From contig NZ_CP053707.1 of assembly GCF_013201035.1 (NCBI RefSeq), positions 2,108,001 to 2,172,000 on the forward strand: a DNA stretch of 64,000 bases. Reading direction: 5' to 3'. The number at the start of each line of letters is the position of its first letter. Position 1 is the first letter of the stretch. Of this stretch, positions 1 through 64,000 are shown piece after piece. Under the pieces are notes generated by a model. That model saw only the letters and a list, made by a program, of their open reading frames with translations, ran no database searches and was not told the DNA's origin. The position numbers and the translations under genes are program-made. The stretch comes from Arthrobacter sp. NEB 688. GTDB lineage: Bacteria > Actinomycetota > Actinomycetes > Actinomycetales > Dermatophilaceae.

Positions 1-1751
1 ACCAGGTGCTCGAGCGGGTCGCCCTCGTGCCGACGGCCGCGCACGCGGTCGCCCTCGTGGCCCGTCACCCCGGCGTCACCGCCGTCACCGCCGACGGTGA
101 CGTCTTCGGCCCGGGCTGGGCCCGCGGGGGCAGCAGCGCCGGCGAGAGCCTCCTCGAGGTGCAGGCGGCGCTCGACGAGACCCGCGGGACCCTCGCCGAG
201 GCCACCGCCCGCGGCGAGCGGGTCCGGTTCGCGCTCACCGCCGCCCGCGAGAAGGCCGCCGCCGCCGAGACCGAGGTCGACGCGGCGCTCGAGGCGCTCC
301 ACGAGTCCGACGCCCGGATGGCCGCCGTCGCCGAGCGCCTCGGGGGCCTCGGCGCCGCGATGCGCACCGCCGGCGCCGAGGCCGAGCGCGCCGAGAAGGC
401 CATCGCCAACGCGCAGGAGCGGCTGGAGGGCGATCGCGCCGAGCTCGACGCCCTCGCCCAGCGGCTCGCGGAGGCCGAGTCCGAGCCCGCCGCCGACGAC
501 ACCGACCCCTCGACCGACGAGCGCGACCGGCTCGAGCTCGACGCCAGCCGGGCGCGCACGGCCGAGACCGAGGTCCGCCTCACCCTGCGCACGAAGGAGG
601 AGCGGGCCCGCTCGCTCGCGGGCCGCGCCGACTCCCTCGAGGGCGCCGCCCGCAACGAGATCGCCGCCCGCGAGCGGCTGCGCGAGCGCCGCGAGAAGCG
701 CCGCCGCGAGGCCGAGGTCGCCGCCGCCGTCCACGAGGCCGCCGGGTGGGCGGTCGAGCAGGTCGCCGCCGCCCTGACCCGCGCCGCCACCCTGCGCGAC
801 GCCGCCGAGGCCGAGCGGGTCGAGCGCGACCGCACCGTCGCCGGGCTGCGCGAGCGGCTCGGCACCGTCCAGGACGAGCTGCGCGACCTCACCGACGCCG
901 CGCACCGCGACGAGATGGCCCGCGCCCGGCAGCTGGCGCGCATCGAGCAGCTCCAGGCGAGGGCGGTCGAGGAGCTCGGCGTCGACCCCGACGTGCTCGT
1001 GGAGGAGTTCGGGCCGCACCAGCCCGTGCCCCACGTCGCCGCGCCGGGGGAGGACCCCGACGCGCTGCCCGAGCCGCAGCCCTACGTCCGCGAGGAGCAG
1101 GAGAAGCGCCTGCGCAAGGCCGAGCGGGCGCTGTCGGCCCTCGGCCGGGTCAACCCCCTCGCGCTGGAGGAGTTCGCGGCGCTCGAGGAGCGGCACACCT
1201 TCCTCACGACGCAGCTCGAGGACCTCAAGCGCTCCAAGCGTGACCTGCTCGACATCGTCAAGGAGGTCGACGAGCGCGTCGAGCAGGTCTTCACCGAGGC
1301 GTTCTACGACACGCAGGCGCAGTTCGAGCGGGTCTTCCAGCGCCTCTTCCCCGGGGGCGAGGGGCGCCTGGTCCTCACCGACCCCGACCACATGCTGACG
1401 ACCGGCATCGAGGTCGAGGCCCGTCCGCCGGGCAAGAAGGTCAAGCGGCTCTCGCTGCTCTCCGGTGGCGAGCGCTCGCTCGTCGCGGTGGCGCTGCTCG
1501 TCGCGATCTTCAAGGCGCGGCCGAGCCCGTTCTACATCATGGACGAGGTCGAGGCGGCGCTCGACGACACCAACCTCGGCCGGCTCATCACGCTCTTCGA
1601 GGAGCTGCGCGACTCCAGCCAGCTCATCGTCATCACGCACCAGAAGCGGACGATGGAGGTCGCCGACGCGCTGTACGGCGTCTCGATGCGCGGCGACGGC
1701 GTGACGACGGTCGTCAGCCAGCGCATCCGCGACGTCGCCGCCTCCGCCTGA
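1..1751 (+). CDS. smc: Chromosome segregation ATPase SMC, C-terminal part (5' end outside window)
   Basis: This is the downstream part of the SMC ATPase, which with ScpA/ScpB forms the condensin that organises and segregates chromosomes. The reading frame is open from the first bases, so the N-terminal head and first coiled coil lie upstream. What is visible is the end of the hinge (about the first 45 residues), a long Ala/Glu/Arg coiled coil, and the C-terminal ATPase head with signature LSGGERSL and Walker B FYIMDEVEAALDD. In the family this order is invariant. The next co-directional SRP-receptor gene ftsY lies further downstream; the pair is often close in actinobacteria. A strong GC hairpin follows the stop. 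Confidence 0.97.
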   Translation, partial: QVLERVALVPTAAHAVALVARHPGVTAVTADGDVFGPGWARGGSSAGESLLEVQAALDETRGTLAEATARGERVRFALTAAREKAAAAETEVDAALEALHESDARMAAVAERLGGLGAAMRTAGAEAERAEKAIANAQERLEGDRAELDALAQRLAEAESEPAADDTDPSTDERDRLELDASRARTAETEVRLTLRTKEERARSLAGRADSLEGAARNEIAARERLRERREKRRREAEVAAAVHEAAGWAVEQVAAALTRAATLRDAAEAERVERDRTVAGLRERLGTVQDELRDLTDAAHRDEMARARQLARIEQLQARAVEELGVDPDVLVEEFGPHQPVPHVAAPGEDPDALPEPQPYVREEQEKRLRKAERALSALGRVNPLALEEFAALEERHTFLTTQLEDLKRSKRDLLDIVKEVDERVEQVFTEAFYDTQAQFERVFQRLFPGGEGRLVLTDPDHMLTTGIEVEARPPGKKVKRLSLLSGGERSLVAVALLVAIFKARPSPFYIMDEVEAALDDTNLGRLITLFEELRDSSQLIVITHQKRTMEVADALYGVSMRGDGVTTVVSQRIRDVAASA

Positions 1752-1759
1752 CGACAGAA

Positions 1760-1786
1760 GGGCCGGGCACCCCCGGCGCCCGGCCC
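1760..1786. terminator. GC hairpin between convergent smc and mini-peptide gene
   Basis: GGGCCGGGC (1760-1768) pairs perfectly with GCCCGGCCC (1778-1786) across a 9-base loop. There is no T-tract, as is common in high-GC actinobacteria. It sits 8 bp after the smc stop and 30 bp beyond the stop of the opposing short gene, so it could end transcription from both sides. Confidence 0.7.
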
Positions 1787-1816
1787 CTCCGTGCCGGGGT
1801 CACCCCCGGCGGTACG

Positions 1817-1945
1817 TCACTTCTGCGCCACGCAGCAGCCCAGGCACGGTCCGCACTTGATGTACGCGTTGGCCGGCAGCGTGGTGGACAGGAGCGTTCC
1901 CCCCGCGATGAGCGAGACGGCGACGATACGAGCAACCTTCTTCAT
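1817..1945 (-). CDS. Secreted Cys-rich mini-peptide (42 aa precursor)
   Basis: A 42-codon gene. The precursor has a textbook signal peptide: MKK start, hydrophobic core at about residues 7-23 and a PANA site at 24-27. Cleavage would release a 15-residue peptide, YIKCGPCLGCCVAQK, with four cysteines (31, 34, 37, 38), the first two in a CGPC motif as in thioredoxins. The start is supported by a good ribosome site (GAGAGGAA about 6 bases before ATG) and a -10-like TAGCGT about 29 bases upstream of it. The first codons (GTT, GCT, CGT) are less GC-rich than neighbours. I do not recognise the family. It lies 39 bp after the epimerase stop on the same strand, but appears to have its own promoter. 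Function unknown; a redox, metal-binding or signalling peptide are possibilities. Confidence 0.75.
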   Translation of the reverse strand: MKKVARIVAVSLIAGGTLLSTTLPANAYIKCGPCLGCCVAQK

Positions 1946-1964
1946 GGTGTTCCTCTCGGTCGAA

Positions 1965-1988
1965 GTGACCGGGACGCTACTCGGTCAC
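1965..1988. promoter_or_regulatory. Promoter and palindrome upstream of the mini-peptide gene
   Basis: On the minus strand the hexamer TAGCGT (1979-1974) is a plausible -10 for the peptide gene, giving a 5' leader of roughly 20-25 bases that contains the ribosome site. The hexamer is enclosed by an inverted repeat GTGACCG-N10-CGGTCAC (1965-1971 and 1982-1988), which also covers the stop of the upstream epimerase gene. A repressor bound there would block the promoter; that is inference. Confidence 0.45.
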
Positions 1989-3016
1989 CGGGATCCGCGC
2001 GCGCTGGACGGATCCCGCCGGCTCGCCCAGGCCTCGAGCAGGGCGCGCTCGTCGGCGTCGTCGAGGCCCGTGCGCCGGGGCTGGTCGGCCGGGCGGGTCT
2101 CCTCCCACGCGAGGGTGTCGCGCAGCGTCTCGACGAGCGGGCGGTGCGTGAGCCCGAGCGCCCGGGCGGCCTCGCCGGTGCGCGCGGCGAACCCGCCGTA
2201 CTCCGCGACGGGGAGCCAGAGCGGGAGCGAGCGCGGGCCCATCCACGGGCCGACCCCCTGCTCGGCGAGCCAGGCCGGGTCGGCCGGGACGGCCTGCGCG
2301 TCGCTGCCGGCCGCCTCGCGGGACGCGGCGAGCAGCCGGCCGATGGTCGTCGTCGGCCCGACGGCGTCGACCACCCCGGTCGTGCCGGTCTCGGCGCAGC
2401 GCACCATCCACGCCGCGAGGTCGCGGGCGTCGAGGACCTGGGTCGGGTCACCGAGGGCGTCGGGGGCGAGGACGCGGCCCGGGGCCGCGGGGTGGGCGAA
2501 CCGCCAGGGCCACCAGCCGGTGCGGCCCGAGGTGTCGCCCGGCCCGCCGATGAGGCCGGCGCGGGCGACGAGCGTGCGCCCGGCCCCGAGGCCCTCGAGC
2601 ACGGCCTGCTCGCAGGCGACCTTGGCGCCGCCGTAGGCGTCGGGGTCCTCGCCACCGACGTCGCGCGGGGCGAGCAGCGGGGTGGACTCGTCCGCGCCGG
2701 GGACCGAGTGGTCGGCGTAGACGTTGCCGGTCGACACGAGCCCCCAGTGGCCGGCCCGGCCGGCGAGCGCGGCCACGGCGCGGCGCACCTGGCCGGGGTC
2801 GCGCGCGACGTCGACGACGGCGTCCCAGTCGTCGCTCTCGACCCCGCCGAGCCCGGCGGACGGGTCGTCGCGGTCGGCGCGGACGAGCGTGACGCCGGGC
2901 GCCACCGCGCCCGAGCGGCCGCGGGCCACGCACGTGACGTCGTGGCCGCGCTCGAGGCCGGCGTGGGCCAGCGCGCGGCCGAGGAAGGCGGTGCCGCCGA
3001 GGACGAGGAGTCGCAT
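1985..3016 (-). CDS. NAD-dependent epimerase/dehydratase family protein
   Basis: A 343-residue extended short-chain dehydrogenase/reductase. It begins MRLLVLGGTAFLGRAL, the Rossmann nucleotide-binding glycine motif, followed by a family-typical STGNVY stretch (Ser of the catalytic region) and a YGGAK segment that supplies the Tyr-x-x-x-Lys-like pair (YGGAK at about residue 140). Such proteins act on nucleotide sugars or related substrates in the cytoplasm; the substrate cannot be told from sequence. The ATG at 3016 is chosen because the Rossmann motif starts immediately. TCGGCT six bases before the ATG resembles the leaderless -10 pattern seen elsewhere here, though weakly. Upstream on the same strand is a signal peptidase gene 62 bp away. 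Confidence 0.85.
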   Translation of the reverse strand: MRLLVLGGTAFLGRALAHAGLERGHDVTCVARGRSGAVAPGVTLVRADRDDPSAGLGGVESDDWDAVVDVARDPGQVRRAVAALAGRAGHWGLVSTGNVYADHSVPGADESTPLLAPRDVGGEDPDAYGGAKVACEQAVLEGLGAGRTLVARAGLIGGPGDTSGRTGWWPWRFAHPAAPGRVLAPDALGDPTQVLDARDLAAWMVRCAETGTTGVVDAVGPTTTIGRLLAASREAAGSDAQAVPADPAWLAEQGVGPWMGPRSLPLWLPVAEYGGFAARTGEAARALGLTHRPLVETLRDTLAWEETRPADQPRRTGLDDADERALLEAWASRRDPSSARGSR

Positions 3017-3078
3017 CCGGCCAGCCGACCACGACGGTCGGCCCGGCGGGAAGGGCTGTTCGCGCAGAGCGGAGCGGG

Positions 3079-3795
3079 TCAGCGGGGGAGGGAGCCAGCG
3101 GAGCCGAGGGGCCAGAAGCGCAGGACGACGGGGCCGACCACCCGTTCGACGGGCACGAACCGCGCGCACTCGCCGCCCCCGGACGTCGAGCCTCGGCAGC
3201 CGAGCACCGAGTCGGCCGACTCCGAGCGGTGGTCGCCGAGCACGAGGAGGTTCTCCTCCGGAACCGTGACGAGCGGGAAGCACCGGGTCGAGCGCGGGGT
3301 GGTCGTGCAGTCGAGGCTGCCGCGCACGAACGGCAGGTCCTCGTGGACGTACGGCTCGTCGAGGGCCTGGTCGTCGACCGTCACGCGGCCGTCGACCGAG
3401 CAGCAGGCCACGCGGTCGCCGGGCATGCCGATGACCCGCTTGACCGTGTAGGAGGTGTTGCCCGGGCCGACCCCGACGACGTCGCCGACGGCGCGCGCCG
3501 CCGCGACGAGGGGGTTGGACGCCGGGGGCAGCCGCCGGTCCTGCCACGTCGTGCCGTGCCCGAAGACGACGACGTCGCCGCGCTGCACCGAGTGGTCGAG
3601 CCGGTCGACGAGGATGCGGTCGCCGATCCGCAGCGTGTTCTCCATCGACTGCGACGGCACCCCGAACGGCTTGACGAGGAAGGCCTGGACGAGGGCGATC
3701 GCCACGACGGCGACGAGCACCTCGGTGAACCACGGGAGCCGCCGACGGCGGCGGACTGCGGTCGGCTCGGCCGACGCGACACCGGGCTCGGACAC
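3079..3795 (-). CDS. lepB: Signal peptidase I (first of two active copies)
   Basis: Signal peptidase I (S26), an inner-membrane serine protease that removes signal peptides after Sec/Tat export. With the start at GTG 3795 the protein has 238 residues: a short basic cytoplasmic tail (RRRRR), one membrane segment (about 23-40), the nucleophile Ser50 in SQSMENTL, the general base Lys119 in KRVIGMPGD, and the box GDHRSESADS. A longer frame upstream to 3849 exists, but TAGGGT seven bases before 3795 looks like a -10 for a leaderless start there. A second active copy lies at 21812-22576 and a dead paralogue beside it. An unusual CC pair follows the Lys box in both active copies. Confidence 0.92.
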   Translation of the reverse strand: MSEPGVASAEPTAVRRRRRLPWFTEVLVAVVAIALVQAFLVKPFGVPSQSMENTLRIGDRILVDRLDHSVQRGDVVVFGHGTTWQDRRLPPASNPLVAAARAVGDVVGVGPGNTSYTVKRVIGMPGDRVACCSVDGRVTVDDQALDEPYVHEDLPFVRGSLDCTTTPRSTRCFPLVTVPEENLLVLGDHRSESADSVLGCRGSTSGGGECARFVPVERVVGPVVLRFWPLGSAGSLPR

Positions 3796-3802
3796 GGGCG
3801 CC

Positions 3803-3808
3803 ACCCTA
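3803..3808 (-). promoter_or_regulatory. -10 element of lepB copy 1 (leaderless pattern)
   Basis: TAGGGT on the minus strand, seven bases before the GTG at 3795. No ribosome site can fit between them. Confidence 0.5.
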
Positions 3809-3857
3809 GTTGCGGGCCGCCGCAGGTGTCGATTTGGCCACGTGCGCACCGGGTCCC

Positions 3858-3863
3858 GACAAT
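3858..3863 (+). promoter_or_regulatory. -10 element of the 67-residue membrane protein gene
   Basis: GACAAT followed by six bases (ggaggc) and the ATG at 3870. The GGAGG lies too close to the ATG to act as a normal ribosome site, so a leaderless message is the simpler reading. Confidence 0.45.
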
Positions 3864-3869
3864 GGAGGC

Positions 3870-4073
3870 ATGCTCGCGGTCGTCGTCACCCTCCTCCTCC
3901 TCACCGCCCTCGCCCTCGCCGTCCTCGGGATGGTGGCCGTCCCCGCGCGCCGGGCCGGACGCGAGGTGCTGTCGGAGCGGGGGAGCGCCGCGGTCGCCGG
4001 CCTGCGCGAGCGCACGGAGCGCGGCGGGCCGGCCGAGCCGGCGCAGCCCGAGCGCGAGACCGTCGCCGCCTGA
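3870..4073 (+). CDS. Small single-pass membrane protein, unknown function
   Basis: A 67-residue protein: one hydrophobic N-terminal helix (about residues 2-25, MLAVVVTLLLLTALALAVLG) followed by a short charged, Arg/Glu-rich cytoplasmic tail. I do not recognise a family. The ATG at 3870 is chosen because the membrane helix begins right there and a -10-like GACAAT lies six bases upstream; a longer frame from 3810 would add residues overlapping the divergent lepB promoter. It is divergent from lepB and 80 bp ahead of an M13 peptidase gene that has its own ribosome site. Confidence 0.6.
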   Translation: MLAVVVTLLLLTALALAVLGMVAVPARRAGREVLSERGSAAVAGLRERTERGGPAEPAQPERETVAA

Positions 4074-4153
4074 GCGGGCGTCACCGCCCGGCTCCGGGTG
4101 TCCGTGGGGTGTGGTCGAATGAGACGAACCCCGAGAGCGAAGGAGCCGCCCCG

Positions 4154-6106
4154 ATGAGGTCCGGCATCGACACGTCTGCCGTCGACCAGACGGTCCGCCC
4201 GCAGGACGACCTGTTCGCGTTCACCAACGGCAGCTGGCTGGCGCGCACGACCATCCCCGAGGACCGTGGGCGCTACGGCACCTTCGACGCCCTGCGCGAG
4301 GCGGCCGAGGAGCACGTCCGCACCATCATCGACGAGACGGCGGCCGGCTCGCCGGCCCCCGGCTCGGTGGCGGCCAAGGTCGGCGACCTCTACTCGAGCT
4401 TCATGGACGAGGAGCGGGTCGAGGCCCTCGGGGCCGCTCCCGTGCTGGGCGACCTCGAGCGGGTCGCGGCGGTCCGGGACGCCTCCGGGCTGATGGGCCT
4501 GCTCGGCGAGCTCGCCCGCGACGGTGTCTTCGGCCCCGTCGTGCCGTTCGTCAACACCGACGACCGCGACCCCGACCGCTACGTCGTCTACCTCGAGCAG
4601 GCCGGCCTGGGCCTGCCCGACGAGTCGTACTACCGCGAGCCGCAGCACGCCGCGGTCCTCGAGGCGTACACCCCGCACGTCGCCCGGATGCTCGAGCTCG
4701 CCGGGTACCTCGGGGCGCAGGGCGCCGCGGAGCGCGTCGTCGCGCTCGAGACCCGCCTGGCCGCCTCCCACTGGGACAAGGTGACCAACCGCGACCCGGT
4801 CAAGACCTACACGCTCGTCGACCGCGCGGGCCTCGACGCCCTGGCCCCGGGCATCGACTGGGACGCCTTCCTCGCCGGGATGCAGGCGCCCGCGCGCACC
4901 TTCGCGGCGGTCGTCGTGCGCCAGCCCGGCTACCTCACCGCGCTCGGCGAGGCCCTGCAGGAGGAGCCCGTCGAGGCCTGGCGCGACTGGCTGGCCTGGC
5001 ACGTCGTCCACGCCCACGCGCCCTACCTGTCCTCGGCGTTCGTCGAGGAGAACTTCGACTTCTACGGCCGCACGCTCTCGGGCGTCCCGCGGCTGCGCGA
5101 CCGCTGGAAGCGCGCCGTCTCGCTCGTCGAGGACGCCCTCGGTGAGGCGGTCGGCCAGCTGTACGTCGAGCGCCACTTCCCGCCGCACGCGAAGGCGCGG
5201 ATGCTCGAGCTCGTCGACAACGTCGTCGAGGCCTTCCGGCAGAGCCTGTCCGCCGTCCCGTGGATGGGGCCGGCCACCCGGGCCGAGGCCCTGGCCAAGC
5301 TGGAGGCCTTCACCCCGAAGATCGGCTACCCCGACCGCTGGCGCGACTACACCGCGCTCGAGGTGCAGGCCGGTGACCTGCTCGGCAACGTCAAGCGGGC
5401 CAGCGCCTTCGAGGCCGACCGCAACCTCGCCAAGCTCGGCGCGCCGGTCGACCGCACCGAGTGGTTCATGACCCCGCAGACGGTCAACGCCTACTACAAC
5501 CCCGGGATGAACGAGATCGTCTTCCCCGCGGCCATCCTCCAGCCGCCGTTCTTCGACGTCGAGGCCGACGACGCGGTCAACTACGGCGGCATCGGCGCGG
5601 TCATCGGGCACGAGATCGGCCACGGCTTCGACGACTCCGGCTCGCAGTTCGACGGCCGCGGCGAGCTGCGCGACTGGTGGACCGCCGAGGACCGCGAGCG
5701 CTTCCAGGCCCTCGCCGACGCGCTGATCGGGCAGTTCTCCGTCCTCGAGACGCGCGACGCCCCCGGCACGCCGGTCAACGGCGCCCTGACCGTCGGCGAG
5801 AACATCGGCGACCTCGGCGGGCTGACCATCGGTCACGCGGCCTACCGGATCTCCCTCGGCGACCAGGACGCGCCCGAGCTCGACGGGTTCACCGGCGACC
5901 AGCGCTTCTTCCTCGGCTGGGCCCAGGTCTGGCGCGGGATGGCCCGCGCCGCCGAGGCCGAGCGGCTCCTCGCCGTCGACCCGCACAGCCCGATGGACCT
6001 GCGCGCCAACGCGGCGCGCAACCTCACCGCCTTCCACGAGGCGTTCGGGACTCAGCCCGGCGACGGGATGTACCTCCCGGAGGCCGAGCGGGTCAGCATC
6101 TTCTGA
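4154..6106 (+). CDS. M13 family zinc metallopeptidase (neprilysin-like)
   Basis: A 650-residue gluzincin of the PepO/Zmp1/neprilysin family, which cleaves peptides. The N-terminal M13_N domain opens with the typical QDDLFAFTNGSWL motif; the catalytic domain has HEIGH at 486-490 (two zinc His plus the catalytic Glu487) and GENIGDLGG with the third ligand Glu549 and Asp553; NAYYNP also matches the family. No signal peptide is visible, so it is likely cytoplasmic or exported without one. The ATG at 4154 follows GAAGGAG at the right distance. Length is normal for bacterial M13 enzymes. It precedes ftsY by 67 bp on the same strand. Confidence 0.95.
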   Translation: MRSGIDTSAVDQTVRPQDDLFAFTNGSWLARTTIPEDRGRYGTFDALREAAEEHVRTIIDETAAGSPAPGSVAAKVGDLYSSFMDEERVEALGAAPVLGDLERVAAVRDASGLMGLLGELARDGVFGPVVPFVNTDDRDPDRYVVYLEQAGLGLPDESYYREPQHAAVLEAYTPHVARMLELAGYLGAQGAAERVVALETRLAASHWDKVTNRDPVKTYTLVDRAGLDALAPGIDWDAFLAGMQAPARTFAAVVVRQPGYLTALGEALQEEPVEAWRDWLAWHVVHAHAPYLSSAFVEENFDFYGRTLSGVPRLRDRWKRAVSLVEDALGEAVGQLYVERHFPPHAKARMLELVDNVVEAFRQSLSAVPWMGPATRAEALAKLEAFTPKIGYPDRWRDYTALEVQAGDLLGNVKRASAFEADRNLAKLGAPVDRTEWFMTPQTVNAYYNPGMNEIVFPAAILQPPFFDVEADDAVNYGGIGAVIGHEIGHGFDDSGSQFDGRGELRDWWTAEDRERFQALADALIGQFSVLETRDAPGTPVNGALTVGENIGDLGGLTIGHAAYRISLGDQDAPELDGFTGDQRFFLGWAQVWRGMARAAEAERLLAVDPHSPMDLRANAARNLTAFHEAFGTQPGDGMYLPEAERVSIF

Positions 6107-6161
6107 CGGGCGGGGGCCGACCGGCCCGGCCGCCCGGTTTGGGCTGGGCCGGTCGCCTTGA

Positions 6162-6167
6162 CAGGAT
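6162..6167 (+). promoter_or_regulatory. Extended -10 of ftsY (leaderless pattern)
   Basis: TGA-CAGGAT, six bases (ggccgg), then GTG at 6174. The TGN-CAGRMT layout recurs at pyrH, frr, rpsP and rplS. Confidence 0.55.
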
Positions 6168-6173
6168 GGCCGG

Positions 6174-7379
6174 GTGACTGACTCGATCCTCGCCTACGTC
6201 GGCATCGCCGTCGCCGTCCTCGTCGTCGTCGGGGGCGTGGTCCTCGGGCTCGTCCGCGGGCGCGGTGGGGCCGAGCGCGACCTCGAGGCGCCCGAGCGCG
6301 CCGACGCGCCGGGCACGCCCGGCCCGGCCGACGCCGACCTGGCCCCGGACGGGTCGATCGGCACGATCGAGCACCCCGGCGAGGTCGTCGAGGAGGAGCC
6401 CCCGGCCGCCCCGGCACCGGCCCCCGCCCCGACGGTCCCCGCCGTCGAGACCCCCGAGGCCCCGGCCGGCCGCCTGCACCGCCTGCGCGCCCGCCTGGCC
6501 CGCTCCAACACGGCGATCGGGCGCGGCCTGCTCGCGCTGCTCGCCGGCGGCAAGCTCGACGAGGCCGCGTGGGAGGAGGTCGAGGACACCCTCCTCGCCG
6601 CCGACCTCGGGGTCGCCGCGACGACCGAGCTCGTCGACGCCCTGCGCACCCGCGTCGCGGTCGAGGGCGCCGGCGACGAGGCGGCCGTGCGCCGCCTCCT
6701 GCGCGAGGAGCTGCTGCGCCTCGTCGACCCGTCGATGGACCGCTCCCTCGCCGACGAGCGCGTCGACGACCGCCCGGCCTGCATCCTCGTCGTCGGGGTC
6801 AACGGCACCGGCAAGACGACGACCGTCGGCAAGCTGGCCCGCGTCCTCGTTGCCCAGGACAAGGACGTCGTCCTCGGCGCCGCCGACACCTTCCGCGCCG
6901 CCGCCGCCGACCAGCTCGAGACGTGGGGCTCGCGCGTCGGCGTCCCGACGGTGCGCTCGGACCGTGACGGCGCCGACCCGGCGTCGGTCGCCTTCGACGC
7001 GGTCAGGGCCGCCGCCGAGCTCGACGCCGACGTCGTGCTCGTCGACACCGCGGGCCGCCTCCAGAACAAGACCGGCCTCATGGACGAGCTCGGCAAGGTC
7101 AAGCGCGTCATCGAGAAGCAGAGCCCGGTCGACGAGGTGCTCCTCGTCCTCGACGCGACGACCGGTCAGAACGGCATGAAGCAGGCCGAGGTCTTCGCGC
7201 AGGTCGTCGGCATCACCGGCATCGTCCTCACGAAGCTCGACGGCACCGCCAAGGGCGGCATCGTCGTCGCGGTCCAGCGTGCGCTCGGCGTGCCGGTCAA
7301 GCTCGTCGGGCTCGGCGAGGGCCCGGACGACCTCGCGCCGTTCGACGCCGAGGCGTTCGTCGACGCGATCATCGACTGA
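6174..7379 (+). CDS. ftsY: Signal recognition particle receptor FtsY
   Basis: FtsY is the membrane-associated SRP GTPase that receives Ffh-bound ribosomes at the translocon. Of 401 residues, the first ~27 form a membrane anchor (ILAYVGIAVAVLVVVGGVV), then an acidic Pro/Ala linker to about residue 95, then the N domain and the G domain with P-loop GVNGTGKTT (208-216), DTFRAAA, DTAGRL, and TKLDGTAKGG. The anchored N terminus is typical of actinobacteria. GTG at 6174 is six bases after an extended -10 and has no ribosome site. Its partner gene ffh lies 4.9 kb downstream. It converges with a DCC-family gene 13 bp away. Confidence 0.97.
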   Translation: MTDSILAYVGIAVAVLVVVGGVVLGLVRGRGGAERDLEAPERADAPGTPGPADADLAPDGSIGTIEHPGEVVEEEPPAAPAPAPAPTVPAVETPEAPAGRLHRLRARLARSNTAIGRGLLALLAGGKLDEAAWEEVEDTLLAADLGVAATTELVDALRTRVAVEGAGDEAAVRRLLREELLRLVDPSMDRSLADERVDDRPACILVVGVNGTGKTTTVGKLARVLVAQDKDVVLGAADTFRAAAADQLETWGSRVGVPTVRSDRDGADPASVAFDAVRAAAELDADVVLVDTAGRLQNKTGLMDELGKVKRVIEKQSPVDEVLLVLDATTGQNGMKQAEVFAQVVGITGIVLTKLDGTAKGGIVVAVQRALGVPVKLVGLGEGPDDLAPFDAEAFVDAIID

Positions 7380-7386
7380 CCCGCCG

Positions 7387-7403
7387 GCTCGGTCAGACCG
7401 AGC
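7387..7403. terminator. Small hairpin between convergent ftsY and DCC-family gene
   Basis: GCTCGGT-cag-ACCGAGC, a perfect 7-bp stem. It includes the minus-strand stop (TCA at 7393-7395) and lies 8 bp after the ftsY stop, so it can serve both genes. Confidence 0.5.
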
Positions 7404-7779
7404 AGGCCGGGGTGCCGCCGGGCAGGCGGTGCCGGTTGCGCGCCACCCAGAAGTAGACGACGCGCGCGACCTGCCGGACGCCCGGCACGAGGACGAGCGC
7501 CCCGAGCGGACGCACCCAGGGCCGTGACGCGAGCAGCGCCCGGGCGACCGCGTCCTGCGCCGACGACACGCGGCCGTCGGCGGCGACCCACTGGACGGCC
7601 TCGGTGCACGCCTGCTCGTCGACCCCGAGCGGCGCGAGGTCGACCTGCTGCCACGGCTCGACCGCGTAGTCGGCGGGGGAGCGGCGCAGGCGCAGCAGGA
7701 CCCGCACCGACGAGCTGCAGAACGCGCAGTCGCCGTCGAAGAGCAGGACCGGGAGGCGGGTCGTCACGGGCGCGGGCAC
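7393..7779 (-). CDS. Thiol-disulfide oxidoreductase, DCC family (DUF393)
   Basis: A 128-residue protein of the DCC/YuxK family, a small thioredoxin-fold-like group with a redox-active Cys pair. The signature FDGDCAFC is at residues 14-21 (Asp17, Cys18, Cys21), the strand before it is hydrophobic as expected, and a weak hydrophobic region lies near residues 88-110 (PLGALVLVPGVRQVARVVYFW). Substrate unknown. GTG at 7779 is six bases after TGC-GACGAT, an extended -10, with no ribosome site. A second in-frame GTG four codons on is possible. Confidence 0.88.
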   Translation of the reverse strand: MPAPVTTRLPVLLFDGDCAFCSSSVRVLLRLRRSPADYAVEPWQQVDLAPLGVDEQACTEAVQWVAADGRVSSAQDAVARALLASRPWVRPLGALVLVPGVRQVARVVYFWVARNRHRLPGGTPACSV

Positions 7780-7785
7780 CCCTCC

Positions 7786-7791
7786 ATCGTC
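7786..7791 (-). promoter_or_regulatory. Extended -10 of the DCC-family gene
   Basis: Minus strand TGC-GACGAT, six bases, then GTG at 7779. The identical TGC-GACGAT occurs before the phosphoribosyltransferase gene at 38108. Confidence 0.5.
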
Positions 7792-7827
7792 GCACCGGGT
7801 CTCACGATGCGGGACCGGGCGGGCCCC

Positions 7828-7896
7828 GAAACGCGTTCCTTACACGGACGCCGATCCCGCAACACCGGCGTAACAGGAGGCGGCGGGCGGCGAAAC
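7828..7896 (+). promoter_or_regulatory. GlnR-like half sites upstream of amtB
   Basis: GAAAC (7828)-N6-CTTAC (7839) and GTAAC (7870)-N17-GAAAC (7892). The half sites are spaced by 11 and 22 bp, i.e. one and two helical turns. Actinobacterial GlnR binds GTNAC-N6-GAAAC type arrays before amtB-glnK-glnD, so nitrogen control through GlnR is plausible. The match is imperfect. Confidence 0.35.
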
Positions 7897-7908
7897 CCGG
7901 GCCCGTGA

Positions 7909-7914
7909 CAGTAC
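7909..7914 (+). promoter_or_regulatory. Extended -10 of amtB
   Basis: TGA-CAGTAC, then six bases (tggtcc) and the ATG at 7921. No ribosome site precedes the ATG. Confidence 0.4.
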
Positions 7915-7920
7915 TGGTCC

Positions 7921-9662
<1,742 letters not shown>

Positions 9663-9665
9663 GCG

Positions 9666-12062
9666 ATGGCCACCCCCTCGAGCGACATCGGCTCCCGGAG
9701 GCTCGACCTGGCCGGCACCCGCGACTTCCACGTCGCCGGTGCCGGCCGGGCGCGCCGGGAGGCCCTGTCCACCTTCAACCGCGCGTGGCTCGCCGAGGTC
9801 TGGCGCTCCGCGACCGGCGGGGTGCGCCTCGAGGGGGTGGCCCTGGCCGCCGTCGGGAGCCTCGGGCGCGGTGACGCCGGCCCGCTGTCCGACTACGACC
9901 TCGTCCTCCTGCACTCCGAGCGCTCCCTGCCCGCCAAGGAGCTGACCGCCCTCGCCGACCGGGTCTGGTACCCGATCTGGGACGCCGGGGTGCGCCTGGA
10001 CCACAGCGTCCGCACGGTCACCCAGTGCCGCCAGGTGGCGGCTGCCGACCTCACCGCGGCCGTCGGGATGCTCGACCTCGCCGCGGTCGCGGGGGACACC
10101 GAGCTCGTGACCGCCGCGCGCTCGACCGTCGCGCACGACTGGCGCGGCAACGCCCGCAAGCGGCTGCCCCAGCTCGTCGAGGCGCTCGGCTCGCGGCACG
10201 CACGCCAGGGCGACCTCGCGCAGTCGATCGAGCCCGAGCTCAAGGAGGCCCACGGCGGGCTGCGCGACATGACCGTCCTCGCCGCGCTCGCCGAGGCCTG
10301 GCTCGCCGACCGCCCGCACGGCGGGGTCGACCGCGCCCACGAGCTGCTCCTCGACGTCCGCGACGCCGTCCACGTCGTCACCGGCCGCGGGCGCGACCGC
10401 CTCGGGCGCGAGGACCACGACGCCGTCGCGGCCCTGCTCGGCTTCCCCGACGCCGACGACCTGCTGACGGCCGTCTCCGGCGCCGGGCGCCTCATCGCCT
10501 ACGCCCTCGACGGCACCGTGCGCCGGGCCGGCCAGTCGCAGCGCGCCCGGGCGCTGCGCGTCGGGCCGCGCCGCCCCCAGATGACCCCGCTCGGCCACGG
10601 CTTCTTCTCGAGCGACGGCGAGGTCGTCCTCGGCTCCTCGCGCCTGGCCGAGACCGACGACGCGATGGCCCTGCGTGCCGGGGTCGTCGCGGCGCGCGCC
10701 GGCCTGCCGGTCGCCCGCGCCACCCTCGAGAACCTCGCCGCGCACGTGCCACCGCTGCCCGAGCCCTGGCCGCAGGCCGCGCGCGACCTGCTCGGCGACC
10801 TCCTCGCCGCCGGGCCGGGGCTGGTCACCGTCTGGGAGGGCCTGGACCAGGCCGGCGTCGTCGAGCAGTGGCTGCCGGAGTGGGCGGCCGTCCGCTCGCG
10901 GCCGCAGCGCAGCGCCGTCCACCGGCACACCGTCGACCGGCACCTCGTCGAGACCGTCGTGCGGGCCGCCGGGCTGGTGCGGCGCACCTCGCGCCCGGAC
11001 CTGCTCCTCGTCGGTGCGCTGCTGCACGACATCGGCAAGGTCCGTGGCGCGCACGACCACTCGGTGACCGGCGCCGAGACCACGCGGACCGTCGCGACCC
11101 GGTGGGGCTTCCCGCCGCACGACGTCGAGGTCCTCGTGACCCTCGTGCGCGAGCACCTGACCCTCATCGAGCTCGCGACCCGTCGCGACCACCAGGACCC
11201 CGCGACCGTCGATGCCGCCGTCGAGGCCGTCGGGGGCGACCGCGAGGTGCTCGAGCTGCTCCTCGCGGTCTCGGAGGCCGACGCCTCGGCCGCCGGCCCG
11301 CTCGCGTGGACCGACTGGCGCTCGACGCTGCTCGACCAGCTGGCCAACGCCGTGCGGGCGCGCCTCGACGCGCCCCAGCCCGCGCCGGCCGCCGCCGGCC
11401 AGGAGGCCCCGCCGAGCTCCGGCGCGCTCGACCCCGAGGTCGTCGCGGCGGTGCGCGCCGGCGAGCCGCGGGTGACCGTCGTCTCCGGCGGCGGGTCGCA
11501 CCGCCTCGACATCGTCGACCTCGACCGGGTCGGGCTCTTCGCCGACACCGCGGGGCTGCTCGCGGCCGAGGGGCACACCGTGCGCACGGCCATCCTGCGC
11601 ACGGTCGACGGCGTGGCCATCGACGAGTGGCACGTCGAGTCGCCCTCGGGCGCCGTGCCCGACCCCGAGCGCATCGTCCGCGGCCTGGCCCGCCTCGGCC
11701 GCGGCGACCGGGCGCCCCTGCAGACGCTCGACCGGCGGCGCGCCCACCTGCCGCGGCCCTCGCGCGAGTCGGGCATCGGCTCCCCCGGCCAGGCGCGGGC
11801 GCTCGTCGTCCCCGGCGCCAGCACCGAGGCGACCGTGCTCGAGGTGCGCGCCCAGGACCGCCCGGGCCTGCTCCACGAGCTCGGGGCGGCGCTCGCGGGC
11901 GCCGGGATGTCGGTCCGCTCGGCGCACATCGCGACCTACGCCGGGCAGACCCTCGACACCTTCTACCTCACCGGCGCCGACGGCCTGCCGCTGCCGCCGG
12001 CCCGGGTGGCCCAGGCGGTCAGCCTGGTCATCGACACGTGCGACGGGGTCGGTCCCGCCTGA
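9666..12062 (+). CDS. glnD: PII nucleotidyltransferase/adenylyl-removing enzyme GlnD
   Basis: A 798-residue bifunctional enzyme that modifies and demodifies the PII protein encoded just upstream. In order: the nucleotidyltransferase domain with GSLGRGD (64-70) and SDYD (75-78); a helical linker; an HD phosphohydrolase domain with LLHDIGK (His454-Asp455); and C-terminal ACT regions (for example around 725-790, AQDRPGLLHELGAAL) that sense glutamine. In actinobacteria the homologue adenylylates rather than uridylylates PII (known from family work, not visible here). A disordered Ala/Pro-rich stretch (about 570-590) separates the HD and ACT parts. Translationally linked to glnK. Confidence 0.95.
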   Translation: MATPSSDIGSRRLDLAGTRDFHVAGAGRARREALSTFNRAWLAEVWRSATGGVRLEGVALAAVGSLGRGDAGPLSDYDLVLLHSERSLPAKELTALADRVWYPIWDAGVRLDHSVRTVTQCRQVAAADLTAAVGMLDLAAVAGDTELVTAARSTVAHDWRGNARKRLPQLVEALGSRHARQGDLAQSIEPELKEAHGGLRDMTVLAALAEAWLADRPHGGVDRAHELLLDVRDAVHVVTGRGRDRLGREDHDAVAALLGFPDADDLLTAVSGAGRLIAYALDGTVRRAGQSQRARALRVGPRRPQMTPLGHGFFSSDGEVVLGSSRLAETDDAMALRAGVVAARAGLPVARATLENLAAHVPPLPEPWPQAARDLLGDLLAAGPGLVTVWEGLDQAGVVEQWLPEWAAVRSRPQRSAVHRHTVDRHLVETVVRAAGLVRRTSRPDLLLVGALLHDIGKVRGAHDHSVTGAETTRTVATRWGFPPHDVEVLVTLVREHLTLIELATRRDHQDPATVDAAVEAVGGDREVLELLLAVSEADASAAGPLAWTDWRSTLLDQLANAVRARLDAPQPAPAAAGQEAPPSSGALDPEVVAAVRAGEPRVTVVSGGGSHRLDIVDLDRVGLFADTAGLLAAEGHTVRTAILRTVDGVAIDEWHVESPSGAVPDPERIVRGLARLGRGDRAPLQTLDRRRAHLPRPSRESGIGSPGQARALVVPGASTEATVLEVRAQDRPGLLHELGAALAGAGMSVRSAHIATYAGQTLDTFYLTGADGLPLPPARVAQAVSLVIDTCDGVGPA

Positions 12063-12078
12063 CCCGAGTCACACCCGG

Positions 12079-12171
12079 CACGCGCGTATCGGGTGACCCG
12101 ATACCGGTGCGCTTCCCCCGAGAACCGTTGTCGGGTGGAGCGCGGTCGTCTCGGGTGACCCGATACGCGTG
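12079..12171. repeat. Nested palindromes between glnD and ffh
   Basis: Two copies of TCGGGTGACCCGATAC lie at 12089-12104 and 12151-12166. The first is part of a perfect 19-bp palindrome, GTATCGGGT-g-ACCCGATAC (12086-12104). The outer flanks also pair: CACGCG(CG)TATCGGGT at 12079-12094 against ACCCGATACGCGTG at 12158-12171. The block could be a terminator for glnD, a pair of operators for ffh, or a genome-dispersed repeat. It fills most of the 169-bp gap. Confidence 0.6.
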
Positions 12172-12219
12172 AGGTCTCGGGGGAGCGGGTCTCGGTCCGG
12201 CGGGGCGCCCGTCAGTCGT

Positions 12220-12225
12220 TAGGCT
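12220..12225 (+). promoter_or_regulatory. -10 element of ffh (leaderless pattern)
   Basis: TAGGCT, six bases (gtgccg), then GTG at 12232. No ribosome site is present. Confidence 0.55.
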
Positions 12226-12231
12226 GTGCCG

Positions 12232-13830
12232 GTGTTCACGAGCCTGTCCGACCGCCTGACCGAGACCTTCCGCAACCTGCGGACGAAGGGCCGCCTCAGC
12301 GAGTCCGACGTCAACAGGACGGTGCGCGACATCCGCCTCGCGCTCCTCGACGCCGACGTCGCCCTGCCGGTCGTCAAGGCCTTCACGGGGACCGTGCGCG
12401 AGCGGGCCCTCGGGGCCGAGGTCAGCGAGGCGCTCAACCCGGCGCAGCAGATCGTCAAGATCGTCAACGAGGAGCTCGTCGGGATCCTCGGCGGCGAGAC
12501 GCGCAGCATCCGCTTCGCCAAGCAGCCGCCGACCGTCATCATGCTCGCCGGCCTCCAGGGCTCGGGCAAGACGACCCTCGCCGGCAAGCTCGCGGCCTGG
12601 CTCAAGGAGCAGGGGCACACCCCGCTGCTCGTCGCGGCCGACCTCCAGCGCCCGAACGCGGTCACCCAGCTCGAGGTCGTCGGCCAGCGCGCCGGCGTGC
12701 CCGTCTACGCGCCCGAGCGCGGCAACACCGCCGGCCACGACGTCGTCGGCGGCGACGTCGAGGGCACCCGTTCGCACGGCGACCCGGTCCGCGTCTCGCG
12801 CGACGGCATCGCGCAGGCCCGGGCCCGCCAGCACGACGTCGTCATCGTCGACACCGCCGGCCGGCTCGCCGTCGACACCGACCTCATGCAGCAGGCGGCC
12901 GACATCCGCGCGGCCATCCAGCCCGACGAGGTCCTCTTCGTCATCGACGCGATGATCGGCCAGGCCGCCGTCGAGACCGCCGAGGCCTTCCTCGAGGGCG
13001 TCGACTTCACCGGTGTCGTCCTGTCCAAGCTCGACGGCGACGCCCGCGGTGGCGCGGCCCTGTCGGTCGCGTCCGTTACCGGCCGGCCGATCATGTTCGC
13101 CTCGACCGGTGAGAACACCAAGGACTTCGAGGTCTTCCACCCCGACCGGATGGCCTCGCGCATCCTCGACATGGGTGACGTCCTCACCCTCATCGAGCAG
13201 GCCGAGAAGGCGTTCGACCGCACCCAGGCCGCCGAGATGGAGCGCAAGTTCCTCGCGGCCGAGGACTTCACGTTCGACGACTTCCTCCAGCAGATGGCCG
13301 CCATCAAGAAGATGGGCTCGCTCAAGTCGATCCTCGGGATGATGCCGGGCATGGGCCAGATGAAGGCCCAGCTCGACGCCTTCGACGAGCGCGAGTTCGA
13401 CCGCGTCGAGGCGATGGTCCGCTCGATGACCCCGTTCGAGCGCAACCACCCCAAGCAGATCAACGGCTCGCGACGCGCCCGCATCGCCAAGGGCTCGGGC
13501 GTCTCGACCTCCGAGGTCAACCAGCTGCTCGAGCGCTTCGGCGAGGCGCAGAAGATGATGAAGCAGCTCGCGAAGGGCGGCGGCATCCCCGGCATGCCCG
13601 GGATGGGCTCCGGCCCGGGCAAGCGCGGCCGCCAGCAGGCGCCGCAGCGCAAGAAGTCCAAGTCCGGCAACCCCGCCAAGCGGGCGGCCGAGGAGCGGGC
13701 GGCGGCGACCAAGGCCGCCCAGGCCCCGGCGACGGGCGCGAGCTTCGGCGCCGGCGGCGGCGACCTCGACCCCGCGTCGTTCGACCCGGCCAACCTGCCG
13801 AAGGGCTTCGACAAGTTCCTCGGCAAGTGA
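12232..13830 (+). CDS. ffh: Signal recognition particle protein Ffh
   Basis: Ffh (SRP54) binds signal sequences of nascent membrane proteins and, with 4.5S RNA, hands them to FtsY. The 532-residue protein has the N domain (FTSLSDRLTETFRNLR), the G domain with P-loop GLQGSGKTT (107-115), DTAGRL and SKLDGDARGG, and the Met-rich M domain (MGSLKSILGMMPGMG) followed by a basic Gly/Lys-rich tail. GTG 12232 gives the standard FTSLSDRL start; the GTG two codons upstream would overlap the -10-like TAGGCT spacer. Odd: about 17 extra residues (166-182, between ERGN and GDPVRV) in the G domain. It overlaps the next gene by four bases. Confidence 0.96.
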   Translation: MFTSLSDRLTETFRNLRTKGRLSESDVNRTVRDIRLALLDADVALPVVKAFTGTVRERALGAEVSEALNPAQQIVKIVNEELVGILGGETRSIRFAKQPPTVIMLAGLQGSGKTTLAGKLAAWLKEQGHTPLLVAADLQRPNAVTQLEVVGQRAGVPVYAPERGNTAGHDVVGGDVEGTRSHGDPVRVSRDGIAQARARQHDVVIVDTAGRLAVDTDLMQQAADIRAAIQPDEVLFVIDAMIGQAAVETAEAFLEGVDFTGVVLSKLDGDARGGAALSVASVTGRPIMFASTGENTKDFEVFHPDRMASRILDMGDVLTLIEQAEKAFDRTQAAEMERKFLAAEDFTFDDFLQQMAAIKKMGSLKSILGMMPGMGQMKAQLDAFDEREFDRVEAMVRSMTPFERNHPKQINGSRRARIAKGSGVSTSEVNQLLERFGEAQKMMKQLAKGGGIPGMPGMGSGPGKRGRQQAPQRKKSKSGNPAKRAAEERAAATKAAQAPATGASFGAGGGDLDPASFDPANLPKGFDKFLGK

Positions 13831-14648
13831 CCCACCCGGCCGGGGGACTGAACACCCTCGCCGTCGGCACCGACGGCCCGCGGGTCGCGTTCCTCCACGG
13901 CCTGTTCGGTCAGGGCCGCAACTGGACCCAGATCGCGAAGGCGCTCGCCGGCCCGGACGGCACCGCCGCCCGCTGCCTGCTCGTCGACCTGCCCGACCAC
14001 GGTCGCTCGCCGTGGAGCGAGGAGTTCTCCTACGAGGGGTACGCCGCGGCCGTCGCGGCCACGCTGGAGCAGGCGGCGCCGGGGGAGCGCTGGGTGGTCG
14101 TCGGCCACAGCCTCGGCGGCAAGGTCTCGATGGTCCTCGCGCTGACCCACCCCGAGCTGCTCGCGAGCCTCGTCGTCGTCGACATCGCCCCCAAGGGCTA
14201 CGGCGACCTCGACCGCTTCCGGGGCTACATCGACGAGATGCACGCCCTGCCGCTGGACGCGCTGACCAGCCGCGCCGACGCCGAGGCGCGCTTCCGCGAG
14301 CCGGACCCGGGCGTCAAGGCCTTCCTCCTGCAGAACCTGCGCCGGCACGGCAGCGACTGGTCGTGGCAGGCCAACCTCGACCTCGTGCGCCGGGACGCCG
14401 ACCGGGGGAGCGGCTCGCTCATCGCCGACTTCCCCGACCTCGGGGACGCGTCGTGGGACGGGCCGGTCGTCTGGCTGGCCGGCTCCGAGTCGGGGTACGT
14501 GCGGCCCGAGGACGTCCCCGCGATGCGCGCGCGCTTCCCGCGGGTGCGCCTGGTGACGGTCAAGGGCGCGGCCCACTGGGTGCACACCGACGCGCCCGAG
14601 GTCGTCGTCGAGACGCTGCGCCGCGTCGTCCGCTCCGTCACGACCTGA
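13827..14648 (+). CDS. Alpha/beta hydrolase
   Basis: A 273-residue alpha/beta-hydrolase of the YbfF/esterase type. Visible motifs: oxyanion-hole HGLFGQGRNW (about 24-33), DLPDHGRS, the nucleophile elbow GHSLGG (Ser in the middle) and a C-terminal GAAHWVHTDAP that carries the catalytic His; an Asp after the strand VVWLAGS... completes the triad by family. Cytoplasmic, substrate unknown. GTG 13827 overlaps the ffh stop (GTGA), so it is translated from the same message. The fixed position after ffh suggests co-expression, not a known function in SRP. Confidence 0.88.
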   Translation: MTHPAGGLNTLAVGTDGPRVAFLHGLFGQGRNWTQIAKALAGPDGTAARCLLVDLPDHGRSPWSEEFSYEGYAAAVAATLEQAAPGERWVVVGHSLGGKVSMVLALTHPELLASLVVVDIAPKGYGDLDRFRGYIDEMHALPLDALTSRADAEARFREPDPGVKAFLLQNLRRHGSDWSWQANLDLVRRDADRGSGSLIADFPDLGDASWDGPVVWLAGSESGYVRPEDVPAMRARFPRVRLVTVKGAAHWVHTDAPEVVVETLRRVVRSVTT

Positions 14649-14659
14649 GCGCGCGCGGC

Positions 14660-14665
14660 TAAGGT
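14660..14665 (+). promoter_or_regulatory. -10 element of the amidohydrolase gene
   Basis: TAAGGT, six bases (cggccc), then ATG at 14672; leaderless pattern. Confidence 0.5.
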
Positions 14666-14671
14666 CGGCCC

Positions 14672-15757
14672 ATGGCAACGGTGCTGCACCTCACGGGACC
14701 CGTCCTCGTCGGCCGCGAGGAGGAGCGGGCGCAGGCCTGGGTCGTCGGCGGCCGCCTCACCTTCGAGCGGCCCACGGGCGACCACGACGTGACGACGCTC
14801 GCCGGGTGGGTGCTGCCGGGGCTCGTCGACGCCCACTGCCACGTCGGGCTCGTCGCCACCGGGGCCACGGACGCCGCGACCGCCGAGGCGCAGGCCACGA
14901 CCGACCGCGACGCCGGCACGCTGCTCATCCGCGACGCCGGGTCGCCGAGCGACACCCGGTGGGTCGACGAGCGCGCCGACCTGCCGCGGATCATCCGGGC
15001 GGGCCGGCACATCGCCCGCACCCGCCGCTACATCCGCAACTTCGCGTGGGAGGTGGAGCCTGACCAGCTCGTCGAGCGCGTCCGGCTCGAGGCGCGGGCC
15101 GGCGACGGCTGGGTCAAGCTCGTCGGCGACTGGATCGACCGCGGGGCCGGTGACCTGACGCCGTGCTGGCCGGCCGACGTGCTGGCCGCGGCGGTGGCCG
15201 CGGCCCACGAGGAGGGTGCGCGCGTCACGGCCCACTGCTTCGGGGAGCAGAGCCTGCACGACCTCGCCGCGGCCGGCACCGACTGCGTCGAGCACGCGAC
15301 CGGCCTCGTGCCCGAGAGCATCGAGGCGTTCGCGCGGCAGGGCGTCGCGATCGTGCCGACGCTCGTCAACATCGACACCTTCCCGCAGATCGCCGAGCCG
15401 GCGCGCGAGAAGTTCCCCGACTACCACCGGCACATGCTCGACCTGCACGCCCGCCGCTACGAGACCGTCGCGGCGGCGCACGACGCCGGGGTGCCGGTCT
15501 ACGTCGGCACCGACGCGGGCGGGTCGCTGCCGCACGGCCTCGCCGGCCAGGAGGTGGAGCGGCTGACGCGCTGCGGCTTCTCGGCGCTGGAGGCCGTGGA
15601 CGCCGCGACGTGGTCGGCACGCGCCTGGCTCGGGCGGCCGGGGCTCGAGGAGGGCGCCCAGGCCGACCTCGTCGTCTACGCGCAGGACCCGCGGGCCGAC
15701 GTCGGGGTGCTGGGGCACCCCGTGGCCGTCGTGCTCCGCGGGTCCGTCGTCGCCTGA
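14672..15757 (+). CDS. Amidohydrolase family protein (imidazolonepropionase-like)
   Basis: A 361-residue metal-dependent hydrolase. The metal-binding DAHCH is at about residues 51-55, followed by later His residues in TAHCFGE and CVEHATG and by the catalytic Asp in YVGTDAGG; the C-terminal QADLVVYAQDPRADVGVL is the usual beta-sandwich part of this superfamily. It would hydrolyse a cyclic amide or related bond; the substrate is not evident. Start ATG 14672 follows a -10-like TAAGGT by six bases. It converges with the TauE gene, four bases away, through the palindrome CTGAGGCCTCAG (15754-15765) that contains both stop codons. Confidence 0.88.
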   Translation: MATVLHLTGPVLVGREEERAQAWVVGGRLTFERPTGDHDVTTLAGWVLPGLVDAHCHVGLVATGATDAATAEAQATTDRDAGTLLIRDAGSPSDTRWVDERADLPRIIRAGRHIARTRRYIRNFAWEVEPDQLVERVRLEARAGDGWVKLVGDWIDRGAGDLTPCWPADVLAAAVAAAHEEGARVTAHCFGEQSLHDLAAAGTDCVEHATGLVPESIEAFARQGVAIVPTLVNIDTFPQIAEPAREKFPDYHRHMLDLHARRYETVAAAHDAGVPVYVGTDAGGSLPHGLAGQEVERLTRCGFSALEAVDAATWSARAWLGRPGLEEGAQADLVVYAQDPRADVGVLGHPVAVVLRGSVVA

Positions 15758-15761
15758 GGCC

Positions 15762-16715
15762 TCAGCCGCGCGGGGCGGCCTCGGGGTCGGACGCGTCCTC
15801 GAGGTCGGCGAGGTCGCGGTCGAGCTCGCGGCCCAGCCGGGCCTCCTCGGCCCGCTCGGCGCGGTGCGCCCGCAGCGACCAGGCGACGGCCGCGGCCCAC
15901 ACGAGGTAGAGCACGGCGTAGACCGCCCAGCGGGTGCCCTCGGCGGCGTCGACCCAGTCGCTCTTGAGGATGGTGCGGGTGTTGGTGAGGATGATGACGC
16001 CACCGACGGCCGAGCCGAGGACCCGCGGCGGCACGTGCCGGACCAGCCACGCCGCGATGGGCGCCGCGACCAGGCCACCGGCGAGCAGGGCGAGCACCCA
16101 GGTGAAGTCGATGTCCTCCGACCCGAGCGCGAGCAGGAAGCCCAGGCTCGCGGCGACGGAGACGAGGAACTCGCTGGTGTCGATCGAGCCGATGACCTTG
16201 CGGGGCTCGAGGCGGCCGCTCGCGAGGATGGCCGGCGTGCCGACCGGGCCCCAGCCGCCGCCGCCGGTCGAGTCGACGAAGCCGGCGACGAGCCCGAGCG
16301 GGGCGAGGAAGCGCGAGCGCAGCGGGTGGCCGACGCGGTCCTTGCGCAGGCCCTTGACGGTGAAGCGCACGAGGACGTAGACGCCGAGCGTCAGGAGGAT
16401 GAGCGACATGACCGGCGCGGCGACCGAGGTGTCGAGGCTGGAGAGGAAGGTCGCGCCGGCGAAGGCGCCGACGGCGCCCGGGATGCCGATCTTGAGGACC
16501 ACCGCCCAGTCGACGTTGCCGAACTTCCAGTGCGAGGCACCGGAGGCGAGCGTCGTGCCGATCTCGGCGAGGTGGACGGTCGCGGACGCGGCCGCGGGGT
16601 TGGTACCGATGGCGAGCAGCAGCGTGGTCGAGGTGACCCCGTACGCCATGCCGAGAGACCCGTCGACGAGCTGGGCGCCCAGACCGACGAGTGCGAGGAG
16701 AACGAGACGCCGCAC
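15762..16715 (-). CDS. Sulfite exporter TauE/SafE family permease
   Basis: A 317-residue TauE/SafE (DUF81) membrane protein with about eight hydrophobic helices and the family's internal duplication: GAQLVDGSLGMAYGVTSTTLLL early and GFVDSTGGGGWGPVGTPAIL later. The group exports sulfite, sulfoacetate or other small organosulfur anions; the substrate here is unknown. GTG 16715 (VRRLVLLALVG) follows AGGGGG and is preferred to a longer frame that would run through the operator region. The C-terminal tail is highly charged (ERAEEARLGRELDRDLADLEDA). It is divergent from an Rrf2 regulator, which probably controls it. Confidence 0.9.
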   Translation of the reverse strand: MRRLVLLALVGLGAQLVDGSLGMAYGVTSTTLLLAIGTNPAAASATVHLAEIGTTLASGASHWKFGNVDWAVVLKIGIPGAVGAFAGATFLSSLDTSVAAPVMSLILLTLGVYVLVRFTVKGLRKDRVGHPLRSRFLAPLGLVAGFVDSTGGGGWGPVGTPAILASGRLEPRKVIGSIDTSEFLVSVAASLGFLLALGSEDIDFTWVLALLAGGLVAAPIAAWLVRHVPPRVLGSAVGGVIILTNTRTILKSDWVDAAEGTRWAVYAVLYLVWAAAVAWSLRAHRAERAEEARLGRELDRDLADLEDASDPEAAPRG

Positions 16716-16740
16716 GGCGACCCCCTGCGAATAGATGAAA

Positions 16741-16757
16741 CCTAGCGGACAACTAGG
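16741..16757. promoter_or_regulatory. Putative Rrf2 operator between TauE gene and Rrf2 gene
   Basis: Perfect inverted repeat CCTAG-N7-CTAGG in an unusually AT-rich patch (ATAGATGAAACCTAG...GAAATATAGGG). It is 26-42 bp upstream of the TauE start and in the shared intergenic region with the Rrf2 gene. Rrf2 regulators such as CymR bind AT-rich inverted repeats. The link is inference from position. Confidence 0.5.
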
Positions 16758-16824
16758 AAATATAGGGATACCGCGGGACGCGCCGCAAGGTTTTCCCGAA
16801 ACCCGGACACGGGCCCTGCGGTGG

Positions 16825-16830
16825 AAGGAT
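16825..16830 (+). promoter_or_regulatory. Extended -10 of the Rrf2 gene
   Basis: TGG-AAGGAT, six bases (ggcggc), then GTG at 16837. Confidence 0.45.
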
Positions 16831-16836
16831 GGCGGC

Positions 16837-17298
16837 GTGGACATCTCCGCCCGCGCCGACTACGCCGTCCGTGCCCTCCTCGTCCTGGCCGAGGACCCGA
16901 CGGCGGACCGCGCCCACCCCGCCGACGAGCTCGCCCGGCGCGCCGGCGTCCCGGCCAAGTTCCTCGAGGCGATCCTCGGCGACCTGCGCCGGGCCGGCTT
17001 CGTCTCCAGCCGGCGCGGGAGCGGTGGGGGCTACCTCCTCGCGCGCCCACCGGCGGAGGTGACGATGGGGGAGGTGCTGCGGGCCGTCGACGGCCCGCTC
17101 GCCGAGGTACGCGGACAGCGTCCCCACGAGACGCACTACACCGGCTCCGCCGAGCACCTCGCCACGGTCTGGGTCGCGGCCCGGGCAGCGCTGCGGCGCG
17201 TCCTCGACGAGACGACCCTCGAGCAGGTGCTCGAGGGCCGGCTGCCCGACCACGTCCGGGCGATGGCCGAGCTGCCGGACGCCTGGGAGAGCCGCTGA
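16837..17298 (+). CDS. Rrf2 family transcriptional regulator
   Basis: A 153-residue winged-helix protein with the Rrf2 hallmarks: start [18 protein letters not shown], recognition region [35 protein letters not shown], and the [14 protein letters not shown] segment. It contains no cysteine, so unlike IscR/NsrR it cannot hold an iron-sulfur cluster; this resembles CymR-type members. GTG 16837 is chosen because the family always starts just before the SARADYA motif and a -10-like element ends six bases earlier. The divergent TauE-type exporter with a palindrome between them points to sulfur-related control; the effector is unknown. Confidence 0.9.
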
Positions 17299-17323
17299 CC
17301 GCGGCCGATTCGGTCGGGGGCGC

Positions 17324-17347
17324 GCCCTCTGGCAGACTGGACCGCTG
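17324..17347 (+). promoter_or_regulatory. rpsP promoter (24-bp sequence shared with rplS)
   Basis: Contains CTCTGGCAGACTGGACC. Read as extended -10 TGG-CAGACT with a start a few bases on. All 24 bases are identical at 20841-20864 upstream of rplS, and an 11-base core (CAGACTGGACC) recurs at frr. The rpsP leader would be roughly 125 bases. Confidence 0.6.
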
Positions 17348-17471
17348 TACCCGTCCGGGCCCGCCCCTCTCGTGTGGCCCTGGACCGGACGCCTACACAT
17401 CGGGCGTCGGCTCCCCGCACGAAGACCGTGCGGTCTCGCCGCGTCCACGAACCGAAAGTGGGACCACCACC

Positions 17472-17927
17472 GTGGCCGTCAAGATTCGTCTCAAGCGGAT
17501 GGGCAAGATCCGTACCGCCATCTACCGTGTCGTCGTCATGGACTCGCGCACCAAGCGCGACGGCCGGGCGATCGAGGAGATCGGCAAGTACGACCCCAAC
17601 CAGGAGCCGTCGCTCATCGAGATCGACATGGAGCGCGCGGACTACTGGGTCGCCCAGGGCGCCCAGCCGACCGAGGCCGTCGCCGCGCTCCTCGGGCACT
17701 ACAAGAACGGCACCCTCAAGGTCGCCGAGCCGAAGACGCCCAAGAAGGACCTCTACGAGGCGGCCCTCGCCGCCGCGGGCAAGGCCGACGCCGACGGCAG
17801 CGCCGCCACCACCCCGCGCAAGAAGGCCGCCAAGAAGGCCGAGGAGGCGCCCGTCGCCGCCGACACCGACGGCAGCGCCGCCGCGGCGGAGTCCACGGAC
17901 GCCGACGCCGACGCCGCCAAGGCCTGA
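17472..17927 (+). CDS. rpsP: 30S ribosomal protein S16
   Basis: S16 of the small ribosomal subunit. The conserved body is residues 1-84 ([47 protein letters not shown]). The remaining ~67 residues form a low-complexity Ala/Lys/Asp tail, making 151 residues, much longer than the ~80 of E. coli S16; such tails are common in actinobacteria. GTG 17472 gives the family start; there is only a weak ribosome site. It heads the rpsP-KH-rimM-trmD group and its promoter copies that of rplS. Confidence 0.97.
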
Positions 17928-17929
17928 CC

Positions 17930-18172
17930 GTGCTCGAGGAGGCTCTCGAGCACCTCGTGACCGGCATCGTCGACCACAAGGACGAGGTGCAGGTCCGTCG
18001 TCGTGACCTGCGTCGTGGCGAGGTCCTCGAGGTGCGCGTGCACCCCGACGACCTCGGTCGCGTCATCGGTCGCTCCGGCCGCACCGCCAGCGCGCTGCGC
18101 ACCGTGCTCGGGGCGCTCGCCGGCGGCAAGCCGGTCCGCATCGACATCGTCGACACCGACCGGGTCCGCTGA
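17930..18172 (+). CDS. khpA: KH domain RNA-binding protein (KhpA-like)
   Basis: An 80-residue single-KH-domain protein. The RNA-binding loop appears as DLGRVIGRSGRTASALRTVL (GRSGR being the GXXG equivalent). In Gram-positives KhpA partners with KhpB and acts on translation or RNA turnover. GTG 17930 starts two bases after the rpsP stop. The position between rpsP and rimM is conserved across actinobacteria and supports the name. A strong terminator follows. Confidence 0.92.
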   Translation: MLEEALEHLVTGIVDHKDEVQVRRRDLRRGEVLEVRVHPDDLGRVIGRSGRTASALRTVLGALAGGKPVRIDIVDTDRVR

Positions 18173-18186
18173 CCCGCGTCACCCGT

Positions 18187-18223
18187 GACGGCGGGGCGCC
18201 CCACACCGGGGCGCCCCGCCGTC
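18187..18223 (+). terminator. Strong terminator after rpsP-khpA
   Basis: A perfect 16-bp GC stem (18187-18202 with 18208-18223) and 5-base loop ACACC, followed by CGTCGTTCCCC. It separates rpsP-khpA from rimM, which has its own -10-like element 23 bp later. Confidence 0.85.
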
Positions 18224-18245
18224 CGTCGTTCCCCCCGTCCCCCGA

Positions 18246-18251
18246 GAGGAT
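18246..18251 (+). promoter_or_regulatory. -10 element of rimM
   Basis: GAGGAT, six bases (gtcctc), then GTG at 18258, directly after the terminator; leaderless pattern. Confidence 0.45.
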
Positions 18252-18257
18252 GTCCTC

Positions 18258-18797
18258 GTGAGCGAGTCCACCGTCATCGCCCGGATCGGCCGGCCGCACG
18301 GCCTGCGCGGCGAGGTCACCGTCCGCCTGCACACCGACGAGCCCGAGCTGCGGCTGGCCGTCGGCGCCGTGCTCGACACCGAGGCGGACCCGGGCTCCGG
18401 CGTGCCCCGCGTCCTCACCGTGCGCTCGACCCGGGTGCACAACGGCATCTGGCTCGTGGCCTTCGAGGGCGTGCCGGACCGCACCGGCGCCGAGGGCCTG
18501 CGCGGTACCCGGCTCGTGCTCGCCGGCGACGCCCCGGAGGTCGCCGACGAGGGCGACGAGGACCTCTTCAGCGAGGCCCAGCTCGTCGGGCTCGCCGTCC
18601 ACACGCCCGCCGGCGACCGGATCGGCGAGGTGACCGGCCTGGTCATCGGCGCGGCCCAGGACCGGCTCGCGGTGCGGCTCACCGACGGCCGCACGGGCGA
18701 GGTGCCGTTCGTCGCGGCCCTCGTGCCCGAGGTCGACGTCGCGGGCGGCCGCGTCGTCGTCGACGCCCCGGGTGGCCTCTTCGACCTCGAGGACTGA
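18258..18797 (+). CDS. rimM: 16S rRNA processing protein RimM
   Basis: A 179-residue ribosome maturation factor for the 30S head, which binds S19. The N-terminal RimM domain shows [22 protein letters not shown]; the C-terminal PRC-barrel region shows [24 protein letters not shown] and [19 protein letters not shown]. Length and order are normal. GTG 18258 is set by a -10-like GAGGAT six bases before and by the family start. trmD follows after four bases. Confidence 0.96.
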
Positions 18798-18801
18798 GCC
18801 G

Positions 18802-20028
18802 GTGCGCCTCGACGTCGTCTCGATCTTCCCCGAGTACCTCGCGCCGCTCGACCTCTCGCTCATCGGGAAGGCGCGCCGCGACGGCCTGCTCGACCTGCAC
18901 GTCCACGACCTGCGCGACTTCGCCCTCGACCGGCACCGCACCGTCGACGACAGCCCGTTCGGCGGCGGCGCCGGGATGGTCATGAAGCCCGAGCCGTGGG
19001 CCGGGGCGCTCGAGCACGTCGTGGCCGCCGGGGCCACGCAGGCGGCGCCCGTGCCGCACCTGCTCGTGCCCGGCCCGGGCGGCGTCCCCTTCACCCAGGC
19101 GATGGCCCACGAGCTCGCGGCGCAGCCCTGGCTCGCCTTCGCGTGCGGGCGCTACGAGGGGCTCGACGAGCGCGTCTACGAGCACGCGGCGCAGCGGATG
19201 CCCGTCACCGTCGTCTCGCTCGGCGACTACGTGCTCAACGGGGGAGAGGTCGCGGTGCTCGCCGTCGTCGAGGCCGTCGCGCGGCTGCTGCCGGGGGTCG
19301 TCGGCAACGCCGAGTCCCTCGTCGAGGAGTCGCACGAGGGCGGCCTGCTCGAGTACCCCGTCTACACGCGGCCGGCGCTCTGGCAGGACGGCGAGGTCGC
19401 CCGCGCGGTGCCGCCCGTCCTGCTCTCCGGCGACCACGCGGCCATCGCCCGCTGGCGCCACGAGCAGCGGGTGGCCCGCACCGTCGCGCGCCGCCCGGAC
19501 CTCGCCGCGGCGGCCGCCGCCGTCGGCGGTCTCGACGGGCTGGACGTGCGCCCGGCCGTCCCCGCCGACGCCCCCGAGCTCCTCGTCCTCCAGCGCGCCT
19601 GCTGGATGCAGGAGGGGCGCATCTCGGGGTCCTGGCACATCCCGCCGCTCGAGGAGGACCTCGAGGACGTCGCCCGCGGCCTGCGCGAGTGGACGACCTG
19701 GGCCGCGCGCGTCCCGGTGGGCGCGGACGGCGCCGGCCGGCTCGTCGGGTCGGTCCGCGGCCGGGTGCGTCCGGGCGAGGAGTCCGTGTGGGAGACCGGG
19801 CGCCTCATGGTCGCGCCGGACCTCCAGGGCCGTGGCCTCGGCCGCGACCTGCTCGCGCTCGCCGAAGCCGGTGCGCCGGAGTCGGTCTCGACGTACTGGA
19901 TCAACACCGGCCGGGTGAGCGAGGCGAACATCCGGCGCTACAAGCGGGCGGGCTACCGGCTCCTGCCGGGCGAGGGGTCCTTCCCCGGCACGGTCGACCT
20001 CACCAAGCGCCGCCCGCGCACCCGCTGA
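18802..20028 (+). CDS. trmD: tRNA (guanine37-N1)-methyltransferase TrmD fused to a GNAT domain
   Basis: Residues 1 to ~240 are TrmD, the SPOUT enzyme that makes m1G37 in tRNAs reading CNN codons: [36 protein letters not shown] (knot), [11 protein letters not shown] and [11 protein letters not shown] are all present. Residues ~244-408 are a separate GNAT N-acetyltransferase: [36 protein letters not shown] (acetyl-CoA loop with Q/R-G-x-G) and [14 protein letters not shown]. TrmD alone is usually 230-280 residues; no stop or start codon with a ribosome site separates the parts. The acetyl acceptor is unknown. GTG 18802 is four bases after rimM. Converges with fetB. Confidence 0.93.
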
Positions 20029-20032
20029 CCCG

Positions 20033-20791
20033 TCAGGGGCGCAGCGACGCCCGCAGGTCGTCGGGCAGCAGCAGCGCCTTCCCGATGAGCCGCTCGGCCA
20101 CGACCGCCGTCACGGTCTGCGCCGCCATGATGCCGACGAGGACGAGCACCTGCGCCGCGGCCGCCTGCGCCGGGGTGCCCCCGCCGAGCAGGACGCCGAT
20201 GAACGCGCCCGGCAGGGTGACGACCCCGGCCGTGCGCACCTGGTCGAGCCCGGGCACGAGCGCCTCCGGCACCCGGCGGTGCACGACCTCCTCGACCGCC
20301 TGGGCCCGCGTCAGCCCGAGCGAGAGCGCCGCCTCGTACTGTCCGTGCTCCTCGCGCAGCGCGGCGAAGGCCCGCCGGCAGGTGAGGGTGTGCCCGTTCA
20401 TCGTGTTGCCCGCGATGATGCCGACGACCGGCACGAGCGCCAGGCCCGTCGGCGGGACGGTCCGGGTCACGAGGACGACGAGCACCACCGGCAGCAGGCC
20501 GGCGAGCATCGCCACGGTCGCCCACGGCCAGGCCCGGGTGGCCTCGACCCGCCGCACGGTCGTGACGACGGCGATCGTGAACATCACGCAGAGCAGGACG
20601 ACCGAGAGCGCGAGCGAGCGCACGACGGCGGTGATGACGAGCGCCGCGACCCCGAGCTGGCCGATCGCGCGGGCCATCGCGAGCACGGGGGAGGCCGGGC
20701 GCGGCAGCCGCCCGAGGACGTACCCGCCGACCGTCACGGCGAGGAGCAGGACGACGGCGAGGGCGACGGGCAGGCCGGGGTCGATCGTCAC
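20033..20791 (-). CDS. fetB: ABC transporter permease, FetB/UPF0014 family
   Basis: A 252-residue membrane protein with about seven helices and the UPF0014 hallmarks LVPVVGIIAGNTMNG and LTRAQAVEEVVHRRVPEALVPGLDQVRTAGVVTLPGAFIGVLLGG. FetB pairs with the ATPase FetA for iron export in E. coli; no FetA gene is adjacent here. GTG 20791 is seven bases after TAGGCT on the minus strand and gives the natural start; the longer frame would cover the rplS promoter. Confidence 0.88.
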   Translation of the reverse strand: MTIDPGLPVALAVVLLLAVTVGGYVLGRLPRPASPVLAMARAIGQLGVAALVITAVVRSLALSVVLLCVMFTIAVVTTVRRVEATRAWPWATVAMLAGLLPVVLVVLVTRTVPPTGLALVPVVGIIAGNTMNGHTLTCRRAFAALREEHGQYEAALSLGLTRAQAVEEVVHRRVPEALVPGLDQVRTAGVVTLPGAFIGVLLGGGTPAQAAAAQVLVLVGIMAAQTVTAVVAERLIGKALLLPDDLRASLRP

Positions 20792-20798
20792 CCCCGGA

Positions 20799-20804
20799 AG
20801 CCTA
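20799..20804 (-). promoter_or_regulatory. -10 element of fetB
   Basis: TAGGCT on the minus strand, seven bases before GTG 20791. Lies about 40 bp from the divergent rplS promoter. Confidence 0.5.
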
Positions 20805-20840
20805 GGGCCGCGGGGCCCCGCCGATTTCTCCGGACCCCTC

Positions 20841-20864
20841 GCCCTCTGGCAGACTGGACCGCTG
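20841..20864 (+). promoter_or_regulatory. rplS promoter (24-bp sequence shared with rpsP)
   Basis: Identical over 24 bases to 17324-17347. The rplS leader of about 155 bases contains a small CCCCC-N6-GGGGG hairpin; no known L19 leader motif could be recognised. Confidence 0.6.
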
Positions 20865-21018
20865 CGCCACCCCACACCGAAGGCCCCCGCCACAGGGGGA
20901 GTGCCCCGGACCCCGGTCCGACCAGCGGCATGCGGCCGGGTGGTGGCGCACCCGTCAGCGAGAAGCATCACCGACAGCACGCGGATGACCTGTGGCAGCC
21001 CGCGAGAACGGATCCACC

Positions 21019-21378
21019 ATGCAGCGTTTCGACGAGCTCGACCGCGCGTCGCTCAAGACCGACATCCCGGACTTCCGCGCCGGTGACACGGTCAACGTCC
21101 ACGTGAAGGTCGTCGAGGGCACCCGCTCGCGCATCCAGGTCTACAAGGGCGTCGTCATCCGTCGCCACGGCGGCGGCGTCGGCGAGACCTTCACCGTCCG
21201 CAAGGTCTCCTTCGGTGTCGGCGTCGAGCGGACCTTCCCGCTCCACACCCCGATCATCGACAAGATCGAGGTCGTCACCCGCGGTGACGTCCGCCGCGCG
21301 AAGCTGTACTACCTGCGCGAGCTGCGCGGCAAGGCCGCCAAGATCCGCGAGAAGCGCGACACCCCGGCCAACGCCTGA
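21019..21378 (+). CDS. rplS: 50S ribosomal protein L19
   Basis: L19 sits at the 30S-50S interface. The 119-residue protein matches throughout: [64 protein letters not shown] and [25 protein letters not shown] 21019 is the family start; the upstream GAGAACGGAT gives a weak ribosome site. Transcribed from the promoter shared in sequence with rpsP. A 6-bp stem, GAGCCG-N12-CGGCTC (21384-21407), follows the stop and may be a weak terminator. Confidence 0.97.
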
Positions 21379-21421
21379 GAGGCGAGCCGACCACCCGGGC
21401 GCGGCTCACATCCTCGAGGAC

Positions 21422-21427
21422 TACCCT
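21422..21427 (+). promoter_or_regulatory. -10 element of the S26-like gene
   Basis: TACCCT, seven bases, then GTG at 21435; leaderless pattern. It would drive the S26-like/lepB/rnhB/DUF2469 group. Confidence 0.45.
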
Positions 21428-21434
21428 CGGGCGA

Positions 21435-21815
21435 GTGACTGCCCCGACCGCCACCGACCCGGTGCCCGCCACGGCGCGCACCGGGTCGTGGCGTCCCGGG
21501 GCGCTCGTCGTCCTCGTCATCGCCGTCCTCGCCGGGGCCCTCGTGCGCGGTCTGCTCCTCGAGAGCTACCACGTGCCGACCGCCGGCTACGCCCCCGTCC
21601 TCGAGCCAGGAGACCGTGTGCTCGTCCTCAAGACCGACCACCACGTCGACGCCGGTGAGACCGGCCTCGTCGACGAGGGCGGGGCGCTGCACCTCGAGTC
21701 CTCGACCGAGGCCGCCGCGACCCGGGCCGACGTCGTCGGCACCGTGCTCTGGCGGTTCTGGCCGCTGGACCGGATGGGCTCCGTCGGCACGATCCCCGCG
21801 CCGGGGCTCCCGTGA
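21435..21815 (+). CDS. Signal peptidase I-like protein lacking the catalytic residues
   Basis: A 126-residue membrane-anchored S26-type protein: basic stretch, one membrane helix (about 20-42), then ESYHVPTAGYAPVLEPGDRVLVLK. That segment aligns with [16 protein letters not shown] of the adjacent LepB, but the nucleophile Ser is Gly51 and the following Met is Tyr52. The Lys box (KRVIGLPGD) is missing; the end, LWRFWPLDRMGSVG, matches LepB C termini. It should therefore be proteolytically dead. It overlaps the active lepB by four bases, so the two are co-translated and may form a complex (inference). Confidence 0.8.
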   Translation: MTAPTATDPVPATARTGSWRPGALVVLVIAVLAGALVRGLLLESYHVPTAGYAPVLEPGDRVLVLKTDHHVDAGETGLVDEGGALHLESSTEAAATRADVVGTVLWRFWPLDRMGSVGTIPAPGLP

Positions 21816-22576
21816 CCGCGCCGGAGACCACGCGCGGCGAGGGCCCGGTGCCGCCCACCCCGCAGCCCGAGCGGCACCGCTCGCCGGTGGGCGTCGTCGG
21901 CGCGGCCGTCAAGGAGGTCGCCCTCGTCCTCGTCATGGCGATGGTGCTCTCGTTCGTCGTCAAGACGTGGCTGCTCCAGGCCTTCTTCATCCCCTCCGGC
22001 TCGATGGAGGACACCCTCCTCGTCGGTGACCGGGTCGTCGTCTCCAAGCTGACCCCCGGCCCGTTCGACCTGAAGCGGGGCGACGTCGTCGTCTTCGAGG
22101 ACCCGGGCGGCTGGCTCGGCGAGGTCCCGCCGACCCCGCGCACCGGGGTCTCGGGCACGATCCACGACGCCCTCGTCTTCGTCGGGCTGCTCCCGAGCGA
22201 GTCCGAGGACCACCTCATCAAGCGGGTCATCGGCCTGCCCGGCGACCGGGTCGTGTGCTGCACGGACCAGCGGCAGCTGAGCATCAACGGCAAGGCCGTC
22301 GACGAGCCCTACCTCAAGGCCGGCGACGTCGCGAGCTCGATCACCTTCGACATCACCGTGCCCGCCGGCCACGTCTGGGTCATGGGCGACCACCGCTCCG
22401 ACAGCGAGGACTCGCGCTACCACGACGAGTCCGGCGACGGCAGCGACGGCTCGGTGCCGATCAGCCGGATCACCGGCCGCGCGGTCGGCGTCGTCTGGCC
22501 CTTCTCGCGCCTGGACTGGCTCTCGGACTTCCCGCAGACCTTCTCGGGCGTCCCCGCCCGCACGCCCGGCTCGTGA
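21812..22576 (+). CDS. lepB: Signal peptidase I (second active copy)
   Basis: A 254-residue S26 signal peptidase. One membrane helix (about 33-53), nucleophile Ser64 in SGSMEDTLL, general base Lys137 in KRVIGLPGD, then [11 protein letters not shown]. It releases exported proteins from the membrane on the outer face. GTG 21812 overlaps the dead paralogue's stop; its own stop overlaps rnhB (GTGA), giving a tight operon. Compared with copy 1 at 3079-3795 it has a longer insert between Ser and Lys boxes ([23 protein letters not shown] region), suggesting differing substrate ranges. Confidence 0.95.
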
Positions 22577-23313
22577 GCCCCGCGCCCACCTCGAAGAAGC
22601 CCAGCCTGCGCGTCGAACGGGCGCTGCAGCGCGAGGGGCACCGCGTCCTCGCCGGGATGGACGAGGTCGGCCGCGGCGCGCTCGCCGGCCCCGTCACCGT
22701 CGGGGTCGTCGTCATCGACGAGACCTGCCGCAGCGCACCGCAGGGCGTGCGCGACTCCAAGCTGCTCCAGCCGCACGCGCGCGAGGCGATGGTCCCGCGC
22801 ATCGAGCGCTGGGCCCTCTGCCACGCCGTCGGCCACGCCAGCGCGGCCGAGATCGACGAGGTCGGCATCATCGCGGCGCTGCGGCTGGCCGGCACCCGGG
22901 CGCTCGCGCAGTGCGGGGTGCGCCCCGACCTCGTCATCCTCGACGGCAACCACGACTGGCTGACGGCGCCCGAGGACGTCGGCCTCTTCGCGTTCGGCCA
23001 CGACGAGCCCGCCGTGACGCCGCCGGTGACGACGATGGTCAAGGCCGACCTGCGCTGCTCGTCGGTCGCGGCGGCCTCGGTCCTCGCGAAGGTGACCCGC
23101 GACCGCATCATGGTCGAGCTCGGCGCCGACGACGGCGAGCACGCCGCCTACGGCTGGGTCGGCAACAAGGGCTACGCCGCGCCGGACCACCTCGACGCGC
23201 TGCGCACGCACGGCCCGTCGGTGTGGCACCGACGCTCGTGGCGGCTGCCCGGCACGATGGACGATGATGGCCCGGTGACCGGCACCGACCTGACGAGCGT
23301 GGGGGAGCGATGA
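22573..23313 (+). CDS. rnhB: Ribonuclease HII
   Basis: RNase HII removes ribonucleotides from DNA and RNA-DNA hybrids. The 246-residue protein has the metal-site motif [15 protein letters not shown] (Asp-Glu pair), [15 protein letters not shown] (Asp) and [25 protein letters not shown] 22573 overlaps the lepB stop. A ~25-residue basic N-terminal extension precedes the conserved core. Its stop overlaps the DUF2469 gene. Confidence 0.95.
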
Positions 23314-23624
23314 GCTCGGAGGACCTCGAGAAGTACGAGAGCGAGGCGGAGCTCGCGCTCTACCGCGAGTACCGCGACGTCGTCGGGCTGTTCAGCCACG
23401 TCGTCGAGACCGAGCGGCGCTTCTACCTGTGCAACAGCGTCGACGTGAAGGTGCGCTCGGACGGCGGGGAGGTCTTCTTCGACGTGACGATGCACGACGC
23501 GTGGGTCTGGGACATCTACCGGCCGGCGCGCTTCGCGAAGACCGTCCGGGTCGTCACCTTCAAGGACGTCAACGTCGAGGAGCTCGCGAAGTCCGAGCTC
23601 GAGATGCCGAAGGGCGAGTTCTAG
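23310..23624 (+). CDS. DUF2469 family protein
   Basis: A 104-residue protein nearly invariant in actinobacteria: [28 protein letters not shown] and the C-terminal [21 protein letters not shown] region. Function unknown. It always follows rnhB, and here overlaps it by four bases. A 7-bp stem (CCGGCGC/GCGCCGG, 23636-23656) after the stop overlaps the stop of the converging aldehyde dehydrogenase gene. Confidence 0.95.
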
Positions 23625-23635
23625 GCCGCCTCCCT

Positions 23636-23656
23636 CCGGCGCTCAGCGGGCGCCGG
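23636..23656. terminator. Hairpin between convergent DUF2469 and aldehyde dehydrogenase genes
   Basis: CCGGCGC (23636-23642), 7-base loop, GCGCCGG (23650-23656). It contains the minus-strand stop region. Confidence 0.45.
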
Positions 23657-25025
23657 GCTCGTGGACGAGCTTGGTGTTGACGAACTCGCGGATGCCGAGG
23701 GTCCCGAGCTCGCGGCCGACGCCGGAGCGCTTGGTGCCGCCGAAGGGCAGGTCGGCCATCGAGCCCTGCATCGAGTTGACCCACACCATCCCGGTCTCCA
23801 GGCGGGCGACGACGTCGGCGACCGCGTCGGGGTCGGTGCCGAAGACCGCGCCCCCGAGGCCGAACGGCGAGGCGTTGGCCAGCTCGACGGCGGCGTCGGC
23901 GTCGGCGACGCGGTGCACGACCGCGACCGGCCCGAAGAGCTCCTCGTCGTGGGCGCGCATCCCCGGCACGACACCGGTGAGGACGGTCGGGGTCACCCAC
24001 GCGCCGGGGCGGTCGGGCCGCTCGGCGCCGCCGACGACGGCGGTGGCACCGCGGTCGAGGGCGTCCTGCACCTGCGCGACGAGGCCGGCGGCGGCGGCCT
24101 CGGAGGACATCGGCGCCAGCGTCGTCGCGGGGTCGGTGGGGTCGCCCGGGCGCAGGGCGCCGACGGCCGCGGCGAACCGCTCGAGGAACGCGTCGTGGAC
24201 GGCGTCGACGACGATCATCCGCTTGGCGGCGTTGCAGGCCTGGCCGCAGTTCTGCATCCGGCCCATCACGGCGTGCTTGACCGCCCGGTCGAGGTCGGCG
24301 TCGGCGAGGACGACGAAGGCGTCGGACCCGCCGAGCTCGAGGACGACCTTCTTGAGGTGGCGCCCGGCCTGCGCGGCGACGGCCGAGCCGGCGCGCTCGC
24401 TGCCGGTGACCGAGACCCCGGCGACCCGCGGGTCGGCGACGACGTCGGCCACCTGCTCGTCGGTGGCCAGCAGCACCTCGTAGCAGCCGTCGGGCAGGCC
24501 CGCGTCGTGCCACACCTGCGCCGCGGCCAGGGCCGAGGCAGGGCACTGCGGGGCTGGCTTGAGCAGGATCGTGTTGCCCGCGAGGAGGTTCGGGGCGGCG
24601 AAGCGGACCGATTGGTAGTAGGGGAAGTTCCACGGCATGACCCCGAGCAGCGGCCCGACCGGCTCGTGCCGCAGGTGCGCCCGGCCGCCCCGGCGGGGGC
24701 TGAGCGGCTCGTCGGCGAGCATCCCCGGGCCGTCCTCGGCGTAGTAGGCGCAGATGTCCGCGACCAGGCCGAGCTCGCCCTTCGCCTCGCCGGTGCGCTT
24801 GCCCATCTCGCGCGTGACGAGGGCCGCGAGCTCGTCGCGGCGTTCGGCGAAGAGCTCGCCGGCCCGGCGCACGACCGCCGCGCGCTCCTCCACCGGAACC
24901 GCCCGCCAGACGCGCTGGGCGGCGTGCGAACGGGCGAGGGCGGCCTCGACCTCGGCGTCGGTGGCCGTGGGGTGCTCGGCGACGAGCTCGTCGGTCGCGG
25001 GGTCGACGACGCGGTAGGTGGTCAC
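23643..25025 (-). CDS. NAD(P)-dependent aldehyde (succinate-semialdehyde-type) dehydrogenase
   Basis: A 460-residue aldehyde dehydrogenase. Visible: [22 protein letters not shown], the catalytic Glu in [12 protein letters not shown], the nucleophile Cys in GQACNAAKR, and the C-terminal ELFGPVAVV and [16 protein letters not shown]. The short 460-residue form with SDAFVV resembles succinate-semialdehyde dehydrogenases (Sad/GabD2 type), but the substrate is not certain. GTG 25025 follows CAGGAG. It is divergent from yraN and unrelated in sequence detail to the two dehydrogenases of the polyamine island at 48.6 and 55.6 kb. Confidence 0.88.
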
Positions 25026-25116
25026 GGGGGTGCTCCTGCGGTCGGGCGGGCGGGGTCGTCATCGATGCTGGCACGGCCGCCGCCGCGGGGCGCCCGTCCG
25101 GACGGCGGGGCCGGGT

Positions 25117-25157
25117 CGTCGTCCACAGGCGAGCGCCCGGACGCCCGTCGTCCACAG
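25117..25157 (+). promoter_or_regulatory. Twin 12-bp boxes upstream of yraN-comM-dprA
   Basis: CGTCGTCCACAG at 25117-25128 and again at 25146-25157. They begin 91 and 62 bp before the yraN ATG. The same pair, orientation, spacing and distance occur before the M23 gene (32015-32055). Each box contains TCGTCCACA, one base from the actinobacterial DnaA box TTGTCCACA. Likely an activator or DnaA site; which is unknown. Confidence 0.6.
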
Positions 25158-25195
25158 ATGCGCCGCGCCCCCTGTCGGCGCCTCGGCCGCGCGGC

Positions 25196-25201
25196 TTGGC
25201 T
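25196..25201 (+). promoter_or_regulatory. -10 element of yraN
   Basis: TTGGCT, six bases (ggctcc), then ATG at 25208; leaderless pattern downstream of the twin boxes. Confidence 0.5.
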
Positions 25202-25207
25202 GGCTCC

Positions 25208-25603
25208 ATGACGACGACACCGACCGGCGCCCCGCCCGACCCACCACCCGACCCCCGCCGACGGCTCGGCCGCTACGGGGAGGACCTCGCCGCGCGCTAC
25301 CTCGAGGAGCGGGGGATGCGCGTGCTCGAGCGCAACTGGCGGTGCGAGCACGGCGAGGTCGACCTCGTGGCGCTGGACGGGCGGTGCCTCGTCATCTGCG
25401 AGGTCAAGACGAGGCGCGGCACCGGGTTCGGCGATCCGGTCGAGGCGGTGACGGTGGCCAAGGCGCTGCGCCTGCGCCGCCTCGCCGCCGTCTACGCCCG
25501 GGCCCACCCCGGCGCGGCGCGGGTGCGCATCGACGTCGTCGGCGTGCTCTGCCGCCCGGGGCAGGCGCCGCAGGTGCGGCACGTCGAGGGGGTGGGGTCA
25601 TGA
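25208..25603 (+). CDS. yraN: YraN family (UPF0102) putative endonuclease
   Basis: A 131-residue member of UPF0102, a Holliday-junction-resolvase-like nuclease fold. Core motifs: [30 protein letters not shown] (acidic), and [20 protein letters not shown] (ExK). Its role is not established; in many genomes it precedes comM and dprA as here. ATG 25208 is preferred to an in-frame TTG at 25196, which is itself the -10-like hexamer. It overlaps comM (ATGA). Confidence 0.92.
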
Positions 25604-27141
25604 CCTTCGGGCTCGGGCGCACCCGGGCGGTCGCCCTCGCCGGGCTCGACGGCACGCTCGTCGACGTCGAGGCGCACATCGCGGCGGGGCTGCCCGGCTT
25701 CTCGGTGGGAGGCCTGCCCGACACCGCGTGCGCGCAGGCGCCCGACCGGGTCCGTGCGGCCGCCGCGACGGCCGGCGTGCCCGTCCCACCGCACCGGGTC
25801 ACGGTCAACCTCTCGCCGGCGTCGGTGCCCAAGCGCGGCTCCGCGTTCGACCTCGGCATCGCCGTCGCCGTCCTCGCGGCCGCCGGCGTCCTGCCCCGCG
25901 AGCCGGTCGAGCCGGTCGTCCACCTCGGCGAGCTCTCCCTCGACGGGCGGCTGCGCGGCGTGCGCGGGGTGCTGCCGGCGCTCCTCGAGGCCGCGCGCCA
26001 GGGCGTGCGGCACGTCGTCGTCCCGGACGAGAACGTCGCCGAGGCCCAGCTCGTCGACCGGCTCGTCGTCCACGGCGCCCGCACCCTCGAGGAAGTCGTG
26101 CGTTGGTACCGTGAGCCGGCCCCGGGCGGCCTGCCGGTCGCCGCCCGTCGGCCCCACGTCGAGGACGAGCCCCGCCGCCGGCTCGACCTCGGCGACGTCG
26201 TGGGGCAGCCCGAGGCCCGCACGGCACTCGAGCTCGCCGCCACCGGCGGCCACCACCTCCTCATGACGGGGCCGCCGGGCGTAGGCAAGACGATGCTCGC
26301 CGAGCGGCTCGTCACCGTCCTGCCCCGGCTGGGTCGTGAGGAGGCGCTCGAGGTGCACGCCGTCCGCTCGCTCGTCGCGCCCGTCGGGGAGGTGGGCCGC
26401 CTCGACCGCACGCCGCCCTTCGTCGCACCGCACCACAGCACCTCGGTCGCCGCGCTCGCCGGTGGCGGGTCCGGCGTCGTCCTGCCCGGCGCGGTCTCGC
26501 GGGCCCACCACGGCGTCCTCTTCCTCGACGAGGCGCCGGAGTTCCGTTCCACCGTGCTCCAGACCCTGCGCCAGCCCCTCGAGAGCGGGGAGGTCGTCAT
26601 CGCCCGGTCCAAGGCGCTCGTGCGCTACCCGGCGCGCTTCCTCCTCGTGCTCGCCGCCAACCCCTGCGCGTGCGGGATGGCCTACGGCAAGGGGGCCGAG
26701 TGCCGGTGCAGCGCACTGGACCTGCGCTCCTACGCCGGTCGCCTGTCCGGCCCGCTGCTCGACCGGGTCGACCTGCGCGTCCGCGTCCCGCCCGTGCGGC
26801 GGGCGGCCTTCGGCGACGAGGTCGGCGAGTCGAGCGCGGTCGTGGCCGCCCGGGTCCTCGCGGCCCGCGGCGCGCAGGCCGAGCGCTGGTCCGCCGGTGG
26901 GTGGGCGGTCAACGGGCTGGTCCCCGGGCACGTCCTGCGCCGACCGCCCTACCGGCTCGCGCCCGGAGTCACCGCCGTCATCGACCGCGCCCTCGACACC
27001 GGCGCGCTCAGCCTGCGCGGCTACGACCGGGTGCTGCGGGTCGCCTGGTCCTCCGCCGACCTCGGCGGGCGCACCGTGCCGGGTCGCGAGGACGTGACGA
27101 CCGGGCTGCAGCTGCGCCAGAGCGAGGGGACGGCGGCGTGA
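25600..27141 (+). CDS. comM: ComM/YifB family Mg-chelatase-like AAA+ ATPase
   Basis: A 513-residue helicase-like ATPase. N-terminal Lon-like S5 domain ([36 protein letters not shown]), central AAA+ domain with Walker A GPPGVGKT, Walker [12 protein letters not shown], and a C-terminal Mg-chelatase domain with [20 protein letters not shown] (Cys-rich). ComM drives branch migration during natural transformation in Vibrio and Haemophilus. ATG 25600 overlaps yraN; the stop overlaps dprA, so the three are one operon. Confidence 0.94.
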
Positions 27142-28304
27142 GCGGCGGGCGGAGCGCCCTCGAGCGCGACGAGCGCTGGGCCCGGGTCGCGCTCTCCTAC
27201 CTCGTCGAGCCGAAGCACGGACCCACGCTCCGGGTCGTCGCCGACGAGGGCGGCGTCGCCGCGCTCGCCGCGATCCGCGAGCGTCGGGCCGCGGGCGCCG
27301 GTGAGGTCTACGTCCGGGTGCCCGGGCTCGACCTCGAGGCGCTCGCGGCGGCGGTGCGCGCGGCGGGGCTGCGGGTCCTGGTCCCCGGGGACGCCGAGTG
27401 GCCGACGCAGCTGGACCGGCTCTCGGCGCCGCCGTACTGCCTCTACGTCCGCAGCGGCACCGACGTCGCCGCCCTGACCGAGCGGTCGGTGGCCGTCGTC
27501 GGGTCGCGCGCCGCGAGCGAGTACGGGCTGCGCGTGGCCGCCGAGCTCGGCGAGGGCCTGGCCGAGCGCGGGTGGACGGTCGTCAGCGGGGCCGCCTTCG
27601 GCATCGACGCGGCCGCCCACCGTGGTGCGCTCGCCGCCGACGGCGCGACCGTCGCCGTGCTCGCGTGCGGCCTCGACCGGGCCTACCCCCGGGCGCACGA
27701 GCGGCTCATCCGGGCGGTGGCGGCCACCGGAGCCGTCGTCGGCGAGGTCCCCCCGGGCGCCGAGCCGCTGCGCGGCCGCTTCCTCGCCCGCAACCGGCTC
27801 ATCGCGGTCCTGGCCCGCGCGACGGTCGTCGTCGAGGCCGGGCTGCGCTCCGGGTCGCTGTCGACGGCGCGGGAGGCCCGCGACCACCTCCTGCCGGTCG
27901 GCGCCGTGCCGGGGCCGGTCACGAGCACGACGTCCGCCGGGTGCCACGAGCTGGTCCGCGAGACCGACGCGGTCCTCGTGACCGACGTCGCGGACGTCGT
28001 CGAGCTCGCCGGGCGGATCGGGGAGGGGCTCGGTCCCGCGCGGCGGCCCGAGGCGCTGCCGTCCGACGCGCTCGACCCCACCGAGTACGCCGTGTGGGCG
28101 GCCGCCCCCGTCCGCCGGTGGTTCCCGCCGGAACGCCTCGCGGCGGCCTCCGGCACCGACCCCGCGCGGCTGCCCGCGGCGCTCGCGGTCCTCGAGGTGC
28201 TGGGTCTGCTCGAGCAGTCCGACGGGCGCTGGCGTAAGGCCGCCCCGCCGGCCGGTCGTGACGGGGAACGGCGGGGGCGGGAGCGTGCGTGGACGAACGG
28301 ATGA
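27138..28304 (+). CDS. dprA: DNA processing protein DprA
   Basis: DprA loads RecA onto incoming single-stranded DNA in transformation. Of 388 residues the Rossmann-like core has VVGSRAASEYGLRVAAELGEGLA, VSGAAFGIDAAAHRGAL, LACGLDRAYPRAH, LRGRFLARNRLIA and LSTAREARDHLLPVGAVPGPV; a C-terminal winged-helix-like region (about 310-370) follows. GTG 27138 overlaps the comM stop. The N-terminal ~75 residues are a helical extension typical of longer DprA forms. Confidence 0.94.
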   Translation: MSGGRSALERDERWARVALSYLVEPKHGPTLRVVADEGGVAALAAIRERRAAGAGEVYVRVPGLDLEALAAAVRAAGLRVLVPGDAEWPTQLDRLSAPPYCLYVRSGTDVAALTERSVAVVGSRAASEYGLRVAAELGEGLAERGWTVVSGAAFGIDAAAHRGALAADGATVAVLACGLDRAYPRAHERLIRAVAATGAVVGEVPPGAEPLRGRFLARNRLIAVLARATVVVEAGLRSGSLSTAREARDHLLPVGAVPGPVTSTTSAGCHELVRETDAVLVTDVADVVELAGRIGEGLGPARRPEALPSDALDPTEYAVWAAAPVRRWFPPERLAAASGTDPARLPAALAVLEVLGLLEQSDGRWRKAAPPAGRDGERRGRERAWTNG

Positions 28305-28344
28305 TGTTGCGGCGGTTCCCGTTGCATCAGGGGAGGGCCGATGA

Positions 28345-28350
28345 CACCGT
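28345..28350 (+). promoter_or_regulatory. Possible extended -10 of xerC
   Basis: TGA-CACCGT, six bases (gaggga), then GTG at 28357. Weaker hexamer than the others; xerC may also be read through from dprA 52 bp upstream. Confidence 0.3.
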
Positions 28351-28356
28351 GAGGGA

Positions 28357-29268
28357 GTGACCGCCCCTGAGCCAGAGGTGCTGTCAGCGTTCGAACGTCA
28401 TCTGCGTGCCGAGCGCGGCCGCTCCGAGAACACCGTGCGCGCCTACACGCGCGACGTCGCGGCGTTCCTGGCCGCCGCCGGGGTGGAGGACGCCGAGGGC
28501 CTGCGGGACGTCACGCTCGCGGACCTGCGTGGCTGGCTCGGCACCGTCGCCCGCTCGGGCGGCGCTCGCTCCACGGTCGCCCGCACGTCGGCCTCGCTGC
28601 GCACCTTCTTCCGCTGGTGCGAGCGCACCGGCCGGGTGGAGCAGGATCCCTCGCTGCGGCTCGCGGCCCCGCGGCGCCACCGCACGCTGCCGCCCGTGCT
28701 CACCCAGCGCTCCGCGGACGCCCTGCTCACCGTGGCGGCCACGGCGGCCGACGACGACGACCCCGTCCACCTGCGCGACCGGGCCGCCCTCGAGATGCTC
28801 TACGCGACCGGGATCCGCGTCGGCGAGCTGACCGGTCTCGACGTCGACGACGTCGACCTCGGCGCCGGGGTCGCCCGCGTCGTCGGCAAGGGCGACAAGG
28901 AGCGGCGCGTCCCGTTCGGCGCACCCGCCGGCGATGCCGTCACCGACTGGCTCGAGCGGGGGCGGCCGCGGCTCGCGACGGAGCACAGCGGTCCCGCTCT
29001 CCTCCTCGGCCGGCGCGGCCGGCGGGTCGACCCCCGGCAGGTGCGCGAGGCCGTCCACCGGCTGCTCGCGCACGTCCCCGACGCCCCCGACCTGGGCCCG
29101 CACGGCCTGCGCCACAGCGCCGCCACCCACCTCCTCGAGGGCGGCGCGGACCTGCGGATGGTCCAGGAGCTGCTCGGCCACGCCTCGCTCGCGACGACCC
29201 AGATCTACACCCACGTCTCGGTCGACCGCCTCAGGCGGTCCTTCGCCCAGGCGCACCCCCGTGCCTGA
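28357..29268 (+). CDS. xerC: Tyrosine recombinase XerC
   Basis: XerC with XerD resolves chromosome dimers at dif. The 303-residue protein has the N-terminal core-binding domain ([20 protein letters not shown]) and a catalytic domain with Arg in [13 protein letters not shown], Lys in [29 protein letters not shown] (His-x-x-Arg), LGHAS and the Tyr nucleophile in TTQIYTHVS. It lies 52 bp after dprA. Its end overlaps the next gene by eight bases. In M. tuberculosis yraN-comM-dprA-xerC have the same order. Confidence 0.95.
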
Positions 29269-31291
29269 CCGGCAGGGGGACCCCCACGGCAACGGCTACT
29301 CGGAATGGGTCTCCGAGGTCCGCCGCCTCTACGTCGAGCCCAAGAACCACGCCGAGATCGTGGCCGAGATCGTCGCCGAGGAGTCCGCCGCGGCCCCGCA
29401 CGGAGACCGGCGCGGCCGGCTCGCGCGCCGCGCGTGGCGCAAGGACCACGAGAGCGGCACACCGTTCCCGCGCCAGCACCCGACCCCCACCGCGCGAGCC
29501 GGCGACGCCCCGGGCCCGCCGGCCGGCTCCGTCCCGTCAGCGTCCCCTGAGGTCACGGTCGCGCCCGCCCCGGCCGACGTCTCGCCCCCACCGACGGCCG
29601 GCGTCGTCCCGCTCGCCCCCGCTCCCGTCGACTCCGGGCCCGTGCAGCGGCCGTCGACCGGGCCCGACCCGGTGCCCGACGAGCCGCAGGTCGACACTCC
29701 CGCGTCCGGGGTCGTGACCCCGGGACCCGTCTTCGTCGACCCCCCGGCAGCGGTCGAGGTGGCTGCCCCCGAGGTCGAGCAGCAACCGCTCGGGGAGACC
29801 GTCGTGCCCGCCGCGCACGACCCGCTGCCGGTCGAGGAGTCCATCTTTCCCGTCGCGGACTCCGCCGGGCACGACCCGCAGCCGGCCGGGAAGCCCGTCG
29901 TTCCCGCCGCGCACGACCCGCTGCCGGCCGGGGAGCCCGTCGTTCCCGCCGCGCACGACCCGCTGCCGGTCGAGGAGCCCGTCGTTCCCGCCGCGCACGA
30001 CCCGCTGCCGGCCGGGGAGCCCGTCGTTCCCGCCGCGCACGACCCGCTGCCGGCCGGGGAGCCCGTCGTTCCCGCCGCGCACGACCCGCTGCCGGCCGGG
30101 GAGCCCGTTGTTCCCGCCGCGGACTCCGCCGCGCACGACTCGCAGCCGGAGAGCGCCGAGCCGACCCCCCACGCCCTCGCCGCGGGAACGGCGGCGGTCG
30201 TCGCGGCTCGGGGCGCGCACCTGCGGGCGGTCGACACCCGGCTGGGGCTGGACCTCGGCTCGATGCCGTGGCACGCCCTCCCGGAACCACCGGCCTACCC
30301 GGGCGTCGGTCACCCGACCCGCGACCCGGACGCCGACGGCGCGTGGTCGAGCTCGCGGGCGCCGCGTCCAGCGTGGTTCGCCGCCGTCGAGCCGGGCCCT
30401 GTGGCCGGGTCGGTCACGGCAGCCTCCGAGAGCGACGGTGACACGGGTCGACCCGTGCCCGTCGCCCCGTCCTCGCCGATCGCCGACTCCTCGACCGCCC
30501 ACCCCCGGGCCGCTCAGCCCGGGACCCCGTCGCCCGACGCCCCGTCGTCCGGGTCCGGGCGCACCGCCCACCTGACGGCCGTGCCGACCATCCCGGCCGG
30601 TGGCTGGTGGGACGAGACCGCTCCGGTGGAGGAGCCGCCACCGGTATCCATCGCCCCGGAGCCGGACACCGCGCCGGCGACGCCCACCCTGCCTGCCTCC
30701 GACGAGCCGGGTCCACCCGACGGCGACGCGGTGCCCGCGCCCCCCCGGCGGTCCTGGTGGGACGAGTCGCCGCTCGACGGTGGTGACCCCGTCGCGACCC
30801 ACGGGCAGGTGCCCGACCCGACGCAGGCCCCGGCGCCGACGACGGGCTTTGCGCCTGCGCCATCGCCCTCTCCGTCGCCGGACGGCGAGCCCCGCCGCCT
30901 GGAGGACCACCCCGACGGGCCGCCCGCCGTGGCCCGTCGCAGCGACCGGCACGACCGTTCCCGAGGGCCGCGCTGGCCCGGGCGCCGTGGACGAGGACCG
31001 GCCGACCCCGGCACCTCGACGACGCGGACCGACGCCACGTCGACCACCGGGGCGGTCGCGCCCTCGACCACTCGTGCGGATGCGCGGCAGGCGGCGCACG
31101 GCAGCCCGCGCGCTCTGGTCACCCGGGGCCGGCTCGTCCTGCTCGCGCTCCTCGTCGTCGTGGTCCTCGCGGCCACCTGGTGGCTGTCACGCCCCGCGAG
31201 CCCGTCCGCGGGACCTCCGGCCGGTCCCCGACCGGCGCCCGTCGCCGGCGCCGCGGGCGTCGGCGTGGCGCCACCTCTCGTCCGGAGCTGA
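29261..31291 (+). CDS. Large Pro/Ala-rich repeat protein with C-terminal membrane anchor, unknown function
   Basis: A 676-residue protein I do not recognise. Residues 1-65 look folded and charged ([32 protein letters not shown]...). Then about 550 residues of disordered Pro/Ala/Asp sequence, including a tandem block of 14-residue units of type [14 protein letters not shown] (coded by 29801-30148) and two WWDE motifs ([23 protein letters not shown]). A single membrane helix ([17 protein letters not shown], about 628-645) and a short tail close the protein. GTG 29261 overlaps xerC by eight bases. The end overlaps the opposing M23 frame by 173 bp. Fast-evolving; perhaps a cell-envelope spacer. 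Confidence 0.65.
29801..30148 (+). repeat. 42-bp coding minisatellite
   Basis: Unit starts at 29801, 29843 (54-bp variant), 29897, 29939, 29981, 30023, 30065 and 30107. The units are nearly identical and in frame (14 residues each). There are no unique spacers, so it is not a CRISPR array. Copy number can be expected to vary between strains. Confidence 0.9.
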
Positions 31292-31964
31292 CGCCGACCG
31301 CTCCGAGCGGGAGCAGGCGGACGTGGCCGTCGCCGCCGAGCAGCGGCAGGGGGTCGAGGTAGTCGCGGTCACGACGGGCACCGAGGTGCAGACACGCGGC
31401 GCCTCCGCAGTGGCTCGTGCTCGGTGCGACCCGGCCGATCACCTCGCCGACCGCCACCTCCTGACCCGTGCGCACCTGCGCGACGACCGGCTCGTACGTG
31501 CTCTCGAGCCCGTCGTGGTGGCGCAGGGTGACGGTGCCACGCCCGGCGACGACACCGACGTGCGTCACCCGGCCGTCCTCGACGGCGAGCACGCGCGCTC
31601 CCGCGTCGAGCCCGAGGTCCAGCCCGCGGTGCCCCGGGCCGTAGGTCGAGGCCGGGCGGACGAAGGGACGCATCACCCGCGGCCGGGGCGTGGCCGGCCA
31701 CCGCCAGCGGGCCATGCGTTTGCCCATCTCCTGTGTGGTCGGCACGGGCGTCTGCAGCGGAGACGCTCGCGAGGACCGTGGCAGGGGTCCGGCGTGGACG
31801 ACGTCACCTGCACCGTCGGACGTCCGCGCGACCGCGGACCCGACAGCAGCCGGGGCGGGCGCCTGGGCCGGGACTCGGGCCGGCTGCTCGTGGACGGTCG
31901 CGCCGACACCGAGGGCGAGGGCCGTCGCCGCCAGGAGGGCGCTCACGGCGCCGGTCGTCGTCAT
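31119..31964 (-). CDS. M23 family metallopeptidase (murein hydrolase-like)
   Basis: A 281-residue exported protein: signal-peptide-like N terminus (TTTGAVSALLAATALALGVGATV), Pro/Ala linker, and an M23/LysM-type peptidase domain with GHRGLDLGLDAGARVLAVEDGRVTHVG (HxxxD zinc motif) and CLHLGARRDRDYLDP. The usual HxH appears as CLH, so one zinc ligand is altered, as I recall for the actinobacterial rpsB-linked subgroup. ATG 31964 gives the signal peptide at once and is six bases after GACGCT; an ATG at 32042 would run through the twin boxes. The last ~55 residues are Arg/Gly-rich and lie antisense to the preceding gene, so the real end may be unusual. Confidence 0.82.
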   Translation of the reverse strand: MTTTGAVSALLAATALALGVGATVHEQPARVPAQAPAPAAVGSAVARTSDGAGDVVHAGPLPRSSRASPLQTPVPTTQEMGKRMARWRWPATPRPRVMRPFVRPASTYGPGHRGLDLGLDAGARVLAVEDGRVTHVGVVAGRGTVTLRHHDGLESTYEPVVAQVRTGQEVAVGEVIGRVAPSTSHCGGAACLHLGARRDRDYLDPLPLLGGDGHVRLLPLGAVGVSSGREVAPRRRPRRRRRAPVGDRPEVPRTGSRGVTATRWPRGPRRRGARAGRAGPG

Positions 31965-31970
31965 GGGTCG

Positions 31971-31976
31971 AGCGTC
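31971..31976 (-). promoter_or_regulatory. -10 element of the M23 gene
   Basis: GACGCT on the minus strand, six bases before ATG 31964. Confidence 0.4.
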
Positions 31977-32014
31977 GCCGGGTCCCGAGGGCGTCGCCAG
32001 GGGCGCCGAGGCAT

Positions 32015-32055
32015 CTGTGGACAGCGCGACGGCGGGAGGCATCCTGTGGACGACG
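32015..32055 (-). promoter_or_regulatory. Twin 12-bp boxes upstream of the M23 gene
   Basis: On the minus strand: CGTCGTCCACAG (32055-32044) and CGCTGTCCACAG (32026-32015), beginning 91 and 62 bp before the ATG at 31964. Same layout as upstream of yraN (25117-25157). Confidence 0.6.
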
Positions 32056-32093
32056 CCGGTCCGGCCGGCGCGTGACGACCGGTGGGTGTGGGG

Positions 32094-33260
32094 TCAGGCG
32101 GGGCGCAGGCCCGCGAGGCGGCGGCAGGCCTCGTCGAGGACCTCGTCGCGCTTGCAGAAGGCGAAGCGGACGAGGGTGCGGGCGGCGTCGGCGTCGTCGT
32201 GGAAGGCGGACGCCGGCACGCCGACGACCCCGACGAGGTCGGGCAGCTCGAGGCAGAAGGCCTCGGCGTCGCGGACCCCGAGCGGTGCGGCGTCGGCGAG
32301 GACGAAGTACCCGCCCTCGGGCACCGGCACCTCGAAGCCCGCGGCCCGCAGCCCCGCGACGAGCCGGTCGCGCTTGCCCTCCATCGACGCGGCGAGCGAC
32401 GTGAACACCTCGTCCGGCAGCCCGAGCCCGGCGGCGATCGCCGGCTGGAAGGGGCCCGACCCGACGAAGGTCAGGTACTGCTTGACCCCCCGCGCCGCCG
32501 CGACGGCCTCGGCCGGGCCGGTGAGCCAGCCGACCTTCCACCCGGTCGTCGCGAACGTCTTGCCGCCCGAGGAGATGGTCAGGGTCCGCTCGCGCATCCC
32601 GGGCAGCGCCGCGATCGGCAGGTGGCGCCGGCCGTCGAAGAGCAGGTGCTCGTACACCTCGTCGGCGACCACCCACGCGTCGTGCTCGACGGCGAGCCGC
32701 GCGACGAGCTCGAGCTCCTCGCGGGTGAAGACCTTGCCCGTCGGGTTGTGCGGCGTGTTGAGCAGCACGAGGCGGGTGCGGTCCGAGAACGCCGCGCGCA
32801 GCGACGCCTCGTCGACCGCGAAGTCGGGGAAGCGCAGCAGCGACGTGCGGCGCACCCCGCCGGCGAGGGCGATGGTGGCGGCGTAGCTGTCGTAGTACGG
32901 CTCGAACGTCACGACCTCGTCGCCAGGCCGGACGAGCGCGAGCACGGCGGCGGCGATGGCCTCGGTCGCGCCGACCGTCACGAGCACCTCGCGCGCCGGG
33001 TCGACCTCGAGGCCGTGGAAGCGCCGCTGGTGGGCGGCGACCGCCTCGCGCAGCTCGGGCACGCCGGGGCCGGGCGGGTACTGGTTGCGCCCGGAGCGGA
33101 TGGCGTCCACGGCGGCGTCGAGCACCTCGATCGGCCCGTCGGTGTCGGGGAAGCCCTGCCCGAGGTTGACCGCGTCCTTCTCCAGGGCCAGCTGCGTCAT
33201 CGTCGCGAAGATCGTCGTCCCGAACTCGGTCAGCGCGGGGTGGCCGGGGATCGAGGGCAT
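32094..33260 (-). CDS. Pyridoxal-phosphate aminotransferase, class I/II
   Basis: A 388-residue fold-type I aminotransferase of the kynurenine/DapC-like subgroup. Motifs: LGQGFPDTDGP near the start, EPYYDSY, NTPHNPTGKVF, DEVYEHLLFDG, and the PLP lysine in SSGGKTFATTGWKVGW. In M. tuberculosis and relatives a close homologue is annotated N-succinyldiaminopimelate aminotransferase; the true substrate cannot be assigned. ATG 33260 is seven bases after TAGCCT (minus strand), whose TAG is also the stop of the upstream MFS gene; no ribosome site. Confidence 0.9.
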   Translation of the reverse strand: MPSIPGHPALTEFGTTIFATMTQLALEKDAVNLGQGFPDTDGPIEVLDAAVDAIRSGRNQYPPGPGVPELREAVAAHQRRFHGLEVDPAREVLVTVGATEAIAAAVLALVRPGDEVVTFEPYYDSYAATIALAGGVRRTSLLRFPDFAVDEASLRAAFSDRTRLVLLNTPHNPTGKVFTREELELVARLAVEHDAWVVADEVYEHLLFDGRRHLPIAALPGMRERTLTISSGGKTFATTGWKVGWLTGPAEAVAAARGVKQYLTFVGSGPFQPAIAAGLGLPDEVFTSLAASMEGKRDRLVAGLRAAGFEVPVPEGGYFVLADAAPLGVRDAEAFCLELPDLVGVVGVPASAFHDDADAARTLVRFAFCKRDEVLDEACRRLAGLRPA

Positions 33261-33267
33261 GGCCCGC

Positions 33268-33273
33268 AGGCTA
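33268..33273 (-). promoter_or_regulatory. -10 element of the aminotransferase gene
   Basis: TAGCCT on the minus strand, seven bases before ATG 33260; its first three bases are the stop codon of the MFS gene. Confidence 0.4.
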
Positions 33274-34524
33274 CGCGGGGCCGTCCCCGGCCGGGGGCGT
33301 CGTCGCGTCGGCGTGCGCGATGTGGTCCAGCTGGCGCCAGACGAGGACGAGGGTCAGCCCGGAGCCGGCGAAGGCGAACCAGAACGGCGCCGCGGCCCCG
33401 AAGCGCTCGGCGATGAGGCCGCCGAGCAGCTGGCCGACGAGCAGGCCCCCGACGAGCCCGACCCAGTAGACGCTCCCGACCCGCCCCTGGTACTCCTGCG
33501 GCGTCGCACGCTGGCGCACGGCCGACGACAGCGAGCCCCAGACGAACGCGTAGCCACCGAAGACGACCATGATCGCCAGGGCCACGCCCCACACGGTCGT
33601 CAGCGCGAGGGCGAGGTGGGTGAGGACCTCGAGCGCGAGGCAGGCCTTCATGAGGCGGGCGAGCGGCACCCGGCGCTCGAGCCGACCGTAGGACAGGACG
33701 GCGACGACGCCCCCGACGGCGGTGGCGGTCGTCAGCAGCCCGAAGCCGACGGCGCCGACCCCGAGCCGCTCCTGGGCCCAGAAGACGAGGACCCCCCAGG
33801 GCGCGCCCCAGGTGATGTTGAAGACGAGGATGACGAGCGTCAGCGTGCGCACCGGCGCGTTGTGCGCGATCCACCGCAGGCCGTCGAGGATGTCGCGGCC
33901 CACGTGCTGCTCGGGCGCGGTCCGCTCGACGGCGGGCAGCCGCACCCGGGTGAAGAGCCCGACCGAGAGCACCAGCGTGAGGACGTGCACGCCGAAGGGC
34001 ACGGCCGACCCGAGCGCGAAGAGCGCCGCCCCCACCGCGGGCCCGATGAGCTGGTCGCCGACGAGGAAGCCCGACATCTGGCGGGCGTTGGCCAGGCCGA
34101 GGTCCTCCGGGCGCACGATCATCGGCAGGATCGCCCGCCAGCCGGTGTCGGCGAAGACCTCGGCCGTCCCGACGAGCAGGAGCAGCCCGAGGAGCAGCCC
34201 GATGGAGAGCGTGTCGGTCAGGAGGGCGAGCACGAGCCCCAACAGGACGGCGATGCGTCCGGCGTTGGCGGCGAGGACGACGCGGCGGCGGTCGACGCGG
34301 TCCGCGACCGCGCCGGCGTACAGGCCGAGCACGAGCCCGGGCAGCTTCTGGACGACCGCGGCCGACGCGATGAGCACGGGGGAGCGGGTCTGCGAGGCGA
34401 CGAGCAGCGGGCCGGCGGCCAGCGCGATGCCGTCCCCGACCTGCGCGACCCACGACGACGCGAGGTTCCAGCGGAAGGCCCCGCCCATCCGGGGCGGGGC
34501 GACGACGTCGAGGAGGCGGCCCAC
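33271..34524 (-). CDS. MFS transporter (EntS/MFS_3-like exporter)
   Basis: A 417-residue major facilitator with about twelve membrane helices. GLYAGAVADRVDRRRVVLAAN is the conserved loop between helices 2 and 3; FADTGWRAILPMIVRPEDLGLANA, then SSAVRQRATPQEYQGRVGSVY, are typical of the EntS-like DHA subgroup that exports siderophores or drugs. Substrate unknown. GTG 34524 gives the first helix region directly; TAGCGT lies nine bases before it. It is divergent from rpsB. Confidence 0.87.
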   Translation of the reverse strand: MGRLLDVVAPPRMGGAFRWNLASSWVAQVGDGIALAAGPLLVASQTRSPVLIASAAVVQKLPGLVLGLYAGAVADRVDRRRVVLAANAGRIAVLLGLVLALLTDTLSIGLLLGLLLLVGTAEVFADTGWRAILPMIVRPEDLGLANARQMSGFLVGDQLIGPAVGAALFALGSAVPFGVHVLTLVLSVGLFTRVRLPAVERTAPEQHVGRDILDGLRWIAHNAPVRTLTLVILVFNITWGAPWGVLVFWAQERLGVGAVGFGLLTTATAVGGVVAVLSYGRLERRVPLARLMKACLALEVLTHLALALTTVWGVALAIMVVFGGYAFVWGSLSSAVRQRATPQEYQGRVGSVYWVGLVGGLLVGQLLGGLIAERFGAAAPFWFAFAGSGLTLVLVWRQLDHIAHADATTPPAGDGPA

Positions 34525-34592
34525 GAGGTCGCGACGCTACCCCGGCCCCGGGCGGCCGTCCTGCCGATTTCGTGCCGGACCCCTGCGCGCCG

Positions 34593-34598
34593 TAGCAT
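34593..34598 (+). promoter_or_regulatory. Probable -10 of rpsB-tsf
   Basis: TAGCAT about 225 bases upstream of rpsB, leaving a long leader. It lies in the MFS-rpsB gap (34525-34820), which has no gene. Confidence 0.4.
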
Positions 34599-34676
34599 GT
34601 CCGATGGCCTCCGTGCGTCCGCGCGCGGAAGCCACATCTCGCGCGTCCTCCTCCCGTGCCGGTCCGCCGGCCCGGG

Positions 34677-34735
34677 GACGCACCACGGCAGTGGCGGCCC
34701 GCGACCTCACGAGGTCGGGTCGCCCGGGGTGCGTC
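34677..34735 (+). promoter_or_regulatory. Structured leader RNA upstream of rpsB
   Basis: Outer stem GACGCACC (34677-34684) with GGTGCGTC (34728-34735). Inside it a second hairpin pairs 34693-34707 with 34712-34724 (about 13 bp, loop CACG, small bulge). Such a two-tier element could bind S2 for autoregulation, as known for other rpsB operons; this specific structure is my inference from base pairing. Confidence 0.4.
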
Positions 34736-34820
34736 GGGACGCCAGGCAGGTGGGTCCACCCCTCGGGGCTCGGGTCCCGCCGACGCAACTGACAACCCCC
34801 ACACAGCAAGGAGAACGACG

Positions 34821-35780
<960 letters not shown>

Positions 35781-35823
35781 GCCACACCTCATCCCCTCAC
35801 CCCCACGAGCGAGACAGGAAACC

Positions 35824-36654
35824 ATGGCGAACTACACCGCCGCTGACATCAAGGCGCTCCGCGAGAAGACCGCGGCCGGCATGATGGACGTCAAGAAGGC
35901 TCTCGACGAGGCCGACGGCGACATGGCCAAGGCCGAGGAGATCCTCCGCGTCAAGGGCCAGAAGGGCGTCACCAAGCGCGAGGGCCGCACGACCTCCAAC
36001 GGTCTGGTCACCGCGCAGGCCACCGGTGGCGAGGGCACCCTCGTCGAGGTCCTCTGCGAGACCGACTTCGTCGCCAAGGGCGAGCGCTTCATCGCCCTGG
36101 CCGACCAGGTCCTCGCGCAGGCCGTGGCCACCAAGGCCGCGGACGCCGACCAGCTCCTCGAGTCCACCCTCGAGGACGGCACGACGGTCAAGCAGCTGCT
36201 CGACGACGCCAACGCCACCATCGGCGAGAAGATCGAGGTCAAGCGGGTCGCGCGCCTCGAGGGCGAGAACGTCGCCTCCTACCTGCACAAGACGAGCCCC
36301 GACCTGCCCGCGCAGATCGGTGTCCTCGTCGCCACGCAGGGCGGCGACGCCTCCATCGCCCGCGACGTCGCGATGCACGTCGCCGCGTTCGCGCCGACGG
36401 TCCTCACCCGTGACGAGATCGACCCGGCCACGGTCGAGAACGAGCGTCGCGTCGCCGAGGCCACGGCCAAGGAGGAGGGCAAGCCCGAGGCCGCCCTCCC
36501 GAAGATCGTCGAGGGTCGCGTCAACGGCTTCTTCAAGGAGCAGGTGCTCCTCGAGCAGGCGTTCGCCAAGGACGCCAAGAAGACCGTCGCCAAGGTCCTC
36601 GACGAGGCCGGCGCGTCGGCCACCGGCTTCGCGCGCTTCCGCATCGGGTCCTGA
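35824..36654 (+). CDS. tsf: Elongation factor Ts
   Basis: EF-Ts exchanges GDP on EF-Tu. The 276-residue protein has the N-terminal UBA-like domain (YTAADIKALREKTAAGMMDVKKALDEADGDMAKA), the TDFVAKGE motif that contacts EF-Tu, and the dimerisation-like C-terminal part. ATG 35824 follows AGGAAACC. Together with rpsB it ends at a strong terminator. Confidence 0.97.
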   Translation: MANYTAADIKALREKTAAGMMDVKKALDEADGDMAKAEEILRVKGQKGVTKREGRTTSNGLVTAQATGGEGTLVEVLCETDFVAKGERFIALADQVLAQAVATKAADADQLLESTLEDGTTVKQLLDDANATIGEKIEVKRVARLEGENVASYLHKTSPDLPAQIGVLVATQGGDASIARDVAMHVAAFAPTVLTRDEIDPATVENERRVAEATAKEEGKPEAALPKIVEGRVNGFFKEQVLLEQAFAKDAKKTVAKVLDEAGASATGFARFRIGS

Positions 36655-36679
36655 CCCGGTCGCTCACCGAGCGCTCCAC

Positions 36680-36715
36680 GCACGCCGCCCCCGGGTCCGC
36701 CCGGGGGCGGCGTGC
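36680..36715 (+). terminator. Strong terminator after tsf
   Basis: A perfect 16-bp stem (36680-36695 with 36700-36715) and tetraloop TCCG, 25 bp after the tsf stop. Confidence 0.9.
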
Positions 36716-36761
36716 TGCGTGTCCGCCTGGTCGGAGGGATGACGCGGTCGGCGCCCCGTGC

Positions 36762-36767
36762 GACGAT
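36762..36767 (+). promoter_or_regulatory. Extended -10 upstream of the broken mini-gene
   Basis: TGC-GACGAT, identical to the elements at 7786 and 38115. A start near A36774 would leave an 11-base leader that begins with the ribosome site AGGAGG. Confidence 0.4.
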
Positions 36768-36784
36768 GGAGGCAGGAGGCCGCC

Positions 36785-36959
36785 ATGGACGCAGCGCAGC
36801 ACACCGACCGGCACGACCTCGAGCGCCGGGTGCACGTCGACCTGCCGGGTGCGCCCCGAGGACATGGTGACGACGCAGCAGACGCAACCGGCCCGCGACC
36901 CGCGCGGCGGCCGCGACACCGACACGGAGTTCATGCTCCGCAACGCCGGCGTCCTCTGA
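36785..36959 (+). pseudogene. Small gene, apparently frameshifted (about 57 aa if repaired)
   Basis: A promoter-like element and a perfect AGGAGG five bases before ATG 36785 mark a gene start. The frame reads MDAAQHTDRHDLERRVHVDLPG, then degrades into Arg/Pro-rich shadow sequence. Dropping one G from the GGG at 36847-36849 moves into a frame with normal composition, DLP-VRPEDMVTTQQTQPA...FMLRNAGVL, ending at TGA 36957-36959. This suggests a single-base insertion (mutation or assembly error in a G run) or a programmed shift. I do not recognise the product. The remainder of the 395-bp gap (to 37049) shows nothing further. Confidence 0.4.
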
Positions 36960-37049
36960 CCCCGCCCTCTTCTGCGCGCGACCTGCGCAGGTCCGCGTGC
37001 GACCGCACCCGCAGGAGCGCAGGTCGCCCCGAGGACGGGCCGGCCGGCC

Positions 37050-37616
37050 TCAGCCCACGCGGCCGAGGGCGAGCGCCGCGAACATCAGCGCCGCCACCGT
37101 CTCGCCGTCGCGGATGCGCCCGTCGGCGACCATCGCCATCACCTCGGGCCACGGCACGGTCCGCACCGCGCTGATGCCCTCGGCCTCCTGCTCCGCGGCC
37201 TCGTCGCGCGCGCCGTCAGCGCCGTCCGACGGCGCGACGGGGGAGAGGCCGGTCGCGAGGTAGACGACCTCCGGGGCGAGGCAGATCCCGTTGAGCGCGT
37301 CCATCCGCCCCACCTCGCGCCAGTGCTCGGCCCGCAGCCCGGTCTCCTCGGCGAGCTCGCGCCGCGCCCCGGCGAGGGTGTCGGGCCCGTCGGAGCCGCC
37401 CGCCGGGACCTCGACCGAGGGCCCGGTGGTGTGCCGGTCGACGGTCACGAGGACGACCTCGTCGGCGTCGGTCAGGGCGACGACGAAGACCGCCGGCTGG
37501 CGCAGCCGGACCACGCCGTAGATACCCGCCGACCCGTCGGGCCGCACGACGTCGTCCTCGACGACCTCGATCCAGGGGTTGGCGTAGACGGTCCGCGAGG
37601 CGGTGACGGGCCACAC
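37050..37616 (-). CDS. NUDIX hydrolase
   Basis: A 188-residue NUDIX protein of the ADP-ribose pyrophosphatase-like type. The Nudix box appears as [22 protein letters not shown]; the REL-EETGL end is intact, while the usual first Glu of the box is Thr. The strand [16 protein letters not shown] before it is as expected. It would hydrolyse a nucleoside diphosphate linked to another group. GTG 37616 starts three bases after the stop of the phosphoribosyltransferase gene, so the two are one transcript. Confidence 0.85.
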
Positions 37617-37619
37617 GGC

Positions 37620-38108
37620 TCAGGCGTCCCGCACGCCGTGGCCGGTGACCGGCGGGCGGTCGCTCCACGGGAAGGTGATCCACCGGTCGGTCCGGCCCCA
37701 CGCGTGGTCGGGGACGACGACCGAGCGCGGCTTGGCGTAGATGACCGCCGTGCGCACGCGCCCGACCTTGCCGGCGCAGAACTCCTGCACCGAGGCCAGG
37801 GTGAGCCCGGTGTCGGCCACGTCGTCGGCGACGAGCACGGTGGCGTCGTGCAGGTCGACGAAGTCGGGGGCGGGGGGCAGGATCCGCGGCACCTCGAGCC
37901 GCTCGTCGACACCGGTGTAGAACTCGACGTTCATCGTGTACGTGTTCTTCACCCCGAGGGCGTAGCCGAGCGCGCCGCCGACGATGAGGCCGCCCCGGGC
38001 GATCGAGAGGACCATGTCGGGCACCCCCTCGGCGGCGATCTCCTCGGCGAGCGACCACACGGCCTCGTCGAAGCGTTCCCAGGTCAGCACCTCGCGCTCG
38101 TCGTCCAC
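37620..38108 (-). CDS. Purine-type phosphoribosyltransferase
   Basis: A 162-residue type I phosphoribosyltransferase. The PRPP loop is [12 protein letters not shown] (acidic pair then DTG), preceded by [21 protein letters not shown] and followed by [17 protein letters not shown]. It resembles xanthine/hypoxanthine phosphoribosyltransferases of nucleotide salvage; exact base unknown. GTG 38108 is six bases after TGC-GACGAT, a leaderless pattern; the longer frame would run antisense through pyrH. Confidence 0.88.
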
Positions 38109-38114
38109 GGCGCC

Positions 38115-38120
38115 ATCGTC
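38115..38120 (-). promoter_or_regulatory. Extended -10 of the phosphoribosyltransferase gene
   Basis: Minus strand TGC-GACGAT, then six bases and GTG 38108. Confidence 0.5.
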
Positions 38121-38175
38121 GCAGGTGGTGGTTACCGGCGGGTTTCCCGGTTGGGCCGGGGGCCACCCGGTGTGA

Positions 38176-38181
38176 CAGGAT
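38176..38181 (+). promoter_or_regulatory. Extended -10 of pyrH
   Basis: TGA-CAGGAT. Unlike ftsY the start codon is 35 bases on, behind a ribosome site (GAGGAGG). Confidence 0.5.
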
Positions 38182-38216
38182 CGGGCGACCGCCGTGAACC
38201 CGCCCGAGGAGGCCAC

Positions 38217-38981
38217 GTGACCACGTCCGCCACCGCCGAGGCTCCGGCCCCGGCCGAGGCCCCTGCCGCGACCCGCAGCCGTCGGGTCCTCCTCAAGCTC
38301 TCCGGCGAGGTGTTCGGTGGCGGCCAGGTCGGCGTCGACCCCGACGTGGTCCGCGGCGTGGCCCGCCAGATCGCGGCGGCCGTCCGCGAGGGCATCGAGG
38401 TCGCGATCGTCGTCGGCGGCGGCAACTTCTTCCGCGGCGCCGAGCTGCAGCAGAAGGGGATGGACCGCGCCCGCGCCGACTACATCGGCATGCTCGGCAC
38501 CGTGATGAACTGCCTCGCGCTCCAGGACTTCCTCGAGAAGGAGGGGGTCGACACGCGCGTCCAGAGCGCCATCACGATGGGCCAGGTCGCCGAGCCCTAC
38601 ATCCCGCGCCGCGCGATCCGCCACCTCGAGAAGGGCCGGGTCGTCATCTTCGGCGCCGGCGCCGGCATGCCGTACTTCTCCACCGACACCGTCAGCGCCC
38701 AGCGCGCCCTCGAGTGCCAGTGCGACGCGGTCCTCATGAGCAAGAACGGCGTCGACGGCGTCTACGACAGCGACCCCCGCGAGAACCCGGACGCGCGCAA
38801 GCTCGACCAGGTCACCTTCGCCGAGGCGCTGCGCACCGGCCTGCGGGTCGTCGACGCGGCGGCCTTCAGCCTCTGCATGGACAACCGCCTCCCGATGGTC
38901 GTCTTCGGCATGGAGGGTGACGGCAACGTGACGCGCGCCCTGCGTGGCGAGCCGATCGGCACCCTCGTCCACGCCGGCTGA
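38217..38981 (+). CDS. pyrH: UMP kinase
   Basis: UMP kinase makes UDP for pyrimidine synthesis. The 254-residue protein has [14 protein letters not shown], the [32 protein letters not shown] stretch, and [22 protein letters not shown]. The first ~20 residues are an Ala/Pro-rich extension. GTG 38217 follows GAGGAGG. It is followed at 87 bp by frr, which has its own promoter. Confidence 0.97.
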
Positions 38982-39006
38982 CCGACCCCGGCCCGGTGCT
39001 CCCGGG

Positions 39007-39024
39007 CCTTTGACAGACTGGACC
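39007..39024 (+). promoter_or_regulatory. Extended -10 of frr
   Basis: CCTTTGACAGACTGGACC: TGA-CAGACT with the same GGACC tail as rpsP and rplS. Confidence 0.55.
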
Positions 39025-39067
39025 CGCAGCGCCGCGCCCGCGACGCGAACCGAAGGAGATGCCCGCC

Positions 39068-39625
39068 GTGATCGACGAGACCTTGTTCGAGGCCGAGGAG
39101 AAGATGGAGAAGGCCGTCGAGGTCGCCAAGGAGAGCTTCGCCGGCATCCGCACCGGCCGTGCCCACCCCGGCATGTTCCAGAAGATCACCGTCGACTACT
39201 ACGGCGCCCCGACCCCGCTGCAGCAGCTCGCGTCGTTCCAGACGCCCGAGGCGCGCACGATCATCATCAGCCCGTTCGACAAGTCCTCGATGCACGCCAT
39301 CGAGAAGGCGATCCAGCAGGCCGACCTCGGCGTCAACCCGAGCAACGACGGCAACATCATCCGCTGCACGATGCCGCAGCTGACCGAGGAGCGCCGCCGC
39401 GAGTACGTGAAGATGGCGCACAGCGAGGCCGAGGAGGCCCGCGTCTCCGTCCGCAACATCCGGCGCAGCGCGAAGACCAGCCTCGAGAAGCTCGTCAAGG
39501 ACGGCGAGGTCGGCGAGGACGAAGGCACCCGCGCCGAGAAGGAGCTCGAGTCGGTCACCAAGCGGCACGTCGACCAGATCGACGAGCTGCTCAAGGGCAA
39601 GGAAGCCGAGCTCCTCGACGTCTGA
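39068..39625 (+). CDS. frr: Ribosome recycling factor
   Basis: RRF splits post-termination ribosomes with EF-G. With GTG 39068 as start the protein is 185 residues, the standard length. The AAGGAG at 39053-39058 is nine bases before this GTG but abuts the ATG at 39059, which rules the ATG out. Motifs: [66 protein letters not shown]. cdsA follows after 7 bp. Confidence 0.97.
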
Positions 39626-39632
39626 CCGTCCC

Positions 39633-40550
39633 GTGACCGACGCCAGCGACGCCGCCGACGCCCCCGTGCAGGACCCCGGTCCCGCGGCGGGGGTCGTCGC
39701 GACCGACGACGCCGCGAGCGGCAGCGACACGGAGAAGAAGCCGAAGGCCGGTCGCGACCTGCGCGCCGCCGTCGGGGTCGGGCTCCTGCTCGGCGCCGTC
39801 GTCATCGCGAGCCTCGTGCTCGACCCGCGGGCCTTCCTCGCGGTCGTCGTCGTCGCGATCTGCCGCGGGGCCTGGGAGGTGCGGCGGGCCGTCGCGACCC
39901 GCGGCTTCCACGTGCCCCTCCTGCCCCTCATGCTCGGCACGGTCGGGATGATCGCGTCGGCCTACCTGCGCGGCGCCGAGGCCCTCGTCGTCACCTTCGG
40001 CCTCACCCTCGTCGGGCTCCTCGTCTGGCGGGTGGCCGACGGCCTCGACGGCGCCGCCCGCGACCTGTCGGCGTCCGCGCTCGTCGCGTTCTACCCGGTC
40101 TTCCTCGGCGGCTTCGCCTCGCTCATGCTCGCCGCGCCCGACGGCCGCCAGCGGATCATCGTCTTCGTCCTCGTGACGGTCTTCTCCGACATCGGGGGCT
40201 ACGCCGTCGGGGTCGTCCTCGGCAAGCACCCGATGGCGCCCTCGCTCAGCCCGAAGAAGTCCTGGGAGGGCTTCGCCGGCTCGGTCGCCACGTGCGCCGT
40301 CGTCGGCGCGGTCTCGCTGCCGCTGCTCCTCGACGGCCCGTGGTGGGCCGGGGCCCTGCTCGGCGCCGTCGCCGCGGGGGCCGCGACGACGGGCGACCTC
40401 ATCGAGTCGAGCATCAAGCGCGACCTCGGCATCAAGGACATGGGCACGATGCTGCCGGGCCACGGCGGCCTGATGGACCGCCTCGACTCCCTCGTCGCCG
40501 TCGCCCCGATCGCCTGGGCGCTGCTGCTCTTCCTCGTCCCGGCGGGCTGA
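39633..40550 (+). CDS. cdsA: Phosphatidate cytidylyltransferase
   Basis: CdsA makes CDP-diacylglycerol, the precursor of all phospholipids. The 305-residue protein has an acidic N-terminal tail (to about 40), then around seven to eight membrane helices and the family signature near the C terminus: SLSPKKSWEGFAGS and GDLIESSIKRDLGIKDMGTMLPGHGGLMDRLDS. GTG 39633 follows frr closely. Its stop lies inside a hairpin shared with the opposing gene. Confidence 0.95.
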   Translation: MTDASDAADAPVQDPGPAAGVVATDDAASGSDTEKKPKAGRDLRAAVGVGLLLGAVVIASLVLDPRAFLAVVVVAICRGAWEVRRAVATRGFHVPLLPLMLGTVGMIASAYLRGAEALVVTFGLTLVGLLVWRVADGLDGAARDLSASALVAFYPVFLGGFASLMLAAPDGRQRIIVFVLVTVFSDIGGYAVGVVLGKHPMAPSLSPKKSWEGFAGSVATCAVVGAVSLPLLLDGPWWAGALLGAVAAGAATTGDLIESSIKRDLGIKDMGTMLPGHGGLMDRLDSLVAVAPIAWALLLFLVPAG

Positions 40551-40568
40551 CCGCGCCGGTCAGCCCGC
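40542..40568. terminator. Bidirectional terminator built over both stop codons
   Basis: GCGGGCTGACC (40542-40552), loop GCGCC, GGTCAGCCCGC (40558-40568). The left arm carries the cdsA stop, the right arm the stop of the opposing gene. Confidence 0.75.
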
Positions 40569-41396
40569 GCGGCGCCGCCCGCGGGAGAGGACCGACTCGA
40601 GCAGCGGGGTCGACGAGACGGCCAGGCGGCCGTCGGCGAGCTCCTCGGTGAGGCAGGTGATCTCGCGGTGGTACCAGTGGTAGGCGTGCGGGGTCACCGG
40701 GCCGGCGGCGTCCGCGTACATCTCCGCGGCGTGGGCCGGCACGAGCTCGAGGGCGTCGCGCACCTCGGCGGCGCTCGTGCACGTCTGGAAGACCATCGCG
40801 TGCCGGTGCGGCATGGCGAAGACCACGCCGCCCGAGAGGTCGGAGCCCGGCGCCCAGCGCTCGAGCATCGCGGGGAGGAAGCGGGCGAAGGACGAGGTGT
40901 AGGGGGAGTCGCCGACGAGCGCCGTCACCGAGTGGCGCGCGCTGCCGAGGCGGATGCGCTCGACGTCGGCGTCGTCCATCCGGCGCAGGAGGTTCGCGCG
41001 GGCGATCTCCATGAGGCTCGAGAGGCTGCGTCGGGTCGCGAGGACGCGGGCCTGGGGGAGGGTGACGATGCTCGTCGGGAGGTCGAGGGTCAGGACCTCC
41101 TCGACGTGCTCGGTGAACGGGAGGGCGTACTGGAAGCCCAGCCCGGTGGCGTGCACGCGCTCGCGCGAGACGAGGCGGGCGGTGAGCGCGCCGTCGAACT
41201 GCTCCTGCGTCAGGGCGTCGACGTCGGTCTCCGCCGCGGCGGTGAGGCGCTCGAGGTGGGCGCGGACCGCGGCGTCGAGCTCGACGTCGGAGTCGACGTC
41301 CGGCACCGGCGCGAGCGGGTGACGGAGGGGAGCGGTCGCTCCCGAGACCATGACGGTGCCCCCTGCGGGCGTGCGCCAGCGATCGAACAGGCCCAT
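40560..41396 (-). CDS. Hypothetical protein, unknown function
   Basis: A 278-residue soluble protein without signal peptide or membrane helix. I do not recognise the family. It starts MGLFDRWRTPAGGTVMVSG; conserved-looking stretches are VRAHLERLTAAAE, TEHVEEVLTLDLPTSIVTLPQARVLA, AMPHRHAMVFQTC and HAYHWYHREITCLTEEL. ATG 41396 follows GGAAAGGCAGGG. The upstream region on its strand is AT-richer than average and contains CGTTCC-N6-GGAACG (41420-41437) and TTTAACTTC, so it may be regulated. Confidence 0.7.
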   Translation of the reverse strand: MGLFDRWRTPAGGTVMVSGATAPLRHPLAPVPDVDSDVELDAAVRAHLERLTAAAETDVDALTQEQFDGALTARLVSRERVHATGLGFQYALPFTEHVEEVLTLDLPTSIVTLPQARVLATRRSLSSLMEIARANLLRRMDDADVERIRLGSARHSVTALVGDSPYTSSFARFLPAMLERWAPGSDLSGGVVFAMPHRHAMVFQTCTSAAEVRDALELVPAHAAEMYADAAGPVTPHAYHWYHREITCLTEELADGRLAVSSTPLLESVLSRGRRRAG

Positions 41397-41555
41397 GGCC
41401 CTGCCTTTCCCTGCATCCCCGTTCCCCCTGCGGAACGAAGTTAAAGAGAGAGTAAAGGGATGACAGGTTCTCGCGCCGGGAAACGAAGAAAGTTGACGTG
41501 AGCCGGCAGCCCGATCACGCAGGGCCGCGGTTCGCCCCGGCCGCGGTGCGCCTGC

Positions 41556-41561
41556 GAGAAT
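41556..41561 (+). promoter_or_regulatory. Extended -10 of rlmN
   Basis: TGC-GAGAAT, nine bases, then ATG at 41571. Confidence 0.35.
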
Positions 41562-41570
41562 CGGGGGACC

Positions 41571-42773
41571 ATGTCCGAGACCCCCGCCCCGCGCCCCGTC
41601 CCCGGCCAGCTGACCCTCGTCGCGCCGCGCCGGGGCAAGCCACCGCGCCACCTCGCCGACCTCACGGTCGAGGAGCGCCGCGCGGCGGCGGTGGCGCTCG
41701 GCCACCCGGCCTTCCGCGCCAACCAGCTCTCGACGCACTACTTCGAGCGGCTCGTCGACGCCCCGGAGGAGATGACCGACCTCCCCAAGGCCGTCCGTGA
41801 CGACCTCGTCCGCGACCTCCTGCCCCCGCTGCTCCAGCCGGTCCGCCACATCACGGCCGACCAGGGCGCCACGGTCAAGCAGGTCTGGAAGCTCTTCGAC
41901 GGCGCGCTCGTCGAGTCCGTCCTCATGCGCTACCCCAACCGGGTGACGGTCTGCATCTCGAGCCAGGCCGGCTGCGGGATGAACTGCCCGTTCTGCGCGA
42001 CCGGGCAGGAGGGGCTGACCCGCAACATGTCGACCGGCGAGATCGTCGAGCAGGTCGTCGCGGCGGCCCGGATGCTGCGCCACGGCGGGCTGCCGGAGGT
42101 CGGTGGCCCGTCCGACGGCGCCGGGCTCGGCGACGAGGCCGAGGGCTCCGACGAGGCACCCGCCGCCGGCCCGGCCCGCGTCAGCAACATCGTCTTCATG
42201 GGGATGGGCGAGGCGCTGGCCAACTACAAGGCCGCGATCGGCGCGATCCGGCGCCTCACCGAGCCGGCGCCGTCCGGGCTCGGCATCTCGGCCCGGGGCA
42301 TCACGATGTCGACCGTCGGCCTCGTGCCGGGCATCGACAAGCTCGCCGCCGAGGGCATCCCGGTGACGCTCGCGCTGTCGCTGCACGCGCCGGACGACGA
42401 GCTGCGCGACGAGCTGGTGCCGATCAACACGCGCTTCAAGGTCGACGAGGCCATCGACGCGGCGTACCGCTACTACGAGGTCACCGGGCGGCGCGTGAGC
42501 ATCGAGTACGCGCTGATCCGCGACATCAACGACCAGGCGTGGCGGGCCGACCTCCTCGGCGAGAAGCTCGCCGCCCGCGGGCGGGGATGGGTGCACGTCA
42601 ACCCGATCCCGCTCAACCCGACCCCGGGCTCGAAGTGGACGGCGTCGCGCCGCGGCGTCGAGCAGCAGTTCGTCGAGCGGCTGCGCGCCCACGGCATCCC
42701 GACGACGGTGCGCGACACCCGTGGGTCCGAGATCGACGGCGCCTGCGGGCAGCTGGCGGCCTCCACCGCCTGA
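41571..42773 (+). CDS. rlmN: 23S rRNA A2503 / tRNA A37 C2-methyltransferase RlmN
   Basis: A radical-SAM dual-specificity methyltransferase of 400 residues. The [4Fe-4S] motif is [32 protein letters not shown] and [20 protein letters not shown] follow, and the C-terminal substrate Cys is in EIDGACGQL. Odd: an acidic Gly/Ala/Asp loop of about 30 residues (after RMLRHGG, to before RVSNIVFM) not needed for the fold. ATG 41571 is the first good start. Cytoplasmic. Confidence 0.96.
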
Positions 42774-42793
42774 CCGCGGGGCCCCGGCGGCAC

Positions 42794-42799
42794 TACGCT
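42794..42799 (+). promoter_or_regulatory. -10 element of the copper monooxygenase-like gene
   Basis: TACGCT, six bases (gcgagc), then GTG at 42806; leaderless pattern. Confidence 0.5.
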
Positions 42800-42805
42800 G
42801 CGAGC

Positions 42806-43984
42806 GTGCGACGACGCCTGCTCTGCCTGGCCGCGGTCCTGGCCGTGGGCCTGGCCGGCTGCTCCTCGGGCCCGCTGCCCGGGAACCTGGCCGGGAGGTC
42901 GACGCACGGCGCCGCCCACGCGGCGGCGACGTCGGTGGCCCCCACCGTCTCGCGCCCGCCGGAGGTCCCGCTGCGCGCGGGCGAGCGCTTCGTCGAGGTG
43001 CGCCTGCCCGCGGCGTACACCCCGACGCCGCCGACCCCGACGGCCACCGACGACTACCGCTGCTTCCTCCTCGACCCGCACCTGGCCACCGACCAGCTCG
43101 TGGGCGGCGTCGACATCCGGCCCGACAACGCGGCCCTCGTGCACCACGTCATCGTCTCGCGCGTCGAGCCCGCCGGCCTCGCGCAGGCGCAGCGGCTCGA
43201 CGCCGCCGACCCCGGCGACGGCTGGACCTGCTTCGGCGGCAGCGGGATCCAGGGCATCGGGGTGAACCTCGACGACGCCGACTGGGTCGGCGCGTGGGCG
43301 CCGGGCGGCGGCGAGCGGGTGATGGCCGACGACATCGGCATCCCGCTGGCGGCGGGCAGCCGGCTCGTCGTCCAGATGCACTACAACCTCCTCGCCGGCT
43401 CCGGCACCGACCGCAGCACCGTCCGGCTGCGGCTCTCGGAGGCGGAGGGCAGCCGCAAGAAGGCGCTCGACACGATGCTCCTGCCCGCCCCCGTCGAGCT
43501 GCCGTGCCGCGAGAACCGCACCGCCGGGCTGTGCGCCCGCCCCGTCTCGGTCGCCGACGTCTCGCGGCGCTTCGAGGAGCGGCCGGCGACGGCCGACCTC
43601 CTGCACCTGCTCTGCGGGCCGGTCGTGCCCGGGCCGGTCCAGAGCTGCACCCGCCCGGTGCGCGAGAAGGGCACCATCCGGGCCGTCGCGGGGCACATGC
43701 ACCTGCTCGGGCGGGCCATCAGCGTGGACGTGAACAAGGGCACCGACCGGGCCCGGCGCGTGCTCGACATCGCGAGCTGGGACTTCGACGACCAGGGCAG
43801 CATCCCGCTCGAGAAGCCGGTCCGCGTGGGGCCCGGCGACACCGTCACCGTGACCTGCCGGCACGACCAGGGGTTGCGCGACCTGCTGCCGGCCTTCGCG
43901 GGGCAGAAGGAGCGCTACGTCGTCTGGGGCGAGGGCACGACCGACGAGATGTGCCTCGGCATCGTCCTGCTCACCCGCCCGTAG
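42806..43984 (+). CDS. PHM-like copper type II monooxygenase lipoprotein
   Basis: A 392-residue lipoprotein: RRRLLCLAAVLAVGLAGC is a signal with lipobox LAGC. The mature part carries what look like all copper ligands of peptidylglycine alpha-hydroxylating monooxygenase: His113-His114 (LVHHVIV) and His192 (QMHYN) for one copper; His297 and His299 (GHMHLLG) and Met382 (TTDEMCLG) for the other. The family uses copper and ascorbate to hydroxylate C-H bonds. Several cysteines (CFLLD, TCFGG, PCRENRTAGLCAR, LCGP, SCTRP) suggest disulfides. Substrate unknown. GTG 42806 gives the signal directly. It overlaps the opposing LOG gene by 14 bp. Confidence 0.78.
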   Translation: MRRRLLCLAAVLAVGLAGCSSGPLPGNLAGRSTHGAAHAAATSVAPTVSRPPEVPLRAGERFVEVRLPAAYTPTPPTPTATDDYRCFLLDPHLATDQLVGGVDIRPDNAALVHHVIVSRVEPAGLAQAQRLDAADPGDGWTCFGGSGIQGIGVNLDDADWVGAWAPGGGERVMADDIGIPLAAGSRLVVQMHYNLLAGSGTDRSTVRLRLSEAEGSRKKALDTMLLPAPVELPCRENRTAGLCARPVSVADVSRRFEERPATADLLHLLCGPVVPGPVQSCTRPVREKGTIRAVAGHMHLLGRAISVDVNKGTDRARRVLDIASWDFDDQGSIPLEKPVRVGPGDTVTVTCRHDQGLRDLLPAFAGQKERYVVWGEGTTDEMCLGIVLLTRP

Positions 43985-45080
43985 CGAGCACCGCGACCGC
44001 GTCGGCGAGGTCGTCGACGAGGTGCACGTGCCGGGCCATCGGCCGCCCCGCGGCCAGCGCCGTGAGCGCCGGCCACACGGGCACGGTCTCGCTCCAGTGC
44101 CGCGCCCCGACGAGCACGAGCCGGGGGAGCGGGCGCCCGTCGGACGGCTCGCTCTCGTAGTACAGGCGCGTCGCGGCCTGGAAGACCTCCTGCACCGTGC
44201 CGGCCGCGCCCTCGAGGACGACGACGCCGGCGCGCGAGCGGGCGAGCAGGCCGTCCTCGCGGATCGCGTTGCTGAAGTACTTCGCGATGCCGTCGCAGAA
44301 GACGTTGGGTGGCTCGTGCCCGTAGAACCACGTGGGGATGCCGACGCTGCGCACCGGTCGACCGGCCCGCCCCGCGACGAGCGGCTCGCGCACCTCGAGG
44401 GCCAGGCGCGCCCAGGCGTCGACGTCGGGCCGGAAGGACGGGACCGCCCGCAGCCGCTCGACGGCCGCCGCGAGGTCGTCGGGGTCCCCGGCGAGGGCGC
44501 CGAGGTTGGCGGCCTCCATCGCACCGGGACCGCCGCCGGTCGCGACGACGAGCCCGGAACGGGCGAGGGCGTGACCGAGCGCGGCGGCGCGGGCGTACGG
44601 CTCCTCGTCGCGGCGCAGGGCGTGGCCGCCCATCACCCCGACGACGGGGAGGTCGTCGAGGACGTCGGAGAGGGCGTCGCTCATCGAGTCGTCGTGGACG
44701 GCCCGCAGGAGCGTGACGAACACGTCGTGGCCCACGCTCGCGTCACGCGACCAGGCGTGGGCGAGCGCGTCCGGGGTCGCGGCGTAGCCGGAGCCCGTGA
44801 GGCCGGCGTAGAGCTCGTCGGGGGAGTACAGGGTCGCCCGGTAGGGGTCGACGGGGGCGTGGGGGTCGGTCGGGAAGACGAGCGCCCCGTGCCGGCGCAG
44901 GTGCTCGCCGAGGCCGTCGGGCAGCCGGCCGCCGAGGACGACGAGGCCCTCGAGGTCGGTGCGGGCCAGCAGCCGGTCGACGCGGTCGGTGAGGTCGAGG
45001 TCCTGCAGCCGCATCCGCCGCAGGGGCGTGCCCGCGTCGAGCGCTGCGTCGAGGGCGGCGAGGGTCTCGATCTCGTGCAC
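43971..45080 (-). CDS. LOG family protein (TIGR00730-like)
   Basis: A 369-residue Rossmann-like protein. The C-terminal half has GLVVATGGGPGAMEAANLGALAG and VVLEGAAGTVQEVFQAA, related to the GGGxGxM and PGGxGTxxE motifs of LOG cytokinin-activating/lysine-decarboxylase-like phosphoribohydrolases. The PGGxGT core is degenerate (EGAAGT), and there is an extra ~140-residue N-terminal part, so the reaction is uncertain. GTG 45080 is six bases after TAGGTT on the minus strand. Confidence 0.82.
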   Translation of the reverse strand: MHEIETLAALDAALDAGTPLRRMRLQDLDLTDRVDRLLARTDLEGLVVLGGRLPDGLGEHLRRHGALVFPTDPHAPVDPYRATLYSPDELYAGLTGSGYAATPDALAHAWSRDASVGHDVFVTLLRAVHDDSMSDALSDVLDDLPVVGVMGGHALRRDEEPYARAAALGHALARSGLVVATGGGPGAMEAANLGALAGDPDDLAAAVERLRAVPSFRPDVDAWARLALEVREPLVAGRAGRPVRSVGIPTWFYGHEPPNVFCDGIAKYFSNAIREDGLLARSRAGVVVLEGAAGTVQEVFQAATRLYYESEPSDGRPLPRLVLVGARHWSETVPVWPALTALAAGRPMARHVHLVDDLADAVAVLATGG

Positions 45081-45086
45081 CCGGCG

Positions 45087-45092
45087 AACCTA
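45087..45092 (-). promoter_or_regulatory. -10 element of the LOG-family gene
   Basis: TAGGTT on the minus strand, six bases before GTG 45080. Confidence 0.5.
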
Positions 45093-45110
45093 CCGCCCGG
45101 TGGGCCGGGG

Positions 45111-46487
45111 TCAGTGGCCGCCGGTCAGGCGGGACAGCAGCGGGGCGATGCGGCTGGCCCGGCCGGTGCGCGTCTCCTCGGTGTCGGCGAGGCGGGCGGC
45201 CTGGAGGCCGGCGTTGACGCCCAGCCAGCGCAGCGGCTCGGGCTCCCACGACGGCGAGCGGTGCCCGACCCACGGCAGGGCCGTCAGCGCGCTCGTGCGC
45301 CCGAGGACCAGGTCGGCGAGCGTGCGCCCGGCGAGGTTGGTGGCGGCGACCCCGTCCCCGACGTAGCCGCCGGCCCGGCCGGTGCGCGTCACCGGGTCCC
45401 AGAGCACGGTGGGGTTCCAGTCGCGGGGGATGCCGAGCGGCCCGCCCCACGCGTGGGTGAACCGGACGCCGCGCAGCGCGGGCAGCAGCTCGCTCAGCGT
45501 CCGGCGCAGCGAGGTGAAGACGGCCTCCTCGTGGTCGAACTCGGGCCGGATGCCGGAGCCGAGGTGGTAGGGCGCACCGCGCCCCCCGAACGCGATCCGG
45601 TCGTCGACCGTGCGCTGGCCGTAGATGACGAGGTGCCCGTGGTCGGTGAAGACCTCGCGCTCCGCGAGGCCGATGCGCTCCCACGTCGCGGCCGACAGCG
45701 GCTCGGTCGCGACCATGAGCGAGTAGACCGGCACGAGCGCGCGCTCGTGGCCGGGCAGCTGCGGGGTCCATCCCTCCGTCGCCAGCACGACCGCCCGGGC
45801 GCTCAGCCGGCGCCCGTCGTCGAGGACGACGACGCCGTCACCGGCCCGGGCGACGCGCACGCCCTCGGCGACCTTCGCGCCCATCCGGCGCACCGCCGCG
45901 CCGAGGCCGTCGGCGAGGTCGCGCGGCTGCACCCGGGCGCAGTGCGGGTTGAAGGTGGCGCCGAGGGCGCCGGGGGAGTCGAGGCGCTCTCGGGCCTCCT
46001 GCGGCCCGAGCCACGTCGTGCCGTCGCCCCACGCGGCGCCGTGCGTGGCGGCCGCCCGGGCACGGGCCACCTGCGCCTCGCTCCGCGCGAGGGCGAGCGT
46101 CCCACCCTTGACGAAGCCCGCGCCCAGCCCCTCGGTGGCGTCGACCCGGCCGACCTCGTCGACGGTGTCGCGCAGGGCGGCCAGCAGGGAGAGCGTCGCC
46201 TCGCGGCCGTGCCGGGCGGCGACGGTGTCGGCCCCGACCGGCCACAGGGCCGAGACCCAGCCGCCGTTGCGGCCGCTCGCCCCGAAGCCGACGTGCTCGG
46301 ACTCCAGGACGAGGACCTCGAGCGAGGGGTCGGCGCGCAGCAGGTAGTACGCGGTCCACAGCCCGGTGAAGCCGCCGCCCACGACGACGACGTCGGCCCG
46401 CAGCGGCAGGTCGACGTCGGTCGTCGGCGGCGTGGTCGCGGAGCGCGTGTCCCACCAGAGCGGGGCGGTGCCCGTCGAGGCGCCCAC
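45111..46487 (-). CDS. FAD-dependent oxidoreductase, PuuB/DadA-like (polyamine or amino acid oxidase)
   Basis: A 458-residue flavoprotein of the glycine-oxidase/PuuB group. The FAD-binding motif is ADVVVVGGGFTGLWTAYYLL (about 31-50), followed by VLESEHVGFGASGRNGGWVS, VLATEGWTPQL, and the C-terminal GYVGDGVAATNLAGRTLADL. PuuB oxidises gamma-glutamylputrescine; other members act on amines or amino acids. GTG 46487 is two bases after the aminotransferase stop, so it is the third gene of the Lrp-aminotransferase-oxidoreductase operon; function in polyamine catabolism is inferred from that. Confidence 0.85.
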   Translation of the reverse strand: MGASTGTAPLWWDTRSATTPPTTDVDLPLRADVVVVGGGFTGLWTAYYLLRADPSLEVLVLESEHVGFGASGRNGGWVSALWPVGADTVAARHGREATLSLLAALRDTVDEVGRVDATEGLGAGFVKGGTLALARSEAQVARARAAATHGAAWGDGTTWLGPQEARERLDSPGALGATFNPHCARVQPRDLADGLGAAVRRMGAKVAEGVRVARAGDGVVVLDDGRRLSARAVVLATEGWTPQLPGHERALVPVYSLMVATEPLSAATWERIGLAEREVFTDHGHLVIYGQRTVDDRIAFGGRGAPYHLGSGIRPEFDHEEAVFTSLRRTLSELLPALRGVRFTHAWGGPLGIPRDWNPTVLWDPVTRTGRAGGYVGDGVAATNLAGRTLADLVLGRTSALTALPWVGHRSPSWEPEPLRWLGVNAGLQAARLADTEETRTGRASRIAPLLSRLTGGH

Positions 46488-46489
46488 GC

Positions 46490-47929
46490 TCAGAGGTGGT
46501 TCTCGGCCTCGGTGAGCACCGAGCGCAGGCGGCGCTCGATCTCGTCGAACTCCGAGGGGCCCATCGTCAGCGGGGGTGCGAGCTGGACGACGGGGTCGCC
46601 GCGGTCGTCGGCGCGGCAGTACAGCCCGGCGTCGAAGAGCGCCTTGGAGAGGAAGCCGCGCAGCAGCCGCTCGCTCTCGGCGTCGTCGAAGGTCTCGCGG
46701 GTCGTCTTGTCCTTGACGAGCTCGATCCCGTAGAAGTAGCCGGCCCCGCGCACGTCACCGACGAGCGGCAGGTCGAGCAGCTTCTCGAGGGTGCGCTTGA
46801 AGACCGGGGCGTTCTCCTTGACCCGGTCGTTGAGGCCCTCGGCGTCGAAGATGTCGAGGTTGGCCATCGCCGCGGCGCACGAGACGGGGTGCCCGCCCCA
46901 CGTGTAGCCGTGCGGGAAGTACGTCGTGCCCTTCCTGAACGGCTCGAAGAGGCGCTCGCTCGCGATCATCAGGCCGAGCGGGGCGTAGCCGGAGGTGATG
47001 CCCTTCGCGGTCGTGATGATGTCCGGGACGTAGCCGAAGTCCTGGCAGGCGAACATCGAGCCGATGCGGCCGAAGGCGCAGATCGTCTCGTCCGAGACGA
47101 GGAGGACGTCGTACTCGTCGCAGATCTCGCGGACCCGCTCGAAGTAGCCGGCCGGCGGCGGGAAGCAGCCGCCCGAGTTCTGCACCGGCTCGAGGAAGAC
47201 GGCGGCGACGGAGTCGGGCCCCTCGAACTCGATGGCCTCGGCGATCCGGTCGGCGGCCCAGCGGCCGAAGGCCTTCTCGTCCTCGCGCAGGTGCTCCGGC
47301 GCGCGGTACATGTTCGTGTTCGGCACCTTGTGCCCACCGGGCACGAGCGGCTCGAACGGCATCTTCGCGTCGGGGATGCCCGTGATCGACAGGGCTCCCT
47401 GCGGCGTGCCGTGGTAGGCCACCGAGCGCGAGATGACCTTGTGCTTGGTCGGCTTCCCGGTCAGCTTGAAGTACTGCTTGGCCAGCTTCCACGCGGTCTC
47501 GACGGCCTCGCCGCCGCCCGTCGTGAAGAAGACCCGGTTGAGGTCGCCCGGCGCGTGGTGGGCGAGACGCTCGGCGAGCTCGATGGCCCGCGGGTGCGCG
47601 TAGGACCACAGCGGGAAGAACGCCAGCTCGGCGGCCTGCGTGGCCATCGCCTCGGCGATGGCGGTGCGGCCGTGCCCGGCGTTGACGACGAAGAGGCCGG
47701 CGAGGCCGTCGATGTACTCGTTGCCGCGGTCGTCCCAGACCCGCCAGCCCTCGCCGCGCGTGATGATCGGCACCGACTGCCCGAGGCCGCCGTGGCCGGG
47801 GTCCTCGAAGGTCGAGTGGCGCGTGAAGTGCATCCACAGGTGGTCGCGGGCGGCCTCGGAGTAGAGGGCGCCGGTGGCGGTGCGGCGGTCCGAGCTGGGC
47901 TCGCCGACGTCGTTCGGGTGGATGCTCAT
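46490..47929 (-). CDS. Class III aminotransferase (putrescine/omega-amino acid type)
   Basis: A 479-residue PLP enzyme. Motifs: DGLAGLFVVNAGHG, FFTTGGGEAVETAWKLAKQYF, the Asp-containing LLVSDETICAFGRIG, and the PLP lysine in TTAKGITSGYAPLG. It resembles SpuC-type polyamine:pyruvate and omega-amino acid:pyruvate aminotransferases, which convert putrescine to 4-aminobutanal. ATG 47929 overlaps the Lrp gene's stop (ATGA). The neighbouring aminobutyraldehyde dehydrogenase and polyamine transporter support the putrescine reading. Confidence 0.9.
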   Translation of the reverse strand: MSIHPNDVGEPSSDRRTATGALYSEAARDHLWMHFTRHSTFEDPGHGGLGQSVPIITRGEGWRVWDDRGNEYIDGLAGLFVVNAGHGRTAIAEAMATQAAELAFFPLWSYAHPRAIELAERLAHHAPGDLNRVFFTTGGGEAVETAWKLAKQYFKLTGKPTKHKVISRSVAYHGTPQGALSITGIPDAKMPFEPLVPGGHKVPNTNMYRAPEHLREDEKAFGRWAADRIAEAIEFEGPDSVAAVFLEPVQNSGGCFPPPAGYFERVREICDEYDVLLVSDETICAFGRIGSMFACQDFGYVPDIITTAKGITSGYAPLGLMIASERLFEPFRKGTTYFPHGYTWGGHPVSCAAAMANLDIFDAEGLNDRVKENAPVFKRTLEKLLDLPLVGDVRGAGYFYGIELVKDKTTRETFDDAESERLLRGFLSKALFDAGLYCRADDRGDPVVQLAPPLTMGPSEFDEIERRLRSVLTEAENHL

Positions 47930-48408
47930 CGGGTGCCCCAGTTGTAGTGCTGCTTGTTGAGCTTGAGGTAGACGAAGGTCTCGGTGCTGGCGACGCCGGG
48001 CAGCTGTCGGATGCGCTGGGTCAGCAGCTCGAGGAGGTGGTCGTCGTCCTCGCAGACCACCTCGGCCAGCACGTCGAACGAGCCGGCCGTCGTCACGACG
48101 TAGTCGACCTCGGGCATGTCGGAGAGGGCCTGGCCGAGGTCGACGAGGTCGCCCCCGGCGCGGATGCCGATCATCGCCTGGCGCCGGAACCCCACCTGGA
48201 GGGGGTCGGTCACGGCGACGATCTGCATCACCTCGGCGTCGAGGAGGCGCTGGACGCGCTGGCGGACCGCGGCCTCGGAGAGCCCCACCGCCTTGGCGAT
48301 GGCGGCGTAGGACTGCCGCCCGTCCTCCTGGAGGAGCTCGATGATGCGCTTCGCGACGTCGTCGAGGCGGATGTCGTGGGAGCGGTCGCGGGGCTGCCGT
48401 GCGGTCAC
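47926..48408 (-). CDS. Lrp/AsnC family transcriptional regulator
   Basis: A 160-residue feast/famine regulator. The N-terminal HTH reads [43 protein letters not shown]; the C-terminal RAM ligand domain reads [58 protein letters not shown] 48408 is preferred to the ATG three codons upstream because CACGAT ends seven bases before it. It leads the aminotransferase-oxidoreductase operon and is divergent from the dehydrogenase-pot operon; it probably controls both in response to an amine or amino acid. Confidence 0.92.
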
Positions 48409-48415
48409 GGGCCCC

Positions 48416-48421
48416 ATCGTG
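48416..48421 (-). promoter_or_regulatory. -10 element of the lrp-type gene
   Basis: CACGAT on the minus strand, seven bases before GTG 48408. Confidence 0.4.
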
Positions 48422-48450
48422 GCTGCTGGGAGGGGGTGACGCAAGTACCA

Positions 48451-48495
48451 CGGAACGGATTCCGCAACTTCCGTGCCACATTCGTGCAACATTCC
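48451..48495. promoter_or_regulatory. Helically phased repeats, probable Lrp-type operator
   Basis: Palindrome CGGAA-N4-TTCCG (48451-48464) runs into direct repeats ATTCCGCAAC (48459), TTCCGTGCCAC (48469), ATTCGTGCAAC (48480) and ATTCC (48491). The steps are 10, 11 and 11 bp, one helical turn each, which fits cooperative wrapping by an Lrp octamer. It sits between the divergent lrp gene and the dehydrogenase-pot operon. Confidence 0.55.
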
Positions 48496-48540
48496 CCATG
48501 AATCATGGACGGACCCTAGTGATTTCGCGGTCTGCCGTAC

Positions 48541-48546
48541 TACTGT
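48541..48546 (+). promoter_or_regulatory. Probable -10 of the dehydrogenase-pot operon
   Basis: TACTGT inside TACTACTGTG, about 72 bases before the ATG at 48618. A second TACTAC register overlaps it. Confidence 0.35.
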
Positions 48547-48617
48547 GCCCGCAGCCGCGTGCCCGGTCACCCCGGCCACCGCCGTCCACCCGCCACCGAC
48601 CCCCGGGAGCACCAGAC

Positions 48618-50063
48618 ATGACCAGCCCTCGCGCGCTGAAGAACTTCGTCGACGGGGCCTCCGTGGAGGCCACCACCGGCGCCACGACGGACGTCGTCAA
48701 CCCGTCCACCGGTCAGGTCGTCGCGCAGGCACCGGTGAGCGGCGCCGAGGACGTCGACCGCGCCTACGCGGCGGCCTCGAAGGCGTTCGGGGAGTGGGGG
48801 AGCACGACGCCGAGCGAGCGCCAGCAGGCGCTGCTCAAGATCGCCGACGCGCTCGAGTCGCGGGCCGAGGAGATCATCGCGCTGGAGTCGGAGAACACCG
48901 GCAAGATCAAGGCGCTCACGGCGAGCGAGGAGATCCCGCCGATGGTCGACCAGCTGCGCTTCTTCGCCGGCGCGGCGCGCGTCCTCGAGGGCAAGGCGGC
49001 CGGCGAGTACATGGCCGGGCACACCTCATGGATCCGTCGCGAGCCGATCGGGGTCGTCGGCCAGGTGACGCCGTGGAACTACCCGCTCCTCATGGCCGTG
49101 TGGAAGATCGCGCCGGCGCTCGCGGCGGGCAACACCGTCGTCCTCAAGCCGAGCGACACCACCCCCGAGTCCACGCTCCTCCTCGCCGAGATCGCCTCCG
49201 AGTTCCTGCCCGCGGGCACGCTCAACGTCGTCACCGGTGACCGTGAGACCGGCCGCCTCGTCGTCGAGCACCGCACCCCCTCGCTCGTCGCCATCACCGG
49301 CTCGGTCCGCGCCGGCGCCGAGGTCGCGGCCAGCGCCGCGCCCCAGGTCAAGCGGGTGCACCTCGAGCTCGGCGGCAAGGCCCCGGTCGTCGTCTTCGAC
49401 GACGCCGACATCGAGGCCGCCGTCGAGGGCATCGCGGTCGCCGGCTACTTCAACGCCGGCCAGGACTGCACCGCGGCCACCCGCGTCCTCGCCGCCCCGC
49501 ACATCCACGACGACTTCGTCGCGGCCCTCGCCGAGTACGCGAGGAGCTCCGCGCCGGTCGGCCTGCCCGACGACGAGGACGCGCTCTTCGGCCCGGTCAA
49601 CAACGCGCGCCAGCTCGCGCACGTCTCGGGCTTCATCGAGCGGCTCCCCGGCCACGCGCAGGTCGCAGCCGGCGGCAACCGGGTCACCTCGCTCGGCGAC
49701 GGCTACTACCTCGAGCCGACCGTCCTCTCCGGCCTGCGCCAGGACGACGAGGCCATCCAGCAGGAGATCTTCGGGCCGGTCATCACGGTCCAGCGCTTCA
49801 CCGACGAGGCCGAGGCGGTCGCCTGGGCCAACGGCGTCGACTACGGCCTGGCGTCCTCGGTGTGGACCAAGGACTTCGGCCGGGCGATGCGCATGAGCAA
49901 GGCCCTCGACTTCGGGTGCGTGTGGATCAACACCCACATCCCGCTCGTCGCCGAGATGCCGCACGGCGGCTACAAGAAGTCCGGGTACGGCAAGGACCTG
50001 TCGATGTACGGGTTCGAGGACTACACCCGGGTCAAGCACGTCATGGCCAACATCGAGAGCTGA
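48618..50063 (+). CDS. patD: Gamma-aminobutyraldehyde dehydrogenase
   Basis: A 481-residue NAD-dependent aldehyde dehydrogenase. Visible: [25 protein letters not shown], the catalytic Glu in [17 protein letters not shown], nucleophile Cys in [20 protein letters not shown] as [14 protein letters not shown], and C-terminal [29 protein letters not shown], which is typical of YdcW/PatD/Prr enzymes. It oxidises 4-aminobutanal to GABA. ATG 48618 follows GGGAGC. First gene of the operon with the putrescine transporter. Confidence 0.9.
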
Positions 50064-50075
50064 GACAGGACACCG

Positions 50076-51317
50076 ATGGCACCCCTCCGCCGACGGCCCC
50101 CCGCCGACCCCGCCGTCCGCGGCCTGGTCCGCGCCGCCCGTTCCACGCAGCTCTCGCGCCGCTCCCTCCTCGGGACCGCCGCGCTGGGCGGCGCGGCCGC
50201 CACCCTCGCCGGGTGCGCCCCGCCGGCCCCGCCGGCCGGGGGAGCGGCCGCCCTCACGCTGCCGGAGGACCTGTCCTCCCGCGAGAAGGTCGTGCGCTGG
50301 GCGAACTGGACCGCGTACCTCGACTACGACGAGGACACCAAGCAGTACCCGACCCTCGAGGCGTTCATCAAGGAGACGGGCATCAAGGCCACGTACTCCG
50401 AGGACATCGAGGACAACGACTCCTACTTCAACAAGATCGCGCCCCAGCTGCGCGCGAAGCAGGACGTGGGCAAGGACATCTTCGTCTTCACCGACTGGAT
50501 GGCCAACCGCGTCATCCGCGAGCAGCTCGCGCAGCCGCTCGAGATCATCCGGATGCCCAACGCCTCCAACCTCCTCGACAGCCTCAAGGACGTCAGCTTC
50601 GACCCGGGGCGCAACTACTCGCTCACCTGGCAGTCGGGCTTCGCGGGCATCGGCTACGACAAGACGAAGGTCTCGAAGGAGATCAAGACCCTCGACGACC
50701 TGTGGACCGACGAGCTCAAGGGCCGCATCGTCGTCCTGTCCGAGTTCCGCGACACCGTCGCGCTCGTCATGCAGAGCCAGGGCGTCGACATCACCGGCGG
50801 CTGGGGTCGCACCCAGTTCGAGAACGCCGTCGCGGTCATCGAGCAGAAGATGTCCGAGGGCTACATCCGCCGGATCAAGGGCAACAGCTACCTCGAGGAC
50901 CTCAAGTCCGGCAACGCGATCGCCGGCATCGTGTGGAGCGGCGACCTCTTCGTCCTGCGCGCCGAGACCGAGAACGACAACTGGGAGTTCGTCATCCCGG
51001 AGTCCGGCGGCACGCTCTGGAGCGACAACATGATGGTGCCGATCACCTCGACGCACCGACGCAACGCGATGACGCTCATGGACTACTACTACGAGCCCGC
51101 GGTCGCCGCCCAGGTCGCCGCCTGGGTCAACTACGTCTGCCCGGTCCAGGGCGCGCAGGAGGAGCTCGCGAAGTCCGACCCCGACCTCGCCGAGAGCCCG
51201 TTCATCTTCCCCTCGGCGCAGTACATCAAGGACAACAACATCCAGGGCTTCCCGGCGCTCTCGCCCCAGGACGACCAGGCCTACAGCGCCATCTGGCAGA
51301 AGGTGCAGGGCAACTGA
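50076..51317 (+). CDS. potD: Polyamine ABC transporter, substrate-binding lipoprotein
   Basis: A 413-residue PotD/PotF-type binding protein. The N terminus is a twin-arginine-like signal (SRRSLLGTAALGGAAATLAGC) ending in lipobox LAGC, so it should be a Tat-exported lipoprotein. The mature part has VVRWANWTAYLDYDE, IKATYSEDIEDNDSYFNKI, FTDWMANRVI and SGGTLWSDNMMVPITS, all typical of the spermidine/putrescine binders. ATG 50076 is 12 bases after patD. Substrate putrescine is inferred from context. Confidence 0.92.
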   Translation: MAPLRRRPPADPAVRGLVRAARSTQLSRRSLLGTAALGGAAATLAGCAPPAPPAGGAAALTLPEDLSSREKVVRWANWTAYLDYDEDTKQYPTLEAFIKETGIKATYSEDIEDNDSYFNKIAPQLRAKQDVGKDIFVFTDWMANRVIREQLAQPLEIIRMPNASNLLDSLKDVSFDPGRNYSLTWQSGFAGIGYDKTKVSKEIKTLDDLWTDELKGRIVVLSEFRDTVALVMQSQGVDITGGWGRTQFENAVAVIEQKMSEGYIRRIKGNSYLEDLKSGNAIAGIVWSGDLFVLRAETENDNWEFVIPESGGTLWSDNMMVPITSTHRRNAMTLMDYYYEPAVAAQVAAWVNYVCPVQGAQEELAKSDPDLAESPFIFPSAQYIKDNNIQGFPALSPQDDQAYSAIWQKVQGN

Positions 51318-52456
51318 TGGCACGCAGCAACGGCTTCCGCGAGGCCAAGGGCGACCTGCGCCTCGAGTCCGTCACCAAGTCCTTCGGCGACTTCACGGCC
51401 GTCGACGACCTCGACCTCGTCGTCCCGCGCGGCTCGTTCTTCGCCCTCCTCGGCCCCTCGGGCTGCGGCAAGACGACGACCCTGCGGATGGTCGCCGGGC
51501 TCGAGCAGCCCACGGCCGGCAAGGTGCTCATCGGTGACACCGAGATCACCGGCAGCCGCCCCTACGAGCGGCCGGTCAACACGGTCTTCCAGAGCTACGC
51601 GCTCTTCCCGCACCTGACCATCCGCGACAACGTCGCGTTCGGCCCCAAGCGCCGCGGCGACAAGAACGCCCAGGCCCTCGCCGACGAGACCCTCGCGCTC
51701 GTCCAGGTCGACCACCTCTCGGCCCGCAAGCCCTCGCAGCTCTCGGGCGGCCAGCAGCAGCGCGTCGCGCTCGCCCGGGCCCTGGTCAACCGGCCCGAGG
51801 TGCTCCTCCTCGACGAGCCGCTCGGCGCCCTCGACCTCAAGCTGCGACGCCAGCTCCAGGTCGAGCTCAAGCGGATCCAGACCGAGGTCGGGCTCACCTT
51901 CATCCACGTCACCCACGACCAGGAGGAGGCCATGACGATGGCCGACACCGTCGCGGTGATGAACCACGGGCGGATCGAGCAGATGGGCCGCCCGGCCGAC
52001 CTGTACGACCTGCCGCGCACGTCGTTCGTCGCGAACTTCGTCGGCCGCTCCAACCTCGGCACCGGCCAGGTCGTCGACCGCGACGGCGACAGCCTCGTCG
52101 CGGAGGTCCAGGGCACGAAGGTCAAGGTGCCGCTGGCCCGGGCGAACGCCACCGACGGCCAGGTGATGTTCGGCGTGCGCCCCGAGAAGGTGCGCGTGCT
52201 GCGCCGCCCGCCGGAGGGCACCGGCGACGACGTGCGGGGCACCGTCCTCGACGTCTCGTTCACCGGCGTCGCGACCGAGTACCTCGTCCGCCTCCCGAGC
52301 GGCACCGTCTGGAGCTGCTACGAGCAGAACCTCGACGTCGACCCGATCGACCTGCGGCCCGGTGACGACGTGTGGATCGCCTGGAACCACGCGCACGCGT
52401 TCACCGTGCCGGCCGACGAGGCCGAGGCCAAGGCCGCCGCGGAGGCGACGGCGTGA
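51317..52456 (+). CDS. potA: Polyamine ABC transporter, ATP-binding protein
   Basis: A 379-residue ABC ATPase. Walker [11 protein letters not shown], signature [15 protein letters not shown], Walker [17 protein letters not shown], switch [14 protein letters not shown], and a C-terminal TOBE domain ([17 protein letters not shown]...). ATG 51317 shares its A with the potD stop. Drives uptake through PotB/PotC encoded next. Confidence 0.95.
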
Positions 52457-53367
52457 GCGCCCTCGCCCACGCCGGCTCGGCGGGGGGTGCGCCCGCGGGC
52501 GACACGCCACCGCAGGAGCGCGAGGGCCGCAGCTGGCTGCCCTACCTCCTGCTGGTCCCCGGGGCCCTGTGGCTGCTCGTCTTCTTCGTCGTGCCGCTCG
52601 TCCAGCTGTTCACCGTCAGCCTCCAGTCGCAGTTCCCCGGCTACCCGGGCTACTACTACCGGGACGTGAACTTCTCGAACTACCTCACGGCGCTCACCGA
52701 CTTCGCGCCGCAGTTCGGCCGTTCCCTGCTCTTCGCGGGGCTCGCGACGTTCTTCGCGTTCTGCCTGGCCTACCCGCTGGCGTACGCGATGGCGTTCAAG
52801 GCCGGGCGCTGGCGCAACATCATGCTCATCGCGGTCATCGCGCCGTTCTTCACCTCGTTCATCCTCCGCACCGTCGCCTGGCGCCAGATCCTCGCCGACG
52901 AGGGCCCGGTCGCGAGCACGCTCAACGCCCTGCACCTGCTGCCCGGCGGCCACATCACCGAGACGTGGGCGGCGGTCGTGGCGGGCCTGACGTACAACTT
53001 CCTGCCCTTCATGGTGCTGCCGATCTACGCGAGCCTCGAGCGTGCGGACCACCGGGTCATCGAGGCCGGGGGAGACCTGTACGCCAACGGGTTCACCACC
53101 TTCCGCACGGTGACCCTGCCGATGTCGATGCCCGGCGTCCTCGCCGGCACGCTGCTCACCTTCATCCCGGCCGCCGGTGACTACGTCAACGCCGACCTGC
53201 TCGGCGCCGACGACACGAAGATGGTCGGCAACGTCATCGAGAGCCAGTTCTTCAAGGTGCTCGGCGGCTTCCCCGTCGCCGCGGCGCTGTCCTTCACGCT
53301 CATGGCGCTCATCCTCGCCATGGTGTTCGTCTACGTCCGCCGCTTCGGGACGGAGGAGCTGGTGTGA
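52453..53367 (+). CDS. potB: Polyamine ABC transporter permease (PotB-type)
   Basis: A 304-residue permease with six membrane helices (first at about 32-54, LPYLLLVPGALWLLVFFVVPL). The ATPase-contact EAA loop reads VIEAGGDLYANGFTTFRTVTLPMSMPGVLAG. GTG 52453 overlaps potA; the stop overlaps potC. Confidence 0.94.
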   Translation: MSALAHAGSAGGAPAGDTPPQEREGRSWLPYLLLVPGALWLLVFFVVPLVQLFTVSLQSQFPGYPGYYYRDVNFSNYLTALTDFAPQFGRSLLFAGLATFFAFCLAYPLAYAMAFKAGRWRNIMLIAVIAPFFTSFILRTVAWRQILADEGPVASTLNALHLLPGGHITETWAAVVAGLTYNFLPFMVLPIYASLERADHRVIEAGGDLYANGFTTFRTVTLPMSMPGVLAGTLLTFIPAAGDYVNADLLGADDTKMVGNVIESQFFKVLGGFPVAAALSFTLMALILAMVFVYVRRFGTEELV

Positions 53368-54173
53368 TCCGCTGGTTGACCAACCGCTTCGCGATCATCG
53401 TCGCGGTCCTCGTGCTGCTCTATCTCTTCCTGCCCGTCGCCTACACGTTCGTCTTCTCGTTCAACAACTACCGGAAGTCGAACATCGTCTGGAACCCGGT
53501 CGGGAGCCCGACGCTCAAGCACTGGAAGGACCCCTGCGGCGCGCCGGGCGTGTGCGACGCGCTCGTCACCTCGCTGCAGATCGGCGTCATCGCCACGGTC
53601 ATCGCCACCGTGCTGGGCACGCTGCTGGCCTTCGCGCTCGTGCGCCACCAGTTCCGCGGCAAGGCGACGAGCAACGTCCTCGTCTTCGTCCCGATGGCCA
53701 CCCCCGAGATCGTGCTCGGCGCGAGCCTGCTGACGATCTTCGTCCAGGGCTTCTCGCGGGTCGGGCTCGGCCTCGGCTTCTGGACGATCACGATCGCCCA
53801 CATCATGTTCTGCATCAGCTTCGTCGTCGTCACGGTGAAAGCCCGCCTGCAGAGCCTCGACCCGCGCATCGAGGAGGCGGCGCAGGACCTCTACGCGGGG
53901 CCCGGCGCCACGTTCTGGCGGGTCACCTTCCCGCTCGTCCTCCCGGGCATCGTCGGGGCGGCGCTGCTGTCGTTCTCGCTCTCCTTCGACGACTTCATCA
54001 TCACGAACTTCGTCTCCGGCAACGAGACGACGTTCCCCAAGTTCGTCTACGTCTCCTACCTGCGCGGGATCCCCGCCCAGGCCAACGTCATCGGCTTCTC
54101 GATGTTCGTGCTCGCCCTCGCGCTGGTCATCATCGGCCAGCTCGTCGGCAACGCCCGCCGCAGCAGCAAGTGA
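53364..54173 (+). CDS. potC: Polyamine ABC transporter permease (PotC-type)
   Basis: A 269-residue permease with six membrane helices (FAIIVAVLVLLYLFLPVAYTFVFSF first). EAA loop: IEEAAQDLYAGPGATFWRVTFPLVLPGIVG. GTG 53364 overlaps potB (GTGA). Completes the importer. Confidence 0.94.
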   Translation: MIRWLTNRFAIIVAVLVLLYLFLPVAYTFVFSFNNYRKSNIVWNPVGSPTLKHWKDPCGAPGVCDALVTSLQIGVIATVIATVLGTLLAFALVRHQFRGKATSNVLVFVPMATPEIVLGASLLTIFVQGFSRVGLGLGFWTITIAHIMFCISFVVVTVKARLQSLDPRIEEAAQDLYAGPGATFWRVTFPLVLPGIVGAALLSFSLSFDDFIITNFVSGNETTFPKFVYVSYLRGIPAQANVIGFSMFVLALALVIIGQLVGNARRSSK

Positions 54174-54214
54174 CCCCCCGCCGGGGACCATCCCCGGCCG
54201 ACCGGAAGGTACCC

Positions 54215-55480
54215 GTGCGCGTCCTCATGATCGGTGCGGGCGGCGTCGGCGACGCCGCCGCACGCATCGCCGCAGAGCGTGACTTCTTCGAGGCGTGGGT
54301 CGTCGCCGACCACGACGTCTCCCGGGCGGAGCGGACGGTGGCCGCGGCCACCGGCCGGCGCGAGGGCGAGGCCCGCTTCCGCGCCGCGCAGGTCGACGCC
54401 TCGGACGCCGCGGCCGTCGAGGCGCTCGTCCGCGAGGTGGGCGCCACGCACGTGCTCAACGCCGTCGACCCGCGCTTCGTCGTGACGATCTTCGAGGGCA
54501 CCCGCGCCGCCGGCGCCGACTACCTCGACATGGCGATGAGCCTCTCGCGGCGCCACCCCGACGAGCCGTACGCCAAGGTCGGCGTCAAGCTCGGCGACGA
54601 GCAGTTCGCGCAGGCGGGGGAGTGGGAGTCCGAGGGGCGCCTGGCCCTCGTCGGCATGGGGGTCGAGCCGGGCCTGTCCGACGTCTTCGCCCGCTACGCC
54701 GCCGACCACCTGTTCTCGGAGATCGACGAGCTCGGCACCCGCGACGGCGCCAACCTCGTCATCCGCGACGAGGAGGGCAACGAGGTCTTCGCGCCGGGCT
54801 TCTCGATGTGGACGATCATCGAGGAGTGCCTCAACCCGCCGGTCGTCTGGGAGAAGGACCGCGCCGGTGAGCCCGACGGCGGCTGGTCGACCCTGCCGCC
54901 GTTCAGCGAGCCCGAGGTCTTCGAGTTCCCCGAGGGCATCGGCCCGGTCGAGTGCGTCCACGTCGAGCACGAGGAGGTGCTCCTCATGCCGCGGTGGGTC
55001 GACGCGCAGAAGGTCACCTTCAAGTACGGGCTCGGCGAGGAGATGATCACCATCCTGCGCACGCTGCACACCCTCGGCCTGGACCGCACCGACCCGGTCA
55101 CCGTCAAGGGCGTGCAGGTGAGCCCGCGCGACGTCGTCGCCGCGGTCCTCCCGGACCCGCAGAGCATCGGTCCGCGGATGGAGGGCAAGACGTGTGCCGG
55201 CCTGTGGGTCACCGGGACCGGCAAGGACGGGCAGCCGCGCCGCACGTACCTCTACCACGTCTCCGACAACGCCGACACGATGCGCGAGTACGACGCCCAG
55301 TGCGTCGTCTGGCAGACCGCGGTCAACCCCGTCGTCGCCCTCGAGCTGCTCTCGACCGGTGCCTGGTCCGGCGCCGGCGTGCTCGGCCCGGAGGCCTTCG
55401 ACGCCGTGCCGTTCCTCGACCTGCTCGCCGCCCCGAAGCCCGCCGGCTACGGCTCGCCCTGGGGCCTCGAGGACCGCTGA
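54215..55480 (+). CDS. Saccharopine dehydrogenase family protein
   Basis: A 421-residue NAD(P)-dependent enzyme. The N-terminal Rossmann motif is VLMIGAGGVGDAAARIAAE; then THVLNAVDPRFVVTIFEGTRAAGADYLDMAMS and LVGMGVEPGLSDVFARYAADHL match saccharopine/carboxynorspermidine dehydrogenase-like reductases. The specific reaction is open: an amine-keto acid conjugate would fit this locus. GTG 54215 follows GGAAGG, 41 bp after potC on the same strand, so it is probably in the operon. Confidence 0.87.
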   Translation: MRVLMIGAGGVGDAAARIAAERDFFEAWVVADHDVSRAERTVAAATGRREGEARFRAAQVDASDAAAVEALVREVGATHVLNAVDPRFVVTIFEGTRAAGADYLDMAMSLSRRHPDEPYAKVGVKLGDEQFAQAGEWESEGRLALVGMGVEPGLSDVFARYAADHLFSEIDELGTRDGANLVIRDEEGNEVFAPGFSMWTIIEECLNPPVVWEKDRAGEPDGGWSTLPPFSEPEVFEFPEGIGPVECVHVEHEEVLLMPRWVDAQKVTFKYGLGEEMITILRTLHTLGLDRTDPVTVKGVQVSPRDVVAAVLPDPQSIGPRMEGKTCAGLWVTGTGKDGQPRRTYLYHVSDNADTMREYDAQCVVWQTAVNPVVALELLSTGAWSGAGVLGPEAFDAVPFLDLLAAPKPAGYGSPWGLEDR

Positions 55481-55512
55481 CCCCGGGCGGCCCCCGGCCG
55501 TCCCGAGCGTCC

Positions 55513-55518
55513 TAGGCT
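55513..55518 (+). promoter_or_regulatory. -10 element upstream of the second dehydrogenase
   Basis: TAGGCT about 48 bases before ATG 55566. The leader holds the ribosome site GGAGGAG. Confidence 0.45.
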
Positions 55519-55565
55519 CGACCCGTCCGGCGCACCCGCGCCGTCCAGCCCCACCGGAGGAGATC

Positions 55566-57026
55566 ATGGCGACCACGCAGAAGGCCCTCATCGAGTCGGT
55601 CCCGACCGGCCTGCTCATCGGCGGCCGGTGGCGCGAGGCCGGTGGCGGGGCCCGGTTCGAGGTCCACGACCCCTCCAGCGGGGCGACGCTGACGACGTGC
55701 GCCGACGCGACCCCCGAGGACGGGATGGCCGCGCTCGCCGCCGCCGCCGACGCCCAGCCCGCGTGGGCGGCCACGGCGCCCCGCGACCGGGCCGAGATCC
55801 TGCGGCGCGCGTTCGAGATGGTCACCGCCCGCGCCGACGACCTCGCCCTGCTCATGACCCTCGAGATGGGCAAGACCGTCGCCGAGGCCAAGGGCGAGGT
55901 CACATACGGCGCCGAGTTCTTCCGCTGGTTCTCGGAAGAGGCGGTGCGCATCCACGGCCGCTACTCCGTGGCCCCCAACGGCGCCACCCGCCTGCTGACG
56001 ATGGCGCAGCCCGTCGGCCCGACCCTCATGATCACGCCCTGGAACTTCCCGCTCGCGATGGGCACCCGCAAGATCGGCCCCGCCGTCGCCGCCGGCTGCA
56101 CGATGGTCGTCAAGCCCGCCGCCGAGACGCCGCTGACGATGCTCCTGCTCGCCGAGATCATGGGCGAGGCCGGCCTGCCCGACGGCGTCCTCAACGTCGT
56201 GACGACCACCCGCTCGGGCGAGGTCTGCGAGCCGGTCATCCGCGACCCGCGCCTGCGCAAGCTGACCTTCACCGGGTCGACGGCCGTCGGCAAGAAGCTC
56301 GTCGAGCAGTCGGCCGAGCAGCTGCTGCGCGTCTCGATGGAGCTCGGCGGCAACGCCCCGTTCGTCGTCTTCGAGGACGCCGACCTCGACGCCGCCGTCG
56401 AGGGCGCGATGCTCGCGAAGATGCGCAACATCGGCGAGGCCTGCACCGCCGCCAACCGCTTCTTCGTCCACGAGGACGTCGCCGACGAGTTCTCCCGCCG
56501 GCTCGCCGAGAGGATGACCGGCCTCACCGTCGGCAAGGGCACGAAGAAGGGCGTCGACGTCGGCCCGCTCATCACCGAGAAGGCCCGCCGCGGCGTCCAC
56601 GAGCTCGTCGAGGACGCCGTCGGCAAGGGCGCGACCGTGCTCACCGGCGGTGCCCCGGTCGAGGGGCGCGGGTGGTTCTACCAGCCGACCGTGCTCACCG
56701 ACGTGCCCGACGGCGCCCGCTGCCTCACCGAGGAGATCTTCGGGCCGGTCGCCCCCATCTGCACCTTCGCGACCGAGGCCGAGGCGGTCCGGCGCGCGAA
56801 CGAGACCGAGTACGGCCTCGTCGGCTACGTCTTCACCCGCGACAACGCCCGCGTCCTGCGGGTCGCCGAGGCCCTCGAGTTCGGGATGGTCGGCGTCAAC
56901 ACCGGCATCGTCTCCAACCCGGCCGCGCCCTTCGGCGGCGTCAAGCAGTCCGGGTTCGGCCGCGAGGGCGGCTTCGAGGGCATCGAGGAGTACCTCGAGG
57001 TCAAGTACGTGGGTCTCGCGACCTGA
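55566..57026 (+). CDS. gabD: Succinate-semialdehyde dehydrogenase (GabD-like)
   Basis: A 486-residue aldehyde dehydrogenase. Key parts: LMITPWNFPLAMGTRKIGPAVAAGC, Glu in SMELGGNAPFVVFEDAD, Cys in GEACTAANRFFVHEDV (AANR context as in GabD), TEEIFGPVAPICTF, and FGGVKQSGFGREGGFEGIEEYLEVKYV. Oxidises succinate semialdehyde to succinate, the last step of putrescine/GABA breakdown. ATG 55566 follows GGAGGAGATC; an own -10 is present. Confidence 0.9.
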   Translation: MATTQKALIESVPTGLLIGGRWREAGGGARFEVHDPSSGATLTTCADATPEDGMAALAAAADAQPAWAATAPRDRAEILRRAFEMVTARADDLALLMTLEMGKTVAEAKGEVTYGAEFFRWFSEEAVRIHGRYSVAPNGATRLLTMAQPVGPTLMITPWNFPLAMGTRKIGPAVAAGCTMVVKPAAETPLTMLLLAEIMGEAGLPDGVLNVVTTTRSGEVCEPVIRDPRLRKLTFTGSTAVGKKLVEQSAEQLLRVSMELGGNAPFVVFEDADLDAAVEGAMLAKMRNIGEACTAANRFFVHEDVADEFSRRLAERMTGLTVGKGTKKGVDVGPLITEKARRGVHELVEDAVGKGATVLTGGAPVEGRGWFYQPTVLTDVPDGARCLTEEIFGPVAPICTFATEAEAVRRANETEYGLVGYVFTRDNARVLRVAEALEFGMVGVNTGIVSNPAAPFGGVKQSGFGREGGFEGIEEYLEVKYVGLAT

Positions 57027-57117
57027 CGCCGGCCACGACGCGGGCGGCCTCGGCCGAAGGGACAGGATCGCCCGCGTCCGGCTGCGCCGGGGCCGCCCCC
57101 GGTGCTCCACTGGCCCC

Positions 57118-58164
57118 ATGAGCCGCGCCCGTCACTCCGAGCGACCGGACCGCCAGCGGTCCGTGCGCTCCTTCCTCGACGACACCGACGAGGCGCTGCG
57201 CCTCGGCGCCCGCCCGGGGGCGACGGTCTGGCCGACCGGGTTCGACCTCCTCGACACGACGTTCACCGGCGGGCTGCGCTCCGGCGAGCTCGTCCTGCTC
57301 GCCGGCACCGAGGGCGCCGGCAAGACGACCTTCGCGATGCAGATGATGCGCAACGCGGTCGTCACCGGGCGCCACGCCGTCGTCTTCTCGTTCGAGCTGA
57401 CCGCCGCGTCGCTCATCCAGCGCCTCCTCGGGCTCGAGGCGGCCAGCGCGGCCGACCGGCTCGACGACCCCGTCTACCCGGCCGCCGACGTCCGCGCCTT
57501 CCGGGCCGTCCTCGAGGCCGAGGACCCCGACCGCCGCGGCCTCGGCTCCGCGATGCGGGGCCTGTCCTTCGGCCAGGAGGCGCTCATGTCGATCGAGCAG
57601 TACTCCGACCGGCTGCACATCGTCGAGGGCAACCGGACGACGACGATCGCCCAGGTCGCGGCCACCGTCGCGGCCGTCGCCGACGAGACCGGCGAGCCGC
57701 CGGTCGTCCTCGTCGACTACCTCCAGAAGATCCCGGTCGACGGCATCGCCGGCACCGCCGACGAGACCACCCGGGTCACCTTCGTCGCCGAGACGCTCAA
57801 GGAGATGGCGATGGAGCTCGAGTGCCCCGTCGTCGCCATCACGGCCGCCGACCGCGAGAGCCTCGGCGCCGGGCACCGGATGCGCACCCGCGACCTGCGC
57901 GGCAGCAGCGCCCTCGCCTACGAGGCCGACATCGTGCTCATCCTCCAGACCAAGGAGAACATCGTCGCCCGCGAGCACCTGACCTACGACCTCGGCGCGA
58001 TCAAGACCTACCGCCGCTGGGTCGTCGTCACCGTCGAGAAGAACCGCTTCGGCGGCGGGCAGGTCGAGCTCGAGGTCGAGAAGGACTTCGAGCACGGCCG
58101 CTACCGCCCGCACGTGCGCGTCGTCGCGGAGCGCCTCATCGAGGAGCGCGTCTTCACCTCGTGA
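57118..58164 (+). CDS. Stand-alone DnaB-type RecA-fold ATPase
   Basis: A 348-residue protein consisting of only the C-terminal motor of DnaB-like helicases: [23 protein letters not shown], Walker [35 protein letters not shown], Walker [15 protein letters not shown], and [21 protein letters not shown]. The DnaB N-terminal collar domain is missing, so it is not the replicative helicase. Similar stand-alone proteins occur in actinobacteria with unknown role. ATG 57118 has no clear ribosome site; TCCACT lies six bases before it. CAGGAT at 57063-57068 is an alternative promoter. Confidence 0.82.
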
Positions 58165-58173
58165 GCCATGAGG

Positions 58174-58179
58174 CAGGAT
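58174..58179 (+). promoter_or_regulatory. -10 element of dxr
   Basis: CAGGAT, eight bases, then GTG at 58188. Confidence 0.4.
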
Positions 58180-58187
58180 GGCGAGCC

Positions 58188-59405
58188 GTGAGCTCCCGCA
58201 CCGTCGCCGTCCTCGGCTCCACCGGGTCCATCGGCACCCAGGCCCTCGAGGTCGTCGCCGCCCACCCCGACCGCTTCACCGTCGTCGCCCTCTCGGCGGG
58301 CGGCAACCTGCGCCTGCTCGCCGAGCAGGCCGCCGCCACCCGCGCGCCCCTCGTGGCGGCCGCGCGCGGCGACGTCGAGGAGGTGCGCGCGGCGGTGGCC
58401 GCCGCCGCGGGCGACCCGTCCTACCGCCCCGAGGTCGTCGTCGGCGAGGACGCCGCGACCCTCGCCGCCGGGTGCGGCGCCGACGTCGTGCTCAACGGCA
58501 TCACCGGCTCGATCGGCCTGCGCCCCACCCTCGCCGCGCTCGCCGCCGGCTCCACGCTGGCCCTGGCGAACAAGGAGTCGCTCATCGTCGGCGGCCCGCT
58601 CGTCAAGGACGCCGCCCGCCCGGGCCAGATCGTCCCCGTCGACTCCGAGCACAGCGCCATCGCGCAGTCGCTGCGGGGCGGCCGGGCTTCGGAGGTGCGC
58701 CGGCTCGTCGTCACCGCGAGCGGGGGCCCGTTCCGCGGCCGCAGCCGCGCCGAGCTCGCCGACGTCACGCCGGAGCAGGCGCTCGCGCACCCCAACTTCT
58801 CGATGGGCCGGGTCATCACGACGAACTCGGCGACCCTCGTCAACAAGGGCCTCGAGGTCATCGAGGCGCACCTGCTCTTCGACGTCCCCTACGACCGGAT
58901 CGACGTCGTCGTCCACCCGCAGCAGCAGATCCACTCGATGGTCGAGTTCCACGACGGCTCGACCATCGCCCAGCTCGGCCCGCCCCGGATGCTCGTCCCG
59001 ATCGGCCTGGGCCTGTCGTGGCCCGAGCGCCTCACCGACGTCGACGTGCCGTGCGACTGGACCGCCGCGCAGAGCTGGGAGTTCCACCCCCTCGACGACG
59101 ACGCGTTCCCCGCGGTGCGCCTCGCCCGGCGGGTGGGGGAGGCCGGCGGCACCTACCCGGCCGTCTACAACGCAGCCAACGAGGTCGCGGTCGACGCCTT
59201 CCACGACGGCACCATCGGGTTCACCGACATCGTCGACACCGTGGCCCGGGTCGTCGACGCCCACGAGGCGGCCGCGGGGCACAATGGGATCGAAGTCGAC
59301 GCCTCGAGCGTTGACTCCGTGCTCGCCGCCGACCGGTGGGCCCGCGAGCGGGCCCACGACCTCGTGGGGGCGGCACCCGACGACACCCCCGGAGGAGACC
59401 GGTGA
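58188..59405 (+). CDS. dxr: 1-deoxy-D-xylulose 5-phosphate reductoisomerase
   Basis: Dxr converts DXP to MEP, the committed step of the non-mevalonate isoprenoid pathway. The 405-residue protein has the NADPH motif [84 protein letters not shown], and [20 protein letters not shown] 58188 overlaps nothing upstream and follows a -10-like element. Overlaps rseP (GTGA). ispG, a later enzyme of the pathway, is 2.8 kb away. Confidence 0.97.
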
Positions 59406-60763
59406 CGATCCTGGCCTACGTGGTCGGCGTGCTCGCGATGGCGTTCGGCGTCGCCGCGTCCATCGCCCTGCACGAGGTCGGGCACCTCGTCCCGGCCAAG
59501 CGCTTCGGCGTCAAGGTCACCCAGTACATGGTCGGGTTCGGCCCCACCGTCTGGTCGCGCCGCCGCGGCGAGACCGAGTACGGCGTCAAGGCGGTCCCGC
59601 TCGGCGGCTACATCCGGATGATCGGGATGTTCCCGCCCCGGCCCGGGGACGCCCCCGGGATGCTGCGCGCCTCGAGCACCGGCCGGTTCAGCCAGCTCGT
59701 CGACGAGGCCCGGGCCGCGAGCCTCGAGGAGGTCCGCCCCGGCGACGAGGACCGCGTGTTCTACCGCCTGTCGGTCCCCAAGAAGGTCGTCGTCATGATG
59801 GGCGGCCCGCTGATGAACCTCCTCATCGGTGTCGTGCTGCTCACCCTCTTCGTCACCGTCCACGGCCTCCCGACCGCGCAGCCCGGCGCCCAGGTCGCCT
59901 CCGTGGCGCAGTGCGTCGTGCCTGCCGCGCAGGCGTCCCAGGCCACCTCGTGCGCCGGCAAGCCGCAGACCCCCGCCCTCGCGGCGGGCATCCTGCCCGG
60001 CGACCGGTTCGTGTCGATCGGGGGCCAGGCGGTCCGCGAGCTGACCGACGTCGGCCGCCTCGTGCGCCCCGCCGCCGGGCGCCCCGTCGACGTCGTCGTC
60101 CAGCGCGACGGCCGGCAGCTGTCGCTGACCGTCACCCCGATCCGCACGCAGGTCGCCGTCCTCGACGACCAGGGCCGTCCCGTGACGAACGCCGACGGCA
60201 CGGTGCAGACGACCGAGGCCGGGTTCCTCGGCGTCACGAGCAGCGCCCCGACCGCGTGGGTCCCGCAGTCCGCCACCGCGGTCCCGGGCATCCTCACCGA
60301 CGCCGTCGTGCGGACCGCGACCGCGCTCGTCGACATCCCCTCGCGGATGGTCGGGGTCTGGAACGCCGCGTTCTCCGGGGCCCAGCGCGAGGTCGACGGG
60401 CCGATGTCGGTCGTCGGCGTCGGTCGGGTCGCGGGCGAGGCCTCCGCCGGCCGCCTCGACTCGCTGACCGGCGGGTCGGTGGGCGACCGGCTGTGGTTCC
60501 TCGTCAGCCTGCTCGCGGGCCTCAACCTCATGCTCTTCGTCTTCAACCTCGTGCCGCTGCTCCCGCTCGACGGCGGCCACGTCGCCGGCGCGCTCTGGGA
60601 GGGCACCAAGCGCCGCTGGGCCCGGCTGCGCGGCCGCCCCGACCCCGGGTACGTCGACGTCGCCAAGGCGCTGCCCGTGGCGTACTCCGTCGCGATCGTC
60701 CTCATCGGGATGTCGGCGCTGCTCATCTACGCCGACCTCGTCAACCCGGTCAAGCTCGGCTGA
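59402..60763 (+). CDS. rseP: Site-2 protease RseP (M50 zinc metalloprotease)
   Basis: An intramembrane protease of 453 residues (Rip1 homologue) that cleaves anti-sigma factors and other membrane proteins. Active-site HEVGH lies in the first helix ([19 protein letters not shown]), the PDZ domain is in the middle ([24 protein letters not shown]), and the second catalytic motif is [15 protein letters not shown]. Four membrane helices. GTG 59402 overlaps dxr. An unusual Gly/Pro-rich insert ([17 protein letters not shown]) follows the first conserved block. Confidence 0.95.
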
Positions 60764-60779
60764 CCCCGGCTCAGCCGGC

Positions 60780-61182
60780 CGCCCCGACCTCGCCCGGCCA
60801 CCCCGTCATGGCACCCCGGCACGGCGAGGTGACCCCGGCACCGCAAGGTCACCCCGACCTCGCTGCGCCGTCCCGACCTCGCCCAGCCACCCCGACCTCG
60901 TCCTACCGCCCGGACGTCGTCTTGCCGCCCTGACGTCGCCTAGCCGCCCTGTCATGGCACCCCGGCGCGGCGAGGTGACCGCGGCGACGCAGGGTCACCC
61001 CGACCCCGCCCCGTCGCCCCGACGTCGCTGCGCCGTCCCGACCTCGCCCAGCCACTCCGACCTCGTCCTACCGCCCGGACGTCGTCTTGCCGCCCTGACG
61101 TCGCTTGGCCGCCCTGTCATGGCACCCCGGCGCGGCGAGGTGACTGCGGCGCCGCAGGGTCACCCCGACCTCGTCCCCCCGG
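60780..61182. repeat. Imperfect intergenic tandem repeat, about 2.4 copies
   Basis: Units start with GTCATGGCACCCCGG at 60805, 60951 and 61116 (146 and 165 bp apart); the last is partial. Each unit holds the inverted repeat GGTGACC-N~12-GGTCACC (third copy GGTGACT) and several CCCGACCTCG words. No convincing gene lies in the 420-bp gap between the rseP stop and the opposing gene's stop. It may act as a cluster of terminators or be a mobile palindromic element. Confidence 0.7.
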
Positions 61183-61183
61183 C

Positions 61184-62137
61184 TCAGCCGGCGGCGAGCT
61201 CGTCGCGTCGCTGCAGCAGCGTCGCCCGCTCCTGCGCCAGCGCGGCCGAGCGCCGGCCGAGCTCGGCGAGGACGTCACGCACCGCGAGGGCCGCTGCGTC
61301 GACGTCCACGAGGGAGTCCTTGATGCGGGCGCGCACCGAGAGGTCGGTGAACAGGTTGTCGAACCAGACGTCGACGGTCCGCATCGTCGGCCCGACGCCG
61401 AGGTCGGCGCGCAGGGCCCCCACGGCGCCCACGTCGCCGAGCTCGCGGGCGAAGTCGGCCAGGGCGGTCTGGGCCGCGCCCACGTGCCGACCGGCGTCGT
61501 CGAGGCGGTCGTGCTTGACCATCGAGGCGACGAGCCCGCCGCCGAGCCACGTGTCGTAGGTCGACCAGCTCTGGGCCGAGCCGAGGCGCTCGCGGGCGGC
61601 GGCCAACTCGTGGGCGGCGCGCCGGCCCGCGGTCGTGGCCTCGTCGAGCTCGGTGGCCTGCGCCTCGACCCGGGCGAGCTCGTCGAGCACGGTCTCGAGC
61701 TCGGGGGAGGAGCCGGCGGCCCGCACGGCCTCGGCGTGCGCCCGGCGGGCCCGCTCGACGCGGCCGGGGGTGTCGCCGAGGCGCCCCAGCCGCTCCGCGG
61801 TGCTCGCGCGCCGCGACTCGAGGTCGGCGACCCGGGCGCTCGCCGCCTGCAGGGCGTAGCGGGCGGCGGCCTCCTCCGCGCGCTCGCGGTCGAGCTCGCC
61901 GGTGCGGGTGCCGCGCACCGCGGCGACGAGGGCGGACCACCCGACGCCCTCGAGCCGCCGGACGTCGTCGGCCTCGAGCCGGTGGCGGCGCTCGACGAGC
62001 CCCAGCTCGCGGCGGGCCTCCTCGAGCTCGCGGTCGAGGACGGTCAGCACCTGGCGCAGGTGCCCGGCCTCCTGCGCGTCGGCGACGGCGGCGTCGAGGG
62101 TTGCGCGGGTGGAGGAGGTCGCGGGGAGGTCACTCAT
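61184..62137 (-). CDS. Coiled-coil protein, unknown function
   Basis: A 317-residue Ala/Arg/Glu/Leu-rich protein that is predicted from heptad-like spacing to be mostly coiled coil ([64 protein letters not shown]). A middle part ([57 protein letters not shown]) looks more folded and is the best family handle. No signal or membrane helix. ATG 62137 follows GAGGACC. It is divergent from ispG with only 34 bp between start codons. Confidence 0.75.
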
Positions 62138-62158
62138 GGTCCTCGGAGGTTCGGACCG

Positions 62159-62164
62159 TAGGCT
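62159..62164 (+). promoter_or_regulatory. -10 element of ispG
   Basis: TAGGCT, seven bases (tggttcc), then ATG at 62172; leaderless pattern. Confidence 0.5.
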
Positions 62165-62171
62165 TGGTTCC

Positions 62172-63332
62172 ATGTCCGTCTCCCTCGGTATGCCCGCCGC
62201 ACCGCCGCCCGTCATCGCCCCCCGCCGCGCGTCCCGCAAGATCCGGGTCGGCAAGGTCGAGGTCGGCGGCGACGCGCCCGTGTCGGTGCAGTCGATGACG
62301 ACGACGCCGACGACCGACATCAACGCCACGCTCCAGCAGATCGCCGAGCTGACCGCCGCCGGCTGCGACATCGTCCGGGTGGCCTGCCCGAGCCAGGACG
62401 ACGCCGAGGCGCTGCCGGCCATCGCGCAGAAGAGCCAGATCCCGGTCATCGCCGACATCCACTTCCAGCCGAAGTACGTGTACGCGGCCATCGACGCCGG
62501 CTGCGCCGCCGTGCGGGTCAACCCGGGCAACATCCGTCAGTTCGACGACCAGGTCGGCGAGATCGCCCGCCGCGCCAAGGAGGCCGGCGTCTCGATCCGG
62601 ATCGGCGTCAACGCCGGCTCGCTCGACAAGCGCATCCTCGAGAAGTACGGCAAGCCGACGGCCGAGGCCCTCGTCGAGTCGGCCGTCTGGGAGGCGAGCC
62701 TCTTCGAGGAGCACGACTTCCACGACTTCAAGATCTCGGTCAAGCACAACGACCCCGTCGTCATGGTCAAGGCCTACCAGCTGCTCGCCGAGCGCGGCGA
62801 CTGGCCGCTGCACCTCGGGGTCACCGAGGCCGGGCCGGCCTTCCAGGGCACGATCAAGTCGGCGACCGCCTTCGGCGCGCTGCTGTCCCAGGGCATCGGC
62901 GACACCATCCGCGTCTCCCTCTCGGCCCCGCCGGTCGAGGAGGTCAAGGTCGGCATCCAGATCCTCCAGTCGCTCAACCTGCGCCCGCGCAAGCTCGAGA
63001 TCGTCTCCTGCCCGTCCTGCGGGCGCGCCCAGGTCGACGTCTACAAGCTGGCCGACGAGGTGACGGCCGGGCTCGAGGGGATGACCGTGCCGCTGCGCGT
63101 CGCCGTCATGGGCTGTGTCGTCAACGGCCCCGGCGAGGCCCGCGAGGCCGACCTCGGGGTCGCGTCCGGCAACGGCAAGGGCCAGATCTTCGTCAAGGGC
63201 GAGGTCATCAAGACCGTCCCCGAGAGCCAGATCGTCGAGACGCTCATCGAGGAGGCCATGCGCATCGCCGAGGAGATGGGCGAGCCCGAGGACGAGCAGT
63301 CCGTCGGCGCGCCCAGCGTCACCGTCTCCTGA
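62172..63332 (+). CDS. ispG: 4-hydroxy-3-methylbut-2-enyl diphosphate synthase (GcpE)
   Basis: IspG is the iron-sulfur enzyme making HMBPP from MEcPP in the MEP pathway. The 386-residue protein has [46 protein letters not shown] and the cluster motif: [10 protein letters not shown] with the third Cys in [21 protein letters not shown] 62172 gives the usual short N-terminal tail and is seven bases after TAGGCT. Pathway partner dxr is nearby. Confidence 0.97.
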
Positions 63333-63409
63333 CCCCTCCCGCCCGGGCGGCCGCGACCCCCGCTGACCACGCCGATCCGGAGCGTCCTGTGCTCGGGGCT
63401 CCGCGGCCC

Positions 63410-63415
63410 TAGGCT
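63410..63415 (+). promoter_or_regulatory. -10 element of the terminal GNAT gene
   Basis: TAGGCT, six bases (gtgcac), then GTG at 63422; same hexamer as ffh, ispG and fetB. Confidence 0.5.
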
Positions 63416-63421
63416 GTGCAC

Positions 63422-64000
63422 GTGCTGCGCACACGTTCCCCGGTCCGGCCGCTGTCGCTCGCCGACCGCGATGCCGCCCTCGAGGTGTGCGCCCGCGACC
63501 TCCCGCGCGGCGTGTTCGTCGCCGCGCGCCTGCTCGAGGGGGCGCGGACCGGCTCCATCGGGTCCGTGCTCGGCCTGCGCGAGGAGGGCGAGCTGCGCTC
63601 CCTGTGCTGGGCCAGCGCCAACGTCGTCCCCGTCGGCACGACCCCCGCCGACCAGCCGGCCTTCGCCGAGCGCCTGCGCCGCTGGCGGGGTCGCGCGGCG
63701 TCGGTGTTCGGCCCGCGCGAGGAGGTCGAGGGGCTGTGGGGCCACCTCGAGCCGCACTGGGGCACCCCCCGGGCCGTGCGTGCCCACCAGCCGCTGCTCG
63801 CGGCGCACCAGCCGCCGTCGGCGCTCGGGGTCGCCCTCGACGAGCGGGTCCGGCCGGCCCGGGCCTCCGAGGTCGACCTGGTCCTGCCCGCCGCCGAGCA
63901 CATGTTCACCGCCGAGATCGGCTACCGCCCGTACACCGGCTCCAGCCGCGGCTACCGGGCCTCCATCGCCGCGCTCGTCGCCCGCGGCCACACCTACGTC
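63422..64000 (+). CDS. GNAT family N-acetyltransferase with DUF4081-like N-terminal domain (3' end outside window)
   Basis: The first 193 codons of a gene running off the window. The visible part (VRPLSLADRDAALEVCARDLPRGVFVAARLLEG, then LCWASANVVPVG and PAAEHMFTAEIGYRPYTGSSRGYRASIAALVARGHTYV) matches the DUF4081 region found at the N terminus of an actinobacterial GNAT protein that commonly follows ispG. The acetyltransferase core itself is beyond the edge. GTG 63422 is six bases after TAGGCT. Confidence 0.82.
   Translation, partial: MLRTRSPVRPLSLADRDAALEVCARDLPRGVFVAARLLEGARTGSIGSVLGLREEGELRSLCWASANVVPVGTTPADQPAFAERLRRWRGRAASVFGPREEVEGLWGHLEPHWGTPRAVRAHQPLLAAHQPPSALGVALDERVRPARASEVDLVLPAAEHMFTAEIGYRPYTGSSRGYRASIAALVARGHTYV

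Follow-up and report, generated by a model that had tools for sequence, protein, structure and literature searches.

Next to the 3' end of smc in Arthrobacter sp. NEB 688 lies an open reading frame of 42 codons that ends in a cluster of four cysteines, raising the question of whether so small a frame is a gene at all and, if it is, what its product would do. We analysed it within a stretch of 64,000 nucleotides (hereafter the window). The frame had been put forward, on the letters of the DNA alone, as the precursor of a secreted peptide, and both its coordinates and its translation proved correct; the strand, left unstated in that original prediction, is minus (Table 1). Read from 1945 to 1817 and starting with ATG, it encodes MKKVARIVAVSLIAGGTLLSTTLPANAYIKCGPCLGCCVAQK, that is, MKKVARIVAVSLIAGGTLLSTTLPANA followed by YIKCGPCLGCCVAQK with a predicted cut between them; the plus-strand reading of the same bases in the same frame gives an unrelated string. 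By its sequence the first part looks like a Sec-type signal with an A-x-A site, in support of the signal peptide originally proposed, and a secreted peptide of 15 residues is what one would naturally read from it. In other actinobacteria, segments of a similar kind stand at the start of longer ORFs (e.g., ...GSTVPANAFAQ and ...ATALPANAETG). The predicted mature product, of 15-16 residues across the family, holds four Cys, has a computed net charge of about +1.7 and, in the three members described below, a GRAVY of 0.62 to 0.81. Signal-peptide calls combined sequence features with a crude script (hydropathy threshold 1.8, which the window's ORF passes), and a similarly crude scan, for short ORFs that have a signal peptide and four or more Cys beyond the cleavage site, returned this ORF alone from the window and none from 30 simulated first-order Markov windows, with a filter designed after the ORF was already known.

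Table 1. Features of the peptide locus, with positions given in the window
Feature	Positions	Strand	Remarks
42-codon ORF, four-Cys peptide precursor	1817..1945	-	ATG 1945-1943, TGA 1819-1817; G157 (93%) and G154 (62%) have orthologues at this locus
Predicted Sec signal peptide, residues 1-27, end PANA	1865..1945	-	From sequence; MKKVARI and PANA invariant in 3/3 members; similar segments in other actinobacteria
Predicted mature peptide YIKCGPCLGCCVAQK, residues 28-42	1820..1864	-	Four Cys, CGPC and two Lys invariant in 3/3 members
Ribosome site GAGAGGA	1951..1957	-	5 nt before ATG; GAAAGGA at the corresponding place in G154
-10-like hexamer TAGCGT	1974..1979	-	28 nt before ATG; inside the block GAGTAGCGTCCCGG[T/G]CACTTC, kept in 3/3 members
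Strong hairpin, within the 65 nt that separate the peptide gene from the convergent smc	1754..1792	-	Folding z -5.1; no T-run

On comparative grounds the ORF is real, a point settled by two orthologues. When the 42 residues were searched against 186 genomes of the family, two convincing relatives were found, both from the same genus: one in Phycicoccus jejuensis NRRL B-24460 (G157; 93% identity, E 2.5e-22) and one in a further genome, G154 (62% identity, E 1.2e-12). All three genes sit at the 3' end of smc and are directed towards it, and the relatives keep the predicted CxxCxxCC pattern with neither stops nor frameshifts, the opposite of what would have refuted the original prediction. Invariant in all members are MKKVARI, PANA, K-CGPC, the CC pair, the last Lys and all four Cys, giving the mature pattern K-C-G-P-C-x-x-C-C-x-A-x-K; the G154 member reads CGPCYACC, and an aromatic residue opens the mature part in each. 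Cys, Gly, Pro and Lys are fixed, and the hydrophobic positions drift. The two Lys flanking the Cys cluster, the ribosome site and the TAGCGT block are likewise kept in both orthologues, and the G154 gene has gained one whole codon (FVIK versus YIK) with its frame kept.

The measures of selection are less uniform. Nei-Gojobori dN/dS over the whole ORF is 0.35 for the window and G157, 0.44 for the window and G154, and 0.31 for G157 and G154, and the corresponding values of the 15 mature codons are 0.35, 1.05 and 0.51, so that either the mature part may be little constrained outside its Cys/Gly/Pro/Lys frame or the numbers are too small to tell. Between the window and G154, amino-acid identity in the real frame (26/43) narrowly exceeds that in the best other frame (24/42), which is interrupted by a stop codon in one member. 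Only six bases separate the ORF of the window from that of P. jejuensis, and the 97.6% DNA identity of their 5' halves is unexceptional, since 251 sliding windows attain 97% within the same 3 kb.

The flanks of the gene bear out most of what had been said of them. The ribosome site, described as strong, is in place, and the -10-like hexamer is present and kept in all three members, although a simple scan found no full sigma-70 promoter upstream of the ORF. The block around the hexamer is retained while the flanks in G154 diverge, and the 14-mer promoter core has one exact copy per carrier genome, at the peptide gene, with seven one-mismatch sites. A reading of this region as an ECF-sigma promoter (GGATC...CGTCC) was dropped, the spacing being 15 versus 17 (by eye) and GGATC failing to align. 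An inverted repeat, GTGACCG-N10-CGGTCAC, is broken in G157 and is therefore no conserved operator, and no other conserved operator was found at the gene. The downstream hairpin that had been noticed is real and strong: its GC-rich stem is 18 bp long, and the whole 78-nt stretch folds at -59.3 kcal/mol, a value equalled by 0/200 shuffles. It is plausibly a shared terminator of the peptide gene and smc, and because it lacks a T-run it is only that, unproven; the terminator scan's list does not contain it. An Rfam match over the hairpin, scoring 18.8 bits against a gathering score of 80, was taken as chance.

Around the gene, profile searches identified the C-terminal part of smc, an NAD-dependent epimerase, signal peptidase I and an unmatched 67-aa ORF. 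The epimerase and signal peptidase I genes share the strand of the peptide gene, which is convergent with smc. Among these neighbours no maturase or transporter was found, in agreement with the original prediction, nor any immunity, receptor, processing or metal-related gene. The proximity of signal peptidase I is no sign of a link, since tblastn places it beside smc in 12/12 genomes of the genus, carriers or not. The epimerase gene (1985-3016, minus strand) lies beside smc in 10/12 and is missing there in G154 and G159 (tblastn), so this spot varies in gene content. In G161 (L074) the first 420 bases after smc are a different sequence with a small membrane protein-like frame, by eye, and the epimerase and signal peptidase genes follow further on. 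Inverted repeats were also seen by eye in the epimerase-signal peptidase gap of P. jejuensis (CCACGAGAC / GTCTCGTGG and CATTTCGGGGTGACCCCGAAATG, L003 about 2760-2860) and not at the corresponding place of the window.

As to how the gene came to be so placed, a tree of 390 bp of smc groups the carrier G154 with the non-carrier G159 (support 98/98) and leaves most other forks unresolved; it requires three changes for three carriers, no fewer than with shuffled labels. The single location and the scattered presence together suggest either repeated loss of one old gene or exchange by recombination next to smc.

The original prediction proposed a search for relatives across actinobacterial genomes, and here the outcome was much narrower: the gene is carried by 3/12 genomes of the genus (HMM) and was seen nowhere else. 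In the family, an HMM search at E<=0.01 gave 7/186 genomes, namely the same three carriers and four weak rows, and after the frames of those four rows had been read no credible relative was left among the other 174 family genomes; for the weaker matches of the single-sequence search, frames were read at 15 loci. HMM searches of the order sample (E<=0.05; 22/396 genomes, namely that of the window and 21 others with 22 rows) and of the class sample (E<=0.01; 6/394, namely that of the window and five others with six rows) left the window genome alone once all non-carrier rows had been read. Such rows were signal peptides of longer ORFs or chance stretches: that of G082 has an in-frame stop and no CxxC, that of G091 covers the signal part only, within a 1086-aa frame, and those of G033 and G053 lie within longer frames without CGPCxxCC.

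Searches by pattern led to the same result. In the order sample the CGPCxxCC DNA pattern matched in 94/396 genomes, hits that are to be expected by chance, as the reversed control pattern is also common. Of the 111 loci listed, none of the 110 besides the window's has the motif in a short ORF preceded by a segment resembling a signal peptide; 79 were scored, their best uncharged 10-residue mean hydropathy being 1.2 against the threshold of 1.8, and the other 31, made up of 30 loci and the hit in G159, were assessed by eye. With one genome taken per species (84,980 species), a search by two short peptide patterns returned one locus, that of P. jejuensis NRRL B-24460, and its silence elsewhere is moderate evidence, given that G154 was not returned and the window's own record may be absent. 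Plasmids yielded three records at E 2 or worse, none a credible relative, phages no match, and viral contigs 74 pattern stretches of which none is a relative. When the 1,200 nt that follow smc in 41 genomes were screened by script for short ORFs with CxxC, the peptide gene was recovered in the three carriers; the ORFs found in L096 and L098 are unrelated and have no signal peptide.

The suggestion that the family may be undescribed has held up. Searches of Pfam gave 0 families at E<=10 for all three members, and there was no match in NCBIfam (window member), PHROGs (window and G154 members) or PDB sequences (window member); no paper on the peptide stands among the literature matches listed, whose coverage mostly leaves out subscription journals. 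Judged by these comparisons, the gene is apparently undescribed, a genuine genus-restricted orphan heading a narrow family of small Cys-rich peptides with predicted export, known from three members of which two are nearly identical. The host is a Phycicoccus-type soil bacterium, with a peptide apparently made for export and for trimming to 15 residues.

We then considered the enzymes that might act on such a product. MNIO (MbnB-like, PF05114) was found in 0/5 genomes of the genus, including all three carriers, and in 2/14 control genomes. A YcaO match is present in the window genome (G000, about 1.35 Mb from the peptide gene) and in G157 and absent from G154, and with only 2/3 carriers having it YcaO is not required for the peptide; neither maturase family is thus common to all three. 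The window genome's YcaO match lies in an 884-aa protein (G000:C1; L147 25-2679, family match 756654-757715) that combines a TOMM leader-binding part with a YcaO part of SagD type and by this make-up is a thiazole/oxazole RiPP maturase. The VKOR family (PF07884) is missing from all three carrier genomes and positive in 3/14 controls, including Corynebacterium glutamicum, weakly implying that exported Cys are less readily oxidised in the carriers.

Taken together, these features most likely describe a Sec-exported cationic peptide of 15-16 residues that would act outside the cell through its thiols. The precursor would be exported by Sec and cut after PANA, probably by signal peptidase I, releasing a cationic, moderately hydrophobic peptide; its gene would stand alone, presumably transcribed from its own promoter block to the likely terminator and in need of none of the tested maturases. 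Once outside the membrane, the clustered thiols may bind a soft metal. We favour thiolate binding of Cu(I) or Zn at or near the cell surface, tentatively and with a probability of roughly 0.38, because its C-G-x-C-x-x-C spacing matches the unmodified core of OB3b methanobactin, the Gly and Pro between the Cys are fixed, and Cys, Gly, Pro and Lys persist where the hydrophobic positions drift. Against it stand neighbours that are not metal-related, the lack of a conserved operator, the mature-codon dN/dS of 1.05 for the window and G154, a family of three members with two nearly identical, and a likeness to methanobactin confined to a seven-residue spacing, in a compound whose copper groups are enzyme-made and need MNIO. 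That the thiols of the 15-residue CGPCxxCC peptide would hold Cu(I) or Zn by themselves, with an ordinary Sec signal and no maturase, is a stronger claim and one we consider rather unlikely.

The computed data do not separate metal binding from a secreted 15-mer with two disulfides that would kill as a small antimicrobial or carry a signal between cells, and our preference for metal is slight. This second role is almost as likely, though short of probable: the charge, the hydropathy and the aromatic N-terminal residue would suit it, each of the three pairs shows weaker constraint on the mature part than on the signal part, and presence in 3/12 genomes is patchy in the way common for genes of antagonism or signalling, but no immunity, receptor or processing gene was found among the neighbours tested and all three carriers lack a VKOR-type oxidase. 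That same lack would fit a peptide exchanging thiols and disulfides with exported proteins through its invariant CGPC, the motif having been likened to the thioredoxin active site; the likeness goes no further, as a product of 15 residues cannot form the fold and has no thioredoxin domain. Thioredoxin active-site chemistry is set by the fold, and we regard such a redox role as very improbable. Somewhat less improbable, yet still unlikely, is a signal left uncut, which would make of the 42 residues, with their one hydrophobic segment, a small membrane protein with its Cys-rich tail outwards; every member keeps PANA as an A-x-A site immediately ahead of the Cys part, and comparable PANA ends are found in longer ORFs just where the mature part follows. 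A reading as a RiPP precursor, modified through thioether, azole or other Cys chemistry by an enzyme from another locus, could draw on the Cys-rich core and on the YcaO maturase of two carriers, but with YcaO missing from G154 and distant in the window genome, MNIO absent and two members lacking Ser/Thr in their mature part, its chances appear slim. Least credible of all is a cysteine-sensing leader or a chance ORF, for which one may cite the Cys-rich small upstream ORFs reported in mycobacteria (PMC4633059) and the narrow lead of the real frame over its best rival; a signal peptide, a frame-keeping one-codon insertion between orthologues and a conserved promoter block all argue otherwise, and with the next gene downstream, smc, running in the opposite direction there is nothing to attenuate, so that gene order refutes the leader.

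The locus offers a clean example of a stand-alone gene for a micro-peptide of predicted secretion that lies outside the family libraries searched and is conserved at a single place in the chromosome. The peptide, whose 15 residues include four invariant Cys, should be easy to synthesise, and metal binding, killing and signalling are separable by ordinary assays.

Among known systems, Sec-dependent small disulfide bacteriocins also have a signal peptide and a short cationic product containing Cys; they are usually longer and come with an immunity gene. Compared by that description, the present peptide differs in having no immunity gene among the neighbours tested. Lanthipeptides need Ser or Thr in the core, of which the mature parts of the window and G157 members have none and that of G154 one each; azole and thioamide RiPPs modified by YcaO have their YcaO with the precursor, whereas here YcaO is encoded in 2/3 carriers, about 1.35 Mb from the peptide gene in the window genome, and is absent from G154. 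Of the radical-SAM sactisynthases that mark sactipeptides, none was found among the neighbours tested. The mycobacterial Cys-rich upstream ORFs are small, unannotated and end in a Cys cluster (PMC4633059), resembling the peptide gene in size and in that cluster, but they precede co-directional genes, unlike a gene whose next neighbour is convergent. Methanobactin is close in spacing: the core of the precursor MbnA of Methylosinus trichosporium OB3b, LCGSCYPCSCM (PMC3621798), shares C-G-x-C-x-x-C with the CGPC peptide, as in CGPCYACC of G154, and has 11 residues against 15-16. Its leader, however, is short where the peptide has a 27-residue signal-like segment ending in PANA in every member, and the precursor is matured by MbnB/MbnC whereas the carriers have no MNIO. 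Close in plan are the bufferins, Sec-exported, Cys-containing, copper-binding RiPPs modified by MNIO, an established design (PMC12452194) in which a Sec signal peptide precedes a Cys part acting outside the cytoplasm, as predicted for our peptide; their clusters include an MNIO and partner genes, both absent among the neighbours tested here, and MNIO is absent from the genome. If unaided metal binding by the peptide proved true, these enzyme-made copper peptides would have in it a genetically simple counterpart, an ordinary Sec signal peptide then doing what methanobactins and bufferins do with enzyme-made groups.
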